Shown here one piece after another: positions 1-64,000 of a DNA stretch of 64,000 bases. This DNA is from Streptomyces sp. AM 4-1-1 (GTDB taxonomy: Bacteria > Actinomycetota > Actinomycetes > Streptomycetales > Streptomycetaceae): contig NZ_CP119145.1 in NCBI RefSeq assembly GCF_029167625.1, positions 7,104,658 through 7,168,657 on the forward strand, written 5' to 3'. The notes under the pieces were generated by a model. It was given only the letters and a program-made list of their open reading frames with translations. It did not search any database and had not been told where the DNA came from. The position numbers and the translations under genes were made by a program. The stretch's first letter is position 1, and every line of letters begins with the position of its first letter.

Positions 1-300
1 GGCGTGACCTTCGTCGACTGGGCCCACGCCACCACCGGCCCCGCCTGCATCGACGCAGCCTCCCTCGCCCCGCAACTCGTCCTCGCCGGACACGAGCCCG
101 CTGACATCGCCCACCTGCTCCACGAACACCCCGCCACCGCCGAGCACCCCGACACCACCACAGCCTTTCTCGCCGCCCTCACCGGCTACTGGCACCGCAA
201 CGCACGCCTCCCCGCACCCCCCGGAGCCCCCGGCCTCCGCGCCTACCAGCGCCGCGCCGCAGCCGCCGGTCTCGCACTCCTCACCCACCGCCTGAAGTGA
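1..300 (+). CDS. C-terminal part of a phosphotransferase-like (APH family) protein, cut by window start
   Basis: The reading frame is open from the first base and ends at TGA 298-300, so only the last 99 or so residues are present. The visible stretch begins TFVDWAHATTGPACIDAA, which resembles the metal-binding D-W segment and following helix of aminoglycoside/choline-kinase-like phosphotransferases (DWxxAxxGPxxxD). The catalytic loop would lie upstream, outside the window. The substrate cannot be inferred. It could equally be a decayed remnant, since the gene is followed directly by a toxin-antitoxin module. Confidence 0.5.
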   Translation, partial: GVTFVDWAHATTGPACIDAASLAPQLVLAGHEPADIAHLLHEHPATAEHPDTTTAFLAALTGYWHRNARLPAPPGAPGLRAYQRRAAAAGLALLTHRLK

Positions 301-365
301 AACTTGCAGGCTCCACTGCCTGTCCCGTGATGGTGGTGGCAGCTCGCCCTTGAGCGAATCGCTCC

Positions 366-389
366 GGGTACGGGTACGTACCCGTACCC
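366..389. promoter_or_regulatory. 24-bp perfect palindrome, putative autoregulatory operator of the TA operon
   Basis: Two GGGTAC units are followed by two GTACCC units, giving a perfect 24-bp inverted repeat. It ends 22 bp before the likely antitoxin start at 412. Type II antitoxins commonly repress their own operon by binding such palindromes, so this is the probable operator. The repeat architecture is seen directly; the function is inferred. Confidence 0.7.
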
Positions 390-411
390 TGTGGGGATGG
401 GAAGGAGCACG

Positions 412-672
412 ATGATGTCTGATGCCAATGTCCGTATCCCGGAGGAAGCGAAGGACCGGCTGGCCGCGATCGCGGCTGCGGAGGGGTTGTCGCTGCGCGC
501 GTATCTGGCGCGACTGGCGGAGACCTTGCTAACGCCGGCGGAGCGGGCCGAGCGGGCCGAGCGGGCGCGGGTGGCGTTGAGGGACTGGAGCGGGTACGCC
601 CCTTCTCCGTCCGAGCAGGACGACCTGGACCTTGAGCTCGACCGGCGTCTAGCGCGGGCGGCTGGCAGGTGA
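412..672 (+). CDS. Antitoxin-like DNA-binding protein (VapB/RHH-like)
   Basis: A small acidic protein of about 86 residues. The N-terminus (SDANVRIPEEAKDRLAAIAA) looks like a ribbon-helix-helix antitoxin: a short beta strand, then a helix, then a second helix (LSLRAYLARLAETLL). The C-terminal half is charged and probably wraps the toxin. ATG 412 is chosen because AAGGAG (402-407) sits just upstream; GTG 391 or ATG 397 would overlap or abut the palindrome. The stop overlaps the next gene's start by 4 bp (GTGA), so the two are translationally coupled. Likely role: neutralise the downstream PIN protein and repress the operon. Confidence 0.7.
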   Translation: MMSDANVRIPEEAKDRLAAIAAAEGLSLRAYLARLAETLLTPAERAERAERARVALRDWSGYAPSPSEQDDLDLELDRRLARAAGR

Positions 673-1049
673 GTGATGCCATGCACATCATCCTGGACGA
701 CACGGCGATGGCCGCGGCCGGGGAGGGCAACGTCCTCGCGTCCCGGCTGATCCATCGGGCGCACGCCGAGCCGGGCTGGTTCCTCTACGTTCCGGCGTGC
801 GCGCTCGTCGAGGCCGACCGGGCCCGGCCCGGCACCGCCGAACACCTCGCCTCGCTGCCCGGGATCACGGTCCTGGACCTGGACCTCGCCGCCGCGCTCG
901 CCGTCGCCCGGCAGGAGAGCTGGGCTGCCGCACACAGCCTGTACGCGGCGCAGCCGACGCCGGACCGCCCGGACGGGGCGTTCGTCGCGACGACGGCGCC
1001 GGAGCGGTGGGCCGGTGAGCCGGTCCGCGTTCTGGACCTCACGTCCTGA
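669..1049 (+). CDS. PIN-like toxin (VapC-type), 126 aa
   Basis: The protein begins near a hydrophobic strand ending in aspartates (MHIILDDTAM), followed by LVEAD and a further acidic segment, the arrangement of PIN-domain ribonucleases. The length is normal for VapC-type toxins. GTG 669 overlaps the antitoxin stop by 4 bp; ATG 681 is an alternative start. It forms a two-gene toxin-antitoxin operon with the preceding gene. The fourth canonical acidic residue is not obvious, so the protein could be a divergent or weakly active PIN domain. Target RNA unknown. Confidence 0.65.
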   Translation: MSDAMHIILDDTAMAAAGEGNVLASRLIHRAHAEPGWFLYVPACALVEADRARPGTAEHLASLPGITVLDLDLAAALAVARQESWAAAHSLYAAQPTPDRPDGAFVATTAPERWAGEPVRVLDLTS

Positions 1050-1281
1050 CCACTGCTGTCCGAACCGGCAAAGTGGCATCCACATGGCTCGCTGGTTCAG
1101 GTTCGCCGGGCAGGCCAGGATTTGAGTCCCGAGCGGTCCCGATTCGTTCTGAGTGACGTGCACATTGCCTGATCCCAGAACTTGCCCGGCCCAAACAAGT
1201 GAGCATGCTGGAAAATGTTGCCTGGATCAGTAACTTTACTGGCTCGATAAAGTCCGCGCTCCAGGCAAGTTTGCTTGTGAC

Positions 1282-2427
1282 GTGTGTGATGATGATTCCG
1301 TGGAATCACCCCTGATCAGAGAGGCACACCTGCTGGAACAGGGCATTCATGTCCTGAGCGGCCTGCTGGGGCCGGAGTGGCAGGTCACGCAGCGCCCGAA
1401 CAAGAGCAAGGTCTTCGACGCTGCTCTGGAGGTGAGGGCGGAGGGGGACAGTACCTTCACGCAACTGCTGGTGGAGGTGACCCAGGCAGTCCCACCGCGG
1501 CTCGTGGCGGAGCGGCTGGTGCCCAGGGTTGAGCTGCTCCGGGAGGTCAACCACTACACAAATCTGCTGATCATCGCGCCGTGGATCTCATCTCAGGCCC
1601 GGGAACTGCTGCGGCAGAACGGCATCGCGTACTTGGACCTGACGGGCAATGTAGACATCCGAGTGTCGCGGCCGGCCATCATCATCCACACCGCCGGAGC
1701 CGAGAAGGCACCGAGGTCAGCTCCCCGGGAAACCAGCAGAACCACTCTGGCAGGGGCGAAAGCAGGACGCCTGGTACGCCTTCTCGCCGATGTGCCACCG
1801 CCTCACCGCGCCACGGACTTGCACCGGATCTCCCGGCTGAGCCTCCCGTACGTGTCTCGGCTCCTGGACACCCTGGAAGACCAGCTCCTGATCCGCCGCA
1901 AGGGAAGGATCATCGCGGACGTCGACTGGGCTCAGCTTCTGCGCGCCCGCGCCCAGCAGACGTCTCTCCTCACCGCAGGGGCCTACCAGGGTTTCCTGGC
2001 TCCCAACGGCATCCCAGCCCTGCTGCGACAGATCCCTCAGCTTTCCACGGAGTACGTCGACGGTCTTTGCGTCACCGGCTCCTACGCCGCCCAGCGCTCT
2101 GTTCAGGTCGCCGTGGGAGGCCAGCTGATGCTCTACATGGCATCTTGGCTGGACATTGACGACGTGGCCGACGAACTCGGCCTCTTGCCGGTCGCAGACG
2201 GCGCGGACGTCCTGCTCCTGAACGAACCTGATTCCTTCGTCCGGCAGCGGTCCGAGTTGGTTGACGGCGTGCAGTGCGCCGCGCCCAGCCAGGCGGCACT
2301 CGACTGCCTGGCCGGCCCCGGCCGGATGCCCGCCGAGGGAGAGGCTCTCCTGCACTTCATGGAAGAGCACCCTGAAGAGTGGCGCAGTGTCAGGAGCACT
2401 GCCCTCACGCCACCTGATCGGCACTAA
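1282..2427 (+). CDS. AbiEi-like antitoxin / HTH regulator
   Basis: A protein of 381 residues. An N-terminal half of restriction-endonuclease-like alpha/beta character (LLVEVTQ, LLIIAPWISSQARELL) is followed near residues 175-205 by a winged-helix segment (RISRLSLPYVSRLLDTLEDQ, then a basic wing). This matches the organisation of AbiEi-family transcriptional regulators, the antitoxin half of type IV AbiE systems. Its partner, an AbiEii-like nucleotidyltransferase, lies at 4134 beyond an IS1380 element that inserted exactly at this gene's TAA stop. The start is uncertain: GTG 1282 is the first in frame and GTG 1300 is possible. With the IS in place, this gene may be expressed without its partner. 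Confidence 0.6.
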   Translation: MCDDDSVESPLIREAHLLEQGIHVLSGLLGPEWQVTQRPNKSKVFDAALEVRAEGDSTFTQLLVEVTQAVPPRLVAERLVPRVELLREVNHYTNLLIIAPWISSQARELLRQNGIAYLDLTGNVDIRVSRPAIIIHTAGAEKAPRSAPRETSRTTLAGAKAGRLVRLLADVPPPHRATDLHRISRLSLPYVSRLLDTLEDQLLIRRKGRIIADVDWAQLLRARAQQTSLLTAGAYQGFLAPNGIPALLRQIPQLSTEYVDGLCVTGSYAAQRSVQVAVGGQLMLYMASWLDIDDVADELGLLPVADGADVLLLNEPDSFVRQRSELVDGVQCAAPSQAALDCLAGPGRMPAEGEALLHFMEEHPEEWRSVRSTALTPPDRH

Positions 2428-4088
2428 CCTCGCCGTTTCAGTTGGGGTTGCTGGGCGGCTGAGCAGGGTTGTTTGAGACCGTGTCGGCGGGTGGGCATGG
2501 TGAGGGCCCGGCGCGGGGTCGGGTTCTCCGAGGTCCTTGAGTCGAGGTGGGCGGGGGCGGCGGGTCAGTCGGCGGGGCGGGGTAGTGCGGTCAGGCGGTG
2601 GAATGCCGCGGCGAGCTCGTGTCGCCAGGGCCAGGTCGCCGATATCCGAAGGTGGAGGCGGCGGCCGCCCCGGGTGATCCGGGCGGCGACGTGCAGGAGC
2701 CGGTAGCGGAGTTTCTTGGGTTCGGCAGCCGCGAGTTCGCCGTCCAGCAGGAGGACGCGGGTCCAGGCCAGGAGGTCGATCGCCGCGAGGCTCAGTTCGA
2801 GCCAGACGGCGTTGACGCCGAAGCGGCGGGAGGGGAAGCGGCCGAAACCGGTGGTCTTGCTGCACCGGATGTGGTCTTCGACGCATGCGTGTCCGCGGTG
2901 GCGGACCTCAAGGAACTGGGCCGGGCCGGAGGCGAACGGGGTGTCGGTGAGGAACGCCTGGTGCCGCATGCCCTCGTCCCGGTCGAAGAGCGAGAGCTGG
3001 GCTCCGGGGTGGGGACGTTCACGGCGGACGATGATGCGGGTGCCGGCCGGGTAGCCGGCAAGGTCGGTCATGCCGGTCAGCTCGGCGACCTCGGCGGACT
3101 CGCGGAGGGTGCCGTCCTGGTCCAGAGCGGGGTGCCAGACCTGGTCAGGCAGGGCGCGGATCGCGCGGCGGACCGGCTCGGTGACCGCGTACCCGACCGA
3201 GAAGAAGGTGCGGATTCCTCGTGTTCGCAGGTTGCGGACGTGGGTGAGGAAGGCTTTCGCGGATCCGGCGCTGTCGGTGCGGATCAGGATGTCGGTGCCG
3301 TGTCGGTGGGCGTCGGGGACCTGCGCGAGAGCGTCGTCCAGCACCGCGATGTGGTCCGCGGCCGTGTTGGCTCCGGCGTTCCCGGGCCGCAGCCGGCCCG
3401 ACATGCCCTCGCCGGTGTTGGCCAGGAAACACACCAGAGGATGGAAGCCGAAGCCGCCTTTGTAGGTGGGTGCGGCCGCCTCCTTCTCGGAGTGGCAGGT
3501 GATCAGGGTGGCGTCGATGTCCAGGACCAAGCCGGGCAGTTCCTGTCCGCCGGCTTTCGCCGCCGGTATGCCACAGCTGGTCTCGGATGCCTGGAACCAG
3601 GCCACTTCCCGGGCCTGGGCACGGGCCGAGCGCAGGCGGTCCAGTACGCGTTCGTCGACGCCGGCCAGCAGGCGCCAGGCAGTCGGTGTCGAGGCGACCG
3701 GTCCGAACACCTCGCCCTGGTCGCGCAGCACGGTCAGATCCGTGATGGTCTCGCCGCCGTCAGCGAGCATCACCGCGAGGTCGGTCGCGATCCGGCCCGG
3801 GTCGTGGCCGGTGCCGCGTGGCCGAAGCGGCCTCAACGCGGTGGAGTATGCGCTGGTCAGCCCGGTGACGTCGGCGAGATCAGCCAGTAGCCGAGCCCCG
3901 ACGTGCCCGACGACCCCCGCACCGTCGGTGGAGACATGAAGCCTGGGACGAGAACCGATACCCTGCACGCAGAAAGTGCCTTCCACCTGGACCGACAGAA
4001 CCCCTCGACAAGGTTCATCGTCCCAGCTCAGAAGGCACTTTCGCGTTACCGGCCAGCAACTGGCCTCACGCCAGGCGAAACGCCGAGG
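2428..4088 (-). mobile_element. IS1380-family insertion sequence, complete, 1661 bp
   Basis: The ends are CCTCGCCGTTTC (2428-2439) and its near-exact inverted copy ending at 4088, matching 11 of 12. The element is flanked by a direct repeat CTAA (2424-2427 and 4089-4092), the 4-bp target duplication expected for IS1380. One intact transposase occupies the minus strand. The insertion point is the TAA stop of the AbiEi-like gene, which the duplication regenerates, so neither flanking reading frame is altered. Confidence 0.9.
2565..3986 (-). CDS. IS1380-family transposase
   Basis: An intact DDE transposase of 473 residues. It shows the family's N-terminal RPRLHVSTDGAGVVGH segment, LVLDIDATL (first catalytic Asp), LIRTDSAG (second Asp) and a long C-terminal region with the HRGHACVEDHIR signature. 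GTG 3986 starts the protein near the right end of the element. No frameshift or stop is present, so the element may still be mobile. The long open frames on the opposite strand are composition shadows of this gene. Confidence 0.93.
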   Translation of the reverse strand: MEGTFCVQGIGSRPRLHVSTDGAGVVGHVGARLLADLADVTGLTSAYSTALRPLRPRGTGHDPGRIATDLAVMLADGGETITDLTVLRDQGEVFGPVASTPTAWRLLAGVDERVLDRLRSARAQAREVAWFQASETSCGIPAAKAGGQELPGLVLDIDATLITCHSEKEAAAPTYKGGFGFHPLVCFLANTGEGMSGRLRPGNAGANTAADHIAVLDDALAQVPDAHRHGTDILIRTDSAGSAKAFLTHVRNLRTRGIRTFFSVGYAVTEPVRRAIRALPDQVWHPALDQDGTLRESAEVAELTGMTDLAGYPAGTRIIVRRERPHPGAQLSLFDRDEGMRHQAFLTDTPFASGPAQFLEVRHRGHACVEDHIRCSKTTGFGRFPSRRFGVNAVWLELSLAAIDLLAWTRVLLLDGELAAAEPKKLRYRLLHVAARITRGGRRLHLRISATWPWRHELAAAFHRLTALPRPAD

Positions 4089-4133
4089 CTAAGATCGCAA
4101 CGCAAGCAGACCAACGGAGAAGCGCGAGGCACC

Positions 4134-4988
4134 ATGTCACAGGCCCCGGCGGGCGTCGACCCCGATCAACTGACGGTGGTGGCCCGACGTGTTCTCCTCG
4201 ACGGCCTGGTCGCACTGAGCCCTCACCTCGATGCCCTGACGGTCGTGGGCGCGCAGGCTGTCTACCTGCGGACCCCGGAGGCGGCGCTACGCAACTCGCC
4301 TTTCACTTCCGACGGCGACCTGAGCATCGACCCCGCGCTCCTCGAGGAAGAGCCCCTTCTCGATGAATCTCTGCTCAAGGCAGGCTTCACGTTGAAGAAG
4401 GACAACGAACCCGGGCTCTGGGAACGGCAGGAGACCGTGGGCGACCAGGTCGTGCCGGTGGAGTTGGACCTCCTTATTCCCCGGCAGCTCTCGCCCAAGA
4501 ACGGCCGCCGCAGCGCCAAGGTGCCGCCGCACGGAACGATGTCCGCGCGCTGGATCGAGGGCCTCGAGGTCGCTGCCGTGGACCGCTCTCCCCTGCCCGT
4601 CAAAAGTCTCGACCCTGCCGACGACCGGTCGATCACGGTCAACGTCGCCGGCCCCGCGGCGCTCCTGGTAGCCAAAGCCTTCAAAATCACCGACCGGCTC
4701 AGTCAGTCCGAAAAGCGCCCGGACCACCTGACCGACAAGGATGCTGGCGACGTCTTGCGCATCATGATGACCACCAGGGCACGACAGGTCTCCGACCTGT
4801 TCAGCGTGCTGCGCAACGACCCACGCGTGGGCGACGTCGCGACGGACGGACTGGAGAAGCTGCGTCAGCTCTTCGGGGGGCGAGGCACGCCCGGCGTCGA
4901 GATGGCTGTCAAAGCCCTCGCGGGTTCCCTTGAAGAGGACCGTGTCCGCACACTCGCCCCTGCCTTCATCACACGCCTGCCAGAGTAA
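4134..4988 (+). CDS. AbiEii-like nucleotidyltransferase (putative toxin)
   Basis: A protein of 284 residues. The N-terminal region contains a nucleotidyltransferase-type core: VVGAQAVYL, then FTSDGDLSID (Asp-x-Asp metal-binding pair), then a further acidic strand (VPVELDLLIP). AbiEii toxins are nucleotidyltransferases paired with AbiEi antitoxins, and the AbiEi-like gene lies immediately upstream if the IS is removed. In the ancestral arrangement, the regenerated stop would be about 40 bp before ATG 4134, forming an operon. The open frame extends into the IS, but ATG 4134 lies in host DNA and opens the conserved part. Expression now depends on a promoter in or read from the IS end. Confidence 0.62.
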   Translation: MSQAPAGVDPDQLTVVARRVLLDGLVALSPHLDALTVVGAQAVYLRTPEAALRNSPFTSDGDLSIDPALLEEEPLLDESLLKAGFTLKKDNEPGLWERQETVGDQVVPVELDLLIPRQLSPKNGRRSAKVPPHGTMSARWIEGLEVAAVDRSPLPVKSLDPADDRSITVNVAGPAALLVAKAFKITDRLSQSEKRPDHLTDKDAGDVLRIMMTTRARQVSDLFSVLRNDPRVGDVATDGLEKLRQLFGGRGTPGVEMAVKALAGSLEEDRVRTLAPAFITRLPE

Positions 4989-5132
4989 TTCCGGGGTCGA
5001 CCTCGACTGCGGTTGGTGCGGATCCGTCACCTAGGCCGGGAACCGTCGGATGGGGCAATCATCCCGACCACGGCCCGGACCCATGAGTCAACTCGCGTCA
5101 TGACCTCTGCTGTACCGATCTGTGAACGCGAT

Positions 5133-5156
5133 GGCCCCACCGGTTTCGGCGGGGCC
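5133..5156. terminator. Hairpin terminator between converging genes
   Basis: GGCCCCACCG and CGGCGGGGCC form a 10-bp stem with one G-U-type mismatch and a 4-base loop, in the gap between the AbiEii-like gene (plus) and the TPR gene (minus). It probably terminates both. Confidence 0.55.
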
Positions 5157-5166
5157 GTCGCGTTGT

Positions 5167-6254
5167 TCATCGGGGGCCTGCGGCCAGGTGGTGGCGGCGG
5201 TCTGTGACGAGGGTGCGCCAGCGGTCGCGGGTGGCTTCGGGTCCGTCGAGCCATCGGGTCGGTGAGGGGTGGGGGAGGGGGAGTGCGGCCATGAAGTGGG
5301 CGATGTCGGTGTAGTAGGCGTAGTCGCCGTCGCGGGTGAGGTCGTGCAGCCGGGAGATCGTCGCGGCGACCGCGTCGTCGCCGAGGACGGCGTGATGGAA
5401 GGCGGCGGCGAGTTCGAGGGTGGGTGTCGTGGAGGTGAGGCCGGCGGCGTCGATTTCGGTGCGCAGTGCCTGGACGCGGTCGTTGAGGGAGGGGGTGCCG
5501 GCGTCGCGGATGAGTGCGGCGATGGCGGCGTTGAGGGTGCTGGCGCGCAGGTTGAGGTTGCTCAGGAGCTGTTGGGCCAGGGCGAGTTCGTCGTCGGCTT
5601 GATGGGGGTCGTGGAAGGCGGTGGCGAGGGCGCGCAGTGCTTGGTTGTGTGCGGCTTCGCCGCTTTTCGTGTGCTGTTCGGCCTCGGTGCGTCCGGCGAG
5701 GTAGGCGGCGGCTGCGCGGGCCGGTTCTCCCTGGAGCCAGTACAGGTCTCCCAGGACGCGCTGGTGGCGGCCTTCCCAGCCCAGGGTCTGTGCGGCGGCC
5801 AGGGCGGTGGGGAAGTCGCCGGCGAGGCGGGCGGCCTGGGCGAGTCCGCGGCGGGCGGCGGGGGCCAGGCGGCCGGCGCTGTCGGCGACCTGCTGGTAAC
5901 CGTGGCGTGATTCCTGGCTGCGGCCGATGTCGCGGTAGGCCTTGGCCCGGTAGTAGAGGGCCATGTCGTGCAGTTGTGCGGGCAGCAGGGCGGAGTCGAT
6001 GACCAGGGTGAGCCGGTGGACGGTCCGCGCGCGGTGTTCGCGTTGCCGGCGTGCCAGGGTGCTGAGGGTTTCGACCAAGGCGTCGGCGGGTGTCTGCAGG
6101 GGGGTGGTGTCGTGGTCGTGGGCGGGTGGGGCGAGGGGTTCCCACACGGAGTCGCCGACATAGGCGAAGGCGGCTTCGGTGAGCCAGTCGAGGTCGAGGG
6201 CGAAGTCGCGGGCCAGGCGCAGTCCCTGGCGCAGGCAGCCGACCAGCCCAACTC
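5167..6254 (-). pseudogene. Tetratricopeptide-repeat protein, N-terminally truncated
   Basis: The frame is open from about 6254 to TGA 5167-5169, giving about 360 residues of Ala/Leu/Arg-rich helical repeats typical of the C-terminal TPR region of large Streptomyces ATP/GTP-binding TPR proteins (for example LALAQQLLSNLNLRASTLNA). The upstream part, including any NTPase domain, is missing. At about 6246-6254 the sequence runs directly into the truncated 5' end of an oppositely oriented gene. A GTG at 6147 could start a shorter product, but coding character continues upstream of it, so this is better read as a broken gene. Confidence 0.6.
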
Positions 6255-6703
6255 CAGCGCGACGTCGCCCTGAGCCAGCGACTCGGAGCGGACGTGCACC
6301 TGCTCGCCTCGATCACCCCAGTCGACGAGGCCGTCCGGAATGCCGCACGGGAACTGTGCGACGCAGCCGGACTGAAACTGGAGGTACTGGACCAAGCCGA
6401 CCTTCGCCCAGTCGCACACAAGCCCGCCCCTGCGACCGCGGCCGACGGCCTCGGCTGGCTGCGTACCGCAACGGCTGACCTGACCGCGCTGATCGAGAAG
6501 GGCAAGCCCGTCAGCCACGGCCAGGTGGCGCGGATCCTGAAGACCGCGTCCGGCGGAGCCGCCCCGGTGCCCGGACATATCGCGGTTCTCTCCTGGGCGC
6601 TGACCGAGCACGGAGATCATGCCGCAGACCTGCTAGTCCGAGTTCTCGGGGGTGCTCGATGCTGCGATCCAGAAGCACGGCGCGGGCGGCCGGATGGCGT
6701 AGA
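6246..6703 (+). pseudogene. Truncated hypothetical gene with a single-base frameshift
   Basis: Coding character starts abruptly at about 6246 (QLQRDVALSQRLGADVHLLA) without a start codon, then continues through ADGLGWLRTATADL and HAADLLVRVL. At the G5 run 6648-6652 the frame must shift by one base to continue as GVLDAAIQKHGAGGRMA and end at TAG 6701-6703. I do not recognise the family. The lost 5' end coincides with the lost 5' end of the TPR gene on the other strand, so one rearrangement explains both. A group II intron begins 52 bp after the stop. Confidence 0.45.
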
Positions 6704-7424
6704 GGCAGCTACCGGCCTCCGCACTGGCGCTCACTCGCCAACTGAAGCGCTCAGTGTGCGACACGAAGTCGCTCCAGGTAAGTGAGGACAGCCACGTGAA
6801 GGAGGTATCGATCGGCTGAACTTCGGGCCAGTGTCCAGGGCCCGTCCCCGCGCTCCCATGCGTCGCTGGCAACGGCGGGGTGTGAAGCGGAGCGGTCAAG
6901 CCCAAGGGCACCTCGGCCATCGAGGAGCAACAGGCGAGGGGAAGGCTGGACGGGCGAACGCAAGTGAACCCTCGATGATGCCCCGTGACTGCTAAGACCG
7001 CTCGATGGTTCGAAAGCGGCGGTCACAGGACCCGGTGCTGCAAGGCACCAAGCGACCTTCGGGTAACTGAGCCCGGAGGGAGGACACCGCTGGTCCCGGG
7101 GTAGAGGGGGCGCCCACCCCAGCCGCGTCTTACTGGTGCGGAACGTGGAAACCCCGACGGGGTCCAAGCCCAGGCTTGGTAGGCCGACCGCAAGGAAGGC
7201 TGAAGTCCCCGGCGGGAGAAGGAAGATCCAAGAAGCGAAGGCCGGCAGGCCGAAAGGCCAGAGGAAACCGGGAGTTGGGACCTTCACCCGCTCTCGCATA
7301 ACTCGCCGGATACGGGCCCTGGTGGCCCGGCTCGAAAGGGCGCCCACGTGGATCAGGTGAGCCTTTGGAGTCACCACTGCAAGGACGCTCGAACCGAGGG
7401 ACAAGTTAGGCATCGGAGGCGAAC

Positions 7425-9185
7425 ATGGAGATCACGACACCTGTCGTGACATCCTCGCCTGCGGTGAACGGACCCGAGGACGACTTACTCGACTGGCACG
7501 GCATCGACTGGGCCATCTGCGAGGAGAACGTACGGCGGCTGAGGCAGAGGATCTTCAAGGCAACGCAGGAAGGGGACCTGAAGAAGGTCCGCAACCTGCA
7601 GAAGCTCATGCTGCGAAGCCACAGCAACACGCTGGTCAGCGTGAAGCGGGTGACGCAGCAGAGCAGTGGTCGCATGACCGCTGGCATCGATGGGGAACGG
7701 GCCCTCACGCCGAAGGCGAGAGGCACGCTGGCGGCCGAGATCCATCGGTCGTCGATGCCCTGGAAGGCCAGGCCGGTCAAGCGAGTGTTCATCCCGAAGA
7801 GCAACGGGAAACAGCGACCGCTCGGCATTCCGGTCATCCGTGACCGGATTCTCCAGGCCCGCGTGAAGAACGCGCTGGAACCCGAGTGGGAAGCACGGTT
7901 CGAGCCGAGGTCCTATGGCTTTCGGCCCGGACGCAGCTGCCAGGACGCGATATCCGCGATCTTCTGGACGGTGAAGGGCAAGAACCCGAAGCGTCTGTGG
8001 GTCCTGGACGCGGACCTGGCGGCGGCGTTCGACCGCATCGACCACAACCACCTCATGACCATGCTCGGCCAGTTCCCCGCCAGGGACCTGGTCGCGGGCT
8101 GGCTGAAGGCGGGCGTGATCGACCGCGGCCGGTTCGCACCGACCGAGGAGGGAACTCCGCAGGGCGGTGTGATCAGCCCGCTGCTGCTGAACGTTGCTCT
8201 GCATGGACTTGAACAGGCCGCAGGGTGCCAATACACGGTGCGGGCCGGGCGCGAGCCCGGCGCCATGCCGGGCACTCCGGTGCTGGTGAGGTATGCCGAC
8301 GATTTCGTCGTGCTCTGCCACGACGAAGCAGAGGTGCACCAGGTCAGGGCTCGGCTGGAGGACTGGCTGGCGCCGAGAGGGCTTCGCTTCAACGAGGAGA
8401 AGACTCAGGTCGTCCACCTCGGTGAGGGGTTCGACTTCCTCGGCTTCACCGTCCGCCGCACGGGCGGAAAGCTGATCATCAAACCGAGCACAGCGGCTTG
8501 CGCGAGGCTCCGGGCGCGACTGCGGACCGAGGTCAAGGCCCTGCATGGGGCGAACGCCGAGGCCGTGTTGCGCAGGCTGATCCCGATCGTTCGCGGTTGG
8601 GCGGCCTACTACCGGGCGGTGGCGTCCACGACGACGTTCTCGTCGTTGGATCACTACATGTGGCGGTTGACCTTCAAATGGGCCAGACGCCGCCACCGCA
8701 ACAAGTCGAGGTACTGGGTCGTGGACCGGTACTTCGGAAGGTTCCACCCGTCCCGGCGTGATCGGTGGGTGTTCGGCGACCGCGACAGCGGTGCCTTCCT
8801 CATCAAATTCGCCTGGACCGGCATCGTCCGCCACCAGCTCGTCAAGGGCGGAGCGTCCCCGGACGACCCCGCATTGACCGGCTACTGGCGGGACCGCCGC
8901 CGCAGGAAAGCGCCGCCGCCGATGGACAAGACGAGTCTTGTCCTGGCGGTCCGGCAGCAGGGGCTCTGTCCTCTCTGCAAGCAGGCGCTGATCGTCGGAG
9001 CCGAGTACGAACCGGACAGCCCACGCGAGTGGATCAACTGGTTCGCGGCCTCGAAGAAGATGCTCCACAAGCATCACTTCACCTACCGGCGAGACGGCGG
9101 CACGGACGAGCGGACCAACCTTCGCCTCGTGCACTCCGAATGCCACCGCCAGCACCATGCTGGCGACGGCAAACGGATCACGTAA
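7425..9185 (+). CDS. ltrA: Group II intron reverse transcriptase/maturase with HNH endonuclease
   Basis: An intact protein of 586 residues. The RT domain carries GIDGERAL, RPLGIPVIRDRILQ, YGFRPGRSCQDA, a catalytic LDADLAAAFD, GTPQGGVISPLL and the YADD box (about residues 290-293). The maturase X domain follows (RGWAAYYRAV). The C-terminal part from about residue 515 is an HNH endonuclease with two zinc-binding C-x2-C type pairs (CPLC, then HKHHFTYRRDGG and HSECHRQHH). It binds the intron RNA, assists splicing and drives retrohoming by target-primed reverse transcription. All catalytic motifs look intact. Confidence 0.95.
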   Translation: MEITTPVVTSSPAVNGPEDDLLDWHGIDWAICEENVRRLRQRIFKATQEGDLKKVRNLQKLMLRSHSNTLVSVKRVTQQSSGRMTAGIDGERALTPKARGTLAAEIHRSSMPWKARPVKRVFIPKSNGKQRPLGIPVIRDRILQARVKNALEPEWEARFEPRSYGFRPGRSCQDAISAIFWTVKGKNPKRLWVLDADLAAAFDRIDHNHLMTMLGQFPARDLVAGWLKAGVIDRGRFAPTEEGTPQGGVISPLLLNVALHGLEQAAGCQYTVRAGREPGAMPGTPVLVRYADDFVVLCHDEAEVHQVRARLEDWLAPRGLRFNEEKTQVVHLGEGFDFLGFTVRRTGGKLIIKPSTAACARLRARLRTEVKALHGANAEAVLRRLIPIVRGWAAYYRAVASTTTFSSLDHYMWRLTFKWARRRHRNKSRYWVVDRYFGRFHPSRRDRWVFGDRDSGAFLIKFAWTGIVRHQLVKGGASPDDPALTGYWRDRRRRKAPPPMDKTSLVLAVRQQGLCPLCKQALIVGAEYEPDSPREWINWFAASKKMLHKHHFTYRRDGGTDERTNLRLVHSECHRQHHAGDGKRIT

Positions 9186-9219
9186 TCCTGCTGACCTGCG
9201 AAGCCCTCGTGGCTTGCTT

Positions 9220-9253
9220 GAGCCGGATGCGCTGAAAGGTGCACGTCCGGTTC
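9220..9253 (+). ncRNA. Group II intron domain V
   Basis: A 34-nt hairpin with the catalytic AGC at 9221-9223, a GAAA tetraloop and matched lower stem arms GAGCCGG and CCGGTTC. Domain VI (about 9258-9294) follows. This is the most conserved catalytic element of group II ribozymes. Confidence 0.88.
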
Positions 9254-9416
9254 TGAGGGGGCCGGGTCACGGCAACGTGATCCGGCTACCCGACCACAGG
9301 CCTTTACGTCTTCACCGGCCGCGCAGCAAGGGAGCCCAAGCTAGTTCGGTCAACGGGACATTCGCTGCCCCGTTCTTCAGCCGGAAGATTTCAAGTCCAG
9401 TGAGACGGTCGTGATG

Positions 9417-10661
9417 CTATGAGGTTTGTGGTGCGGGTTCCCTGCGCTTGGCTGGGTCGTTGATCCATGCCTGCTGGGGTATCCGGGGTGGTCGGGGGCG
9501 GCGGCCGAAGCGTTCGGGGTGGCGGATGTATGCGTCGGCGAGGGTGACGGCCCGCTGGTCGCGGACCTCCTCGGCGGTGCCGAAGTGCACGCTGGCCGGT
9601 GTGTGCCAGCCGATGCCCGAGTGCCGGTGTTCGTGGTTGTAGTACGCGATGAATGCCTCGAACCACTCGCGGGCATGGGCCAGCGAGTCGAATCGTTCGG
9701 GGTAGTCGGACATGTACTTCGTGGTCTTGAAGTGTGCCTCGCTGTAGGGGTTGTCGTTGGAGGTCTTCGGCCGCGAGTGCGACCGGGTGACGCCGAGGTC
9801 GACCAGCAGCTGCGAGACCCTCTTGGAGGTCATCGAGGTGCCGCGGTCGGCGTGCACGGTCTGGGGCACGATGCCGTTGCGGATGATGGTCTCGCGGATC
9901 AACTCCTCGGCCCGCACCGCTGATTCGGCCCGCTCAACGGTGTGGCCGACGATGTAGCGGCTGAAGATGTCGATGATGACGTAGGCGTGATACCAGGTGC
10001 CCTTGACCGGTCCGGCCGCCTTGGTGATGTCCCAGGTGAACACCTGCGAGGGTCCGGTTGCGACCAGCTCGGGCACTGCTTTGGCGGGATGAGCGGCCTG
10101 CCGTCGGCGCTCACCGGACTGACCCTGCTCGCGCAGGATCCGGTACATCGTCGAGACGGAGCAGTAATAGCGGCCGGCGTCCAACTCGCGGGCCCAGATC
10201 TGGGCGGGCGCCAGTTCGGCGTACTCGTCGCTGTTCATCAGTTCCAGGACGGCAGAGCGCTCCTGGTCCGTCAGGGCCGAGGGCTGCACCTGCGCGTGGG
10301 AGCGGGGTGCGCGGACTGTCGGGGGCTTGAGGCTGCGATAGTGCGTGGCACGTGAGCGACCGGTCAGCCGACACGCGGCCGTGATGCCCAGCTGAACCTC
10401 GACGCCGGTGAACGCCTCGTCCACGACAGGGACTGCGGCAGGCTTCAGTCCGCGCTCTCGGAGATCATTTCCAAGAGCGCGGAAGCTTTTCCCATCACCT
10501 CGAGTGCGGCCCTGTTCCGGGCCAGGTCCTTCTCCAGCCGTGCCACCTGCTGCCGCAGTTTCTCGTTCTCCACCTCCGCGGCGGACTTCTTCCCACGGGC
10601 CGGGCTCGTGCGGCGGTCGACCAGGTTCTCCAGGGCCCGGGCGTCCCGGGCGGCCCGCCAT
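9417..10661 (-). CDS. IS3-family transposase OrfB (copy 1), made by -1 frameshift
   Basis: The catalytic integrase domain begins at about residue 95 and shows VFTWDITKAAGP (first Asp), VHADRGTSMTSK (second Asp) and NPYSEAHFKTTK (Glu), the DDE triad of IS3 transposases. The first 70 or so residues in this frame overlap OrfA and are probably not translated independently. The slip likely occurs at the GGGAAAAG tract, fusing OrfA to GKSFRALGNDLRERGL. The reading frame is intact to its stop. Confidence 0.9.
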   Translation of the reverse strand: MAGRPGRPGPGEPGRPPHEPGPWEEVRRGGGERETAAAGGTAGEGPGPEQGRTRGDGKSFRALGNDLRERGLKPAAVPVVDEAFTGVEVQLGITAACRLTGRSRATHYRSLKPPTVRAPRSHAQVQPSALTDQERSAVLELMNSDEYAELAPAQIWARELDAGRYYCSVSTMYRILREQGQSGERRRQAAHPAKAVPELVATGPSQVFTWDITKAAGPVKGTWYHAYVIIDIFSRYIVGHTVERAESAVRAEELIRETIIRNGIVPQTVHADRGTSMTSKRVSQLLVDLGVTRSHSRPKTSNDNPYSEAHFKTTKYMSDYPERFDSLAHAREWFEAFIAYYNHEHRHSGIGWHTPASVHFGTAEEVRDQRAVTLADAYIRHPERFGRRPRPPRIPQQAWINDPAKRREPAPQTS

Positions 10662-10828
10662 TCCTTGACGTGCGAGTGGTAGAGCCGTTCCCGGCGCAGG
10701 ACCGCGCCCTTCTCGTTCCTGGGCGCCGCGTCGTACTCAGCGACGATCCGCAGCTTGTACTCCGAGGTGAAAGTGCGGCGCTTCGGCCTCGGTGCCGGGT
10801 CGGACCCGACCGGTTCAGTGCTGGTCAT
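10445..10828 (-). CDS. IS3-family transposase OrfA (copy 1)
   Basis: A protein of 127 residues with an N-terminal helix-turn-helix of the IS3 OrfA type (RRTFTSEYKLRIVAEYD) and a C-terminal leucine-zipper-like coiled coil (ENEKLRQQVARLEKDLARNR). It binds the element ends and regulates transposition. Its 3' end overlaps OrfB, which is read in the -1 frame, as usual in this family. Confidence 0.9.
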   Translation of the reverse strand: MTSTEPVGSDPAPRPKRRTFTSEYKLRIVAEYDAAPRNEKGAVLRRERLYHSHVKEWRAARDARALENLVDRRTSPARGKKSAAEVENEKLRQQVARLEKDLARNRAALEVMGKASALLEMISESAD

Positions 10829-10906
10829 AAGGGGCGATTCTCCTGTCCTACCCTCTCAGGCTAACCCGACAGAGCGGGATGTCTCACCCAAGGCTGGCAG
10901 AGAGGG

Positions 10907-11169
10907 AGCTGGACCCCCGACAGCGACCCCGCCTCGTCGAGATCATCCAGAACCTCCGCGAGCGCATCACCGAAGCCCGCGGAAACGGCTGGCTCGGCGA
11001 GGTCGAAGGACTCCAGGTCAGTTTCGACGCCGCGATGGCCAAGCTAAACAGCCTCAAGAACAGCCGCACCGACGGACGTCCCCAGCTGGTCGACCTCGGC
11101 ATTCCCCTCTTCATTGACCACGCACCATCACCTGCGCCGGGACTACCAGAACACGAGCCTCAAGGCTGA
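10907..11169 (+). pseudogene. 3' remnant of a large site-specific integrase
   Basis: Directly after IS3 copy 1 the frame reads LDPRQRPRLVEIIQNLRERI, then NGWLGEVEGLQVSFDAAMAKL and DLGIPLF. This resembles the C-terminal tail of long actinobacterial integrases found in multi-recombinase elements. The catalytic domain is absent; the element and an adjacent deletion removed it. An ATG inside the IS end could in principle start a short fusion peptide. Confidence 0.5.
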
Positions 11170-11193
11170 TTCCTTCTGCACCAACGCGGCCGT

Positions 11194-11216
11194 CGGCCCC
11201 GCACTAGGCGGGGCCG
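11194..11216. terminator. Bidirectional hairpin terminator
   Basis: CGGCCCCGC and GCGGGGCCG form a perfect 9-bp stem with a 5-base loop. It lies between the integrase remnant (plus) and the peptidase E gene (minus). Confidence 0.65.
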
Positions 11217-11229
11217 CTCTCTCACCACT

Positions 11230-11970
11230 TCACGCGGTTGAAGTGGGCTGTTGTGCTGCGACGAGCAGGCGACACTGCATGGCCTGCTCGTCGACTCCGC
11301 CATCCTTGCCGGGCTCTACCCGATACAAACAGGCCTGAGGCGTACGCGTCACGGAGTCCGCCAGCAGACCGCCCGTGAAGAGGGCGCCGACACCGTCCTC
11401 GACCGCCCAGCCAGCCGGAAGCGCGCGGTCTGCCACGGCTGCCTGATAGGACAATCGTCGGCCGGGCTCACTGTCGTAGTGCGGGCAGACCGAGCCGGAC
11501 AACAGGCCCAGCCCGTCCGAGAGGTGAGTCAGCGGCCCGAAAGAGTCTGTATGCGATCCCTCGGCCCAGCAGTTGGCACCAGCGCTGATGCCGCACAGCA
11601 AGGTCCCCCGGTCGAAGGCCTCGCGAAGTAGCCGATCCACGCCGTGCGCGCGCCAGACCGCCAGCATGTTCGCGGTGTTACCCCCACCTACATACACGAC
11701 GTCTTGAGAGAGCAGGAACGTGCGCAGGGCATCGTCATCGAGCTCCCGCCGAAAGAGATGCAAGACGCTGGGCTCGCAGGAACGTGACTGGTACGCCGAG
11801 AAGAACTGCTCGATGTAGGCGGGGGCGTCGCCACTGGCTGTCGGAATGAAGCACACCCTGGGGCGAGGAACGGGCACCTGATCGAGCACCCAGTCATCCA
11901 GCAGCCCATCGTCGTCGGTGGAGAAGCCGCCTCCAAGGAGAGCCAAACGACGTTCCGGAACGACAGACAC
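11230..11970 (-). CDS. pepE: Peptidase E (S51 family dipeptidase)
   Basis: A protein of 246 residues that matches the peptidase E fold. It shows the N-terminal LALLGGGF, FIPTASGD, then VVYVGGGNTANML and the nucleophile elbow CGISAGANCW (catalytic Ser near 129). CPHYD supplies the probable catalytic His. Peptidase E is a cytoplasmic serine hydrolase cleaving Asp-X dipeptides. GTG 11970 is supported by GGAGG just upstream. The gene stands alone, flanked by a terminator downstream and an intergenic region upstream; it is cargo rather than part of a replicon function. Confidence 0.9.
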   Translation of the reverse strand: MSVVPERRLALLGGGFSTDDDGLLDDWVLDQVPVPRPRVCFIPTASGDAPAYIEQFFSAYQSRSCEPSVLHLFRRELDDDALRTFLLSQDVVYVGGGNTANMLAVWRAHGVDRLLREAFDRGTLLCGISAGANCWAEGSHTDSFGPLTHLSDGLGLLSGSVCPHYDSEPGRRLSYQAAVADRALPAGWAVEDGVGALFTGGLLADSVTRTPQACLYRVEPGKDGGVDEQAMQCRLLVAAQQPTSTA

Positions 11971-12114
11971 GAGGGTGCCTCCTCAGATCAAGATTCAGAC
12001 GCGCATGATGCCCTGAACCGTGCCAAGCCATCGGCTCCGTCCGCAATCGAATAGCCCCTCTGACTGCCCGAGGCCCCATCATCCAGGGCTGGCCACGGCC
12101 ACCGCAGACGTCGA

Positions 12115-12312
12115 ATGGCGGCAACAGGTCAGTCCGCGACCCACTCCTTAGTCCGGAAAAGGGCATCTGGACTCACCGAACTCCTGGCCCGAGAACTCCG
12201 CGACCGCGGCCGCGAGGTCGTAGTCGAGCACCTGCACGTCCATCTGCCGCGCGTCCTCAAGACGCCCGCCGACACCCGCACCGCCCACCCCGAGCAGGAG
12301 ACCGCCCGATGA
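12115..12312 (+). CDS. Short hypothetical gene coupled to the next gene
   Basis: An open frame of up to 65 residues whose second half (GLTELLARELRDRGREVVVE) has helical amphipathic character and natural codon bias. Its TGA overlaps the ATG at 12309 (ATGA), a typical operon junction. The start is not well defined and the frame may be the 3' end of a decayed gene. No family recognised. Confidence 0.35.
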   Translation: MAATGQSATHSLVRKRASGLTELLARELRDRGREVVVEHLHVHLPRVLKTPADTRTAHPEQETAR

Positions 12313-12992
12313 TCCGTCGCATGTTCAGCCGTTGCGCCACCACATCACGCGCCGTCGCCCCCGAGGACCAGGCCGTCGTCGACGGATTCCGCGCGATGCT
12401 CGCCGCCGTCCGCAACCCGCAGCCCTGGACGCCCGACCTCGCCCAGGACATCGCCGTGAGGGTCGGGACGTTCATCGAGCGCGCGCACCCCCGCCCCGGC
12501 GACGATCAGGGCACCGAGACGATCGCCGTCTCCCTGGTCCACCCCGACACCCCGCACGCCGCGGCCTACCTCCACGGCCACCAGCTCGGTTACAACGCCA
12601 AGGGCTGGCTGCGCTGCGAGACAACCGCGATCCTCGGCACCTGGCAGCCGGCCTACGCAATGCTCACCCACGCCGCCGCCAACCTGCCCCTCCCCGCCGA
12701 CATCGGCATGACGCCCGCCCACTACGGCGTCCACGTCGAAGCCCGCCGCGCCGACGGCACCGGCTACACCCTGCTGCGCCTCGGGCCGTACTTCCAGACC
12801 TGGGTCGCCTCCCACGACGCCGACCACCTCAACACCGAGCTCGCGGGCCAGGCGGCCACCGTCCTCCCCGGCTTCACCGTCACCGCGAAGAACGCGCTGT
12901 TCGACGTCAACGACCACGAGAGCTACACCGACCCGTACCTCACCGACATCACCGCCCTCCTCGCCGACGCCATCGCGGAGGTGAACGCGTGA
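12309..12992 (+). CDS. Hypothetical protein, 227 aa
   Basis: Good codon bias throughout and tight coupling at both ends: ATG overlaps the upstream stop, and its own TGA overlaps GTG 12989. The middle part (TETIAVSLVHPDTPHAAAYL) and the C-terminal acidic region show no motif that I recognise, and no signal peptide or membrane segment is evident. It is probably a cytoplasmic cargo protein of actinobacterial plasmids. Confidence 0.6.
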   Translation: MIRRMFSRCATTSRAVAPEDQAVVDGFRAMLAAVRNPQPWTPDLAQDIAVRVGTFIERAHPRPGDDQGTETIAVSLVHPDTPHAAAYLHGHQLGYNAKGWLRCETTAILGTWQPAYAMLTHAAANLPLPADIGMTPAHYGVHVEARRADGTGYTLLRLGPYFQTWVASHDADHLNTELAGQAATVLPGFTVTAKNALFDVNDHESYTDPYLTDITALLADAIAEVNA

Positions 12993-13482
12993 CCACCACG
13001 CCCCTGTACGAGATCGAGACCAGCGAAGGCGACGACGGCACCACACCCCGTCGAACAGCGGCTTCGTCACCCATCACGGCCTGAACATCGCCGGAATCGA
13101 TGACGCCACCGAGGACCACCTCTACCCGGTCGCCTTCATCGTCCTCGGGCACCACCGGTGGGCCGACGCCATCGAGGGAGCCGCCGCATACATGGCCCAT
13201 GTCCACACCTGGCGCAACCTCCACCTCTACCCGGGCGACGACCCCTCGGAGCTCATCCCTCGCATCCCGCGCGCCGTCCAGACATGGGGTGTGTTCTTAC
13301 ACCATCCCCACGCCGATCACAGGTGCGCCTGCGAGTGGGACGACACCTGGCGCGTGGTCTGGGCACCCGCCACCGAACCCGGCGTCGTCCCGATCACCGC
13401 CCTGCGCCACCCCGCTGCCCCGGCGACCGCTGCCAGCATCCCCAACCCCGACGAAGGCGCCCCCGCTACCTGGGCGGCCTGA
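12989..13482 (+). CDS. Hypothetical protein, interrupted by an apparent one-base frameshift
   Basis: GTG 12989 overlaps the previous stop. The frame reads TTTPLYEIETSEGDDGTT. One additional C in the C4 run 13046-13049 is then needed to continue as PPSNSGFVTHHGLNIAG and on to TGA 13480-13482 (about 164 residues in total). The downstream part is rich in His and Trp (HHRWADAIEG, TWGVFLHHPHADHRCACEW). Family not recognised. The break may be a sequencing error. Confidence 0.5.
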
Positions 13483-13506
13483 CACACGCGACCGGCACGA
13501 CAAAGA

Positions 13507-13539
13507 CCCGGCTTCCCCACTGACTGCGGGGAAGCCGGG
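13507..13539. terminator. Strong hairpin between convergent genes
   Basis: CCCGGCTTCCCC and GGGGAAGCCGGG form a perfect 12-bp stem with a 9-base loop, followed on the plus strand by CCTTTCCTCGTTCTT. It lies between the short hypothetical operon and parAB. Confidence 0.8.
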
Positions 13540-13603
13540 CCTTTCCTCGTTCTTGGGTCTTCGCCAGGTCAAGACCACCTGCTCATTGCCCTCAACCGAT
13601 CCG

Positions 13604-13623
13604 GTGTTGACCGCGGTCAACAC
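13604..13623. promoter_or_regulatory. parS: Putative parS site 1 (20-bp palindrome), downstream of parB
   Basis: A perfect palindrome GTGTTGACCGCGGTCAACAC, lying 53 bp past the parB stop. It is identical to the three copies inside parB. Four identical palindromes clustered at a parAB locus are most simply the ParB-binding centromere. Confidence 0.8.
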
Positions 13624-13675
13624 ACCGTGGGTGCTGCCACGACGGGCCACGCTGATCGGGCCAGGAGGCGACCTG

Positions 13676-14874
13676 CTAGACGTGCTCTCGAAGAGCCTCG
13701 ATCAGAGCATTCAGCTCGGCTGTAGAGAGAGCCGAAGCGATCGTCGCCGCTTGAGCTGCTGGCGTCTCCCCGAGCTCCTTCATCAGGACCTGCGCGTACT
13801 CCTCAGCCTCCCCGGTGTGCTCCGCCGAGCGACCCTGAGACGGCACGGACGACTGAGCGGGCGGTTTGGAGACCGAGGAGCCCGAGTTGGCTGACGCCTG
13901 GCGCGCGGGCACCGGCGGGGAGCGGAGGTGTTGACCGCGGTCAACACCTCCGGCGCCTCGTCGCCCGGCTTCGTGCCTTCCGCCAACGACTCCGACGTGT
14001 TGACCGCGGTCAACACGGATGGCTGCCCATTCGTGGGGCCGCCCGCGCTGACGGTCTCCGTGTTGACCGCGGTCAACACGCCTCCGCTCTTGGCTGCCCG
14101 CAGCAGCTTCTTCTCTTCGTCCCGCTTCTGTGCTTCTGCCTCCCGGTGCGAGGCCAGGTGCTCCATGAGGTCGGCGCTGCTCAGACCTGGCTGAGCCTTG
14201 AGGCGACGAGCCAGCAGACGGCCTTCCCGTTCGGGCAGTACGCCGGCACTGAGCTTTTCCTGAATGCCTTCAGGCAGGGTGAGCAGGGCCAGCTGGTTGG
14301 TCACCCAGGCCTTGGACTTGCCCAGCCGCTCAGCCGCCCGAGTCTGGGCGCCGGCGTCGCCCTCTCCAGCGCAGACCTCTACCAGTGCTTGGACACCACG
14401 AGCCCGCTCGACGAGATCGAAGTCCTCACGATCGAGGTTCTCCTTGAGGAGAAAATCTACGAAGTCTTCCCGCGACGAGGCGAGATCGTTCCGCACCACG
14501 AAGTCGAGCGCCTCGAGCCCCACGTGATCCGCACTGCGGTAGCGGCGCTCCCCGTTCACGAGCACGTAGTCGGCCCCGCCGACGTGATCAGCGTGCTCGG
14601 GCCACAGGGACAGGTATGCATCGCGCGATACAGCGACACACGCTGCGAGCTGTACAGCCCGCAGCTCCTCACCGAAACGGGCCTTCTGCTCGTCCGTGCC
14701 GAAATTCCGCCGAGGGTTCAGGGGAGTGGGCTTCACCTCCCTCAGGCGGAGCCGCACCAGCTCGTACGACGGCACATCACCCTGCGCCACTGCTTTGGCC
14801 CGCCCACGGTCACTGCGACCGCGCGGCACCTTGTTGAACGATGACCCAGTCCCCAGACGGTCCGCGGCCTTCAT
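13676..14874 (-). CDS. parB: ParB centromere-binding protein carrying embedded parS sites; apparent frameshift near the 3' end
   Basis: The N-terminal ParB/Sulfiredoxin-like CTPase domain has LVNGERRYRSA, the GxRR box. A central HTH follows (RAAERLGKSKAWVTNQLALL). A low-complexity linker then contains three VLTAVNT heptapeptides encoded by the palindromes. The frame from 14874 stays open to 13783 but turns Arg-rich after TSAP. One extra base in the G4 run 13917-13920 (plus strand) would restore PPVPARQASANSGSS and a sensible C-terminal dimerisation-like helix (ALSTAELNALIEALREHV) ending at 13676. Start ATG 14874 overlaps the parA stop. Role: binds parS and stimulates the ParA ATPase for segregation. 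Confidence 0.88.
13928..13947. promoter_or_regulatory. parS: Putative parS site 2, inside parB (30-bp extended palindrome)
   Basis: The same 20-bp palindrome. Here the symmetry extends 5 bp further on each side (CGGAG...CTCCG, 13923-13952), giving the longest version in the cluster. It is translated in parB as VLTAVNT. Confidence 0.82.
13997..14016. promoter_or_regulatory. parS: Putative parS site 3, inside parB
   Basis: The same 20-bp palindrome, 69 bp from site 2, a whole number of codons. It is read in the parB frame as VLTAVNT. Confidence 0.82.
14060..14079. promoter_or_regulatory. parS: Putative parS site 4, inside parB
   Basis: The same 20-bp palindrome, 63 bp from site 3, again a whole number of codons and read as VLTAVNT. 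Confidence 0.82.
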
Positions 14875-16025
14875 CCCTTCACCGCCAGAGCCACAGTCCG
14901 CATCGCCTCGGACTGCTCACAGTTCGGCGCAGAGGAAAGCAACGGAGCCTTGAGACGGTTCGCTTCACGCTGCTCCTTCCGCTCAGGGACCACGGCCAGA
15001 ACCGGCGGATCACCGATGGCCTTCCAGCTTTCGAGGGACGACGTAGCGATGAAGCCCTTGCGGCTGTCGTACATGTTGACGACGAACCCCAACTTGGCGA
15101 TGGCCACGTCCAGGTCCTCCGAAAGGTCCTCGATCTGGTCGTACAGCATGTCGTAGGCGTCGGCCGAGCTGTCCTCTGCCAACACCGGGATCACCACGCC
15201 TGACGCGCTGGCTTCCTCACCGTCCCGCGTGCGGGCGTAGTAGAGCGCCGTGTCCATCGAGTAGCCCAGGCTGGGCGGACAGTCGATGACGATGAAGTCG
15301 AACTCGCTCTCCAGCGGCTCCAGCGCCTTCTCGAGGGCGATCTCCTTGATACGAACATGACGCGTCGTCGCCAGCTTCGCATCCAGCAGGAACGCGTCCT
15401 TGCACCCGGGCAGGAGGAACAGCCGGCCGCCGAAAGCACCCTCTTCTATCGGCACCAGCAGGTCACGCAGCGCACCCTTTCCCTCGCCAAGCATGTGCTT
15501 GGCCAGACTGGGCTCATCGATGGCGAGCATTTCGTAGCCAAGCTGCTTGGTCAGATGGCACTGAGGGTCGAAGTCGACGAGTAGGACGCGCTGGCCGATC
15601 TCCGCGAGAGCCTCCGCCACACCGGCTGACGTCGCCGTCTTACCGACACCGCCCTTCTGGTTCCCGAATACAAGACGCCGCGCACCGGTCGTGCGGGGGG
15701 CACGGCGGGGCGACGGGTGACTGTCGAGCCAAAGCCGGATCGACTGGGCGATGCCCTGGTTGAACGGGATCCCTCGGGCCTTGCAGTCGTCCTTGAACTC
15801 CCCGTAAAGGCCTGTCGGGAGATACGTGGCGAACGAACCGCCGCCCGACGTGTCGACCTGAGGGCGAGGAGCGTCGGCGCTGCGCCAGGCATGGACGCCT
15901 TCCGTAACGGCATCTTTGATATCCACGCCCAACTCTGCGGCACGGACCTTCAGTTCCTGTCGCAGCGGCGCGGGGAGCTTCGCAACTACCTTTTCCCGAT
16001 CATCGGGACTGTATGGGGCGGTCAT
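14871..16025 (-). CDS. parA: ParA partition ATPase
   Basis: A protein of 384 residues. Residues 1-115 form an N-terminal extension that may bind DNA for autoregulation (KVVAKLPAPLRQELKVRAAE). The deviant Walker A box follows (NQKGGVGKTATS, about 122-133), then FDPQCHLT and the Walker B segment DFIVIDCPPSLGYS (about 243-256). This is the type Ia/Ib ParA signature. It overlaps parB by 4 bp (ATGA), so the two are coupled. The protein positions ParB-parS complexes on the nucleoid and implies a low-copy replicon. The gene is intact. Confidence 0.95.
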   Translation of the reverse strand: MTAPYSPDDREKVVAKLPAPLRQELKVRAAELGVDIKDAVTEGVHAWRSADAPRPQVDTSGGGSFATYLPTGLYGEFKDDCKARGIPFNQGIAQSIRLWLDSHPSPRRAPRTTGARRLVFGNQKGGVGKTATSAGVAEALAEIGQRVLLVDFDPQCHLTKQLGYEMLAIDEPSLAKHMLGEGKGALRDLLVPIEEGAFGGRLFLLPGCKDAFLLDAKLATTRHVRIKEIALEKALEPLESEFDFIVIDCPPSLGYSMDTALYYARTRDGEEASASGVVIPVLAEDSSADAYDMLYDQIEDLSEDLDVAIAKLGFVVNMYDSRKGFIATSSLESWKAIGDPPVLAVVPERKEQREANRLKAPLLSSAPNCEQSEAMRTVALAVKG

Positions 16026-16443
16026 GCGGATACCTTACTCACCTATTGCGCGGGCGTAGCCGGACAACACTCGTCCTCACTCACTCCGTAATGCGGTAAC
16101 TCCGTCGTGCTCGGGGTGCTCACAGCGACAGAGCGCTGGCCTACCACCGGCACCTGAGACGTCGTGCCTGCCGATGTAACGCCAGATGACTCCGATGTGC
16201 CCCCATGGACGAGGTGATCTCGTAGACGCCGGGGGCACGGCGAACGTCTTTGTTCCGTAAGCCGGGGCGGGGTGTGGTGCTGGAGGTCGGCGGTGAAGCG
16301 GGGTGTGCCCTTTGTCGCTCGGAGGTCGATAGCTCGCGCGCATGGCGCCGCAAGAACTGAGCCACCTTCACCGAAACGCACTCGGACGCTGACAACGCAG
16401 GGATAGCATCCGCAGGTTCTGCACCTCGAGGGAAGGCGGAGGG
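16026..16443. other. Divergent intergenic region between parA and the membrane NTPase
   Basis: 418 bp without a convincing gene. It must hold the parA promoter (minus) and the promoter of the gene at 16444 (plus). A good ribosome-binding site, GGCGGAGGG, ends just before ATG 16444. No copy of the parS palindrome and no clear iteron array were seen, so an origin here is possible but unsupported. Confidence 0.5.
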
Positions 16444-19275
16444 ATGCTGCGGCTGCGGGCCTGGCTGGAGCTATGGGCAGCGAGGGCCTTCGATTTCGTC
16501 GATGGTGAGGACAAAACGGGGATCTACCACCGGTGTGTGGAGTTCGCGGTTGATGGGCCTGCGACGGAGCGATTGCTCGGCAAGCGTGCGGGCGTAGACC
16601 GTGAGGCCGTTGTGGATCGGATGATGACGGCGCGGTACCGCCGCTACACCATCCTCCGCTGTCCCTCGCCCTTGCTCGACCGAGCGATCGAAGACCTGGC
16701 TGCGGCCCGGGATAAACACGAGCGAGCAGCACGAGCGACGCAGTGGAACTGGCGAGTGGTCTGCTCGCTGGTCGCCACCGTCTCGATGGTCCTGCTGATA
16801 TTCAGTGGCCTGCTCGCTCTGCTCATCGCAGTTGTGGCGGCAGCTGTCTCGATGGTCGGGCTGTACATCTGGCGCGGGTATGCGCTGTGGTCCAACCTGA
16901 GGCAGTGCCTGATAGCAGCAGGGCTCAAAGGCGCCTGGCTCGTTCAGCGCATCGAGGTAGGACTGTGCGCTGCACGCTGGGGTGAAGAGCTGCTTGAGAC
17001 AGGTACTGCTCCCGTGGTGGCCGACCTGGTCCGCCATATGCTGGGCGACGACCCCGACTCCCTCTTCATTCCGGACGACTACGAATGGGGCCTGCGCGCG
17101 CCTCGAGCGCCCGGCTTCGTCATCGAGAACGGGGCCCGGCGTCAACTCGAACGCAAGCTCACGCATCTTGAGGACGGCACCATCGCCGTCTGCGGACCGC
17201 GCGGTGCGGGCAAATCGACGCTGCTGGAGCAGTGCGTCAAGAAAGCCGGCTTTGGCGTGATCGTCCAGGCGCCGGCCACCTACGCTCCCCATGACTTCCT
17301 CCTGTCGCTGTCGGTCCAGCTGTGCGAAAAGTACATGCGGGCCCGGGGCTATGAGCCCACCGGTTTCGCGCGCCTGTCGCCCGCGCGCCGAGCACTGCGG
17401 CGAATATGGCTCCAGGTCAAACGGCTGAGCCGGTGGAGCTCCTTCGCGGTGCCCGCCACCGCCCTGGTGGTGCTGGGCCTGTCCGCCTCGATGCGGTCCT
17501 TCTACAAGCAGTACGCCACGTCCGCGTCGGACGCCGCGCACGCGTACACCGACGCGATTGGCCACGACGTCACGGCCATCTGGCAGGGCCACACCGTTGT
17601 CGCGAGCTTGGCCGTCACGATCGGCGGGATCGTCTGGTGGAAGTCACGGCATGAAGCCTGGCTGCCCCGCATGCTGGGTCGCCTGTGGATGCGCGGCGTC
17701 AGACCTATCGGTTTGCTCCTGGCCTGGGCATCCGCTGCCACTCTGCTGCTCGACGAACAGATACGCCAGCAGGCCCTAAACCTCCATATCGCCCAGCCCG
17801 AGGCTCTCTACCGCGCTGTCGGCTATGCAGGAGGGCTGCTGCTCGTGTGGTGGTTCTTGCGCTTCGTTCGTGATTCGGGAGTCGAGTTCCCTCTTGGAAG
17901 ATGGCACATCTTCCTAGAGAGAATCTTCCGCCCGATCAGCGCCGCCGCAGGAATTTACTTGGTGTTCTTCCTCATCACGAACCCGCAGATACGGTCCTTA
18001 CTGGCGGACCCAGAAAACCCGCTGCGACTGGCAGGGATTATCGCCGGAGTCCTGGTGTCGAAGTTGGGGGACTGGCAACCGCATGCGGAAGAACCCGAGT
18101 TGGTCACGCGATGCCGCAACCACCTCTACCGTCTTCAGACGATCCAACAGGTGACCAACGGCGTGACCACGGGGGGCGCTGCCCAGATCCTGAGCCTGGG
18201 CACCAACCACTCCGCGTCTGTGTCCACAGTCCCCCCGAACTACCCGGAGCTTGTTGAGGAATTCCGCGAACTGCTCAGGTCCATCGCCGTCGAGAGGACC
18301 GAAGCGGGCAGGACCGTCGTGATCGCCATCGACGAAGTAGACCGCTTGGGCGCGGACACCGATGCGCTCGCGTTCCTCCGGGAGATCAAAGCCATCCTGG
18401 GCGTTCCCCTGGTCCACTACTTGATCTCGGTCGCCGAGGACGTGGGAGCCGCCTTCGTCCGCAGGGGCCTTCCTCACAGGGACGCCACCGACAGTTCCCT
18501 GGACGACATCATCCATGTCCAGCCCAGCACCCTCAGCGACTCACGCGCCATCCTGGCCAAGCGCTCACAGACACTGAAGGAACCACACATCCTGCTCGCC
18601 CACGCTCTGTCAGGCGGCATCCTGCGCGACCTGCTCCGCTATGGCCTGCAACTCCGCGAGACACAGGACAAGACCCAGTCCTACGAACTCACAGACATCT
18701 CGCGGCAACTCATTCTGGAAGAACTCGCGGAAACCTTCGCCGGCTTCCGGACCCTGCTGAGCAAACTGCAGTGGTCGCATGACACCAACGGCATCCTCGC
18801 CTCTTTCCGCACGCTCAGCAGCTACTTGCGCGACCCCTGTCCGTGCGTCGAAGCGGATGTGGTGCGCACGCTTGATCACTTCGCCTTTCACGCCTACGAC
18901 GCCAGACCTCTTCTTGCGACCGTCGGCGACTCATCACATCGACCACCCGACGAACCAGAGATCAGCAGCAGTGCACGCCAGCTCATCGACGAAGCATCCA
19001 CGTACGCCTACTTCTCACTCACCCTGCTCGACATCTTCAGCACCGACGGACTTGAGCGCCGTAAGCAACTGGCAGCCGAGCACGGCCAGGACGGCGATCC
19101 TGAACGGCTTGCCGACGCACGGCAAGAACTCGGGATATCGCCTTACAGCGCCCGGCCTCTGATCGACAGCATTCGCAAGGCTTGGGCACTGTCTCTTGGA
19201 CCGGCCCCCGGTACTCGTCTCCCGGCATCGACCGTGAGGTGTCTCCGCCACAGAAGCTGCCCGAACATCCCATGA
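16444..19275 (+). CDS. Large membrane-anchored P-loop NTPase (KAP-like)
   Basis: A protein of 943 residues. Two hydrophobic helices lie at about 105-145. A Walker A box (CGPRGAGKSTLLEQC, about 250-264) follows, with further membrane segments between about 330 and 545. Walker B is VVIAIDEVDRLG (about 625-636). Transmembrane helices inserted between Walker A and B are the hallmark of KAP-family NTPases. The C-terminal third is helical and soluble. Some members act in phage defence, but the role here is not known. An excellent RBS supports ATG 16444. The gene is intact, lies alone and is unlike any neighbouring gene. Confidence 0.72.
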   Translation: MLRLRAWLELWAARAFDFVDGEDKTGIYHRCVEFAVDGPATERLLGKRAGVDREAVVDRMMTARYRRYTILRCPSPLLDRAIEDLAAARDKHERAARATQWNWRVVCSLVATVSMVLLIFSGLLALLIAVVAAAVSMVGLYIWRGYALWSNLRQCLIAAGLKGAWLVQRIEVGLCAARWGEELLETGTAPVVADLVRHMLGDDPDSLFIPDDYEWGLRAPRAPGFVIENGARRQLERKLTHLEDGTIAVCGPRGAGKSTLLEQCVKKAGFGVIVQAPATYAPHDFLLSLSVQLCEKYMRARGYEPTGFARLSPARRALRRIWLQVKRLSRWSSFAVPATALVVLGLSASMRSFYKQYATSASDAAHAYTDAIGHDVTAIWQGHTVVASLAVTIGGIVWWKSRHEAWLPRMLGRLWMRGVRPIGLLLAWASAATLLLDEQIRQQALNLHIAQPEALYRAVGYAGGLLLVWWFLRFVRDSGVEFPLGRWHIFLERIFRPISAAAGIYLVFFLITNPQIRSLLADPENPLRLAGIIAGVLVSKLGDWQPHAEEPELVTRCRNHLYRLQTIQQVTNGVTTGGAAQILSLGTNHSASVSTVPPNYPELVEEFRELLRSIAVERTEAGRTVVIAIDEVDRLGADTDALAFLREIKAILGVPLVHYLISVAEDVGAAFVRRGLPHRDATDSSLDDIIHVQPSTLSDSRAILAKRSQTLKEPHILLAHALSGGILRDLLRYGLQLRETQDKTQSYELTDISRQLILEELAETFAGFRTLLSKLQWSHDTNGILASFRTLSSYLRDPCPCVEADVVRTLDHFAFHAYDARPLLATVGDSSHRPPDEPEISSSARQLIDEASTYAYFSLTLLDIFSTDGLERRKQLAAEHGQDGDPERLADARQELGISPYSARPLIDSIRKAWALSLGPAPGTRLPASTVRCLRHRSCPNIP

Positions 19276-19298
19276 GGATCGACCGCCGGAGCGCAGCA

Positions 19299-19445
19299 TT
19301 TACATGGCCCTAGTGGTGTCCGCCGGGCGGGCACGGCGTCGCCACGAGCGCCCGCTGTGCGGGAGCGGTGGTGAAGTTCCGGTGAAGTCTTCCGCCTCAC
19401 GGGATCGTGCCTTTTCGCAGGTCAGAGCCGGTGTCTGCTGTGACG
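19299..19445. promoter_or_regulatory. Conserved block upstream of the truncated relaxase (candidate oriT copy A)
   Basis: This region aligns with 30690-30837 upstream of the intact relaxase, including an identical 16-mer GTGAAGTTCCGGTGAA (19371-19386) and a small hairpin CCCGC-TGT-GCGGG (19351-19363). MobF plasmids often have oriT just upstream of the relaxase gene. Conservation of a non-coding block in both copies supports this placement; the nic site itself is not identified. Confidence 0.45.
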
Positions 19446-20285
19446 ATGCTGAGTGTCGCGAAGATCCAGAGGCGTAACGCGTGGCGGTACTACATACGCG
19501 GAGTGGCGTTCGGGGACGGCCGCCGTCCGGCCGGACAGTCGTTGAAGGACGCCCAGGAGCTGGCCGGGCTCCCACCGGGACGGTGGCTGGGGCGTGGTCT
19601 GCGTGCGCTGGGACTCACCGAGGGCGCGGAGGTGTCCGAGCGTCAGCTGGAGCTGCTGTTCGGCGAGGGCCGGCACCCGGACGCCGACCGCATCGAGCGC
19701 GGCCTCCTGGACGACGGCGTCGACGCGACGACGGCCCGTCGGCCTACCGTGTTGGGGCAGCCGATCGAGGAGATCGAGGCCCGCAAGCAGACTCCGCTGC
19801 TCGGCATGGACTTCACGTTCCGGCCGCAGGCGTCGCTGGTCGTGCTGTGGGCGCTGGGCGATGCCACCGTTCGCCGGGTCATCGAGCGGGCCCACGAGCG
19901 GGCCGTCGCCACGGCGTTGCGCTGGCTGGAGGATGAGGTTGTCGAGACCCGGTGGGCGTCAGACCGCGGCCGCGCGAAGACGCCGGCGCTCGTGGTCGCC
20001 GCCTTCCGTCACTTCGACAACCGCGACGGGCTGCTGCTCCTGCACGAGCACTGCCTGATCCTCAACCGCGTCCAGCGCCTGGGCGCCGACGGCGTTCCGG
20101 TCTGGGGTGCTCTGGACACCTACCGCCTCTACCAGAACGTGGTGGCCGCCGGGACGCTGTACACCTTGGCGATGACGACCGAGGTGTGCGAGGCGCTCGG
20201 GGGCGTGTTGGGGCGGAGTGCAGGCCCGTATTGCCAGGTGGCGCGTCCTGCGGGTCCAGCGCCCATGGACCACGCGAGTTCGTAG
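19446..20285 (+). pseudogene. Truncated MobF/TrwC-type relaxase, duplicate of the gene at 30838
   Basis: From ATG 19446 (LSVAKIQRRNAWRYYIRG) to EVCEALG the protein is a close paralogue of the N-terminal relaxase domain at 30838, including the HEHCLI metal-binding His motif. After about residue 250 the match stops abruptly and the frame reads unrelated residues (GVLGRSAGPYCQVARPAG) to TAG 20283-20285. The catalytic domain is nearly complete, so residual nicking activity is conceivable, but the C-terminal half is lost. Probably the scar of a recombination event. Confidence 0.8.
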
Positions 20286-20427
20286 ATGCCGGATGCGCGC
20301 TGGACGCGCTTGACTGGTGGAGTACGTACGGGTTCGTTCGTGGCCGTCTGGCGTGTCGACGTCGCATTTCAGCTGGTAGATCGGCGTGCTGGGCCCGTTC
20401 ACTCGATGGTGTGAGATCTCCGCAATA

Positions 20428-20446
20428 ACTCGCAGATTCTGCGAGT
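20428..20446. repeat. 19-bp inverted repeat ahead of the recombinase operon
   Basis: ACTCGCAGA-T-TCTGCGAGT is a perfect 9-bp inverted repeat around one base, 80 bp before the recombinase start. A partial further copy (TAATCTGCG) follows. It may be an attachment core or an operator. Confidence 0.5.
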
Positions 20447-20525
20447 GATCGCCGTAATCTGCGGCTTTGTGTCGGATCTCGAAAGTCGCACCCTGTCGCT
20501 CGTACGCACCGTGCCGGAGCCAGGC

Positions 20526-21659
20526 ATGCCGGTGGACCCGGCCTCGGTGTCGGTCGAGGCCGGGCTCGCTGACGTTGTGACGCTTCAGCGGCGCCGGCAG
20601 GCAAGGATCTCGGCGCACGACGAGGAGAGCTTCTTCCTGGACACGCTGTCGGAGTATCAGTGGGCCCGGGACGCGGCGGGGCTGGCGCAGGAGACGCTGG
20701 ATGGGCTGATCAAGCCGGTGATTGAGGTCTGTGAGTTCTACGGCACGGTGCCGTGGCAACTCTCTTCCCGCGAGGTCGACCGGTACTTCGCCGGGCCGGG
20801 GAAGCGGGCCCAGTCGACGATGCGGTACAAGATCGGCAAGATCGACCGGTACTTCGCGTTCCTGGAGCAGCGGTACGCGGGCGAGATTATGAGCCGCTTC
20901 GGGGCTGTGGTCGAGTCGCCGATCGATCCGTTCAACAGGCCCCGGCACCGAGGCGACTTCGGGCTGAGAATCCCGCCGTCGCAGGCGGCGATGAAGATGT
21001 TCTTCGGCCGCTGGCGCGAGGACCTGCCCCGGGCGCGGAAGTACCTGGTCGCCTGCCGCGACTACGTGATGACGAAGATCGCCTACTTGTCGGGCGTCCG
21101 TGCGGCGGAGTTGTGCGGCGTCTGCATGGGGGACGTGCACTGGGAGCACGGTCAGTGGGGCCGGTTCGTCGTCCTGGGCAAGGGCGCGAGCGGTTCGGGA
21201 CCGCGGCCGCGCGAGGCGTACCTGTTCCAGGAGGGCCGGGCTCTGCTGTGGTGGTACATCGAGCAGATCCGGGGCGAGTTCGGTGATGATGCCGAGCACC
21301 CGCGGGCGCCGCTGTGGCCGTCGGAGCGCAAGCCGACGGCGATCGCGGCGCTGAACCTTCCGATCGCGCCGGCGATCGTGCCCTCGACGTTCCGTCGCGC
21401 CCTGCACAGCGCGGCGGCGAGCTACCTGAGCGGGCCGGTCACCGACCTTTTCCCGCACCTTCTCCGGCACGCGTGCGCGACCCACAACTACGAGCGCGGG
21501 ATGACGTTGTGGGAGGTACAGAAGGTCCTCGGACACGCCTGGGCAACCACGACTCTTCGGTACATGGCGACCGCGCAGGCCGATCCTGAGCACGCGAACG
21601 TGGAGGCCAGCTCCCGGGCGGCCCGACGACTGGTGATGGACAAGGGGAACCTGAGGTGA
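20526..21659 (+). CDS. Tyrosine recombinase (integrase), first of three
   Basis: A protein of about 377 residues. An N-terminal core-binding helical domain is followed by the catalytic domain with YLSGVRAAELCGV (first Arg), LFPHLLRHACATHNYE (His-x-x-Arg) and VLGHAWATTTLRYM (third conserved His and nucleophile Tyr). All catalytic residues are present. ATG 20526 is favoured because GGAG lies 6 bp upstream; GTG 20445 falls inside the inverted repeat. The stop overlaps the next gene by 4 bp, so the recombinase and the HTH protein are co-translated. Confidence 0.88.
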   Translation: MPVDPASVSVEAGLADVVTLQRRRQARISAHDEESFFLDTLSEYQWARDAAGLAQETLDGLIKPVIEVCEFYGTVPWQLSSREVDRYFAGPGKRAQSTMRYKIGKIDRYFAFLEQRYAGEIMSRFGAVVESPIDPFNRPRHRGDFGLRIPPSQAAMKMFFGRWREDLPRARKYLVACRDYVMTKIAYLSGVRAAELCGVCMGDVHWEHGQWGRFVVLGKGASGSGPRPREAYLFQEGRALLWWYIEQIRGEFGDDAEHPRAPLWPSERKPTAIAALNLPIAPAIVPSTFRRALHSAAASYLSGPVTDLFPHLLRHACATHNYERGMTLWEVQKVLGHAWATTTLRYMATAQADPEHANVEASSRAARRLVMDKGNLR

Positions 21660-22000
21660 AGTGGAATCTGCGGATGGTGGCCGCGCAGCGCGATCTGTGG
21701 CGGCCGCCCGAGGTACTAGCTGCGTTCCGGCAGGTCGGGTTCAACCCGTCGCTGAGCAAGGTCGCCGCGCTGTGGGGCGGCACTCCGGTCACGGTGCGAC
21801 TGGAGGACCTGGACCTGATGTGCGCCGCGCTGGGCTGCACCGTCGCGGATCTGCTGCAGGCCGAGCCCCTCGCCGGAACCCAGGCGCTGCCGGAGGAAGG
21901 GGAACGGACGGCCGACGGCGCGGAATTGCCGTCGGGGCCGGTGCGGCCGGTGCCGGGAAGCCGCCGGGGGAGTGGGCCGCGCCCGCTCCCGCCGAGCTGA
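21656..22000 (+). CDS. Small Cro/C1-type HTH protein of the recombinase operon
   Basis: A protein of 114 residues. Residues 1-70 form an XRE-type HTH (FNPSLSKVAALWGGTPVTVRLEDLDLMCAALGCTVADLL), followed by a Pro/Gly-rich tail. It sits between two recombinases with a 4-bp overlap upstream and a 6-bp gap downstream. Such small HTH proteins accompany recombinase sets and probably control their expression or act as a directionality factor. Confidence 0.78.
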   Translation: MKWNLRMVAAQRDLWRPPEVLAAFRQVGFNPSLSKVAALWGGTPVTVRLEDLDLMCAALGCTVADLLQAEPLAGTQALPEEGERTADGAELPSGPVRPVPGSRRGSGPRPLPPS

Positions 22001-22006
22001 GCGCCG

Positions 22007-24330
22007 GTGGCCGCGGACCGGGCAACGGCCCGGAGCTGCGCGGACTGTCTGGGCTGGGTCGTCCTCAACCAGCGGGGGCCTGCGCCGGGTGCAGGCGCTG
22101 GCGACAGCACTACCGCGAGCGGGGAACGTGTCCGCGGTGCCGGCACGAGCGGCTGCTGAACTCCGACGGTCTGTGCCGCTCATGCCTGCAGGCGATCCGG
22201 CTGCTGGACGACGCCGAGTGGGCCCTGGGCATCGAGGGGGCACCGCCGCGTAACCTCCAGCTGACAGTCGGCGTCTATCACGACCGCGCGGACTCAGCCC
22301 GCCAGCTGAGCCGGGCCGGCGGCACCGGTCCGCGGACCAGCGAGGTGTGGAACCTCAGACTCCGGCAGCAGCGCGCGGGCACCGAGCAGCGGCCCGCGGT
22401 GCTGGAGCCGGGCGCGTGGGGGCAGATCCCGCTGTTCACGATCCCCAGGACTCTGACCGCGGACACGGCCCGGGCGGTTGCGGGCCGTCCGGTGCCCGGG
22501 TGGGAGAAAGCCCAGGCAGTGCTGGAGGAGATCGCCGCCGAACAAGGGCTGAGCCGCGGGAACCGCTACCGCAAGGCCGCGCTGCTGCGACTCGCGCTGG
22601 CGATCCGCGCGGCCGAAGGCACCTGGCTGCTGCCCGAGGTACTCCTGCGGGACCTGCCCGCCGGCCGCAACACCATCCGCCTCGTTCTCCAGCGGGCCGG
22701 GCTGCTGGCCTCCGAGCCGGAACCCCTGCGACTGTTCCCAGCAGTCCGCCGCCCACCCCGGACCGTGGCCGGCCGGGTGCCCTGGTGCCGGACGCCGCAT
22801 TCGTGTGCGGACTGCCAGGCGTGGATGCCCTCTGGCCAGTACGGTTCCCGCTGCACTCCCTGTCAGCACTGGCACGCCAAGCTGGCGCGGAGCACCTGCA
22901 CACGCTGCCACCGGCGGGAACTCCCGCTGCGGAAGGGCCGCTGCCGCGGCTGCCGCCCGTACCGTCTCCTCGACGACGCCCAGCCCGCCACCACCCGGTA
23001 CACACAGCTGATGGTCGACGTGCCCGTCGGAGGATCCGGACCGCCCCCGCCGATCCCGGTCGACGAACCGTTCCAACCGGGGCTGCTACCCGCGCCGGTG
23101 CACACCGCTGCCGGGCAGGAGCAGCTGTTTGCCATCCGGCGCGACTGGACGCGGCTGCTGTCGGGCCTCCAGGGCCGGAACACGGCCGACCTGGGGCTGA
23201 CCGGGACGACTGCACGGCTGGTCGAGGACTTCAGCCGGGTTCTGCACGAGCGGCAGTCACCCGGCCGCGACAGCAACATCCGCACCCTGAGCATCCTCGT
23301 CTATTGGTGCGGCGCCGAAGGGGCCATCTCCGAACGGGACATCCACGAGCTTGCCCGGACCGGACCGGGCCTCAGAGCCAAGACCGTCTGCCAGTTCCTG
23401 CGCGACCGGGGCCTTCTTCTGGAGGACCCCGACCTCCACCGCGATGTCGATCTGGCGTGGATCGAAGACACCATCGCCGCGATGCCGGAGGCCCTCGCTG
23501 GCGAGGTAGGGCAGTGGGTGAAGGTGCTGCGAAGCCGGGGCCGCCATGAAGGGGAGACCCGCGGCTACGACGCGATCCGCCCGTACCTCGCCTCTGTCCA
23601 GCCGGTGCTCACCGATTGGGCGGAGGCAGGCCTGCTCTCGCTTCGAGAGATCACCCGGCGCCACGTCGACGCGGCCGTGGACGGCCATGCCGGACGTGCC
23701 CGCCGGCAGCTCGCCCTCGCCCTGCGCAGCCTGTTCAGGACGCTGAAGCGCGAACGGGTGGTTTTCCGCGACCCTGCCCAGCACCTTCGCGTCGGGAACC
23801 CGACAGGGATCCCGAAGCCGGTCCGCAGCGACCTGCTGGCCAACGCGTTGCAGCAGACGAAGACCCCGCTCGGGCGCATGGTCCTTGTCCTGGCCGCTGT
23901 TCACGCCGTGCCCGTCCATGAACTCCGCACGATTCTGACGTGCGACCTGGACCTTGCACGCGGCACCCTCGTCATCCGGCGCGGCCTTCGACGGCACACC
24001 CTTTACCTGGAGGAACTCACCCACCGGATCACCGCCGACTGGCTGGACTACCGCCACGGTCGCTGGCCCGCCTCGACCAACCCTCGCCTGCTCGTCAGCC
24101 AGAGATCGGCACTCGACCCCGACCATCCCGCAGTCAGCAAGACCCTGCTCCGCGACGACCTGCCCCAAGGGCTCACCCTGGTCGGCCTGCGCCAGGACCG
24201 CATCCTCAACGAAGCCGCCGAAGCCGCCGACCCTCTCCGGCTGATGAGGCTCTTCGGGATCACGGAGAAGACCGCCATGCACTACGTCACCGTCGCCCAC
24301 CCGGAGCGCACGGCCAAGCTGCCGAGGTGA
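22007..24330 (+). CDS. Large zinc-finger tyrosine-recombinase-like protein, one-base frameshift near the N-terminus
   Basis: GTG 22007 opens a frame reading AADRATARSCADCLGWVVLNQRG. In the G5 run 22074-22078 one G appears to be missing; adding it gives Q-R-G-A-C-A-G-C and restores a Cys-x2-Cys zinc finger (CAGC, CPRC, CRSC) running on to TGA 24330, about 775 residues. A second Cys cluster follows (CADC, CTPC, CTRC, CRGC). The C-terminal third resembles a degenerate tyrosine-recombinase fold (LFGITEKTAMHYVTVAHPE) with the catalytic Arg/His set poorly conserved. It is probably an accessory partner of the first recombinase. Confidence 0.7.
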
Positions 24331-24601
24331 AGCGGGCCGTCAGCCTTCCAGGGGATCTGCATGCCAGGGGGCGTCGGCTCGGGTGGGGCGGGCACCGGCG
24401 GCGATCCGCAGTACGTACACCGGCCGTTAGTCGTAGGGCCTTATCTGCATCTGTTAAGTGCAACGGCTGGCCACAAACCCATAGCTTGTGCAGGCACATC
24501 AGGCACGTTCCTCGCCGCCGAGGCGAGAGGATCGGCACGATAGGGGCACGGACGAGGCACTCGAGCGGAGCGAGGACGAGGGACCTCCTCAGCGACGACT
24601 A

Positions 24602-25420
24602 ATGGCGATCTCTGAAAACGGCCGTGTTGTCGGCGCAGCCTTCTACAGTTCCGTCATGTCCAAATATCAACGGCTCCAAATGAATCGAAAGTACATGCTG
24701 GTCGAGTTCCCGGCCGGCACCCACCTCGACCACTCCCGTGCCTCCTCCGGCGGTATGCGGGGTACCGCCCGCGATGACCGGGACAACTCGCTCGTTGCCC
24801 AGGCCGAACTCTTCGACGCCGACGACCGGTACGACGAGGGCTACGGGGACGGCCTAAGGAACCTCCTCGTCAACTGCGCCACCGACATTGCAGTTGAGGT
24901 CGCTCAAACCGTGACGGTCGCCGCCGTGGAGGTTGCCACCCCGTACCTCAAGGAGGGGGCACGCCGATTCAAGGAGAAGCTGCGACGCAGGCCCAAGGAC
25001 GCCCCGGCCGCTGAGGTGGTACAGGAGACTGCCCCCGAGGGGCCGACTGCGTCTGGTCTCCGACCGGTGACTGCTGCCGCCAACGGCCGCGACCAAGTGG
25101 ACCTCGTCCTGCGTGCCGACCAGGGTGACGCCAATATGCAGGCTGCGTTGGAGCGAATCAACACGCGCGCGGCCGAGACATATGGCATCGCCGCGCACTA
25201 CTCCGCCAGCCTGCCCGCGGCAGACGTGGTCGGCGAGGCCATGCGCCAGGCGCTGGCAGCAGCCGCGCCCGGCTACGTCGCCGCCGCCCTTGAACGCCTC
25301 GCCTTCGACGACGAGCTCGGCCTGACCCCCGCGCAGCAGAAGCGTCTGCGGGGTTGTGCTGCGGAGCTCGACCCCGGTGTGGTCGAAGACCTCACCGGCG
25401 CCAATGCCCCGCTCGCGTAG
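24602..25420 (+). CDS. Hypothetical protein, about 272 aa
   Basis: Good codon bias from about 24650 onward. The protein has an acidic N-terminal part (DADDRYDEGYGDG), a helical middle (VAQTVTVAAVEVATPYLKEG) and a basic patch (RRFKEKLRRRPKD), then a helical C-terminus. No family recognised. ATG 24602 or ATG 24656 could be the start; neither has a strong ribosome-binding site. It lies between the recombinase set and the AlbA_2 gene. Confidence 0.55.
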   Translation: MAISENGRVVGAAFYSSVMSKYQRLQMNRKYMLVEFPAGTHLDHSRASSGGMRGTARDDRDNSLVAQAELFDADDRYDEGYGDGLRNLLVNCATDIAVEVAQTVTVAAVEVATPYLKEGARRFKEKLRRRPKDAPAAEVVQETAPEGPTASGLRPVTAAANGRDQVDLVLRADQGDANMQAALERINTRAAETYGIAAHYSASLPAADVVGEAMRQALAAAAPGYVAAALERLAFDDELGLTPAQQKRLRGCAAELDPGVVEDLTGANAPLA

Positions 25421-25570
25421 CCCGGACGCTCCGGGGGCGAGAGCGGCCGCTGCGCATTCGGCCCCCGGTCGGGCGGATCCCGGCCGGCGGCGCTGCCGTC
25501 CTGGAGCTACTGGTCCCTTCGTGGCAGCTTCAGGAGGACAGGGCACAGAGGGCTTCCCTAAGCTTGCGCC

Positions 25571-26839
25571 ATGCCTTTCACGCCACTTCACCGCATACTC
25601 GGGCTCGCGCCTGGGCCACTGACCGGTGACATCCTGGACGCCGCCGTAACAGCTGGCGTGACGGAACACAGCGACTTGGACTGGAAGTCCGAGCTGCCGC
25701 CCGCCAAAGGTCTGCCGCAGACAGACTTCCCGAAGGATGTCGCGGCCATGGCGAACAGCGGCGGCGGTGTGATCGTTTACGGCGTACAAGAGACGCAGAA
25801 GGCGGCGACTAGCCGCGTCGATGTCGGCGAGTTCGATGAGGGCCACGAGCGGGCACTGCGAAGCGCCGCGATCACTGCGATCTCTCCGCCAGTGTTCGGG
25901 CTGGGTGTGCACCGTGTGGGCGAGGCAGGGAACAGGGCCGTGGTGGTGGAGATCCCGGCTAGCGTCGACGGTCCGCACCTGATCTATCGGCACGACTATT
26001 TTGGCGCTCCCGTCCGCAACGACGCCGACACGGTATGGATGAAGGAACGCCAGATCGAGGCCATGTACCGTGCTCGCTTCGACGAGCGCCGCCACGCGAC
26101 CGAGGCCCTGGACTCGCTGTTCACCGAAGCCGCCGCCGGGCGCGACAGCCGCAAGCGGGCGTGGCTGATCGCGGTTGCCCACCCGCGGCTCCCTCTCGTT
26201 CGCGAGAGGCTGACGCGCGACCAGGCGCAGAAGGTGATGTCCAAGGCAGAGAGCCTTGCCTTGATGTACGCGGGGCGGGGTGGTGTTCACCCCCTGGAGA
26301 GCGTGAACCGGCTCAACCCTCGCCCTGGCCTGCGCCGGTGGGTCCTGGTGAACACGGCAGCGGCCGCCTACTCCTTGTGGAAGGAGGCGTGGGCCACCAT
26401 CCACCACGACGGATCGGTCACCCTGGCGGCCGCTGTGGGCGGACACCGGCGTGCTGCTTCGGGCGCTGAGGGCGGGGAGTTCTTCGAGGGCCGCCACGTC
26501 GAGTCCTCTGCCATCGAGTGCTCGATCGCGGACATGATGGCGTTGGTCCGAGCGACTGCGGACCTGACCGGTGCCGGCGAGTACGACGTGCGTGTCGGAG
26601 TCGAGTGGGCTGGCGAAGGGCCGCTGACAATTCTGACCCGGGACACCATGGGCTTCGTTTACGACGAGGTGTCGACCCCTCTGCATCGGTATACGCCTGT
26701 CGAGACGACTGTGAATGCAGTTGCTTCTGACCCGGACTTTTTCTGGCAGGTGCACGACCTGGCGCAGGACTGCGTGAACCAGGGCGGTGTGTCGAACGTT
26801 CTGATGATCCGCCCTCCAGAGCGTGACGGGTCGGCGTAG
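25571..26839 (+). CDS. AlbA_2 (Schlafen-type) domain protein
   Basis: A protein of 422 residues. Residues 30-150 carry the AlbA_2 pattern: DLDWKSELPP, FPKDVAAMANSGGGVIVYGV and a following strand (GNRAVVVEIPAS). This domain occurs in Schlafen-like and other nucleic-acid-binding or nuclease proteins in prokaryotic conflict systems. The C-terminal 250 residues are mixed alpha/beta without a motif that I can name. The gene is intact and monocistronic. A defence role is plausible from family and neighbourhood but not shown. Confidence 0.72.
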   Translation: MPFTPLHRILGLAPGPLTGDILDAAVTAGVTEHSDLDWKSELPPAKGLPQTDFPKDVAAMANSGGGVIVYGVQETQKAATSRVDVGEFDEGHERALRSAAITAISPPVFGLGVHRVGEAGNRAVVVEIPASVDGPHLIYRHDYFGAPVRNDADTVWMKERQIEAMYRARFDERRHATEALDSLFTEAAAGRDSRKRAWLIAVAHPRLPLVRERLTRDQAQKVMSKAESLALMYAGRGGVHPLESVNRLNPRPGLRRWVLVNTAAAAYSLWKEAWATIHHDGSVTLAAAVGGHRRAASGAEGGEFFEGRHVESSAIECSIADMMALVRATADLTGAGEYDVRVGVEWAGEGPLTILTRDTMGFVYDEVSTPLHRYTPVETTVNAVASDPDFFWQVHDLAQDCVNQGGVSNVLMIRPPERDGSA

Positions 26840-27250
26840 CTGAGCTGCTCCCTGCGGGCCTGCTGTTACCGATTCGTTCGTCCCAGAAGCCGGTGCGAGC
26901 GATGGCGTCGGCGGTGACAGGTGGGGTGCGGTCGACAAGGAGAGGGTGGGGACGGGACCCGCGGTCTCCTTCTTGCGGGAGCCGGTTCGTGGCTACAGTC
27001 CAGGCCATGGCTTCTCCCGAGGCACTCGCAGCGCGCGCACTTGCCCAGGCCGCGGTGAAGCTGGCGCAGAGAAAGACCGCCTGCCCCGGGCCGCTGCCGG
27101 GGCAGGTCATGGCGCCTCGCATCTGAGGCGTCCATCGCGCCATGACCAGCACCGCTCGGCCCTCCGCCCAGCACTGCGAGCCTGACTCGACAGCCGTCCT
27201 GGACGCTGCAAACTGCTGACTGCCCGGCGAAGTTCTGGGATCATCGGCTG
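26840..27250. other. Gene-poor gap before the AbiJ-type locus
   Basis: 411 bp. The only plausible coding stretch is a 39-codon plus-strand frame from ATG 27007 (MASPEALAARALAQAAVKLA) ending at TGA 27124-27126. It is too short to judge and may be a remnant. Nothing else stands out. Confidence 0.35.
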
Positions 27251-27574
27251 ATGGTCAGCAGCAGGTACCGCTCGGGACTTCGGCAGCAGCTGGACGCTGT
27301 CGTCTCGCGCCACCTCAGCGGGAACACGCACGCCACCCTCAACGCAGCGTTCGCGGAGCTGGCCATGCCGGAGATCCCCAAGGAGGAGGGATCGCTGCGT
27401 GAACGAATCGAACGCAGCTACGCCCAGGTCTCCGACAACGACCTCACCCACGTCGCGCAAAGCATCCTGGCTCGTGGGAGCCTCACCGCTGCGACTCGCA
27501 ACGGGATACAAGATCTACTTTGGGCGGAGTCGTCACCCCCGGGGATATCCAAGAGGGTCCGACGCGAACTGGCC
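27251..27574 (+). pseudogene. AbiJ-type defence gene, 5' part, cut by IS3 copy 2
   Basis: Starting at ATG 27251 the protein reads RSGLRQQLDAVVSRHLSG, then MPEIPKEEGSLRERIERSYAQ and NGIQDLLWAES, the pattern of an AbiJ N-terminal domain (type NTD3). The frame is interrupted after RVRRELA by the IS. Removing the element and one copy of the GGCCC repeat joins GAACTGGCC to CGAGCCCTG and continues in frame as RALDLADMARHEA. The gene is therefore a single disrupted locus with the part at 29103. Confidence 0.65.
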
Positions 27575-27652
27575 CCCTCTCTGCCAGCCTTGGGTGAGAC
27601 ATCCCGCTCTGTCGGGTTAGCCTGAGAGGGTAGGACAGGAGAATCGCCCCTT

Positions 27653-28036
27653 ATGACCAGCACTGAACCGGTCGGGTCCGACCCGGCACCGAGGCCGAAG
27701 CGCCGCACTTTCACCTCGGAGTACAAGCTGCGGATCGTCGCTGAGTACGACGCGGCGCCCAGGAACGAGAAGGGCGCGGTCCTGCGCCGGGAACGGCTCT
27801 ACCACTCGCACGTCAAGGAATGGCGGGCCGCCCGGGACGCCCGGGCCCTGGAGAACCTGGTCGACCGCCGCACGAGCCCGGCCCGTGGGAAGAAGTCCGC
27901 CGCGGAGGTGGAGAACGAGAAACTGCGGCAGCAGGTGGCACGGCTGGAGAAGGACCTGGCCCGGAACAGGGCCGCACTCGAGGTGATGGGAAAAGCTTCC
28001 GCGCTCTTGGAAATGATCTCCGAGAGCGCGGACTGA
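27653..28036 (+). CDS. IS3-family transposase OrfA (copy 2)
   Basis: Identical in sequence to OrfA of copy 1: an HTH near the N-terminus and a C-terminal coiled coil (127 residues). Overlaps OrfB in the 3' part, where -1 frameshifting is expected near the GGGAAAAG tract at about 27988-27995. Confidence 0.9.
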   Translation: MTSTEPVGSDPAPRPKRRTFTSEYKLRIVAEYDAAPRNEKGAVLRRERLYHSHVKEWRAARDARALENLVDRRTSPARGKKSAAEVENEKLRQQVARLEKDLARNRAALEVMGKASALLEMISESAD

Positions 28037-29064
28037 AGCCTGCCGCAGTCCCTGTCGTGGACGAGGCGTTCACCGGCGTCGAGGTTCAGCTGGGCATCAC
28101 GGCCGCGTGTCGGCTGACCGGTCGCTCACGTGCCACGCACTATCGCAGCCTCAAGCCCCCGACAGTCCGCGCACCCCGCTCCCACGCGCAGGTGCAGCCC
28201 TCGGCCCTGACGGACCAGGAGCGCTCTGCCGTCCTGGAACTGATGAACAGCGACGAGTACGCCGAACTGGCGCCCGCCCAGATCTGGGCCCGCGAGTTGG
28301 ACGCCGGCCGCTATTACTGCTCCGTCTCGACGATGTACCGGATCCTGCGCGAGCAGGGTCAGTCCGGTGAGCGCCGACGGCAGGCCGCTCATCCCGCCAA
28401 AGCAGTGCCCGAGCTGGTCGCAACCGGACCCTCGCAGGTGTTCACCTGGGACATCACCAAGGCGGCCGGACCGGTCAAGGGCACCTGGTATCACGCCTAC
28501 GTCATCATCGACATCTTCAGCCGCTACATCGTCGGCCACACCGTTGAGCGGGCCGAATCAGCGGTGCGGGCCGAGGAGTTGATCCGCGAGACCATCATCC
28601 GCAACGGCATCGTGCCCCAGACCGTGCACGCCGACCGCGGCACCTCGATGACCTCCAAGAGGGTCTCGCAGCTGCTGGTCGACCTCGGCGTCACCCGGTC
28701 GCACTCGCGGCCGAAGACCTCCAACGACAACCCCTACAGCGAGGCACACTTCAAGACCACGAAGTACATGTCCGACTACCCCGAACGATTCGACTCGCTG
28801 GCCCATGCCCGCGAGTGGTTCGAGGCATTCATCGCGTACTACAACCACGAACACCGGCACTCGGGCATCGGCTGGCACACACCGGCCAGCGTGCACTTCG
28901 GCACCGCCGAGGAGGTCCGCGACCAGCGGGCCGTCACCCTCGCCGACGCATACATCCGCCACCCCGAACGCTTCGGCCGCCGCCCCCGACCACCCCGGAT
29001 ACCCCAGCAGGCATGGATCAACGACCCAGCCAAGCGCAGGGAACCCGCACCACAAACCTCATAG
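27820..29064 (+). CDS. IS3-family transposase OrfB (copy 2)
   Basis: Identical to copy 1 OrfB, with the DDE catalytic core (VFTWDITKA, VHADRGTSM, NPYSEAHFKT). Translated mainly as an OrfAB fusion by -1 frameshift. Intact, so this copy may be active. Confidence 0.9.
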   Translation: MAGRPGRPGPGEPGRPPHEPGPWEEVRRGGGERETAAAGGTAGEGPGPEQGRTRGDGKSFRALGNDLRERGLKPAAVPVVDEAFTGVEVQLGITAACRLTGRSRATHYRSLKPPTVRAPRSHAQVQPSALTDQERSAVLELMNSDEYAELAPAQIWARELDAGRYYCSVSTMYRILREQGQSGERRRQAAHPAKAVPELVATGPSQVFTWDITKAAGPVKGTWYHAYVIIDIFSRYIVGHTVERAESAVRAEELIRETIIRNGIVPQTVHADRGTSMTSKRVSQLLVDLGVTRSHSRPKTSNDNPYSEAHFKTTKYMSDYPERFDSLAHAREWFEAFIAYYNHEHRHSGIGWHTPASVHFGTAEEVRDQRAVTLADAYIRHPERFGRRPRPPRIPQQAWINDPAKRREPAPQTS

Positions 29065-29102
29065 CATCACGACCGTCTCACTGGACTTGAAATCTTCCGG
29101 CC

Positions 29103-30185
29103 CGAGCCCTGGACCTGGCGGACATGGCACGCCACGAAGCCCGATTCATGACGCTGCTGGAGCGCTTCTGGGTGCTCGACCGTGAAGAATCCCTTGCCGA
29201 CCTGCTACTTCCCAGCACCAACCGCCCGCCTGGGCTGAGATAGCACATCCAGCAACACGTCTTCCGCAACCCGGAGGACTGGTCGACCGAGGACCTCTTC
29301 GAACACCTCGGGGCGTTCGAGGCCGGCGACGCGCGATTCGCCCGCTTCCTCGCATCGGCCGTCTCCGCCGACGTGCTCCTCGACGAGCCCGCCCAACGTC
29401 ACCTCGTGGCACAGATCAACGAGCAGATCCGCAGCGCGGGAGTCGAGCTCCGTGAGACCGGGGCCGACGGCGGCTACCCGCGCTTCACCGTGGTCTCCAC
29501 CCGGCTCGCCGACAACCGACGGCCGAAGAACGTCATCTTCGCCTCGCTCACCAAGCCGGACATCCGATTCCTCTCCGCAGTGGACAACGACATCGAAATC
29601 GTCGGTGACCCCGGCAACGTCCTTGTCTACGACCGCGAGATCACAGGCGACGGCATCCGCTGGCGAGACCTCCAAACCTGGTGGCAGGACACCCAAAAGA
29701 TCGCAGACGAGGCCGAAGCCAAGAAGACCCTTTACCACCGGCTCCGCCGCAGCCTGCCCGGCAACTCACCCGGGCAGCGCAACGTCTTCGAGCTCTACCA
29801 CCACATCCTCGGCTCTGCCGTCTATGACCTCCCGGCGCTCCTGCCCGAGGTGTGGCTCCACTGGGACCACAAAACAGTCCGTGAGCGTGGCCCTGAAGCG
29901 CTGCTGCGCTCCCGCATGGACTTCCTGCTCCTACTGCCCCACGGCCAGCGCGTCGTTCTTGAGGTCGACGGGTCCCAGCACTACACCCGCGACGACGGTC
30001 AGGTACCCGACAGCTGTAAGTACGCGGAGCTGGTGGCTGGGGACCGCGAACTCAAGCTCAGAGGTTACGAGGTCTTCCGGTTCGGCCACGACGAACTCAG
30101 GGACGCGGAACGTGCCAGGCTCCTGCTCCAAGAGTTCCTGCTGGCCCTCTTCCAACGTTTCGAAGTGAACGGCCGCACCAGCTGA
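29103..30185 (+). pseudogene. AbiJ-type defence gene, 3' part with nuclease-like C-terminus and an internal stop
   Basis: The frame begins RALDLADMARHEARFMTLLE and meets TAG at 29241-29243, then continues HIQQHVFRNPEDWSTEDLFE to TGA 30183-30185. The C-terminal region reads SRMDFLLLLPHGQRVVLEVD, then GSQHYTRDDG and GYEVFRFGHDEL, a PD-(D/E)xK restriction-endonuclease-like core related to DUF559/VSR folds. So the ancestral protein (about 468 aa) was an AbiJ N-terminal domain fused to a putative nuclease. Two independent lesions (IS and TAG) make it non-functional. A paralogue lies at 42695-43676. Confidence 0.65.
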
Positions 30186-30339
30186 CACAGGAGGCCGGAG
30201 CACGGGCCGGATGAATACGGGTACCTATCCGGCCCCAGCCGTGAAGTCTGAACTCGCACGACCACCGCCGAAGACAGGGAAGTGGCGTCCCGGTTCGGCG
30301 TACTCCGGCTCCGGGATTTCGGGAACCTGCGCGCTTCCC

Positions 30340-30480
30340 GTAACCCGGGGCGGAACTGGCGGCCGGTGCGCAGGTCGTCGACGAAGGCCGCCACGGTCCG
30401 GCGGAACCGGCGGTGCTGGTCCGGGGTGAGGTGTTCCAGGTCGCGGGTGAAGCGGGGCAGCGTCTCGTAGGTCGGCACGT
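30340..30480 (-). pseudogene. Truncated RelE/ParE-like toxin gene
   Basis: GTG 30480 is preceded by GGAGG with good spacing. It opens a frame PTYETLPRFTRDLEHLTPDQ, HRRFRRTVAAFVDDLRTG and RQFRPGLR that looks like actinobacterial RelE/HigB-type proteins. After FRPGLR the expected beta strands are absent and the frame becomes Arg/Ser-rich antisense of the neighbouring gene. The 3' half is therefore deleted. No antitoxin gene is visible beside it. Confidence 0.5.
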
Positions 30481-30501
30481 CGGTCCTCCAGGCAGCAAGA
30501 A

Positions 30502-30522
30502 GCCCCCGGCGATGCCGGGGGC
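30502..30522. terminator. Short GC-rich hairpin
   Basis: GCCCCCGGC-GAT-GCCGGGGGC forms a perfect 9-bp stem with a 3-base loop, 22 bp upstream of the truncated toxin gene. Confidence 0.5.
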
Positions 30523-30689
30523 GGCGGGTCCTACTCGGGTTGAAGGGAGTCGGTGACGTGGTGCTGGGACGGGGCGCCTTCCGCCCGGTCGTGGGGGAGC
30601 GGTACGTAGGTGTACGCGTTATGGCGTTAGCGGTGTCTGCTGGCGGTTTTCGTTGCCTGTGAGGCGTGTGTGACCGGGTGCCGCACAGG

Positions 30690-30837
30690 ATTTGCATGGC
30701 CTCGGGTGCGTCCGCAGGGCGGGCGCGATGTTGTCGCCGGCGCCCGTTGTGCGGGATCGGCCGTGAAGTTCCGGTGAACTCTCCCGCCCCACGGGAGCGC
30801 TCTTTTGTGCAGGTCAGAGCCGGTGTTCGCTGCCGGG
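30690..30837. promoter_or_regulatory. oriT: Conserved block upstream of the intact relaxase (candidate oriT copy B)
   Basis: Aligns with 19299-19445, including the shared 16-mer GTGAAGTTCCGGTGAA (30763-30778) and CAGGTCAGAGCCGGTGT just before the start. A short stem CCCG...CGGG (30744-30756) lies ahead of it. Position and duplication with the relaxase suggest the origin of transfer; the nick site is not determined. Confidence 0.5.
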
Positions 30838-32730
30838 ATGATCAGTGTTGCGAAGGTGCAGCGGCGGAATGCCTGGCGGTACTACATGCGCGGGGTCGCG
30901 TTCGGGGACGGGCGCCGTCCCGTCGGCCAGTCGTTGAAGGACGCTCAGGAGATGGCCGGGCTCCCGCCCGGGGTGTGGAGAGGCCGCGGCCTGTCCGCGC
31001 TGGGCCTCACCGACGGGCAGGGGGTGACGGAACGGCAGATGAAGCTGTTGTTCGGCGAAGGCCGGCACCCGGACGCCGACCGTATGGAGCGCGAGCTCCT
31101 GGACGACGGCGTCGACCCGGCCACGGCACGGCGGGCCACCGTCCTCGGCCAGCCGATCGAGGAGATCGAGCACCGCAAGCAGACCCCGCTGCTCGCCCTG
31201 GACTTCGTGTTCCGGCCGCAGGCCTCACTGGTCGTGCTGTGGGCGCTGGGGGACGACCGGACGCGCCGGGTCATCGAGCGGGCGCACGAGCGGGCCATCG
31301 CCACGACCCTGCGCTGGCTGGAGGACGAGGTCACAGAAACCCGGTGGGCGTCCGGCCGGGGGCGCGCGAAGGCCCCGGCCTTGGTCGTCGCGGCATTCAG
31401 GCACTACGACAACAGGAACGGGTTTCCGCTCCTGCACGAGCACTGTCTGATCGCCAACCGGGCACAGCGCCCGGACAGCTCCTGGTACGCGCTGGACACG
31501 GCCCGGCTCTACAAGAACATCGTGGCCGCCGACACGCTGTACACCCTTCAGATGACCACCGAGGTGTGCGAGGAACTCGGGCTGGCGACCGTGCCGAGGG
31601 AGGTGACGCCGGGCCTTCGCCCGGTGATGGAGATAGCCGGCGTCGACCAGGAGCTCATCGACTGGTCCTCCACCCGCCGCCGCCGGATCGAGGACGTCCT
31701 CGAGGGCATCACCGACGACTACGTGAAGAAGCACGGCCGGCTGCCCGGCGAGCGCGCCCGCCACGGTCTGGCGTGGTGGGCGGCGCAGGAGACCCGCCCG
31801 GACAAGAAGACCCCGCGCCCGCTGGACCAGCTGCTCGCGTGGTGGCGTGTCTCCGCGCTCCTGAAGTTCGGGCAGCGGATGGTCGACGAGCTCCTTCAAC
31901 GGTGCCAGGCGGCCGGGGCGGCGATCCGGGCCCGGGTGGGCCCCTGGGTGGACACCGCGCTCGCCACGGTCGACGTCGCCGCGGTCGTCTTCACCGTGCG
32001 CGGAGTCTTCTACCGCCGCCACGTCCTGGCCGAAGCGCGCCGGCATCTGCTGGAGACCCTGCGCGGCCGCGCCTACGCGCCCGGCATCGACACCTACATC
32101 GCCGACCGGGCTCTGGAGCGCTACAGCCGTCAGCTCACCGTGCCCCAGAAAGGCCGGCGGGCCCCGGCCCCGGACCAGCTCTCCTACACAGCCGAGTTCA
32201 CCTCGCCCAGCCGCTGGTGGATCGCGGGCACCGATGGGAAGCCACCCCGGGAGTCGACCCGGTACGAGCGGGCCAAGGTCGCCAGCCACGCCCTGCAGAA
32301 CGCGATCCGTACCGCCCTCACCGCACCGCCCGCACGGGACGAAGCCCCGGCCGCGACCGCGTCGGCCGCACCCCCACCCGCTGGCGACCACGACCAGGCC
32401 GCGCCGCACGGCGTCGACCATCCCGGCGGGGATGCCGCTCAGAGCCCGGCGCAGCGGGTCGCCGCCATCCACGCCCACCAGCAGGCCGCGATGCCGCAGG
32501 AGTACCTGGAGGGCCGCACCACTGACCCCGAGACGTGGATCACCTCGCCGCAGAACCTCGCCCACCTCGCCGCCCTCACCCGTGCAGCCGAGGCCCGCGG
32601 CCGCACGGTCGAAGAGCAGGCAGACCAGACCAAGCAAGCGCACCAGGCGAAGCAGGCCCCGGCCGCCGACGCACAACAGCACCACACGGCGCAGCCCGAC
32701 CAGAGCAGGGCAGTTGGCCCCGACCTGTGA
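30838..32730 (+). CDS. MobF/TrwC-type conjugative relaxase without helicase domain
   Basis: A protein of 630 residues from ATG 30838. The N-terminal relaxase domain has the paired Tyr region (RRNAWRYYMRGVAFGDG) and the metal-binding His motif LLHEHCLIANRAQ (about 198-210). The remainder is helical and ends in a Gln/Ala-rich charged tail (AHQAKQAPAADA). No Walker A/B helicase motifs are present, unlike classical TrwC/TraI relaxase-helicases. It should nick at oriT and pilot the strand. GTG 30805 is an alternative start, but ATG 30838 matches the paralogue at 19446. Confidence 0.82.
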   Translation: MISVAKVQRRNAWRYYMRGVAFGDGRRPVGQSLKDAQEMAGLPPGVWRGRGLSALGLTDGQGVTERQMKLLFGEGRHPDADRMERELLDDGVDPATARRATVLGQPIEEIEHRKQTPLLALDFVFRPQASLVVLWALGDDRTRRVIERAHERAIATTLRWLEDEVTETRWASGRGRAKAPALVVAAFRHYDNRNGFPLLHEHCLIANRAQRPDSSWYALDTARLYKNIVAADTLYTLQMTTEVCEELGLATVPREVTPGLRPVMEIAGVDQELIDWSSTRRRRIEDVLEGITDDYVKKHGRLPGERARHGLAWWAAQETRPDKKTPRPLDQLLAWWRVSALLKFGQRMVDELLQRCQAAGAAIRARVGPWVDTALATVDVAAVVFTVRGVFYRRHVLAEARRHLLETLRGRAYAPGIDTYIADRALERYSRQLTVPQKGRRAPAPDQLSYTAEFTSPSRWWIAGTDGKPPRESTRYERAKVASHALQNAIRTALTAPPARDEAPAATASAAPPPAGDHDQAAPHGVDHPGGDAAQSPAQRVAAIHAHQQAAMPQEYLEGRTTDPETWITSPQNLAHLAALTRAAEARGRTVEEQADQTKQAHQAKQAPAADAQQHHTAQPDQSRAVGPDL

Positions 32731-33487
32731 AGGGACGCCAACCGGACGGCGCGCGTCGGGCCGGAGTGGACTCCACCCCTGATGTCCGTCGGAGAAGGTG
32801 GAGCCCACCGTGGCGCGCATCGAGTGGAGTGGAGCCCACCGTGATGTTCCACCCGCCGCGTGCCACCGCACCGACAGTGCGCGGCGCGATGCGCACCACG
32901 AGACCGCACGGGTGGGGGTGGACACCACTTCCGCCTGTTCCACCCGGTGTGCGTACGGAGGGTGACGGCGCATCGGATGCGGTGCACTCGATGCACCCCC
33001 TTGACCAGGTGCGCCGCCGGATTCCACCCAGCCCATCGGGCGGAAAGCAACCCTTGTCCAGCTACGAGTTTCCGCGTGATCTTCGACGTTTCCCCTTGAC
33101 CTCGTCCGCTACCTCTCCGGCATCGACCGGCGCCGGGGTCCCAGTGCACGGTGGAGGAGGGGAGATCTCTCCCTCCCGGCACACCGCGCACCGTCACCGT
33201 CCGTAGGCCGGTGCGGACGATGCCGCGCAGCGCCGTATCGAGGCGCGTCCCACCGGGTGGAAGTGCATGACACCTTCCTCACCGGATGGAGAGTGGCGGC
33301 CACCGCGAAGCGCACCAGGAGTGGGCGGAGGCCACCCGGTGCGCTCCACCGGGCGGGGGAGTGCGTTCCATCGTGCGCAACTCAGCGCACCGTGCGCGCG
33401 CCGGTCCGCATCCGCGCGCCACCGCTTGGGCCCTCTGGTGCGCGTGGCGTGCGCCGCTCGCCGCATGTCGGCTTCTATGGTCCGCGC
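32731..33487. other. 757-bp non-coding region after the relaxase gene
   Basis: No frame here has convincing coding character. It is rich in GTGGA/TCCACC and GTGCGC/GCGCAC half-sites on both strands and contains the dyad repeats listed separately, plus an AT-richer stretch (GAGTTTCCGCGTGATCTTCG area, 33065-33110). It is the best candidate in the window for an origin or regulatory region outside the parAB cluster. Confidence 0.5.
32766..32928. repeat. Four GTGGANNCCAC motifs in a non-coding region
   Basis: GTGGACTCCAC (32766-32776), GTGGAGCCCAC (32798-32808 and 32829-32839) and GTGGACACCAC (32918-32928) share an 11-bp dyad consensus GTGGANNCCAC. Spacing of the first three is 32 and 31 bp, about three helical turns. 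More half-sites (TCCACC, GTGGA) follow through 33370. Such spaced dyads can be protein-binding iterons. Confidence 0.6.
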
Positions 33488-33916
33488 GTGGGACAGAACC
33501 CGGCACAGAAGGCCGCCCAGGCGGCACGTGGGCAGCAGCCGAAGAAGCGGCCCGGCAAGGCGCAGCGCGAGGCGTCTCTGCGGGCGCAGGCGGCGAGGAA
33601 GAAGGCGGGTGGCGGGAAGCCGGCCGCGAAGAAGGCGGTGGCCAAGAAGACGGTGCCGCTGCCGCGCGGGTCGCTGCGGGCCGCGTACGGCGGCACCTGC
33701 CCGGCCTGCTTCAAGGACTACGCCAAAGGCGAGGTCATCACGAAGGTCACCGAGGGCTGGGGACACCCCGGCTGCGCACCCCGGAAGCTGTCGGCAGCCG
33801 AGCGGGAGTTCACCCGGAACAAGGCCCGGATCGAGAGCGGCGAGACGTTCCGGGCCCAGAAGCCCTCGGACTGGCGGCGCGGAGCCTCACCCTCCAGCAC
33901 ACGCCCCGCCCGCTGA
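33488..33916 (+). CDS. Basic protein with single zinc-ribbon-like motif
   Basis: A protein of 142 residues from GTG 33488. Residues 1-65 are Lys/Ala-rich and resemble histone-H1-like or nucleic-acid-binding tails (AKKAVAKKTVPLP). Then comes GTCPACFKDYAKGEVITKV with a later HPGC, a possible zinc-binding unit. Codon bias is good from the GTG onward and poor before it. It lies between the relaxase and the replication-relaxation gene, so a DNA-processing accessory role in transfer is plausible. No named family. Confidence 0.6.
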   Translation: MGQNPAQKAAQAARGQQPKKRPGKAQREASLRAQAARKKAGGGKPAAKKAVAKKTVPLPRGSLRAAYGGTCPACFKDYAKGEVITKVTEGWGHPGCAPRKLSAAEREFTRNKARIESGETFRAQKPSDWRRGASPSSTRPAR

Positions 33917-34124
33917 TCCCCGCCTGCCGGTGTGGCGTCAGCCACGGACAAACCGGGAGAACGAACGGTGGTCAAGGGGCGTACCGGGCACCGGTGATGG
34001 TCGGGCGTCAGACCGCGGTCAAGGGGTGACCTCGCACGGTGGCTCCGGCCCGTACGCACATCCGCGTACGGGCCGGACCTGTCACCGATCCGGCTACGTA
34101 GGGCCGGAGAACCGCGAGGACCCG

Positions 34125-35219
34125 ATGACCGCCGCACCCGATCCACACACCCGCCCTTCCCCGGCGCACCCCGCTGCGACAGCGAGCCCCGTTCCGAGCC
34201 CTGGGGCAAGCCCCGCACCCAGCCACGCAGCCACTCGCCGCCGTCTGAGCGTTGTTGCTGATCAGACCCCTGATTCGCCTGCCCCGGCCGGTTGCAACTC
34301 CTCTTCTACAAGTACTGATGTACTGGGAGAAGCGTCCCGGCCCGGGAAGAAGGCGGTGGCGAAGGCCGGCGCGGACCTCCGCGGCGAGGTCTTGCTGACC
34401 CTCGCTCAGCTGCGCCTGGCCACACCCCGCCAGCTCAAGGCGTTGCTGCTGCCGCACCAGCAGGACACCGACCACGTACGCCGGGCGCTGCGCAACCTGC
34501 TGGAGGAGTCCCCGGCCCTGGTCGGCCGGACCAACCGCGCCCAGCAGAGCTACTGGCACTGCACCCCGGTCGGCCTCGCCGAAGCAGCGGCCTCCGGTGA
34601 ACTCGCACCCACCACCGGCCGGACCACGGGCAAGCGCATCGCCGCGAGCAAGACCGGCCTCCGGGAGCACGGCCTGGCCCTGGTCGACACCGCCATCGCC
34701 TTCCACCAGGCGCAGCTTGCCGATCACGCGGACTGGCGGGTGGAAGCGCCCCACCCCACCCCGGCAGGGAATCTGCTGCCCGACGGCGTGGTGCTCCTGG
34801 CAGACGGCTCCAGCGCGTTCGTGGAGATCGACCGCACCATGTCCTACGCTCGCCTGATCGCCAAGCTGGAACGCTACGACGCCTACCGGGGCGCCCCGGT
34901 AGCCGGGCGCGGGAACGCCGCCCGCCCGCCGCGCTCGCACTGGCAGGAGAACTACGCCGGGCCGTCCCTGGACCGCCCGTTCCCGCCGGTGCTGTTCGTC
35001 TTCGCCCCGGCCCGGCGCCGCGCGGCCCCGGACACGAGAGAAGCCGCCTTCCATGAGCGGGCCGGCCGGGTGGGGAGCGTGGGCTACCGGCTCACCGTGG
35101 CGACCACGACTCTGTCCCTGCTGACGGAGCACGGCGCGGGCAGGGCGGTGTGGCGGGTCGTCGGCAACCACCGCGGCGAGGAACGCCGGACCCTGGCCGC
35201 ACTGCCGAAGGCGCGATGA
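34125..35219 (+). CDS. Replication-relaxation family protein
   Basis: A protein of 364 residues. After a low-complexity N-terminus (1-80), a winged-helix region reads VLLTLAQLRLATPRQLKALL, followed by RRALRNLLEESPALVG and a basic wing. The C-terminal half has LLPDGVVLLADGSSAFVEID and LIAKLERYDAY, the acidic pattern of Replic_Relax proteins of actinobacterial plasmids. ATG 34125 has GAGGA five bases upstream. These proteins are commonly encoded beside FtsK/TraB genes, as here, and are thought to function in replication or transfer initiation. Confidence 0.8.
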   Translation: MTAAPDPHTRPSPAHPAATASPVPSPGASPAPSHAATRRRLSVVADQTPDSPAPAGCNSSSTSTDVLGEASRPGKKAVAKAGADLRGEVLLTLAQLRLATPRQLKALLLPHQQDTDHVRRALRNLLEESPALVGRTNRAQQSYWHCTPVGLAEAAASGELAPTTGRTTGKRIAASKTGLREHGLALVDTAIAFHQAQLADHADWRVEAPHPTPAGNLLPDGVVLLADGSSAFVEIDRTMSYARLIAKLERYDAYRGAPVAGRGNAARPPRSHWQENYAGPSLDRPFPPVLFVFAPARRRAAPDTREAAFHERAGRVGSVGYRLTVATTTLSLLTEHGAGRAVWRVVGNHRGEERRTLAALPKAR

Positions 35220-35379
35220 GTACGACAGGCCCGGCCTTCACCCCTGCCGGTCCTCCGGCCATCGGGACCGCGCTGTCAGTGGTGGCTGGAAGGCTGGTCG
35301 GATGAAGGCCGACGACGAGCAGGCGCACTCTTCTAGCTCTCGGTGGCGGGCAGACATGATCCAGAGGAGGGGGTAGGGC

Positions 35380-36240
35380 GTGACGACGTACAGCGCTGAC
35401 TACTTGAAGCGGTTGTGGGCCGCTGTGGAGCGGTTCGAGGAGGTCTTCGGGCGTTGGATGGAGACCCAGGAGGAGTCGGACCACGTCCAAACGCGCGGGC
35501 TGTTCCCCACGGTCCGGCCCAAGGACGGGCAGGACCGGGCGGCGATACGCCGGCTCGAGCTGGACGTGGCGGAGGCTGCGGGGGCCGCTGCCCGGGCGGT
35601 CACGGTTACTGGGGCGCAGATCGCCGTGGACGGGGTCGGGGTCCTTGACCCGATCGAGAACTGGTCGTTGATGTCGGCCCCCAAGGCGCTCTTCACACCC
35701 CAGGAGGTCCGCACCACGGCGGCCAGGGTCCGGGGCCGTCTGAGCATGATGATCAGCGAGGCTGAGGCAGCGGCGGAGTCAGCGACGCCAGGATTCGCCC
35801 CTTCCGAACTCCATGAGGTCATCTGGACGGCGGCGGCCGCCCACTGGACGACCCACCAGTACCGGGTCGCGGTGCGCGAGGCGTCGGAGGCACTGACCGT
35901 GCACTGGAAGAAACGCTTGGGCCGCAACGACGTGACCGACACCTCGTTCTGGCAGCAGACCCTCTCCGCGGGCGACCCAGAACCCAGCAAGCCCAAGCTC
36001 GCCTGGCCAGGCCCGGCGGAAGATCAGACTGCCAAGAGCATGCGCGGAGGGCTGGCGCCGTTGGCTGGCGCGCTCAACAACCTCGCGACCGGACTGAACC
36101 TCACGGTCAGGAACGTCGCAACGCACACCCGCGATGAGCTCACTGAACAGGAAGGGATGGAGCGACTCGCGGCGTACAGCTACTTCGCCCGCCTGCTCGA
36201 TCAGTGCGAGATCCGTCGGAGCGAGGAGGCGGGCACCTGA
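35380..36240 (+). CDS. Ymh/TIGR02391-family protein
   Basis: A protein of 286 residues. GTG 35380 is preceded by GAGGAGGGGG. The C-terminal half carries the Ymh pattern: LHEVIWTAAAAHWTTHQYRV, then AVREASEALTVHWKKRLGRN, and NLTVRNVATHTRDELTEQE. Members of this family are common in mobile elements and are suspected HEPN-like proteins. The N-terminal 120 residues are helical. It is an insertion of cargo within the transfer module. A defence role is inferred only. Confidence 0.72.
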   Translation: MTTYSADYLKRLWAAVERFEEVFGRWMETQEESDHVQTRGLFPTVRPKDGQDRAAIRRLELDVAEAAGAAARAVTVTGAQIAVDGVGVLDPIENWSLMSAPKALFTPQEVRTTAARVRGRLSMMISEAEAAAESATPGFAPSELHEVIWTAAAAHWTTHQYRVAVREASEALTVHWKKRLGRNDVTDTSFWQQTLSAGDPEPSKPKLAWPGPAEDQTAKSMRGGLAPLAGALNNLATGLNLTVRNVATHTRDELTEQEGMERLAAYSYFARLLDQCEIRRSEEAGT

Positions 36241-36312
36241 CCCGGCCTTCGCTGGCCAGGCCCACCTCCTATGAGCCGGACGGCGCCCCCGCTCGGCTCA
36301 TAGGCTCTCGGC

Positions 36313-36780
36313 ATGACGATGACACCGGCTGAAATCGAAGCGCAGACGGACACCCTGGAGCTCCTCAACAACGAGGTGGCTTCGCGTCTGGCGCGGCAGT
36401 CGGAATCGCTGGCGAAGATCGACACCAAGGCAGTTTTCCTCATCGGTTTCGCTGCGACCGCCGCGCAGTTCCTGGCGACGCACCAGCGCCACGAGGTCCT
36501 CGCCTACTGCGCCTTCGCCGCGTACGCCATCGCCTTGGTCACGGGTGTGCTGACGTTCCGGGTGGCGGAGCACAAGGATCTGGAGCCCCACCCGATGCTG
36601 GCGGCACACGTTGGGTCCCCCAAGGGGCGGGTCCTGGCTGAGCTGGCGGCGTCCCGGGCGGTCATCTTCGAGAAGAACAAGGAACGACACGAGGAGAAGG
36701 TCCGGTACTGGGCGGTCAGCCTCTGGTCGCTTGGCGCAGGCCTTTGCCTGTCGACTGTCGCACTGCTGCTGCACACTTGA
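36313..36780 (+). CDS. Small membrane protein resembling Pycsar-type (PycTM) effectors
   Basis: A protein of 155 residues. An N-terminal amphipathic helix runs into RQSESLAKIDTKAVFLIGFA, the D-x-K-A entry motif seen in PycTM/SMODS-associated TM effectors. Two membrane helices follow (about 40-85), then a soluble helix pair and a final membrane helix (LWSLGAGLCLSTVALLLH). No nucleotide cyclase is nearby, so if it is an effector it is orphaned. It forms an apparent operon with the 64-residue gene just downstream. Confidence 0.6.
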   Translation: MTMTPAEIEAQTDTLELLNNEVASRLARQSESLAKIDTKAVFLIGFAATAAQFLATHQRHEVLAYCAFAAYAIALVTGVLTFRVAEHKDLEPHPMLAAHVGSPKGRVLAELAASRAVIFEKNKERHEEKVRYWAVSLWSLGAGLCLSTVALLLHT

Positions 36781-36785
36781 GGACC

Positions 36786-36980
36786 ATGAGCAACGAACCG
36801 AACCAGGGGAGCGGCCAGCCCGACCCCGCGCCGGCCGCACCCGCCCCAGCTCCGGCGCCTCAGCCGGACTTCGTCGACACCTTCGCCAACCAGGCGCTGA
36901 TCGGCACCGACAAGAAGAGCGACACCAACCCCACCTTCACCACGGCGGTGCGGCCGCAGGGGAACACCGAGACCCGCTGA
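36786..36980 (+). CDS. Pro/Ala-rich 64-residue protein
   Basis: ATG 36786 lies 5 bp after the preceding stop. The first half is a PAPAPAP-type linker (QPDPAPAAPAPAPAPQPD), the second half a short polar segment (FVDTFANQALIGTDKKSD). Likely an accessory of the membrane protein upstream. Function unknown. Confidence 0.5.
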   Translation: MSNEPNQGSGQPDPAPAAPAPAPAPQPDFVDTFANQALIGTDKKSDTNPTFTTAVRPQGNTETR

Positions 36981-36997
36981 GACTGCACCTCAAGATC

Positions 36998-37035
36998 GTC
37001 GGGCCCGGATCTCCACAAGGAGGCCCGGGCCCGAC
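36998..37035. terminator. Bidirectional hairpin terminator
   Basis: GTCGGGCCCGG and CCGGGCCCGAC form a perfect 11-bp stem with a 16-base loop, between the small operon (plus) and the gene at 37065 (minus). Confidence 0.75.
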
Positions 37036-37064
37036 GCGTGACCGGCAGTTCCGGCCTGCCGCTG

Positions 37065-37739
37065 TCAGAGCAGGCGGGTGATGTGCCGCTCCCACCGATG
37101 CTGCCATTCGCCGTGCTCACCCTCGCCGGGGGCAGGAACTGTTTCCAGGTCCTCGGGCAGGGTGATTTCTTCCGGTGCGTACGTGCCGTTGTCGAAGTAG
37201 CAGGCCCATACTGCCTGGCGGCCGGAGTCGATGACGACGGCCGCCACGGCACCGTCGTCGGTGAGGCCGCCTTCGTCGACGGCGGTGCGCCCGGCCTCGA
37301 TCGCCTTGCTGCTGCTGCGGAACACCTGGACGGCCCTGCCGTGCGGGTGGCGCTTGCCGGTCAGGAGGTAGAGCGCCCAGTGAGTGCCGACCGCCTCCGG
37401 CCACCGCTTGCGGGCGGCCTGCCGGGTGATCCCGGCCGCTTCGCCCAGTTCCGCGTAGGAAGCGGCAGCCCGGCCTGCGCGGGTCGCGGCGTCGTTGGCC
37501 AGTTCCCGCGCGGAGATACCGGCTTCCGTGGCGACCTCCAGGTAAGCGATGTGCAGCACCTTGGCGGCCGCGGATGCAGGGGCGAGCGCATTCGGGCTAG
37601 TAGGTCCCCCGTGTTCGCTGAGCCCCAGGAAGCTCACGCGCCGCCTCGTCTCGTTCCACACCAGATCGCGAACCTGCGCCCGGAAGGCGACCCGCGCCTC
37701 GAAGGGTTCGTTGTCGAGCAGCTCCCACATATCAACCAT
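37065..37739 (-). CDS. Hypothetical HTH-containing protein
   Basis: A protein of about 224 residues. A central helix-turn-helix-like segment reads SYAELGEAAGITRQAARKRW, followed by a C-terminal domain with a beta pattern (AAVVIDSGRQAVWACYFDNG). Preceding helices (ELANDAATRAGRAAAS) resemble a DNA-binding or dimerisation region. ATG 37739 is chosen over upstream GTG/ATG options; ATG 37730 is also possible. It is transcribed divergently from traB and could be its repressor, but that is inference. Confidence 0.6.
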   Translation of the reverse strand: MVDMWELLDNEPFEARVAFRAQVRDLVWNETRRRVSFLGLSEHGGPTSPNALAPASAAAKVLHIAYLEVATEAGISARELANDAATRAGRAAASYAELGEAAGITRQAARKRWPEAVGTHWALYLLTGKRHPHGRAVQVFRSSSKAIEAGRTAVDEGGLTDDGAVAAVVIDSGRQAVWACYFDNGTYAPEEITLPEDLETVPAPGEGEHGEWQHRWERHITRLL

Positions 37740-38003
37740 GCTGAAACTGTAGGGCACGCAAACGCTTCGTGACAACTAAAGTTTCGATCGGGCCGGGAGT
37801 GCAGTGCGCGATGAGACGTATCGAAAGTCGCACCACTGCCAAGCCTTCCCGCGGTCGTCGCCTGATCTTCACGGGCTCGCCGTCCACAGATCTGCAGCTC
37901 AGGGCTCGTCAATCGCCAGAACTTATGCACAGGGCAACGCTTTTACGGTCGGTGTCCGGTTCCGGGTGTGAGGTGCCGGGACGCAGATCGAAAGGGCACG
38001 GCC

Positions 38004-39909
38004 ATGGCGCAGACGAAGTTCGACAAGCAGGTGGATGAGTCCGCCGATTCCCTCGCGCGCGGGATCGCCCGGGTGCTGGCCGGCCGAGACCTGGACGGGG
38101 TCCGCCGTACGGACGCGACGTTCTGGCGTGCGGGTACCCGGGTCCTGCCGAAGGTGGAGGGCAAGGTCCGCCGCCGCTCCTACAAGCCCGGGTGGCGCCG
38201 GTTGTCCTTCCGCCTCGCTCTCGGTGGCGGGGTCGCGGAGAGCGGCTACCTGACCACCCGGGACCTGGACGCCACCCGCGAGACCCTGACGGAGTTGTGG
38301 GAGAACCGGGAGGCGGCGCTCGCGACGCTGGAGCCCGGCGGGATCGCCGCCGCCTCCGTCCTCACGGTGGGCACCGCGACGTACATGGTCCTGACCCGTG
38401 AGCGCCGGGAGCTGATGCGCGAGTGGGTGGGCCCGCTGCACGACGCCCTGCATCAGCCGCTCGGGCTGGCGGAGCAGACCGACCCGCGCCGCTACCTCCA
38501 CATCCCGAAGAACTTCACGGACGACGACGCGCAGATCCGTATCGATCTGCCCACCCGGCTCGGGTTCTCCCGCGACGTGGTGGCCGACCTCATCACGCAG
38601 AAACTCGCCCTCCAGGGCGTGACGTTCTCTTGGCACCCGGAGGGCCGCAAGCCGTACGTGCTGGTGAAGAAGACCCGCAAGCCCCCGCCCACGGCTCTCT
38701 TCAAGGACCCCAAGATGCGGGACCTGGTCGCCAAGGCCAAGGAGTCCGCACCGATCATCGGGTTCGGGGCCGCCGGGCGGATGATCGTCTCCGTCGACCT
38801 GGACGCCGAATCCCCGCACATCCTCGTCAACGCCAGTACGGGTGGCGGCAAGTCGGTGATCCTGCGGTGCATCGCCTGCCAGATGCTCCACCACGGCAGC
38901 CGGGTCTTCATCCTGGACACCAAGCGGATCTCCCACCTCTGGGCGCGCGGCCTGCCCGGCGTCACCTACTGCGCCGACGTCGCCGACATCCATGACCAGC
39001 TCATCGCCCTCGGCATCGAAGGGCGGCGCCGTACGCGGGTCGCCGACGAGCTCGGTATCGGCGCCGATCCGAAGGCCATCGGCCCACGGTTGTTGATCCT
39101 CCTCGAAGAGGTCAACGCGACGATGAAGCAGCTGGCCCGCTACTGGGAGAAGATCCGCGAGTCCGGCGACCCGAAGGTCTCCCCGGCCGTCGACGCGCTC
39201 AACGAGATCCTCTACATGGGCCGCCAGCTGCGCATGCACGTCCTCCTGGTCGCCCAGTCCGCCACCGCCCGCGCTCTGGGGGGTCCGGAGGTCCGCGAGC
39301 AGTTCTCCACCCGCATCCTCGCCCGCTACAGCGTGAACGCCTGGCGGATGCTCGCCCCCGAGGTCCACCCGGCGCCGAAGTCCACCAAGCACGCCGGCCG
39401 CGCCCAGGTCGTCACAGGCGGCAGCGCCACCGAGACGCAGGTGCTGTTCTTCACCGAGGCCGAAGCCCACGAGTGGGCCAGCACCGGCAAGACGACCGCG
39501 GCCGAACCGCAGCACCCGGGCCTCCCCGAACAGCCGGGCCCGCCCGTGCTCCACAAACCCGACCCACCCGCCGACTTCCCGCCCCCCCGACACCTGGAAC
39601 AGCGACGCGTCCCTGCCGCCGGTCGCCCCCGCCCCGGCCCCGGCCGCCGAGCCCGTCACCGTCCCGGCGACGTCGCCGACGGATCCGGCACCTGATGACG
39701 ACGACCAGGAGGTGGGACTGCGCCAGGCCGCCGAGCACCACCTGCCCGGCCTCACCCTGGCCGCCCTGCGCTTCGCCCGCGCCAACGACCCCACCTTCCC
39801 CACCCCGGCCGCCAAGCGCGGCACCGAACTCCTCTACAGCGTCCACGACCTCAAGAAGTGGGCCCGCAACCGGCCCCGCGCCCCCACCGGCACCACCGAC
39901 CTCGACTGA
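38004..39909 (+). CDS. traB: TraB/FtsK-type DNA translocase, apparent one-base frameshift near the 3' end
   Basis: From ATG 38004 the protein has a helical N-terminus with a hydrophobic segment (SVLTVGTATYMVL), then the motor: SPHILVNASTGGGKSVILRC (Walker A, about 280), ILDTKRISHLW, and PRLLILLEEVNATMK (Walker B). TraB proteins move double-stranded DNA between Streptomyces mycelia. In the C7 run 39582-39588 one C appears extra; removing it continues as PPPDTWNSDASLPPVAP and ends with a DNA-binding-like domain (VGLRQAAEHHLPGLTLAALR) at TGA 39907-39909. Without the correction the product ends at 39695 in an Arg-rich tail. Confidence 0.85.
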
Positions 39910-40044
39910 ACCCCGGAACCACGGCGGGTCAGAAATCTGACCCGCCCCTCGATCCGAACCTGTCCGCTTTCACCGACACGATCCCCCGGACCCGGAAGAA
40001 CCCCCGGCTCTCCCCGGCACCACACAGAACAGGAACACCGCCCC

Positions 40045-40857
40045 ATGAAGAAGACCGCGCTCCTCACGATGCTCAGCTTCGCCGACCCCGACCTGCGGGA
40101 GCAGATAGAGGCCATGCCCGAGGGAACCGCCCTCATCGGCATCAGCACCACCGGACAGGCCATCGCCGTCGACCTGGACGGCGAATCCCCGCACGTCCTG
40201 GTCTGCACCGCCAGCGGCGGCGGCAGCACCACCATGCTGCGCTCCCTGACCGCCCAGTTCCTCCACCAGGGCGCCCACGCCCTGGTCCTGGACACCAAGC
40301 GGATCTCCCACCTGTGGGCGAAGGCACTGCCCACGGTCACCCACCGGGGCAACATCGCCGGCATCCACGACGCCCTCCTCGGCCTCGCCACCGAGCTGGA
40401 GCGCCGCCTCGACCTCGACGGTGACCTGGACACCGTGCCCCGCCTGATCGTCGCCATCGACGAAGCGAACACCACGCTGAGCCGCCTCGCCCGCTACTGG
40501 GAGACCTTCCGGCAGAAGGACGACCCGAAGACGTCACCGGCCATCGCCGCGCTCGAGGAAGCGCTCTGGGTCGGGCGCGCGGCCCGCGTCCACGTCATCT
40601 TCGACGGACGCCCCCAGGCCACCGTCCTCAGGGGCGCGGCCCGGGAGCTGTTCGCCACGGTGATCCTGGCGCGGTTCACGGCCGACACCTGGCAGGTCCT
40701 CGCCCCGGCCGCCGGCCCCGCCCCCAAGCAGCGCCACCCCCAGCAGGGCCACCTGCACGTCATCCAGCACGGCGAGGCCGAGGAGACGCAGGCGATCCGG
40801 ATGACCGACGCCGACGTCGTCACCTGGCTCACCGACCCGGACGACCCCACCGCCTGA
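40045..40857 (+). CDS. TraB/FtsK-like paralogue with degenerate Walker A
   Basis: A protein of 270 residues aligned with the motor of the preceding traB: DLDGESPHVLVCTASGGGST matches its DLDAESPHILVNASTGGGKS, and VLDTKRISHLWAKALP and RLIVAIDEANTTLSRLARYW are shared. The P-loop reads SGGGSTT; the invariant Lys is replaced by Ser. ATP hydrolysis is therefore unlikely, and a regulatory or scaffold role is possible. It lies 135 bp after traB, likely in the same operon, and lacks the N- and C-terminal domains. Confidence 0.8.
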   Translation: MKKTALLTMLSFADPDLREQIEAMPEGTALIGISTTGQAIAVDLDGESPHVLVCTASGGGSTTMLRSLTAQFLHQGAHALVLDTKRISHLWAKALPTVTHRGNIAGIHDALLGLATELERRLDLDGDLDTVPRLIVAIDEANTTLSRLARYWETFRQKDDPKTSPAIAALEEALWVGRAARVHVIFDGRPQATVLRGAARELFATVILARFTADTWQVLAPAAGPAPKQRHPQQGHLHVIQHGEAEETQAIRMTDADVVTWLTDPDDPTA

Positions 40858-40877
40858 CCGAACGGCCGACACACCGC

Positions 40878-40912
40878 GGGCCCCGGGGGACCGCCACGGC
40901 TCCCCGGGGCCC
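40878..40912. terminator. Strong GC-rich hairpin terminator after the tra operon
   Basis: GGGCCCCGGGG and CCCCGGGGCCC form a perfect 11-bp stem with a 13-base loop, 20 bp after the paralogue's stop. Confidence 0.75.
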
Positions 40913-41035
40913 GGTCGGGCTCGCACTGTTCAACAACCGCGGAGCTCCCCGCCGTCACGCGTTCCGCGACCGCCTGCGACACGGCCGGACCGGAGCAGGG
41001 GGAACGAACCGCCGAACCTGATGTACACCAGAACC

Positions 41036-41317
41036 ATGGACACGACCCAGCACGTGTTCTGCGTGCGATGCGGCAGCGCAGACACCCGAGTTACCCGCCT
41101 TGACCCCACCAGCGCGGGAGGCACCTGCTCCCGCTGCGACAAGCCCTTCCACGCCACCCCGTGCCAGAACTGCGGAGGATTCCGCATCGACGGCTCCTTC
41201 GGCGTCTCCGGCACACGATTCGAGAACCTCCCCGAAACGGTGCGGTGCTGGGACTGCTCCCACCCCAACCCGCTGCGCGACCCCGGCCCGGAGGAGACGG
41301 CGGGCGCGGTGACCTGA
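41036..41317 (+). CDS. Small zinc-ribbon protein
   Basis: A protein of about 93 residues with four Cys pairs: FCVRCGSADT, GTCSRCDK, TPCQNCGGF and VRCWDCSHPN. Two structural zinc sites are likely. ATG 41036 is preferred because a degraded copy at 48567 starts at the corresponding position; ATG 41021 is an alternative. The downstream gene begins 25 bp later. Function unknown; single-stranded nucleic-acid or protein binding is typical for such ribbons. Confidence 0.6.
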   Translation: MDTTQHVFCVRCGSADTRVTRLDPTSAGGTCSRCDKPFHATPCQNCGGFRIDGSFGVSGTRFENLPETVRCWDCSHPNPLRDPGPEETAGAVT

Positions 41318-41342
41318 GAGGAAGTAAGTCGGTTAGCCCGGC

Positions 41343-41825
41343 GTGACGATCTCGCACCTGCCCGCCGGGCCCACCGATGATGTTCCCTACGAGCCGTGGG
41401 ACGGCGAGGACGAAGCCCTCGCCGCGGCCGCGGCCGCCGGCCGCCGCGCGGCGGAATGGATCCGCTCCCTGCCCCAGGCGCCGACTCCCGGCCCGGTCGG
41501 CTCCTGGCTTCTTGAGGATCTGCCCGAAGCGATCGAGGAGGCGACGGCAGCCTTGGACCCGCAGGACTGCGACCGCATGGAACCCGACGGCGTGATGGTC
41601 GACGGCGCGGGCGGCCTCGACGGGGAAACCCGCCGCAAGCTGGTATTCGTGCCGTGCGCGGTCCAGGACGCACGGTGGCTCACCCCGGACCAGCAGATTC
41701 GGCTGGTGGCGGTGGCCTCCCTGGTGTTGGGGGCGGTACGGCTGCTCGCGGAAGACCCGGGCACAGCCATCACGACGGGCGAGCTGACGCGGATGTGGGC
41801 CCTGCTGGATCACGCCATCGGATAA
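41343..41825 (+). CDS. Hypothetical protein with a degraded duplicate nearby
   Basis: A protein of 160 residues. The N-terminus is acidic and Ala-rich. The C-terminal segment (DQQIRLVAVASLVLGAVRLL, AEDPGTAITTGELTRMWALL) is repeated almost exactly at 46086-46303. No family recognised. It is probably co-transcribed with the zinc-ribbon gene. Confidence 0.55.
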   Translation: MTISHLPAGPTDDVPYEPWDGEDEALAAAAAAGRRAAEWIRSLPQAPTPGPVGSWLLEDLPEAIEEATAALDPQDCDRMEPDGVMVDGAGGLDGETRRKLVFVPCAVQDARWLTPDQQIRLVAVASLVLGAVRLLAEDPGTAITTGELTRMWALLDHAIG

Positions 41826-41899
41826 GCGTGGTGGCTGGCAGCGGTGCTGCGCGTCCCCAACCATGCCTGCCTCGTCCATGCCCTCTTTGGGAGGCGGAA

Positions 41900-42624
41900 C
41901 TACGGGTTCTGCTGGGCCGTTTCGTGACGCTCTTTGCGGGATTCCGCCATGCGACGTCGCTGCGCGGGCTGGACATAGAGGAGAACCGTGGCTTCGGCGA
42001 CCAGCTCTGCGATGTCGGCCAGTTCTTCGGCTGAGTAGGCGACGCCTTGGTGCACGCTGTCGTTGCCGACGACTCGTGTCTCGTCCATAGCCGTGATGAT
42101 GTCACCAGGCAGGTTTTTCGCCGCGAGTTCCCGGATCTTTCCGTGCAGGGTGTTGTGGGTGGCGCCCTGGTCCTTGCACAGCTCCTCTACCGCTGACCGG
42201 TACCCGACGCCGGCGAGCCGGGCCGCACCGGCGTTCTCGGCCCGTGAGGCTTCTTCGTACGCGCTGCGGATCCGCTCCGGTACATCTGGGTGCAGCACGC
42301 GAGGAGCGGGGGAGGGCCACAGCACCAACCGTGTCAGTTCTTCGATGCGAGCTTCCCTGCCCCAGCCGGTCTGCTTGCACTCGATGACCTCCAGGATCGA
42401 GCGACCGCACAGCTGGCACACCCAGCATTCCTGCTGCGTCCATGAGGAGAGGGGGAAGACCGGCAGGGATCCTCGTTGCCGAACTCGTCAAACGCGTAAT
42501 CACGGCTCTCCGGAGCGATCATGCGCCGATCAACCATGTCCATCACGGTGCCAGTGGCGCATTCCGCGTAGGGGCATACGGCTCTGCGCTGCTCAAGTGA
42601 AGTCAGTTTCTCCTGCTCAGTCAT
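41900..42624 (-). CDS. DUF4145-like protein, apparent one-base frameshift
   Basis: From ATG 42624 the frame reads TEQEKLTSLEQRRAVCPYAE and on to DEFGNEDP. Adding one base in the G3 run 42466-42468 (plus strand) continues as LPVFPLSSWTQQECWVCQLC, completing a C-x-x-C zinc knuckle. It then enters the DUF4145 helical domain (AARLAGVGYRSAVEELCKDQ) ending at 41900. DUF4145 proteins often accompany restriction and other defence genes. About 241 residues in total if repaired. Confidence 0.6.
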
Positions 42625-42694
42625 CACAGCACTGTAGTGAGCGCGCATCTTGCGCACACCGGCTTTCGATGGCAGGCAGACCGAGACCGGCCCG

Positions 42695-43676
42695 TCAGCT
42701 TGACGAGTCGGTGTGGTCGTGGCGGCGTAGGAGCCGTTCGAAGAAGGCGGTGAGCATCTCGGGAGCCGCTGCATCGCATAGTTCCTGGCCGCCGATGCGG
42801 TAGACCTCGTAGCCCTGGAGCGTGAGCTCGCGGTCCTCGGCCACCATCGACGCGTAGCGCCCGGGGTCAGGGAGCCAGTCGGTGTTCAGGCCGCTGCCCG
42901 GCGGCGCGGCCGGCAGGGCGGGCGTAGTGCTGGATGCCGTCGATCTCGATGACCGCGCGGGTGCGATGGTTCATCAGCAGCAAGAAATCCATGCGCTGGC
43001 GGGCAAGGCGTCTGGCCCCGCCCAGCTCGCTCATGCTGTAGGGGTCGTAGTGGAGATAGACCTGAGGGATAAGGGCGGGGAGGTCAAAGCCGAGCTTGAC
43101 ATAGGTGTCGAACACCAGGAGCTCAGCACCGTTGTCCCCGAGGGAGCGTCGCAGCCGGTCCCGCAGAGAGATCCGCGCCTGCGTCGGGTCGTCCGCGTGC
43201 TCAGGGTGCTGGCGAACCCACCAGGTGACCAAGTCCTGCCAGCTCAGCCCGCGGCCCTCCAGCGGCTGGTCGTACACCAGGCAGTACTGCTCGTTCTTGA
43301 CGATGCGGATGGTGTTGCTGATGGAGTCCGGCAGGACGATCTGCGGCTTGGGGCCGTCGGCCGCGAAGATGAGGTTCTTCAGCTCTCCGGAGACGCCCTG
43401 CAGGCCCAGCTGAGCCAGTAACTGCTGCAGGTCGTCATCGCCGTACTCCTCGATCACGCGACGGGCTATCTCCATCAGATCCGGGGGCGACTTGTCCTCC
43501 AGCCGAGCCAGAACGTAGCCCTTCTTGCTGTTGAACGGATCCTCGTCCGCGCCCTGCGGGGCGAGCCCCAGGTACTCACCAACCGCAGCGAGTCGGTTGG
43601 CCTTGACGTAACCCCACAAGGCCTCCGCGATGGCATCCCGCAGTTTGAACACTGGCACTCCGGACGGCAAGTTCAT
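42695..43676 (-). CDS. Second AbiJ/REase-like protein, apparent one-base frameshift
   Basis: From ATG 43676 an N-terminal helical domain (FKLRDAIAEALWGYVKANRL and RVIEEYGDDDLQQLLAQLGL) precedes a region homologous to the broken gene at 29103: GLSWQDLVTWWVRQHPEHAD, RQRMDFLLLMNHRTRAVIEI, DGIQHYA. The C3 run 42897-42899 appears to carry one extra base; removing it restores GSGLNTDWLPDPGRYASMVA and GYEVYRIGGQELCDAAAPEM to TGA 42695. The C-terminal core is a PD-(D/E)xK-like nuclease. The N-terminal domain differs from the first paralogue, consistent with modular abortive-infection proteins. Confidence 0.6.
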
Positions 43677-44004
43677 CCCGCCATCATGCAGACCAAGCAC
43701 ACGCCACGGCAGCGCGTAGGTGAAAGCAACGACCGCGACGGGGCCGTCGCACACTACGATCCGAAGACGCGCTGCGGCCACCACCTTCTGCGAGCGCGGC
43801 GCATGGACTGTTCGCGTCAATGATTCCGGCTCGACTCACGGCCGATGTCTGGCGGCGCTCGGGCTTCCCGCAGCGCCCACGAACGCTGTCCCTATCCCGC
43901 GTATCTGGCGTCACGCGGCAGCCAACTCCGGCTACGGGAAGACCCGGACTGAGGGCGGACCGAAAATCCGTCCGCTTGTCGGACCTGGTTGGCACACTGG
44001 GCAG
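43677..44004. other. Divergent intergenic region
   Basis: 328 bp between the minus-strand AbiJ-like gene and the plus-strand DUF4238-like gene. It must contain both promoters. No repeats or hairpins of note were seen. A GTG at 43706 could lengthen the AbiJ-like protein slightly. Confidence 0.4.
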
Positions 44005-44994
44005 ATGAACGAGGGATCACCCGCCCAGTGGCTGGCGGCGGCGCAGAAGATCGATGCCCGGATCGAGAAACTCCGACCCGAGGCCGATCGCCACGTGGTC
44101 GGGCAGCACGTGATCTCCCAAGTCCTGCTGAAGCGCTTCGCCGCTCCGTTCGGCAGCGATGGGCTCAAGCTCGTGCCCTTCAACCTTGACCACCCCGACC
44201 GTTTGCACAAGATGGCGAGTCCGCGCCAGTGCGGCAAGGTCCCGCACTTCGCACGCTTCGCCTCTGCCTCCCTGGAACAGCTATGGGGCAAGCTCGAGAC
44301 ACGGATACCCGACGCCGCGCGCGCGGTGGATCGAGGCGACGTCTTCCAGCATGAACAGCATGTGCAGACCCTGAAGGACCTGATCGCCCTGCACCTGGTC
44401 CGCTCGCTGAACTACCGCAAGGTCCATCAGCGCATCTTCACCAAGATCTACACCGAGCAGCGCACCGCTCTGCTTACCGACCAGTCCGACCTGCTGCGCC
44501 TCGCGGTACTGCAACGCAGCGGACTTCACCTTCCCGGACCGCAGGGCCTGGCTGCCGCGGCGGACGAGATCTTGAGCCCGCACCTGGCGAACTTTGAGAA
44601 CGGTGCGGACTTCCGGGCGCGGATCGAGGACACCTTCGCCAAAGCGGAAGAGATGATCAAGCGATGCAGGGTTGGAGATTCTGGTGCCCGCCGCCGGGGA
44701 GTTCCTCCTGGGTGACACCCCGGCCCTGGCTATTCAGCAGAGTGAAACCAGAACCGCCTTCAACGTAGCGATTGGCGACTCCACCTCCATCGTGTTGCCT
44801 TTCGGTCCCAGGCATCTCTTGGTCGGACGGACCCCCGCTACGGACTGAGCATCGCCACCGAGGAGACGGTTGGCTTCCTCAACCGGCTTCAGATCGAGGC
44901 GGCGGAGCAGCGCGTCTACTTCCGGCCCCGCAGAGGCCTGGACACCATCGTCCGCAGTTACCTAAAGCAGGGCATCCGGAGTGCCAGGAGCTAA
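44005..44994 (+). CDS. DUF4238-like protein with two apparent frameshifts
   Basis: From ATG 44005 the N-terminus reads RHVVGQHVISQVLLKRFAAP, a DUF4238-type opening (H...LLRRF), followed by PHFARFASASLEQLWGKLET. One base too many at the G3 run 44669-44671, and one base too few at the C5 run 44832-44836, split what should continue as EILVPAAGEFLLGDTPALAI, GDSTSIVLPFGPRHLLVGRT and GLSIATEETVGFLNRLQIEA to TAA 44992-44994. Repaired length is about 330 residues, normal for the family. Function unknown; the family is frequent in defence and mobile loci. Confidence 0.6.
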
Positions 44995-45073
44995 GCTTCC
45001 GAGCCGCTTCACCTTCTTCCCGTGCTTGGCCGGGAGAGGGGTAGCGCGATGGCCGGAGGAAGTCCGCCGGCTG

Positions 45074-46032
45074 TCACGGTTGCGGTGGCAGTGGCAGGTT
45101 CTTGGTCACCGCGGAAGTACTGAGGAGCTGAACGAGGAGCACGGCGATGTGGACGGCGGCCTGGGCGGCCTCCAGGGTGATGGGCGCGCTGGTCTGTCCT
45201 CCGGGGTGCCGGTCGCGGTGCCCTTGCCAGAGGAGTCTCGATGAGGGAGAGAACCGTTTCGACCTTGGCTGGGACCGCCTTGTTGTCAAGGATCACCATC
45301 GAGTAGGCGGCCTCGTTGTCGTCCAGTTCTCGGATGACGGTGCCGAGGGTCGGCTGGGGTTTGGTGCTGGCGTACAGGGGGATCGCGACATCTTCCACTG
45401 CCCGCACCGCATCGACGTAGGCGCCACTTGCGTCGGGGTGCAGTGCGTACGCCCTTGGCCCAGGAACTGCGTAGATACGAGCTGGCGTCGTCGCGGCCAG
45501 ACGATTCGGCGTGTTGCATGGCCATGACGGCGGACTCGGCGACGGTGGCGTCGACAACCCGCTCCAGACCGGCGTGCGAGACGTCATCGGCCTCGCGCAC
45601 TTGGTAGGCGGAGGCGGCATCGCCGAGCAGTGCGTCCAGTGTGTTGACCGGATCCACGAACTTCGCGTGCTTGGAGAATATTGCCGCCAAGGGCGAGGCT
45701 GCGTTCGGGTGCTTGACGAGGTACTCGTGGTGGGCGACCTCGCCGATATCGAGGTAGAGCAGACAGTCGACGACATCGAGAAGCAGGCCAGCCGACACCC
45801 TGGACAGATCACGTGCGCTCGACGGGAGGCGGCTGTTGTCGAAGACATGAGCATCGGCGGTCAACTTCAGCCTGGCTATGACGCGGTGGACAAGCGATTC
45901 CGTCACCACCGAATCCCGGATCCACGACCGCAGTCCCGGTTCCAGGTGCTCGGGAACTCCTTCATGGACTGTCCGGTCGACGGGTAGGCCGGCCTCGCGG
46001 GCGGAGAGCGGCTGCCACGGTGATGTCGTCAT
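45074..46032 (-). CDS. Hypothetical protein with several apparent frameshifts
   Basis: From ATG 46032 the protein reads TTSPWQPLSAREAGLPVDRT and continues in good codon bias to YLRSSWAKG. Removing one base at the C3 run 45452-45454 (plus strand) continues as WAKAYALHPDASGAYVDAVR and on to MVILDNKAVPAKVETVLSLI. A further shift near 45.2 kb is needed to reach TSAPITLEAAQAAVHIAVLL and the TGA at 45074. The last segment resembles the C-terminal helices of abortive-infection-type proteins, but I cannot name the family. About 320 residues if repaired. Confidence 0.45.
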
Positions 46033-46085
46033 CCCTAGACCGTAGCGCCAGCTACCGACACCGAGCGGCTCGATCCTGCCCACGA

Positions 46086-46303
46086 GCAACGGCTTCGACG
46101 AGGAGACCCGCAGCACGCCGGCGGCCGTGCCGTGTGCGGTCCAGGGCGCGCTGTGGCTCATCCCGGACCAGCAGATCCGGCTCGTGGCGGTCGCCTCCCT
46201 GGTCACCGGGGCGGCACGGCTCCTCGCGGAAGACCCGGGCACGGCCATCACGACCGGTGAACTGTCTCGGATGTGGGCCCTGGTGGACCACGCCATCGCC
46301 TGA
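46086..46303 (+). pseudogene. 3' fragment duplicated from the gene at 41343
   Basis: The sequence from about 46086 to TGA 46301-46303 encodes VPCAVQGALWLIPDQQIRLV and RLLAEDPGTAITTGELSRMW, nearly identical to the end of the 41343 gene, but lacks the first half and any start. It is a segmental duplication remnant. Confidence 0.7.
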
Positions 46304-46351
46304 GCCGACGACCGCCGAGCCGTGCTGTTCACCAACAGCGCGGCTCCGACA

Positions 46352-46722
46352 TCACGACGTCGTCGCCAGCTCCGGTACTTCGAGCACCTCGGCCACCTTG
46401 CGGGCCATCGCGGCCACCTGCGGCGGCAGGTAGCTGTCCAGCGAATCGACTTCGTCGCACAGCTTCGCCCGCAGCCCGTGCAGGCACGCCTCGGTGAACA
46501 GCTTCTGCGGTTCCTCCTCGGGACGCTGCGCCTGCTCGGCCTGCCGCACGGTCGTACCGCATCCGGTTCGTCGGCGCACGCATCGCCTCGTACGCGAGCG
46601 GCTCGCCCGTCAGGCCCGCCACGTGCCGCGTTCGCGAGAAGCTGCGCGTTGCCCTCAACCACCATGCGTGGGTGGACGTCCGTAGAGGCGAACGCGTGCT
46701 GGCTGCGTACGCTGCGAGCATG
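46352..46722 (-). pseudogene. Frameshifted hypothetical gene
   Basis: Coding character is clear but changes frame about three times: HAFASTDVHPRMVVEGNAQL, then LTGEPLAYEAMRAPTNRMRY, then RPEEEPQKLFTEACLHGLRA and VAAMARKVAEVLEVPELATT to the stop at 46352. The start is probably near ATG 46722. No family recognised. Breaks may be sequencing errors or true decay; this 44-47 kb region has the highest density of such shifts. Confidence 0.35.
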
Positions 46723-46883
46723 AGGGCGTTCTGGGGGAGTAGCTGCTGATGCTGAGAATCCCGTCTGTGCCCACCGCTCATCGGGATACGGCGACACACG
46801 ACGAACGGTTGATCTGGGGCTGGGATCCTCCGTGACTGAGGCCGCGCATAACACCGTGGGCACCAAGGAACACGCGTCTGATC

Positions 46884-47396
46884 GTGGTCCGTGGGAACAG
46901 CGCCTCGGGCAAGTCGTCCGTCGCGGCCAGCCTGCGTGAGAGTTTCGGCCGCAACCTCGCCATCGTGGGCCAGGACAACCTTCGCCGGATGGTGCTCCGT
47001 GAACGCGACCGGCCCGGCGGCGCCAACATCGGGCTGATCGACCTGACCGCCCGCTACGCCCTGGACAACGGCTTCCACGTAGTCGTCGAAGGCATCCTGT
47101 ACGCCGACCGCTACGGCCCCATGCTGCAGGACCTGGTGCGCGCCCACCGCGGTGTCTCACGCTGCTACTACCTCGATGTGCCGTACGCGGAGACGGTGCT
47201 ACGGCACGCGACGAAGCTGGACGCCGCGTACCTCCAGCAGGTCACCCCCGATCACCTCAGCGACTGGTACCGGGCCAAAGACCTGCTGCCCGGCGCCCTG
47301 GAGACCGTCATCGGGGCGGACAGCTCCCTGGAGGACACCGTCGCGCAGATCCTGTACGAGAGCGGGCTGGACGAGATCGCCCCGATTGACCGCTGA
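46884..47396 (+). CDS. P-loop kinase (zeta-toxin/AAA_33-like)
   Basis: A protein of 170 residues with Walker A VRGNSASGKSSVAASL at the very N-terminus, then VVVEGILYADRYGPML and a lid-type Arg region (HATKLDAAYL). The fold is that of small nucleotide or antibiotic kinases and zeta toxins. Only RNTRLIV precedes the P-loop in frame, with no good start. An upstream GTG at 46832 would add VTEAAHNTVGTK if one base near 46870 were removed. No epsilon-type antitoxin gene is visible. Function not assigned. Confidence 0.68.
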   Translation: MVRGNSASGKSSVAASLRESFGRNLAIVGQDNLRRMVLRERDRPGGANIGLIDLTARYALDNGFHVVVEGILYADRYGPMLQDLVRAHRGVSRCYYLDVPYAETVLRHATKLDAAYLQQVTPDHLSDWYRAKDLLPGALETVIGADSSLEDTVAQILYESGLDEIAPIDR

Positions 47397-47520
47397 GCCC
47401 GCAACCCGCTGCTCGCCACCCGAACCGGTGACGGGGCTGGCCCGACCCAGTCTGTGCCGCGCGGCCGTGCACGACGGGTGTCGACCAGGAGCCCAGCGCG
47501 TCCGCCGGCTCTTGGCACTG

Positions 47521-48445
47521 TCACCCGTTGCTGTGGTTTCCCAGCGCGTGGCGTGCTGCGGAAAGGAACGTCCTACGGGTCTCGGTCAGGCGAGTGGACT
47601 GGCCCGTCATGTAGTCGAGGACGGTGACCCGGCCCTCGTGGACGGCATCGCGCAACAAGACAGCAGCCTCTTCGCGTGGCAGGTCGGTCCTCTCCAGGAA
47701 CTGAACCGCGGTCTCGTACACATGCCGCACGGCGGCGTAGGCCTCACCGATGGATTCGAACGGGTGGCCACCTCGGGGTACGTAGTGGCCGAGCGCGCTG
47801 ATCGTTCCCGGACGGACACCGGGCGGCGCTTCCACAGCCGTATAGGCGTCACGCATGCCGGCGAGACGGACCTGGAGGTCGAGCAGCGCGTTGACCGCAT
47901 CGGTGACCGGTGTGCTCGACTGCTCCCGCCGCGTGACAGCGTTCCTCTCCTCCACCTGCCTGGCATAGAGGGCACGCCAGGTGCGGGCAGCGAAGCTGCT
48001 GCTCAGCGCCGCTTCGGCGATCTCATCGCAACAGGCCACCAGTTCCTGGGCGGCCCCCACCAGTTCCGCGTCGCCCTCCAGCTCCAGGACAGCCAGCGCC
48101 CGCTGGAGATCACGGTTGGCCGGTCGCAGACTGTCCGGCTACGCCCGTGCTGTCCAGGACCTGGTCCAGGATCCCGACCAGTTCCCCGATGGCGAGGAGG
48201 AAGACCGAGCATGCTTCCCGGCGTACGCCGCGCAGCCACTGGTCGTGAGCCGAGTCCGACTGTGCTCGGACCGTGTCCAGCGCGGCTTGGTAGGCCGTTT
48301 CCGCCTGGCGGAGACCCGCCTGGTGCGTGGCACCGGCAGTCTGGAGGGCAGCACGGAGCTGCCAGCGCCCGATCAGTAGCGTGCACGGCACCCCCACGAC
48401 AGCTACCGAGGTGGTGACGACCAGCGCGATCCCTTGTAAGTCCAT
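47521..48445 (-). CDS. Membrane-anchored helical protein, apparent one-base frameshift
   Basis: ATG 48445 opens a frame with an N-terminal membrane helix (GIALVVTTSVAVVGVPCTLL) and a long coiled-coil-like segment (ETAYQAALDTVRAQSDSAHD). At 48135-48136 one base must be removed to continue as VADSLRPANRDLQRALAVLE and on to LGNHSNG at 47521. About 307 residues if repaired. Such N-terminal-TM helical proteins are common in Streptomyces; function unknown. Confidence 0.5.
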
Positions 48446-48566
48446 CGCAGCTCATCGTGCCAATCCGCAGCAAGCAGGTCAGGGAAATCAGCACACAGGC
48501 CGGACCAGTTTCCTGTCGAAGGAGGCCAGCGGCAAGGGTACGGAGGTCTGCGGTACTCCATAACCA

Positions 48567-48664
48567 TGAAGACACAGGAACTGTTCTGCATGCGACACCG
48601 CAGCAGGCCCGTTACCCGCGACCACCAGGCCGGTAGGGAAAGAGCCTGCCCTCGCTACGGTTAA
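48567..48664 (+). pseudogene. Degraded copy of the zinc-ribbon gene at 41036
   Basis: MKTQELFCMRHRSRPVTRDH resembles the start of the 41036 product (MDTTQHVFCVRCGSADTRVT), then ends at TAA 48662-48664 at the edge of the MITE-like element. Only one Cys of the first pair is retained. Remnant of a duplication. Confidence 0.4.
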
Positions 48665-48821
48665 AGGCTGTCCCGTAACTGCTGGCTCCGTTCAACGGTG
48701 TCCCGGTATGCGCCGATTGCTTGAGGTTTCGCTGAAGGCGGCAAGTCGGTCCGGAACCGGACAACCTGACACCTCAGTGGAGCTCCAACCAGGCCTGCGT
48801 TGAGTTACGGGACAGCCTTTA
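48662..48821. mobile_element. MITE-like element, 160 bp with 19-bp perfect terminal repeats
   Basis: TAAAGGCTGTCCCGTAACT (48662-48680) is exactly inverted at 48803-48821. The interior of about 120 bp has no coding capacity. The GGCTGTCCCGTAA ends resemble termini of IS5-superfamily elements, so a full-length relative elsewhere could mobilise it. A TA dinucleotide at each edge may be the target duplication. Confidence 0.75.
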
Positions 48822-48856
48822 GAGTCGATAGCGACCTATTTTTGTTCTGCGGTAAA

Positions 48857-50205
48857 TCAGGCGCCCGTCTTTCGGGGTCGTGGATACCGCTGAATAGCAT
48901 CTGTGTCAAATTCTTCTAGGCCGATTACGCTGTTCGCGTACTGCAGGGATATGCTCAAATCCTCGATCTGCTTAAGTGGAGTGATGTCAATATTCTTAGA
49001 TAAGAAATTGTAGCAATTGATGAGTACGCTTCTTAGGTTAGGAAAAATATACGGGATTAGGTGTATCTGTGTATCTGTATCGGTGACTGACAACTGAAGG
49101 CGTGTCACGTTGAGCATCGGGGTGGCCTGTGCCAGATCAAACTCGGAGATAAAAAGGTCGGTCAGTTTTGGCAGCGAGGAGATTTCTCGCCACTCCGCTG
49201 GGGTCGGTCCCGAGTTGATGACCAATTTTTCCAAAAGTTGCCACTTTGAGATGCCTTCTAGTGAGGCGTCGATCGTGCGGACTAGGCGTAGTTCGGTTAA
49301 GCCCGGTGGTGCGGGCATCTCCTCAAGCCTGTTCCAAGGCAATCGAGTGTAGAGAGACAGCTCGGAGAGTTCTGGAAGGAGAGCCAAAGCATCGAAAGAG
49401 ACTGCATCCGGAAAGCGGAGGAGGCTCAAAGATGTCAGTGGTAGTCCTGCGAGGTCTTCAATGTGTGTGAGTTGGCTGCACTCGGACAGGGTGAGTTCTC
49501 TCAAGGCGGGTAGACGGTGCACAAATTGCAAATCAGCTAGCAAGCTGCCTGCGTCGATTCGGAGTCTCTGGGTGTGTTCGGGAGAGAGGTGTTCGATTAT
49601 TTCTTCGTCGGCGAAAGCTTCTCCGAAGTTGACGTCGAGGATGGGTTTTAGCGCCTGCAAGGCGTTGCGCTGGTCATTGGTATTTACGACAAGGGTTAGG
49701 CGGTCCTTGACGGGGAGTAGGATCTCCCGCGCATAGGGAAGCGATTCGAAGTTGCCCCAGCCATTGACGAGTTCGTAGGGTACTGGTCCGGAACTCAGTG
49801 ACTGGGTGAAGTTGCTGAGGAAGGCGTAGGCGTGATCGCCTCCGATGGTGGCGGCAGTCTGGATGACAGCGCCTACTTCGTCATACTCCAGGTCTTCAGG
49901 CCCCGGTAGCAGGTCCAGAATGCCCGGTCCGAGCGCCGCAAGACCTGTCGCTTCTTCCGGTGAGCGGGGCGGCATCAGAACACGCGCATGGTGTTCGACC
50001 AGTTTGCGGACGGCGGGTTCGATTTCTGTGGCGTACTGCAGGCTGGCAGCCGCCAGGAGGTGAAGTCTGCTCCTGTGCTCAGTCTCGGCGTCACCGCGTT
50101 CGATGAGTCGGCGGAGCAGATCAGCGCTTTCGGTGGGGCGGGCGTGGGCGACGGCCATGCGTACGACGTCTTCCCATTGGTCGTCATGGGCATTGTTGAC
50201 GACTA
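48857..50205 (-). pseudogene. XRE-NACHT-LRR defence gene, 3' part (leucine-rich repeats)
   Basis: This part reads VVNNAHDDQWEDVVRMAVAH, a helical linker, and then about ten leucine-rich repeats (LPALRELTLSECSQLTHIED, LPELSELSLYTRLPWNRLEE, LPKLTDLFISEFDLAQATPM), ending RYPRPRKTGA. It continues in frame from the NACHT half at 51335-52894 when the IS630 element and one TA are removed. The sequence is visibly richer in A and T than its surroundings (for example 48960-49100), which suggests a foreign origin for the LRR segment. Confidence 0.85.
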
Positions 50206-51297
50206 GTGTCCTGAGTCGTTAATTCGTGTGCAGTATGCGGCGAGTGTGTCGAGGATGTCGTCGGCGGTCTTCGTCCAGACGAACGGCTTGGGGTTCTTGT
50301 TCCACTCGTTGATCCAGCGGCGGATGTCGCGTTCGAGTTCGATGACGCTGCGGTGGGCCGAGCGGCGGAGTTTGCGGGAGGTCAGCTCGGCGAACCAGCG
50401 TTCGACGAGGTTGAGCCAGGACGCCGAGGTGGGGGTGAAGTGCAGGTGGAAGCGGGGATGCCGCAGCAGCCACTTCTTGACCGGTTCGGTCTTGTGGGTG
50501 GCGTAGTTGTCCAGGACCAGGTGAAGTTCGAGGTCCTTGGGGACGGCGGCGTCGATGACCTTCAGGAAGCGGAGGAACTCCTGGTGGCGGTGGCGGCGGT
50601 AGTGCTGGGCGATGACTGATCCGGAGGCGATGTCGAGGGCGGCGAACAGGCTGGTCGTGCCGTGCCGGACGTAGTCGTGGGTCATCTTCGCCGGCGTGGC
50701 CGGTGCCATCGGCAGGACGGGCTGGGTTCGGTCCAGGGCCTGGATCTGCGACTTCTCGTCCACCGCCAGGACCAGCGCGTTCTCCGGCGGCGACAGGTAA
50801 ATGCCCACCACGTCACGGACCTTGGTCACGAACTGCGGATCGGTCGACAGCTTCCACGTCTCCACGATGTGGGGCTTGAGGCCGAAGGCCCGCCAGATCC
50901 GCGAGACGGCCGACTGCGACATGCCCTGCGCCTGGGCCATCGAACGTGTCGACCAGTGCGAATCGCCTGTTGGTGGGCTCTGGCCGAGCGTCCTGGCGAC
51001 CATGGCTTCGACCTGCTCGTCCGTGATCTTCCGCGGTGCACCCGAACGCGGCCGGTCCACCAGGCCCTCCAGCCGGTCCGCGACGAACCGGGACCGCCAC
51101 TTACGCACCGTCTCCCGCGAGACACCCAGGTCGTCCGCGACCTGGGCGTTCGACCGGTCCTCCGCGCACGCCAGCACGATCCTCGACCGCAGAACCAGTG
51201 CCTGCGACGCAGTCTGCTTGCGCAACCAGCCCCGCAGGACCCTGCGTTCGTGATCGGACAGCTCCAGCGGCAACGGCTTCGGACCAGGCATCGCCAC
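50203..51297 (-). CDS. IS630-family transposase
   Basis: An intact protein of about 364 residues. The N-terminal part has paired HTH domains (NAQVADDLGVSRETVRKWRS, KITDEQVEAMVARTL). The catalytic domain shows ALVLAVDEKSQIQALDRTQP (first Asp), HLVLDNYATHKTEPV (second Asp) and SASWLNLVERWFAEL (Glu), the DDE triad of IS630/Tc1 elements. GTG 51297 or ATG 51291 starts it. The stop TAG at 50203-50205 uses the flanking TA plus the next host base, so the last codon is supplied by the target site. Confidence 0.93.
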   Translation of the reverse strand: MAMPGPKPLPLELSDHERRVLRGWLRKQTASQALVLRSRIVLACAEDRSNAQVADDLGVSRETVRKWRSRFVADRLEGLVDRPRSGAPRKITDEQVEAMVARTLGQSPPTGDSHWSTRSMAQAQGMSQSAVSRIWRAFGLKPHIVETWKLSTDPQFVTKVRDVVGIYLSPPENALVLAVDEKSQIQALDRTQPVLPMAPATPAKMTHDYVRHGTTSLFAALDIASGSVIAQHYRRHRHQEFLRFLKVIDAAVPKDLELHLVLDNYATHKTEPVKKWLLRHPRFHLHFTPTSASWLNLVERWFAELTSRKLRRSAHRSVIELERDIRRWINEWNKNPKPFVWTKTADDILDTLAAYCTRINDSGH

Positions 51298-51334
51298 ACT
51301 CTACAACCGCACGCGAACTAACGACTCAGGACAC
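50206..51334 (-). mobile_element. IS630-family insertion sequence, complete, 1129 bp
   Basis: GTGTCCTGAGTCGTTA at 50206 is inverted at 51319-51334. The element is flanked by TA at 50204-50205 and 51335-51336, the TA duplication typical of IS630. It interrupts the NACHT-LRR gene in the same orientation. Confidence 0.93.
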
Positions 51335-52894
51335 TAGAGGGAAATCGTGGGCTTCGATGGCGGCTTTGGCCCCGAGGTAGTCCTGGAAGGTGCGGTGGAC
51401 GAAGTCGATGGTGTCCGCCGTGGGCTGGCGCAGGAGCCCGCTGCGGCCGACCAGGTGTGTTAGAACCTGGTCGCGGGTGCCCTGTTCGGCCACGGCCTGC
51501 ATGGCTGGCAGCGCGTCGCCGATCAGGGCCAGCGCAGTGGCTCGTTCCATCTCGGTCTGGCGGTTGCGGATGAGCCAGTAAGCCAGACGCTGCAGTAGCT
51601 GGACGCTCTGGTGTTCGGTGAGCTGGATGCCTTCCGGGTCATCGATGCTGCGCTCGAGGTCGCGGCGCACGAGCAGCATAGACAGCGCTGCCTCGTACAA
51701 CTCCATGCGGCTGTGAGGCAGATGACCGCGGCGGTCCCTGTGCAGCGCGCAAATCAAGGCACACATCAAGGGTGTGCTGGACAGCTGCGCCAGATCGCGC
51801 TGCGCACGCACGGTGACCTGGAGCGCTGTCTCGAGATCATGTAGCTGTGCCCGCTCGGTCTCGGTCGTAGAACTGTGCTGGGCTGCGGTATGCCACCGGT
51901 GAACGAAGACTCCGGTGTCGGCCGCACTCATGGGCCGCACTGACAGTTCGGTGAAGTGCGACGAGGCCAGCCAGCCTTCCGGGACAGCGGACGGACGTGT
52001 GGTGACCACGACGCGTGCGTCCTTGTAGGCCGCAAGAAGCTGCTCGAGCCAGTCCCGCGTGGCGCCGCGGTGCTCTTGAGGAACCTCGTCGATGCCATCG
52101 ACCAGGACGAGTGCCTCCCCCCTGTCGAGCACAGCATCGGCCCAGCCCTCAGGCTGTGATGCGGCCAAGGGGGTGCCGACCGCAGACAGGAAATCGTGCG
52201 GCTCAGGAAGCGGGCCACGCCTCACCAGCGTCCGCAGTGGCAGGACGAAAGGTACGCGCCCCCGCCAGTCCGCCAGTTCCTCCGGCAGCTCATTGCGTGC
52301 CGTCGCGACAGCCAGCCACTGCAGCAGTGTTGTCTTTCCGCTGCCCGCGAGTCCTCGCAGAAGAACTCGGCGGCAGTTGGCCAACGCGTGCTCCGCACGC
52401 TTCACGACGACGGACGGCCGGTTGGCTTCCTCATTGCCCGCAAGCCAGTCTTCCGGCCGCTCCGCCAGTTCCAAGCTCAAGTAAGCCGCGTCCAGTGGCC
52501 AACGCGCACGTTCCGGCCGACTCAGATCCAGCCCCACGACCGTCAGCTGGGAATGCCGCTCCGCCACGTAACGGAGGTACCGCTCCTCGAACGAAGGCTG
52601 TGCCTTCAGCCGCGTTGCCCTAACCAGCTGCGGATAGTTCCTGCGTGCCTGCGGCACGGGGGAGGCGGCGTTACGTAAGGCCAGCAGAGGCTCCACATCT
52701 GCACCCAACGCCTTGGCCAGGGCCACCAGCGTGGCCTCGGAAGGCAACGCCTGACCATTCAGTGCCTGGCTGACCGTTGTCCGCCCCAGCCCGGTCCTCT
52801 GCTGCAACCCACCCATCTGCAAACCACGCTGCACCCTGAGGGTACGCAGCCGAGACGCGAGCTCCGCCAACGGATCCTCGTCCACGTCCCCCAT
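51335..52894 (-). pseudogene. XRE-NACHT-LRR defence gene, 5' part
   Basis: From ATG 52894 (preceded by GGAGAAG) an XRE-type HTH spans residues 15-50 (LQQRTGLGRTTVSQALNGQA). The NACHT NTPase follows: Walker A LLRGLAGSGKTTLLQW (about 178-193), Walker B ALVLVDGIDEVP (261-272), sensor DARVVVTTRPSAVP and the helical winged region to DFVHRTFQDYLGAKAAIEAH. The frame continues into the LRR half after the IS. The ancestral protein was about 970 residues, matching bacterial NLR-like (bNACHT) anti-phage proteins with an HTH at the N-terminus. Confidence 0.88.
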
Positions 52895-53017
52895 GTCCCG
52901 CTTCTCCGTCCTGCAGGGCGACCGCCTTCGTTCATCTTTGTTCACCCCGAACCCCGGCGAACACCGAAACCGAGAAATTCCTCGGTGTCACCTCGTCAAG
53001 CGTCCCGGGAAGAAGCC

Positions 53018-53227
53018 ATGAACACCTCATCCAGCCACCTGATGCTCCTGGTCCTGTTGCTCGCAGTCGTTGCGATCTTCTGCACCCTTGTAGGAGCAGC
53101 GGCCGGCAAGCTTGCCCGCATCGAGGGAGCCACCTACGCCGGCGCCCTGCTACGGGGTGCCCTGGCTTTCGCAGGCAGCGCCACCCTCTCCCTGGCACTG
53201 CTGACCTTCCTCCTCGCAGCACTATGA
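53018..53227 (+). CDS. Small two-helix membrane protein
   Basis: A protein of 69 residues. ATG 53018 is preceded by GGGAAGAAG. Two membrane helices (LMLLVLLLAVVAIFCTLVGA and ALAFAGSATLSLALLTFLLA) are joined by a polar loop with KLARIEG. It is divergent from the NACHT gene. Function unknown. Confidence 0.6.
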   Translation: MNTSSSHLMLLVLLLAVVAIFCTLVGAAAGKLARIEGATYAGALLRGALAFAGSATLSLALLTFLLAAL

Positions 53228-53332
53228 AGACGGATGCAGTGCTGCACTGCGACAGATGCACACACACGGCGCCGGGCACGACGGCGGACTCGGTCGCGAG
53301 GGACGGGGAGGCCTTAGCCAGTTTCCCCGGCG

Positions 53333-53845
53333 TTACCTGTTGCGGGTGCTGTTCCTGAGGTTGGCGAAAGGCAGTGCACCGTGGTAGATGATCTTGAACT
53401 CGTCGAGAAGGGCCTGCTCCGCCTTACTCGCGTGCGGCGTCGGCCGCCAAGCCACGACCAGCGTGTCCGAATCGGCCAGTTGCCAGATGTAGCGGCCGCC
53501 CCAGTGCCCGGCTCGCTGACCGGTTCCGTGCCGGCGATACGCGGTCAGCCGCTGGCGCAACCCGTTGCGGCCTCCAGCCTTGCCCACATAGACGACCGTC
53601 GCCCCGTCCACCCAGGCATCGGCGAGCTTGCAGGGGGCCACGGACGGGTTGCGACCCTTCAGATGTCCGGCCGAGCTGGAGGAGAGGAACGCCGGGGGAG
53701 CGACGGCCATGCGGATCACTACATAGACCCCGTGCCCGGCGGGCACATCGCTGACGGGCAGGTCACGGAAAGGCACGAAGCCACGAAAGCCGCGGGCGGC
53801 CAAAGCCTGACGGCTCAGCTCCGGCATGAGGTTCATGCTGCGCAT
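53333..53845 (-). CDS. GIY-YIG-like nuclease domain protein
   Basis: A protein of 170 residues with [12 protein letters not shown], then [20 protein letters not shown] and AYRRHG, the GIY-YIG pattern (GVYVV for GIY, VVYVG for YIG) with the conserved Arg following. A later helix carries [17 protein letters not shown] with the expected Glu. The length fits a stand-alone domain. Such proteins occur in phage-restricting and mobile contexts. ATG 53845 start is plausible. Confidence 0.7.
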
Positions 53846-53986
53846 CGTGCCAGGCGGACGGGCGGCGCTCCTGGAACGGCTGCAGACAGGCGCACAGCAC
53901 GATGCCTGGCTCCGTCTCCGCCGCTTTCACCCGGTCCTGCGCCAGGGCCGCGATGCTCCGCTCCAAGGTCCCTCTAGGCTGGCGCA

Positions 53987-55289
53987 GTGAGTGACAAGGA
54001 CACGTACACCAGCTACGTACGGCTCCCAGGATGCACCTGCGGATGCCATGAGGTGCCGGACGATCCCAACGAATACTACGCCGATCCGCGTGCATATGAC
54101 GACCCGTCCTTCGTCCCGGCGTTCATCTGCGGCTGCTGCGCTCATGAGGTCCTTCCGCGACGACCCCGTCAGACAACGCGAATAGCTGTGCTCAGGCGCG
54201 ACGGCTTCCGGTGTCTTGCCTGCGGTTCCGAGGACGATCTCAGCATCGATCACATACAGCACCAGTCGGCAGGCGGCCGACACGGTATGGAGAACCTGCG
54301 CACGCTCTGCCGCTCGTGCAACAGCCGCCGCGGGACTGGCCACCTCCCAGGAATCGACGGAGAGACGGGGCATGAGCCGGGAAATTCCGCTTCCAAGGTC
54401 AGTGGTCCGCCATATCGTCTGAACATGTCGTCGTACCGCAGAGACCTGGTCAGCCGCGCTACCCGAAACGAGTTCCGGTCGCTGGCGACCGACATGACGG
54501 TGCGCCTCGTGGCCGAGGCTTGGCAGAACCACAATTTCGCCCCCGTTCCCGAGGACGAACTGAACTACGACGACACCAGCGTGCGCCGCATCACCTTCGA
54601 GACGTACGCCGCTGCAGTCGACTGGACGGACTACGCCCAGGTCTCCCGTGCTCTTCTCGTCTTCGAGGACTTCATCCGCTACTACCGACAGAGCGGCTGG
54701 GAGAGCAACTGGCTAGAGGAAGTCACCGTCAAACTGGAACGCGACAGCCTGAGCGTCGACGAACGTGGACGGATCTCATGGCTACGCCGACCAGTCTCCA
54801 CGGGGCACCTGGAGAAGCTGACCGACCCGTCGGGCATCCTCGCGGAGCTTGAACGGGTCAGCCGCACCATCGCAGACGATCCAGCCGCCGCGATCGGAAG
54901 CGCCAAGCAGCTGATCGAGGCAACCGCGAAGACCGTACTCCGAGAACGGGGAATTGCCTTCGATGAGTACACGAAGGTGCCTGCCCTCGTCAAGCAGGCC
55001 CAGAAGGCCCTCCATCTTGACGCCTCGTCCGTGACTCCCGGCCCAGATGGCACCGACGCGGTCAAGAAGATCCTCGGTGGCGTGGCCTCGATTGCCGTCG
55101 GTGTAGCGGAACTCCGTAACCGCGGATACGGCACTGGGCACGGCCAGGCCAGTGCACCCCCCCAACCTTGGAATCCGTCACGCCCAACTGGCTGCCAATG
55201 CGGCCATCACCTGGTGCCAACTCATGCTCGACACCCTGGGAGACCTCGCAGCGCCCTGGAGGAAGGCCGCGGTTCCAGCCCAGCAGTAG
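53987..55289 (+). CDS. HNH endonuclease fused to an Abi_C domain; apparent frameshift at a C7 run
   Basis: From GTG 53987: an N-terminal Cys-rich region (GCTCGCHEVP, ICGCCAHEV) is followed by an HNH core (DGFRCLACGSEDDLSIDHIQ, HGMENLRTLCRSCNSRRG). Then a long domain ends in an abortive-infection C-terminal module (AAIGSAKQLIEATAKTVLRE, KILGGVASIAVGVAELRNRG). In the C7 run 55157-55163 one C appears extra; without it the frame continues as NLGIRHAQLAANAAITWCQL to TAG 55287-55289. ATG 54425 could start a separate Abi_C protein if the fusion is artefactual. The likely role is DNA cleavage triggered by infection; not shown. Confidence 0.68.
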
Positions 55290-55296
55290 ACGCCGC

Positions 55297-56262
55297 TCAG
55301 CTCTCGCGGCCCTCCTTGCCTCCGGCGGCCAGGCGTTCGCGGCGCTTTGCGTGTGTACCGTTCGCGGGCCAACCCGCGCCTTCCTTGTCCGGCTCCGGTC
55401 CCGGGTCCTTCGTGGGGATCTTGGTGACTTTCAAGCCGGCGGCCCGGCCGCGGGTGTGCTGACCGGTGTCACAGGTCAGCAGGTGTACCTCCCGGTTCGC
55501 CAACGCCTGAATGTGCACAGCCCGGTCGATGATTTCGTCGTCCGCGATCGGGAGCCGCACGTGCCCGGGCGGGTCAAGGACGATCTCGACGTGCACGTCA
55601 CCTCGGACGTTCGAAAGCCCGCTCTCATCCTGGAACGTCGCCGCTCTGTGCCAGACCCCAGACGTTGAACCGTTCAGTAGCCCGTCCAGAAGGCCGAGCG
55701 TGTGAGTGGCCCGCCAGCGGCCATGTTGCTTGCTCGTCTCCTTGAGCCCATCGAGTTCGTCTACGACTGTGATGGGGAAAAGCAGCCGGACGCTGGTGTC
55801 GGGACGCAGGTCGAGGATGGTGTGGAGGTCGATGCCCTCGAGCTTTTCTGGGTTGTGGCAGTAGAAGCTGGAGTCGGCGACCACGAAGACCTCTTGGCCG
55901 AACCAGTGGCGCAACCGGTCGTCCAAGGCCTGTACGGCGGCGCCGAGATCGGCGACGCGCTCAGCGAGCTCGAGGTTCACTAGGCCGTTCACGAGGCGCT
56001 CTTGGTCGCTCCCAGCGAGGGTGCCGCAGCTGCCGAGGAGCACCTCGTACCGCCGGGTCAGGATCAGACGGCTGATGTCCCCGTCGCTTATCTGGTGCCG
56101 CAGGGTGCCCGAGGCGTCCGTGGCCCACTCTAGGTACTGCAGGAGCCGGTGGTAGGTACTGGTGTTGTGCGCACTGCGGAGGTTGTCAGCTGCGAGGTGA
56201 GCGCTGCTGAGCGCGTCGCGGATGTTCTGGGAGTGAGCGCCGGGCCTCGGGGTGATGAGCAT
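55297..56262 (-). CDS. PIN-domain protein, about 321 aa
   Basis: From ATG 56262 an N-terminal helical region (about 1-150) is followed by a PIN domain with VFVVADSSFYCHN (first Asp), LLFPITVVDELDGLK (Glu/Asp), ADDEIIDRAVHIQAL and VHLLTCDTGQHTRGRAA (final Asp), then a basic tail. It is convergent with the HNH-Abi_C gene, only 7 bp away. PIN domains are metal-dependent RNases. The large N-terminal region distinguishes it from VapC toxins. Confidence 0.72.
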   Translation of the reverse strand: MLITPRPGAHSQNIRDALSSAHLAADNLRSAHNTSTYHRLLQYLEWATDASGTLRHQISDGDISRLILTRRYEVLLGSCGTLAGSDQERLVNGLVNLELAERVADLGAAVQALDDRLRHWFGQEVFVVADSSFYCHNPEKLEGIDLHTILDLRPDTSVRLLFPITVVDELDGLKETSKQHGRWRATHTLGLLDGLLNGSTSGVWHRAATFQDESGLSNVRGDVHVEIVLDPPGHVRLPIADDEIIDRAVHIQALANREVHLLTCDTGQHTRGRAAGLKVTKIPTKDPGPEPDKEGAGWPANGTHAKRRERLAAGGKEGRES

Positions 56263-56468
56263 GCTCACGATCCTGTCAGCAGGCCGGTTGGGGTTCACCA
56301 GGTTTCCCAAGGCCAACGGCTGATGATCAGGATTCCGTTCGCTCTGTCGAGGCCCGAAGATCGCCCTGTCACTGGTGGAGGTGGTCTTCTGCCGATTCTT
56401 GGCCGACCGCCAGCTCCGGGAGTTAAGGCCGGCAGCCGACCACTCCACCCCGAAGCAGGGAGTCGACC

Positions 56469-56740
56469 ATGGCCCAGAACCGTGCCCGCCGTATCACCGA
56501 CCGGACGAGGGCCGCCAAGCCTCGCGCCTCGAAGTGGAGTGTCGTGCGCGGTCTGCTCGAGAGTGGGGCCCAGTTCGGCGACAAGGCCACGAAAAGGGTT
56601 CGGGGAACGCTCAGGACTACCCAGGATGCCGAGGCCGCCTACCACTATGCGCGCGACATCATTGCCGGTCAGGGGCCTGTGGAGGTACTGCTTCGGGCCG
56701 GCCGAGGCGCCCGGGCGCGCCTGATTTACTGCCGTTCTGC
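56469..56740 (+). CDS. Short basic hypothetical protein, 3' end unresolved
   Basis: ATG 56469 follows GGGAG and opens a frame AQNRARRITDRTRAAKPRAS, then WSVVRGLLESGAQFGDKATK and EAAYHYARDIIAGQGPVEVL with sensible codon use. After about 56730 the three frames all look degraded. The same frame stays open for two more kilobases, which is composition and not coding. No family recognised. Confidence 0.4.
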
Positions 56741-57023
56741 ACCAGCTTGTCGGTGCCCGCCGCCACACTGGGCGGATGGGAATGCCGGACCGGCGAGGAG
56801 TGATCGCCGGTCCGACCACACGGATGTTCTCAGGTGCTGTTACCTATGGTGTGTGAGGGTGCCGCCTGCACCAGGGCGGCATGCGCCAGGTCCAGGAGGA
56901 CTTGTATTCGGCTGGCCTTCCCTGGTTGGCACGCCCCGCGACCGCGGCTACGCCCGCTTCCTCGTACCCCACCACCCTCGCCGCCCCCGACGACGGCGAC
57001 CAGGACGACGCGGCGAGACAGTG

Positions 57024-57400
57024 ATGACACCCCACACCGAGTTCCACGACCCTCACGGCCAGGTCTACGCCGGCCTCCCTCTGGACCGCGCACCGTACGA
57101 AGCGCTCGTCACCGCCGTCCTCGCGTGGAAGAACCCAGACCTCCCCATGCGACTACGAACAGATCGTGCTCCAACTGACCGGCCACGCCAGCGCTCTCAC
57201 CGCCGACGTCCGACGCCACGCCGCCGCCCTGCCCAAGAGCGACGGCCACGGCGCCCTCGCCGAAGTCGTCCTCCGCGAAGCCGACGGCCGCCTCTCCACC
57301 CCGATCGAAGAAACGGCCCGCTGTGCCCAGAACCGCGCCCGCCTTGTGCGGGCCCTCTACGCGCGGCTGACCGCCTCACCGAGCCCGTCCCGGCCGCCAC
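57024..57400 (+). CDS. DUF6415-like protein with apparent frameshifts
   Basis: From ATG 57024 the frame reads TPHTEFHDPHGQVYAGLPLD and WKNPDLP. Removing one base in the C4 run 57143-57146 continues as CDYEQIVLQLTGHASALTAD and VVLREADGRLSTPIEETARC, then QNRARLVRALYARL. This is the DUF6415 pattern common in Streptomyces. A further G seems missing at about 57370, after which the tail should read LDRLTEPVPAATQ; the exact end is uncertain. A duplicate of the tail lies at 58634-58708. Confidence 0.55.
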
Positions 57401-57470
57401 ACAACCCGACGGCCCGATGGGTCGGGCACCCCTTGAGAACGTTGCGTCCGCGCCCGGAGACTCAAAGCAG

Positions 57471-58550
57471 CTACGCCTCGTCTTCTTCTTCGTCGGGGCG
57501 ATCGAGGTCCTGGTCCAACGCACGCAGCAAGGCGTGGGCGAGGAGGATTGCCGGCAGAACGAACTCCGGACGGTAGGCGTCGGGCGAAGCCTGGTGTGCT
57601 CCAAGGTGGCGGTTGAAGGTGTCCTGGGTGGCACCGGGCCCGAAGGCGTTTCGCATGCCCGCGAGCACCAGGTAGTGCTTGAACTGCCGCAGAGTGAGAT
57701 CGCCCCAATCGTCCGCGTCGCCCAGGGCACTGCCGATGGTGCCGTGGTGTCCGGCCTTCGGCGGGTAGGTCACCTGAGGGAAGGAACGCCGGGTCCAGGC
57801 GTTGCCGTGCTTCTTCATCGCGGTCTCGAGCACATTGCCCGCCAGGGCTTGGGCGCCCTCATCGAAGCCGGCCCGCGCGGTGCGGGTGGCAGTGCTCAGG
57901 ATGGCGACCATGCCGGTCAGCTCAGGATGGGTGACGCTCTGGAGGCTGGCGTCGACGTCGTCGAGAACGTCGTCGCGGCGTTCGCCCAGGAGGGCATAAC
58001 GCTCTTGGCGCTCCTTGAGAGGGAACAGGGCTTTGACGATCTCGGCCCGGGGTGCCCATGCGAGGGACAGCCCGTCGTCCTCACCCATCTCCAGAATCGT
58101 GTAGAGGTCCTTAGCTTCCAGGCCGACGAGATTGGCAGGCAGGAAAAGGGCTGCTGTCGCTGCGAGTTGGTCCAGCAGCGTGCGGGGAAGCGACACGCTG
58201 CGTACGACGTCATTGATGCGGCCGTGCCAGTCGTAGATGTCCCTCAGATCGCTCTGCAGTGCCAGTATGGGCTCAGCGATCGCCCGGTAATGGCGCTGGG
58301 CGTTCAGTGCAGCCTGGTAGGCCGTATTGCCCGGTCCCATGACACTTTCGATGGTCCGGCGGGTGGACTCCATCTGTCGGATGTGGCGGCGGGCGGGCTC
58401 CAACATCTTGTCTTGCCAGGCCGAGATCTGCCTGATCGACTCCATGAAGCCGGACAGGTCGTAGTTGGCGCCACGGCCCTGGTGAGGCTCCGCTTCCTGG
58501 CCGAATTCTTCATCGCCGTCTTCTGCGTCCGGGGCGTCCTCGCTATTCAT
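57471..58550 (-). CDS. Hypothetical helical protein, 359 aa
   Basis: An intact frame with good codon bias. The N-terminus is acidic (SEDAPDAEDGDEEFGQEAEP); the middle has helical heptad-like stretches (RRHIRQMESTRRTIESVMGP, GINDVV region). The C-terminal part reads GNAWTRRSFPQVTYPPKAGH and ends in an acidic tail. No catalytic motif or membrane helix is evident. Family not recognised; seems a soluble cytoplasmic protein. Confidence 0.65.
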   Translation of the reverse strand: MNSEDAPDAEDGDEEFGQEAEPHQGRGANYDLSGFMESIRQISAWQDKMLEPARRHIRQMESTRRTIESVMGPGNTAYQAALNAQRHYRAIAEPILALQSDLRDIYDWHGRINDVVRSVSLPRTLLDQLAATAALFLPANLVGLEAKDLYTILEMGEDDGLSLAWAPRAEIVKALFPLKERQERYALLGERRDDVLDDVDASLQSVTHPELTGMVAILSTATRTARAGFDEGAQALAGNVLETAMKKHGNAWTRRSFPQVTYPPKAGHHGTIGSALGDADDWGDLTLRQFKHYLVLAGMRNAFGPGATQDTFNRHLGAHQASPDAYRPEFVLPAILLAHALLRALDQDLDRPDEEEDEA

Positions 58551-58633
58551 GCCCCCATGATCCTGAATCCGTCACGGGTGAGCACTCATATTTGCGGCAG
58601 CTGTGCTCTGTGCGAGGAGCCCGTTGTGGCCGG

Positions 58634-58708
58634 AACCGCGCCCGCCTTGTGCGGGCCCTCTACACGCGGCTGGACCACCGCACCGAGCCCGTCCCGGCCA
58701 CCACGTAG
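58634..58708 (+). pseudogene. Duplicated tail of the DUF6415-like gene
   Basis: Encodes NRARLVRALYTRLDHRTEPV followed by PATT and TAG 58706-58708, matching the end of the gene at 57024 in the corrected frame. No start or upstream portion is present. Confidence 0.6.
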
Positions 58709-58886
58709 CCAGCAGAGGCCGCCCAAGGTCCCAGGGGCTACACGCACACCAGTGCGATGCCGCCGCTTCCAGACCCTCGGCATCGCACTTGAGCGCGTGT
58801 AGCCTCTGGGGCGCGATGCCGCTGGCACCGGGGGCGAAGTCGGCGCTGGTGGGTGACACCTGCGCCCTGCCGTTCGTTGATCCCGC

Positions 58887-59116
58887 ATGCCTGTACTGCC
58901 ATCCCCTGAGGAGATCCACGCCGCCCGCACAGAAAAGCCCGCACAGAAAAGGGTGCCTGGACGCGTGCCACGCTCGCCGAATGGGGCATCCCCTGGCCTC
59001 CAGTGAAGGGCTGGAAGGAAAAGCTGATCACGCGCTGGGAGGCCGCCCAGCGGGGCCACACGCCCCCGACGCCGCCTCCGTCGGCGCCGCCCCCGGACAC
59101 GCTCGACTTCGGCTGA
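58887..59116 (+). pseudogene. Small hypothetical gene frameshifted by a 14-bp tandem duplication
   Basis: ATG 58887 opens PVLPSPEEIHAARTEK. The unit CCCGCACAGAAAAG occurs twice in tandem (58924-58937, 58938-58951). Deleting one copy gives EKGAWTRATLAEWGIPWPPV, GWKEKLITRWEAAQRGHTPP and TLDFG to TGA 59114-59116, a 71-residue protein with a helix-turn-helix-like middle. As it stands the frame runs out early. Confidence 0.65.
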
Positions 59117-59122
59117 CCACAC

Positions 59123-59165
59123 AGCAGCGGGGCCGAACCGGATCACCCTGCTCGGCCCCGCTGCT
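59123..59165. terminator. Strong hairpin terminator
   Basis: AGCAGCGGGGCCGA and TCGGCCCCGCTGCT form a perfect 14-bp stem with a 15-base loop, 7 bp after the stop of the small gene, followed by CGTTCC. Confidence 0.82.
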
Positions 59166-59472
59166 CGTTCCCGGCTGCTCACCTGCTGAGGTGGACCTGC
59201 GGGCCCCACACAACTCGAGGTCGTCCAGCAGGGTGACAAGTGGCGCGGTGTCGGAGCTGAGCTAGGGGCGAACCATTAACTCCATCCCGTCAACGGAGCT
59301 GGCACTTACAGCTTCCCGCTGCCCCACGGACTCGCGCGCGACAGCATGCTGAGGTTCCGCGGCGGGGACGGCCTCATCGAAATGCTCCAGACCGTCATGC
59401 AGCCGGCAGGGGCACGCCCTCCTCAGCATGCCCGCTTGAGTGAACGCGGATCGGGTGTCGGAGTGCTCCGGC
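59166..59472. other. Upstream region of the Ser/Thr kinase gene
   Basis: 307 bp in which no gene is convincing. It should hold the kinase promoter. No repeats or operators were recognised. Confidence 0.4.
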
Positions 59473-60984
59473 ATGATGATTCAGACAGAGCGGTCGAAGA
59501 TGGCGAGGCGCGTGCTCATGAGATTGAAACTGGCCCGTGAATGGGTCGTTGGCGAGCCCATCGGGGAGCGAGGCGGCTTCGGCGCCGTCTACGCAGCGCA
59601 GGATGTCAACGGCTTGCCCGCCGCAGTGAAGATGGTCCCGAAGCGGCCTGGCGCAGAACGGGAAATGCTGTTCACCGAACTCGATGGCGTACGCAACATC
59701 GTGCCGATCCTTGACAACGGTGAGCACGAAGACCACTGGGTACTCGTCATGCCCCGGGCGGAGAAGTCCCTGCGGGCACACCTGCAGCAGCACGGGCCTC
59801 TCGCCCTGGCCGAGGCCGTGCGCGTGCTTACGGACATCGCCGAGACCCTGACCGACCTTGACGGCCAGGTCGTCCACCGCGACCTCAAGCCTGAGAACGT
59901 CCTGCTTCTCAACGGCCGCTGGTGCCTGGCCGACTTCGGCATCGCCCGCTACGCCGAAGCGACCACTGCCCAGCAGACCTATAAGTTCGCCGGCACCCTT
60001 GCCTACATGGCCCCGGAGCGCTGGAAGAACCTACGGGCCACGAGCGCCAGCGACATCTACGCCTTGGGCGTCCTCGCCTACGAGCTCCTGGAGGGCATCA
60101 CGCCCTTCACCGGGCCGTACGAGCACGACTACCAGGACCAGCACCTCCACGGCACTCCACCGCCGCTCACCACCGCACCCGCCCTGCTGGCTGCGCTGAT
60201 CACCGAATGCCTTTTCCGCGCTCCCCAGGGCCGCCCCGCGGCTGGCAACGTACTAGAGCGACTGAGCCGCATCCCCACTGCATCTCTGGCAGGCGGGCTG
60301 GCCGCACTGGCAGAGGCGAACCGGGCCGAAGCCGCACGCCGCTCCGAAGCCGACCGCCAGGCGTCAGCAGAAGCCACCGAAGCCGAGCGGCGCCGGGACC
60401 TCCTGGACGCCGCCCGCACATCACTCAGCCTAATCTCCGACCAGCTCCTGACAATGATCACGAACATCGTCTCCACGGCCGAGGTGCGCAGGGCCCCGGC
60501 AGGCTGGACGCTCCGCGTGGCCGAAGCCGATCTGACCTTCAGCAGCGCCCAGGAGACCAACCCCAGTGCCTGGCACGGTAAATCGATGGCGCCGTTCGAC
60601 GTGATCGCCCACGCGACCATCGGACTCACGATCCCGCAAAACCGGCTGGGCTATGGGGGGCGGAGCCACTCCCTCTGGTACGCGGACGCCCAGGCGGCCG
60701 AGCGTTACCAGTGGTTCGAGACGGCCTTCATGCACATGCCGCTGCGCAACGTGACGTCGAAGATCGACCCGTTCTCCCTCAATCCCAACCATGAGGCTCG
60801 CGCGGCGGTCGGCCCGAGCATGGCCATGCACCAGGTGGCCTGGCCCTTCACGCCCCTCTCGGTCGGGGATCTGGACGAGTTCATCGACCGGTGGACCAGT
60901 TGGCTCGCCAAGGCGGCCAGCGGGGAGCTGGGACACCCCCGCCGTATGCCTGAGCGGGAGCCGCAAGGGTCGTGGAGGAAGTGA
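59473..60984 (+). CDS. Serine/threonine protein kinase with C-terminal coiled coil and unknown domain
   Basis: About 503 residues. The kinase domain has GEPIGERGGFGAVYAA (Gly-rich loop), AAVKMVPKR (VAIK-type Lys), HRDLKPENVLLL (about 135), ADFGIARYA (about 153) and GTLAYMAPERWKN. All catalytic residues are present. A coiled coil follows (EANRAEAARRSEADRQASAE), then a C-terminal domain with HSLWYADAQAAERYQWFETA. No membrane helix or PASTA repeat, so it is cytoplasmic. The start is unclear: ATG 59473 or ATG 59500. It lies directly inside the terminal helicase gene, convergent with it. Confidence 0.88.
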   Translation: MMIQTERSKMARRVLMRLKLAREWVVGEPIGERGGFGAVYAAQDVNGLPAAVKMVPKRPGAEREMLFTELDGVRNIVPILDNGEHEDHWVLVMPRAEKSLRAHLQQHGPLALAEAVRVLTDIAETLTDLDGQVVHRDLKPENVLLLNGRWCLADFGIARYAEATTAQQTYKFAGTLAYMAPERWKNLRATSASDIYALGVLAYELLEGITPFTGPYEHDYQDQHLHGTPPPLTTAPALLAALITECLFRAPQGRPAAGNVLERLSRIPTASLAGGLAALAEANRAEAARRSEADRQASAEATEAERRRDLLDAARTSLSLISDQLLTMITNIVSTAEVRRAPAGWTLRVAEADLTFSSAQETNPSAWHGKSMAPFDVIAHATIGLTIPQNRLGYGGRSHSLWYADAQAAERYQWFETAFMHMPLRNVTSKIDPFSLNPNHEARAAVGPSMAMHQVAWPFTPLSVGDLDEFIDRWTSWLAKAASGELGHPRRMPEREPQGSWRK

Positions 60985-60997
60985 CGAGCTGAGTACC

Positions 60998-61033
60998 CAG
61001 GAGCCCGCCCCACTCGCTGAGGGCGGGCTCCTG
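60998..61033. terminator. Bidirectional hairpin terminator
   Basis: CAGGAGCCCGCCC and GGGCGGGCTCCTG form a perfect 13-bp stem with a 10-base loop between the kinase gene (plus) and the helicase gene (minus). Confidence 0.85.
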
Positions 61034-61045
61034 AGGTTCTCGTGG

Positions 61046-63430
61046 CTAGGCAGCCCAGTCGAGTCCGAGGTCGGCCAGCGCGGCGAGCTTGTCGGCGGTC
61101 AGCTTGGCCCGGCGGCTCTTGCTGTTGCTGAGGAACACTCCGAGCTTGACCTCCGACCCATCCGGCAACGTCTCTACGTGGGCCCTGGGGACCTTCACAG
61201 AGCCTTCCCGGGCCTTGTACTGCTCCAGGGCCGCTACGCCCTTCTCGAAGGCGCTCATGGCCGCCTTGGGGGCCTTAGTGGGCTTCGTCTGCTCCGGGGG
61301 CAACGGCACGATGCCGACCGCTTCCAGGAGGTCGCGCTGCCCGTCTATCAGTCCCTCCCAGACCGTGTGCTGACGCTGCTTCGCCAGCCACTTGCCCACG
61401 TCCATGCCGTGGACGGTGAAGCCGGGCAAGACCTCGGAGCGGTCGTCCTCGTCCGTCAGCAGCTCCCGCAGCGCGGCGTAGTGCCGCTGCCACTCCGGCG
61501 GCCACGCGGGATTCCAGTGCGTGTCCACGGCCTCCAGCGCGGTCTTCCACTCAGGGTGGCCCTCCAGCGCACCGGGGCGCCGCAGATTGCTCAGCCACTG
61601 CCCTACCGGCCTGTCCAGAGCAGCGGCGGACCTCGGAGCGCAGAGGGTCCAATGGTCCGCGTAGTACGCCTTGGCGGCCTCAAGGTTCTCCTGGAACCGC
61701 TCATCGGCCGGGTTCCAGACCATGCCCAGCTTCTCCAGCCGCTGCGCGCGCCTGCCGGTCATCTGCCCCGCCCCGTAGGCCCTTCGCTGTTCTGCGACAA
61801 AGGTCCCCAGGGGAAACGCGCCCTCTTTGTACCCATAGGGAACTCGGGCGTGAAGCTCACGCTCCGTGAACGTCTTGAGCGCCGACCAGCCGCGCGCCCA
61901 GTCCTGGCGCTCGGTGTCGATGACGTTGAAGGAAATCCAGTCCGCGACCATCACCGGGTCACGCGGAGCCGCAAAACGCAGCAAGAGACGGGATTCGTCC
62001 TCACCTTCCTCGGGCGGCGAACCGATGTACTCGGACGGCTGCACGACGTCCTTCTGAGGCTCCTGCGGAATCGCAAGCAATTCGATTGCCTCTTCGTCGT
62101 GAGCGCGCAGACCCTCCAATACCTTCACCAAAGGCCGATACGATCCGGAGGTGAACATGTCTTCCGGCTCCTCTCCGGGCTGGAGGAATACCGGCACGAT
62201 CAAAGAGGCGACTTTCCCTTGTCCGGGCTTTTGACGCAGCGCCCGGCCGATCGCCTGGACGATGTCGTGCGGAGCGCCCTTGGGGTCCAGGAAGGCCACC
62301 GAGTCCACAGCCCGGATGTCGACGCCCTCACCCAGCACCCGGCAGTTGCACAGGACAGCCCGCAGCGCCGTGGACCCGAACTCGCCCAGAACCCCCCGCC
62401 GACGCTCGGGGACGTGCTCACCGCACAGCCAGTCCGCCCAGATGCGCGCCGGGTACTTCTCGGGCCGGTCAGCGTGCAGCCGCTTGGCGACACGCTCCAG
62501 GCCCTCCGCGAACGCCTGCGCCTCTATCGTCCGATGGTGGAAGGTGATGCACGTCTGGAGGTGGTGCTCCGCCATCGTGTGCAGCAACGCCGCCTGCAGC
62601 GCCCCCAGGCGCTCACCGCGCACCCTCTCGCTGTGCCGCTCCTCGCTCATCAGCCGCTCCGGGGTGACGACCGGGTCCTGGAGCTCCAGGACGATGATCT
62701 GGTACCGCGCAAGCAGCTTCCGCGACACGGCCGATGCCAGCGAGAGCTTGTAGAGGACCGGCCCGAAGACCTTCTCGTCGTCCATGGAGGCCGCCATCTC
62801 GCGCGGCAGCGGGTCACGCACCCCCTCCGCGACCTCACGGTTCGGCCGCTCCTCCCAGATCCGCGGCGTGGCCGTCAGATACAGCCGCCGGTAGGAGGGG
62901 ATGACGTCCTGGTCGTGGACGTCGGCCCAGGCCTTGCCCATCGAGCCACTTGTCCTGTGGGCCTCATCGACCACCGTCAGGTCCATCGGGGCCAGCTGCT
63001 GCCCGTAGGCACCCTCGAACGCCTTCGCCAGGACACCCAGGGACGCGTAGGTGGCGTAGACGGTCACAGGCCCCGTGCTGTGCCACAGCGCCAGCTGCAC
63101 GGGGTTCGTGGTGGAGCGCACCTTGAGGTTCCACAGCTCCGGGTCATCGGTGAGGCTGCACACCGCAACCGCCGGCCCCGTGTGCCCAGCCTCATGCCAT
63201 TCACGGACCGTCTGAGTCAGAAGGTCCAGCGTCGGCACCAGGACCAGAATGCGCCCCTTGGGCACAATCCGCTTTGCCGACACCGCGGCAATGGTGGTCT
63301 TTCCCGTCCCGCACGCGGCATGCACCTGTCCGCGCAGGCCATTGACAGGAATGCCATCCAGTGGAACATCGAGACCGCGCACAATGTTCGCAACAGCCTC
63401 GATCTGGTGAGGAAACAGTTTCCTAGCCAT
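61046..63430 (-). CDS. ttrA: Telomere-proximal helicase (TtrA-like)
   Basis: A protein of 794 residues from ATG 63430, which has AAGGAGA 11 bp upstream. Superfamily 2 motifs: LFPHQIEAVANIVRG (Q-type), HAACGTGKTTIAA (motif I, 38-50), VVDEAHRTSG (II, 153-162), LTATPRIW (III), and QAIGRALRQKPG (VI). The C-terminal part carries several helicase-associated repeats (GQWLSNLRRPGAL, GKWLAKQRQHTVW, GVFLSNSKSRRAKL). TtrA-type helicases are the outermost genes of many Streptomyces linear chromosomes and plasmids and have been implicated in conjugal transfer. The gene is complete and reads inward from the end. Confidence 0.88.
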   Translation of the reverse strand: MARKLFPHQIEAVANIVRGLDVPLDGIPVNGLRGQVHAACGTGKTTIAAVSAKRIVPKGRILVLVPTLDLLTQTVREWHEAGHTGPAVAVCSLTDDPELWNLKVRSTTNPVQLALWHSTGPVTVYATYASLGVLAKAFEGAYGQQLAPMDLTVVDEAHRTSGSMGKAWADVHDQDVIPSYRRLYLTATPRIWEERPNREVAEGVRDPLPREMAASMDDEKVFGPVLYKLSLASAVSRKLLARYQIIVLELQDPVVTPERLMSEERHSERVRGERLGALQAALLHTMAEHHLQTCITFHHRTIEAQAFAEGLERVAKRLHADRPEKYPARIWADWLCGEHVPERRRGVLGEFGSTALRAVLCNCRVLGEGVDIRAVDSVAFLDPKGAPHDIVQAIGRALRQKPGQGKVASLIVPVFLQPGEEPEDMFTSGSYRPLVKVLEGLRAHDEEAIELLAIPQEPQKDVVQPSEYIGSPPEEGEDESRLLLRFAAPRDPVMVADWISFNVIDTERQDWARGWSALKTFTERELHARVPYGYKEGAFPLGTFVAEQRRAYGAGQMTGRRAQRLEKLGMVWNPADERFQENLEAAKAYYADHWTLCAPRSAAALDRPVGQWLSNLRRPGALEGHPEWKTALEAVDTHWNPAWPPEWQRHYAALRELLTDEDDRSEVLPGFTVHGMDVGKWLAKQRQHTVWEGLIDGQRDLLEAVGIVPLPPEQTKPTKAPKAAMSAFEKGVAALEQYKAREGSVKVPRAHVETLPDGSEVKLGVFLSNSKSRRAKLTADKLAALADLGLDWAA

Positions 63431-63837
63431 TCCCGTGGTCTCCTTTTCGCGGAATGCCGCGCGCAATAAGAATGGAAGGTCCCGGGCGCAATGGTTGGTC
63501 CGGGGTTGTGGTGTGTAGACCCAAACACTACACAGGCGTGGTCCGTGATGCATCACCCGCACGCCAACTTTCACCCCCAGGGTGATACATGACCGAATCT
63601 CGACCCGATGCGGCCGGTTGTCCTGTATGCTGATGGGGCATTGATGAGCGTCACCGGGCGGGTCTGAGAGTGAGGGAGGGGTCAGGGTGGAGCGCAGCGA
63701 AACCCGTCACTGCAACAAGGCCGGCACCCGTACAACCCGACGGCCCGTCACATCCGTTGCAGGGGTGGTGGCCAGGAACCCCAAGCCCTACACAGGCCCG
63801 AGCGTGATGCACCTCCCCTTGCTGCCAGCCCAGGCGA
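63431..63837. other. Subtelomeric non-coding region
   Basis: No gene is supported. It contains the helicase promoter on the minus strand and a repeated module: CTACACAGGC followed shortly by CGTGATGCA, at 63528-63554 and again at 63788-63810. The rest is unremarkable. Confidence 0.55.
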
Positions 63838-64000
63838 CCGCGCTTGCGCGGATGCCCGCAATGAGCGCTTGCGCGAAGTGCATTCCCTCCCGGAATTCCG
63901 TTCACGGAATTCCATTCCCGCGTTACGCGGGAATATGAATTGCGCTTGCGCAATTCATTCACTATGACTTGACTTGCCGGGTCATATCCCGCTCCGCGGG
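63838..64000. other. Linear replicon telomere with nested palindromes
   Basis: Read from the end inward, the complementary strand begins CCCGCGGAGCGGG, the first palindrome of archetypal Streptomyces telomeres. Further hairpins on the plus strand: TGAATTGCGC-TT-GCGCAATTCA (63936-63957), ATTCCCGCG-TTA-CGCGGGAAT (63914-63934), GGAATTCCG-TTCA-CGGAATTCC (63892-63913) and CCGCGC-TT-GCGCGG (63838-63851). GCGCTTGCGC recurs three times. Such palindromes fold the 3' overhang for Tap/Tpg-primed end patching. Confidence 0.92.

Follow-up and report, generated by a model that had tools for sequence, protein, structure and literature searches.

Can a centromere be written into the coding sequence of the protein that binds it? 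The question is raised by a partition locus in the 64,000-nucleotide stretch of Streptomyces sp. AM 4-1-1 DNA analyzed here (the window), which forms the right end of a 7,168,657-bp (7.17-Mb) linear chromosome contig. The window holds four exact copies of a 20-bp palindrome, GTGTTGACCGCGGTCAACAC (Table 1), and 100 dinucleotide shuffles of the window gave no chance copy. Three copies lie within parB, in frame, separated by steps of 69 and 63 bp and each read as VLTAVNT; in these respects the original prediction, made from the sequence alone, is borne out by translation of the open reading frame. Its further suggestion that all spacings are multiples of three holds for the in-gene steps, but the 324-bp step from copy 3 to the non-coding copy 4 has no such meaning, as it measures 325 bp at the other chromosome end and 326 bp in the related locus L009. 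The fourth copy, said to lie just past the stop codon, is 52 bp beyond the stop of the relatives' reading frame (13676-13678); the ORF as read in the window ends at 13783, out of frame.

Table 1. Features of the partition locus, in window coordinates.
Feature	Position	Strand	Remarks
parA	14871..16025	-	AAA_31, CbiA; 4-bp overlap with parB
parB as read in the window	13783..14874	-	363 aa, HTH_ParB domain; last part out of frame relative to relatives P0001-P0014
GERR motif, ParB CTP-binding domain	14542..14553	-	from the translation
ParB recognition-helix region, residues 184-194 (LGKSKAWVTNQ)	14293..14325	-	residue 188 is the equivalent of Caulobacter R173 (alignment)
Palindrome copy 1, putative parS	14060..14079	.	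within parB, VLTAVNT
Palindrome copy 2, putative parS	13997..14016	.	within parB, VLTAVNT
Palindrome copy 3, putative parS	13928..13947	.	within parB, VLTAVNT
ParB linker remainder and C-terminal domain, relatives' frame	13676..13916	-	window sequence compared with relatives
Palindrome copy 4, putative parS	13604..13623	.	non-coding, 52 bp beyond the stop codon of the relatives' frame

The gene adjoining parB encodes a ParA-type ATPase, with Pfam matches to AAA_31 (1.3e-28) and CbiA (1.3e-18). The ParB translation matches HTH_ParB above the cut-off (1.7e-10), scores 22.3 bits for ParB_N, under the cut-off of 26.3, and contains NGERRYRS, that is, the GERR motif, whose role in ParB CTP binding is described in PMC12207404 (this and the other PMC sources are drawn on in excerpt). 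Sequence and structure searches with a relative, P0001, return Spo0J, ParB and Noc chains. Judged from these domains and motifs, the locus would be classed as a type I, HTH-ParB ParABS system, combining a ParA ATPase, an HTH ParB, a GERR motif and palindromes that fit the recognition helix. The AlphaFold model of P0001 is weak overall (mean pLDDT 61.4, pTM 0.43). In it the recognition helix spans residues 188-199, and residues 265-353 lie mostly below pLDDT 50; the three repeats of this protein begin within that segment, at 266, 287 and 310, and the linker looks disordered in the model. The C-terminal helices that follow (354-398) are confident within this otherwise weak model; in the window, this part of the protein is in another frame.

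The original prediction took the replicon to be a plasmid, which turned out to be wrong: the locus sits at a chromosome end and is duplicated in the terminal inverted repeat. A genome scan allowing up to two mismatches found four further copies of GTGTTGACCGCGGTCAACAC at the left chromosome end (50,100-50,576) and none elsewhere. The inverted repeat is about 51.7 kb long (window 12305-64000 against contig 1-51876). Its arms differ little over window 12-52 kb, by 15 mismatches and 19 indels, of which 18 involve one base, and have diverged at 52-60 kb, where 633 mismatches and 127 indels separate them. The arrangement resembles a partition locus of plasmid type, with one copy near each chromosome end. 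The chromosomal-type parS, GTTTCACGTGAAAC, occurs as 17 exact sites at 3.45-3.90 Mb on the same contig; the window palindrome is a different sequence, as had been predicted, and its identification with the chromosomal parS was rejected. Elsewhere in the window, a 943-aa ORF beside parA (16444-19275) has P-loop ATPase matches (AAA_22, AAA_16), and the stretch 7425-10828 contains, judged by eye, an ORF resembling a group II intron reverse transcriptase and, adjoining it, ORFs that are IS3-type transposase-like.

The end of parB requires comment. As read in the window, the ORF finishes out of frame relative to its relatives, and their C-terminal part is legible in another window frame, up to the stop codon noted above. 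Within this C-terminal stretch a single base separates the two chromosome ends; the left end also shows one-base differences of its own in parB and in parA, and the 4-kb bin with parAB differs from end to end by 1 mismatch and 4 one-base indels. Because indels outnumber mismatches in coding DNA, the balance leans towards a sequencing error. A firm verdict of assembly error is weakened by the location of most of the 124 one-base indels (among 147 indels in the full inverted repeat) in the diverged 52-60 kb part; only 27 of the 124 adjoin at least two identical bases. Decay of a captured locus could also have produced the difference.

The comparison with related loci covered 115 parB loci. Of these, 96 came from 100 genome-drawn stretches hand-picked from the listed matches of a ParA-based search (L086, L126, L137 and L138 have no parB), and 19 from plasmid or genome records retrieved by similarity at the DNA or protein level; L006 and L007, which the 20-mer itself brought up, are given lower weight. 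In four plasmid records the alignment spans 80% or more of the locus. Each locus was assigned its most repeated palindrome, a choice that favors loci with clear arrays. Five loci (L105, L108, L140, L141 and L155) have no assigned site, a repeated palindrome in L140 having been discarded by hand, and in four (L059, L066, L074 and L157) the site was set by hand where the automatic rule gave none. Gene limits run from stop to stop, and 5' extensions count as gene. Two single exact copies of GTGTTGACCGCGGTCAACAC were also met, at 4708 in L005 (a Planctomycetota contig) and at 6337 in L008 (Streptomyces sp. NBC_01446), where no ParB ORF was found.

The repeats are present in close homologues of the window parB, so that the prediction of a shared coding and DNA function stands on this point. 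The close family (32 loci: L006, L007, L009-L016, L051-L068, L074, L082, L143 and L145) has five kinds of half-site, of which four are read within parB: GTTGACC as LTAVN, GTTGTCC as LSADN, TTTGTCC as LSADK and TTTACC as FTAVK. The fifth, GTTGTAC, lies only downstream in L051, outside parB, and in L014 and L082, where the reading frame differs, a few GTTGTCC copies are in other frames. From type to type both arms of the palindrome differ symmetrically, and copies inside and outside one gene share one type, save for stray matches with three mismatches. Downstream copies like that of the window occur in L006, L007 and L009-L013, at +38 to +125. In more distant parAB loci the palindromes are 13 bp long and their centre base is free; here too they often lie in the parB linker, and they are built on the half-sites ATTACG, ATCACG, TTAACG, ATAACG, CTAACG, CTTACG and others.

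Is it the DNA or the peptide that is conserved in these repeats? Repeat peptides were selected by amino-acid pattern, and their codons were then resampled according to the codon usage of the same gene. About two perfect palindromes are expected from codon choice; 190 of 205 were found, in a sample that is not blind, since the patterns were taken from sites already seen, but in which codon choice was free. The excess is found in both families: in the close one, perfect 16-bp palindromes account for 71 of 79 peptides, where codon choice predicts 0.46 and never gave more than 4 in 2000 resamplings; in the distant one, perfect 13-bp palindromes account for 119 of 126, where 1.55 are predicted and 500 resamplings never gave more than 6. 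Were VLTAVNT and its kin instead a functional linker motif under selection, with the DNA repeat secondary, one might expect what an alignment of 40 relatives does display, namely repeat residues that are almost the sole conserved islands of the linker, and also the use of one frame by most types even where two or three are usable (TTGACC, TTTACC and most TTGTCC). But such a motif would not fix the codons far beyond the peptide, nor let LTAVN, LSADN, LSADK, FTAVK, VNxVN, DNxVI, YHxVI and LSRRD interchange according to the DNA half-site, nor place copies of the same type outside the gene. A single palindrome, ATCACGnCGTGAT, yields YHxVI in 11 copies and LSRRD, through another frame, in 25. The step from LTAVN to LSADN, one mild change plus valine to aspartate, is predicted by dyad symmetry and not by a peptide motif.

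The frame preference has a partial explanation of its own. TTA is the bldA-dependent codon of Streptomyces, and 199 of 201 in-gene copies are read in frames free of stops and TTA, counting as clean four ATAACT copies whose centre base is C. The sole exceptions are two TTAACG sites of L136, which lie in a TTA-containing frame. ATCACG has two clean frames and uses both; TTGACC and TTTACC have two each and use one; TTGTCC has three, one of which accounts for 48 of 51 copies. The clean-frame rule thus explains the choice of frame in part, since these last three types use mostly one of several clean frames, and common descent may lie behind the remaining preference. Selection on the peptide was rejected on the codon tests and on the reading of one palindrome as two peptides, and we regard it as very improbable; the DNA, rather than the peptide, appears to be what is conserved.

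If the palindromes are binding sites for the protein in whose gene they lie, their sequence should follow its recognition helix. Five helix signatures occur in the close family (SKA or SRA..N, DRS..N, SPS..N, SPG or SAG..Q, and DRS..H), and the kind of site agrees with the signature in 33 of 33 rows, window included. Among 120 proteins listed from 505 matches, 107 have a recognized repeat peptide, which agrees with the helix in every case: DRS with LSADN in 86, and SKA/SRA with LTAVN in 21, counting P0024, read by eye after the pattern had missed it. P0099 (ARS..N, FSADN) fits no class. The repeat peptide is absent from 12 of the 120, all with helix DRS..H (P0030, P0038, P0040 and nine others); in L051 and L185, which have this helix, GTTGTAC sites lie outside the gene.

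Over the wider sample, 109 loci (L136 has no alignable helix) fall into 34 helix classes, 15 of which have at least two members (90 loci). Each of these 15 classes has a single half-site over bases h1-h5; base h6 varies in three of them. The outermost base follows residue 188—K or R with G (27/27), Q with A (42/42), S with C (5/5), P with T (23/23), and A, D, E or G with T (10) or C (2)—with base 1 of the 13-bp sites equated post hoc with base 1 of the 16-bp sites, the agreement within each group being independent of that choice. A plain rule for residue 189 fails in L151 (SPS..H, TTGACC). In Caulobacter ParB, R173 contacts guanine 1 of parS, and the glutamine of Noc at this position reads adenine 1 (PMC7383237); by alignment, these contacts would be instances of the same rule.

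A held-out test was made with rules written down before 40 hand-picked loci were fetched from newly met genomes. One (L205) has no parB, and six of the other 39 have no repeated palindrome and fall outside both rule tests. Residue 188 predicted the outer base in 33 of 33 loci, under a rule that loosely allows either T or C when this residue is A, D, E or G. Bases h1-h5 were predicted by helix class in all 25 loci of classes already seen, eight loci belonging to new classes; many of these loci are close kin of training loci and do not count as independent events. In-gene copies were found in 29 of 39 parBs. All no-repeat loci but L200 were examined with the half-site of the matching helix class (for L194, of the most similar class), and all five hold the expected site, perfect and in frame, inside parB. 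The training loci L105 and L108, searched likewise for the half-site of their helix class, held none. The signature of L221 is mostly like those of the ATCACG classes, with A in place of Q at residue 188, and its site is TTCACG.

On a tree built without the helix, which carries a long-branch warning and places L015 weakly, the half-site type changes at least 16 times. Phylogenetically independent pairs, each compared for one residue-base pairing, agree in 4/4, 1/1, 2/3 and 2/2 cases, then in 4/4 and 1/1, and none point the opposite way; they are few and partly overlapping, and none of these comparisons can reach 0.05. The parS reading is argued from the codon tests, the structure-predicted agreement of residue with base, and the held-out test together. 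On this evidence the palindromes are highly likely to serve as parS for the ParB encoded by the same gene, and those of the window are very probably parS sites. The comparative evidence likewise supports the original prediction that the sites would serve as parS and as linker code at once.

Two further readings were weighed. Hairpins in the parAB mRNA would also be preserved by symmetric changes, which keep the stem; the window repeat folds at -10.5 kcal/mol, and z-scores are -2.7 or lower in five of the other six types tested. The TTAACG-type site, however, reaches only -1.6 kcal/mol (z -1.2), and a hairpin gives no reason to expect the sites to agree, base by base, with a ParB recognition helix. 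The hairpin reading was rejected on that agreement and in part on the weak TTAACG-type folding, and there is very little chance that it is right. Recent, functionless tandem duplication might seem to suit the more regular arrays, such as that of L146, with 12 copies (the highest number) at 39-bp steps, but it would leave neither codons fixed beyond the peptide nor arrays that differ symmetrically, in step with the helix; we consider it extremely unlikely.

The distribution of the sites also points to the partition locus. Their density is 6.57 per kb in the linker-coding stretch of parB (180 sites), 0.14 in its N-terminal and HTH part, 0.34 in its last 45 codons and 0.16 in parA; in the flanks it is 1.76 per kb just downstream of parB and 1.31 in the 0.5 kb upstream of parA. 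Seen on the scale of whole replicons, too, the sites gather around the par locus: of the 38 GTTGWCC sites in eight whole plasmid records, 37 are no farther than about 5 kb from parAB, and NZ_CP109189 has one site of the other type about 20 kb away. At least one in-gene copy is present in 94 of the 110 loci with an assigned palindrome, and at least two in 55; for genome-drawn parB loci the counts are 78 and 45 of 96, the former becoming 75 when hand-set loci are set aside. Embedding is therefore common but not obligatory, as 16 of the 110 loci, and 10 of the 39 held-out parBs under the blind criterion, have no in-gene copy. In L142, TTTACGnCGTAAA sites and companion palindromes recur every 151 bp downstream of parB. 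The sample includes two parAB loci from outside the Streptomycetaceae, L155 and L156; the latter, on the Rhodococcus plasmid pLW1, has 14 TTACCGCGGTAA sites in an array upstream of parA and none within parB.

The palindromes could alternatively be operators of autoregulation and not centromeres, with ParB bound in its own gene blocking transcription of parAB. KorB-type ParBs are repressors, KorB turns up among both sequence and structure hits, and the sites upstream of parA and downstream of parB would fit such a role. Linker copies far downstream of the promoter would, however, be odd operators, and the sites around and inside parB of SCP1 were mapped as parS, with spreading over 15-20 kb (PMC13245405). 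The two roles can coexist; as a replacement for the centromere reading, autoregulation appears unlikely.

For the palindromes as parS sites, the following mechanism is proposed. ParB dimers would load on the in-gene palindromes, close as a CTP clamp and spread over the parAB operon, and ParA would move the resulting ParB-parS complex. A disordered linker could tolerate translated copies of the palindrome provided that the frame lacks stops and the rare codon TTA, and VLTAVNT-like repeats would then be mainly a by-product of the DNA sites. Coverage of the gene by its own ParB during loading is plausible by analogy with the ChIP-seq results for SCP1. Sites within the gene would make protein and target one inherited unit, so that a change of specificity could survive when helix and array change together.

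On the whole it seems likely, if less than firmly established, that in Streptomyces plasmids the centromere is generally carried in the parB code, that the disordered segment is kept chiefly as a carrier of binding sites, and that specificity is legible from one gene through a natural recognition code (residue 188: K/R-G, Q-A, S-C, P-T). If so, a switch of specificity would mean rewriting, in one gene, both the recognition helix and several coding sites at the same time, and the reading frame of the sites would be limited by stops and by a developmentally regulated codon, TTA. The arrangement would be a clear case, over many loci, of the same letters spelling both protein and a structural DNA element, here a centromere array. 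With protein and target in one gene, a sequenced plasmid would often yield a matched ParB-parS pair, making specificity, incompatibility and switch paths testable from sequence, and predicted parS sites can be offered for many uncharacterized Streptomyces linear plasmids and chromosome ends. There is also a caution, in that repeated linker motifs and conservation scores in such proteins can reflect DNA function.

The window parB, with its three in-frame, putative parS copies, belongs with several published cases of parS inside a ParB-type gene, and the original prediction, which knew of no description of this exact arrangement, holds for the translated multi-copy array but not for a single internal site. 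No description of the multi-copy array was found in the literature searched (mainly open-access text), and the half-sites and repeat peptides, sought as literal text, were found in no paper there. The closest system is SCP1 of Streptomyces coelicolor, a linear plasmid whose parABS1 and parABS2 likewise have HTH-ParB proteins with a divergent CTP pocket; ParB1 and ParB2 bind parS by ChIP-seq and BLI, and CTP hydrolysis and spreading have been demonstrated (PMC13245405). Its parS sites, mapped by ChIP-seq, are inverted repeats too, of 13 and 19 bp, and they are likely kin to the 13-bp group described here, SCP1 being represented in this comparison by its published description. Both parB1 and parB2 hold one internal parS, which the authors recoded out for complementation; its absence, they suggest, may be the reason why complementation of a parB1 deletion was partial (PMC13245405). 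Unlike the window, SCP1 is described, in the available portions of that report, with one internal site per gene and no repeated peptide.

Other systems share part of the arrangement. In the ParATS system of SCP2, parS lies in the coding sequence of the ParB-like parT, but as a single internal 18-bp inverted repeat recognized by a CTP-independent protein (PMC12260392). Bacillus subtilis has a chromosomal site, parS-359, within parB; this is one site, and the excerpted account mentions neither repeats nor a linker (PMC4442127). The repABC replicons carry parS within the operon or close to it, the 5' end of repB being one of the places, and their authors suggest selection of parS within coding sequences; they form another replicon family, for which the consulted part of the paper describes no translated array in the linker of a ParB homologue (PMC9040568). 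The recognition code has its nearest counterpart in the ParB/Noc switch, where residue 173 also reads base 1, arginine with G in parS and glutamine with A in NBS, though between two protein families with separate sites (PMC7383237); here the pairs occur among related loci with in-gene sites, and serine with C and proline with T are added. A single parS inside a ParB-type gene is thus already known from SCP1, SCP2 and B. subtilis. What is new, relative to the literature searched, is the translated array, its prevalence, and its co-variation with the recognition helix, and a probable centromere array in the linker code of its own partition gene is a real and common arrangement.
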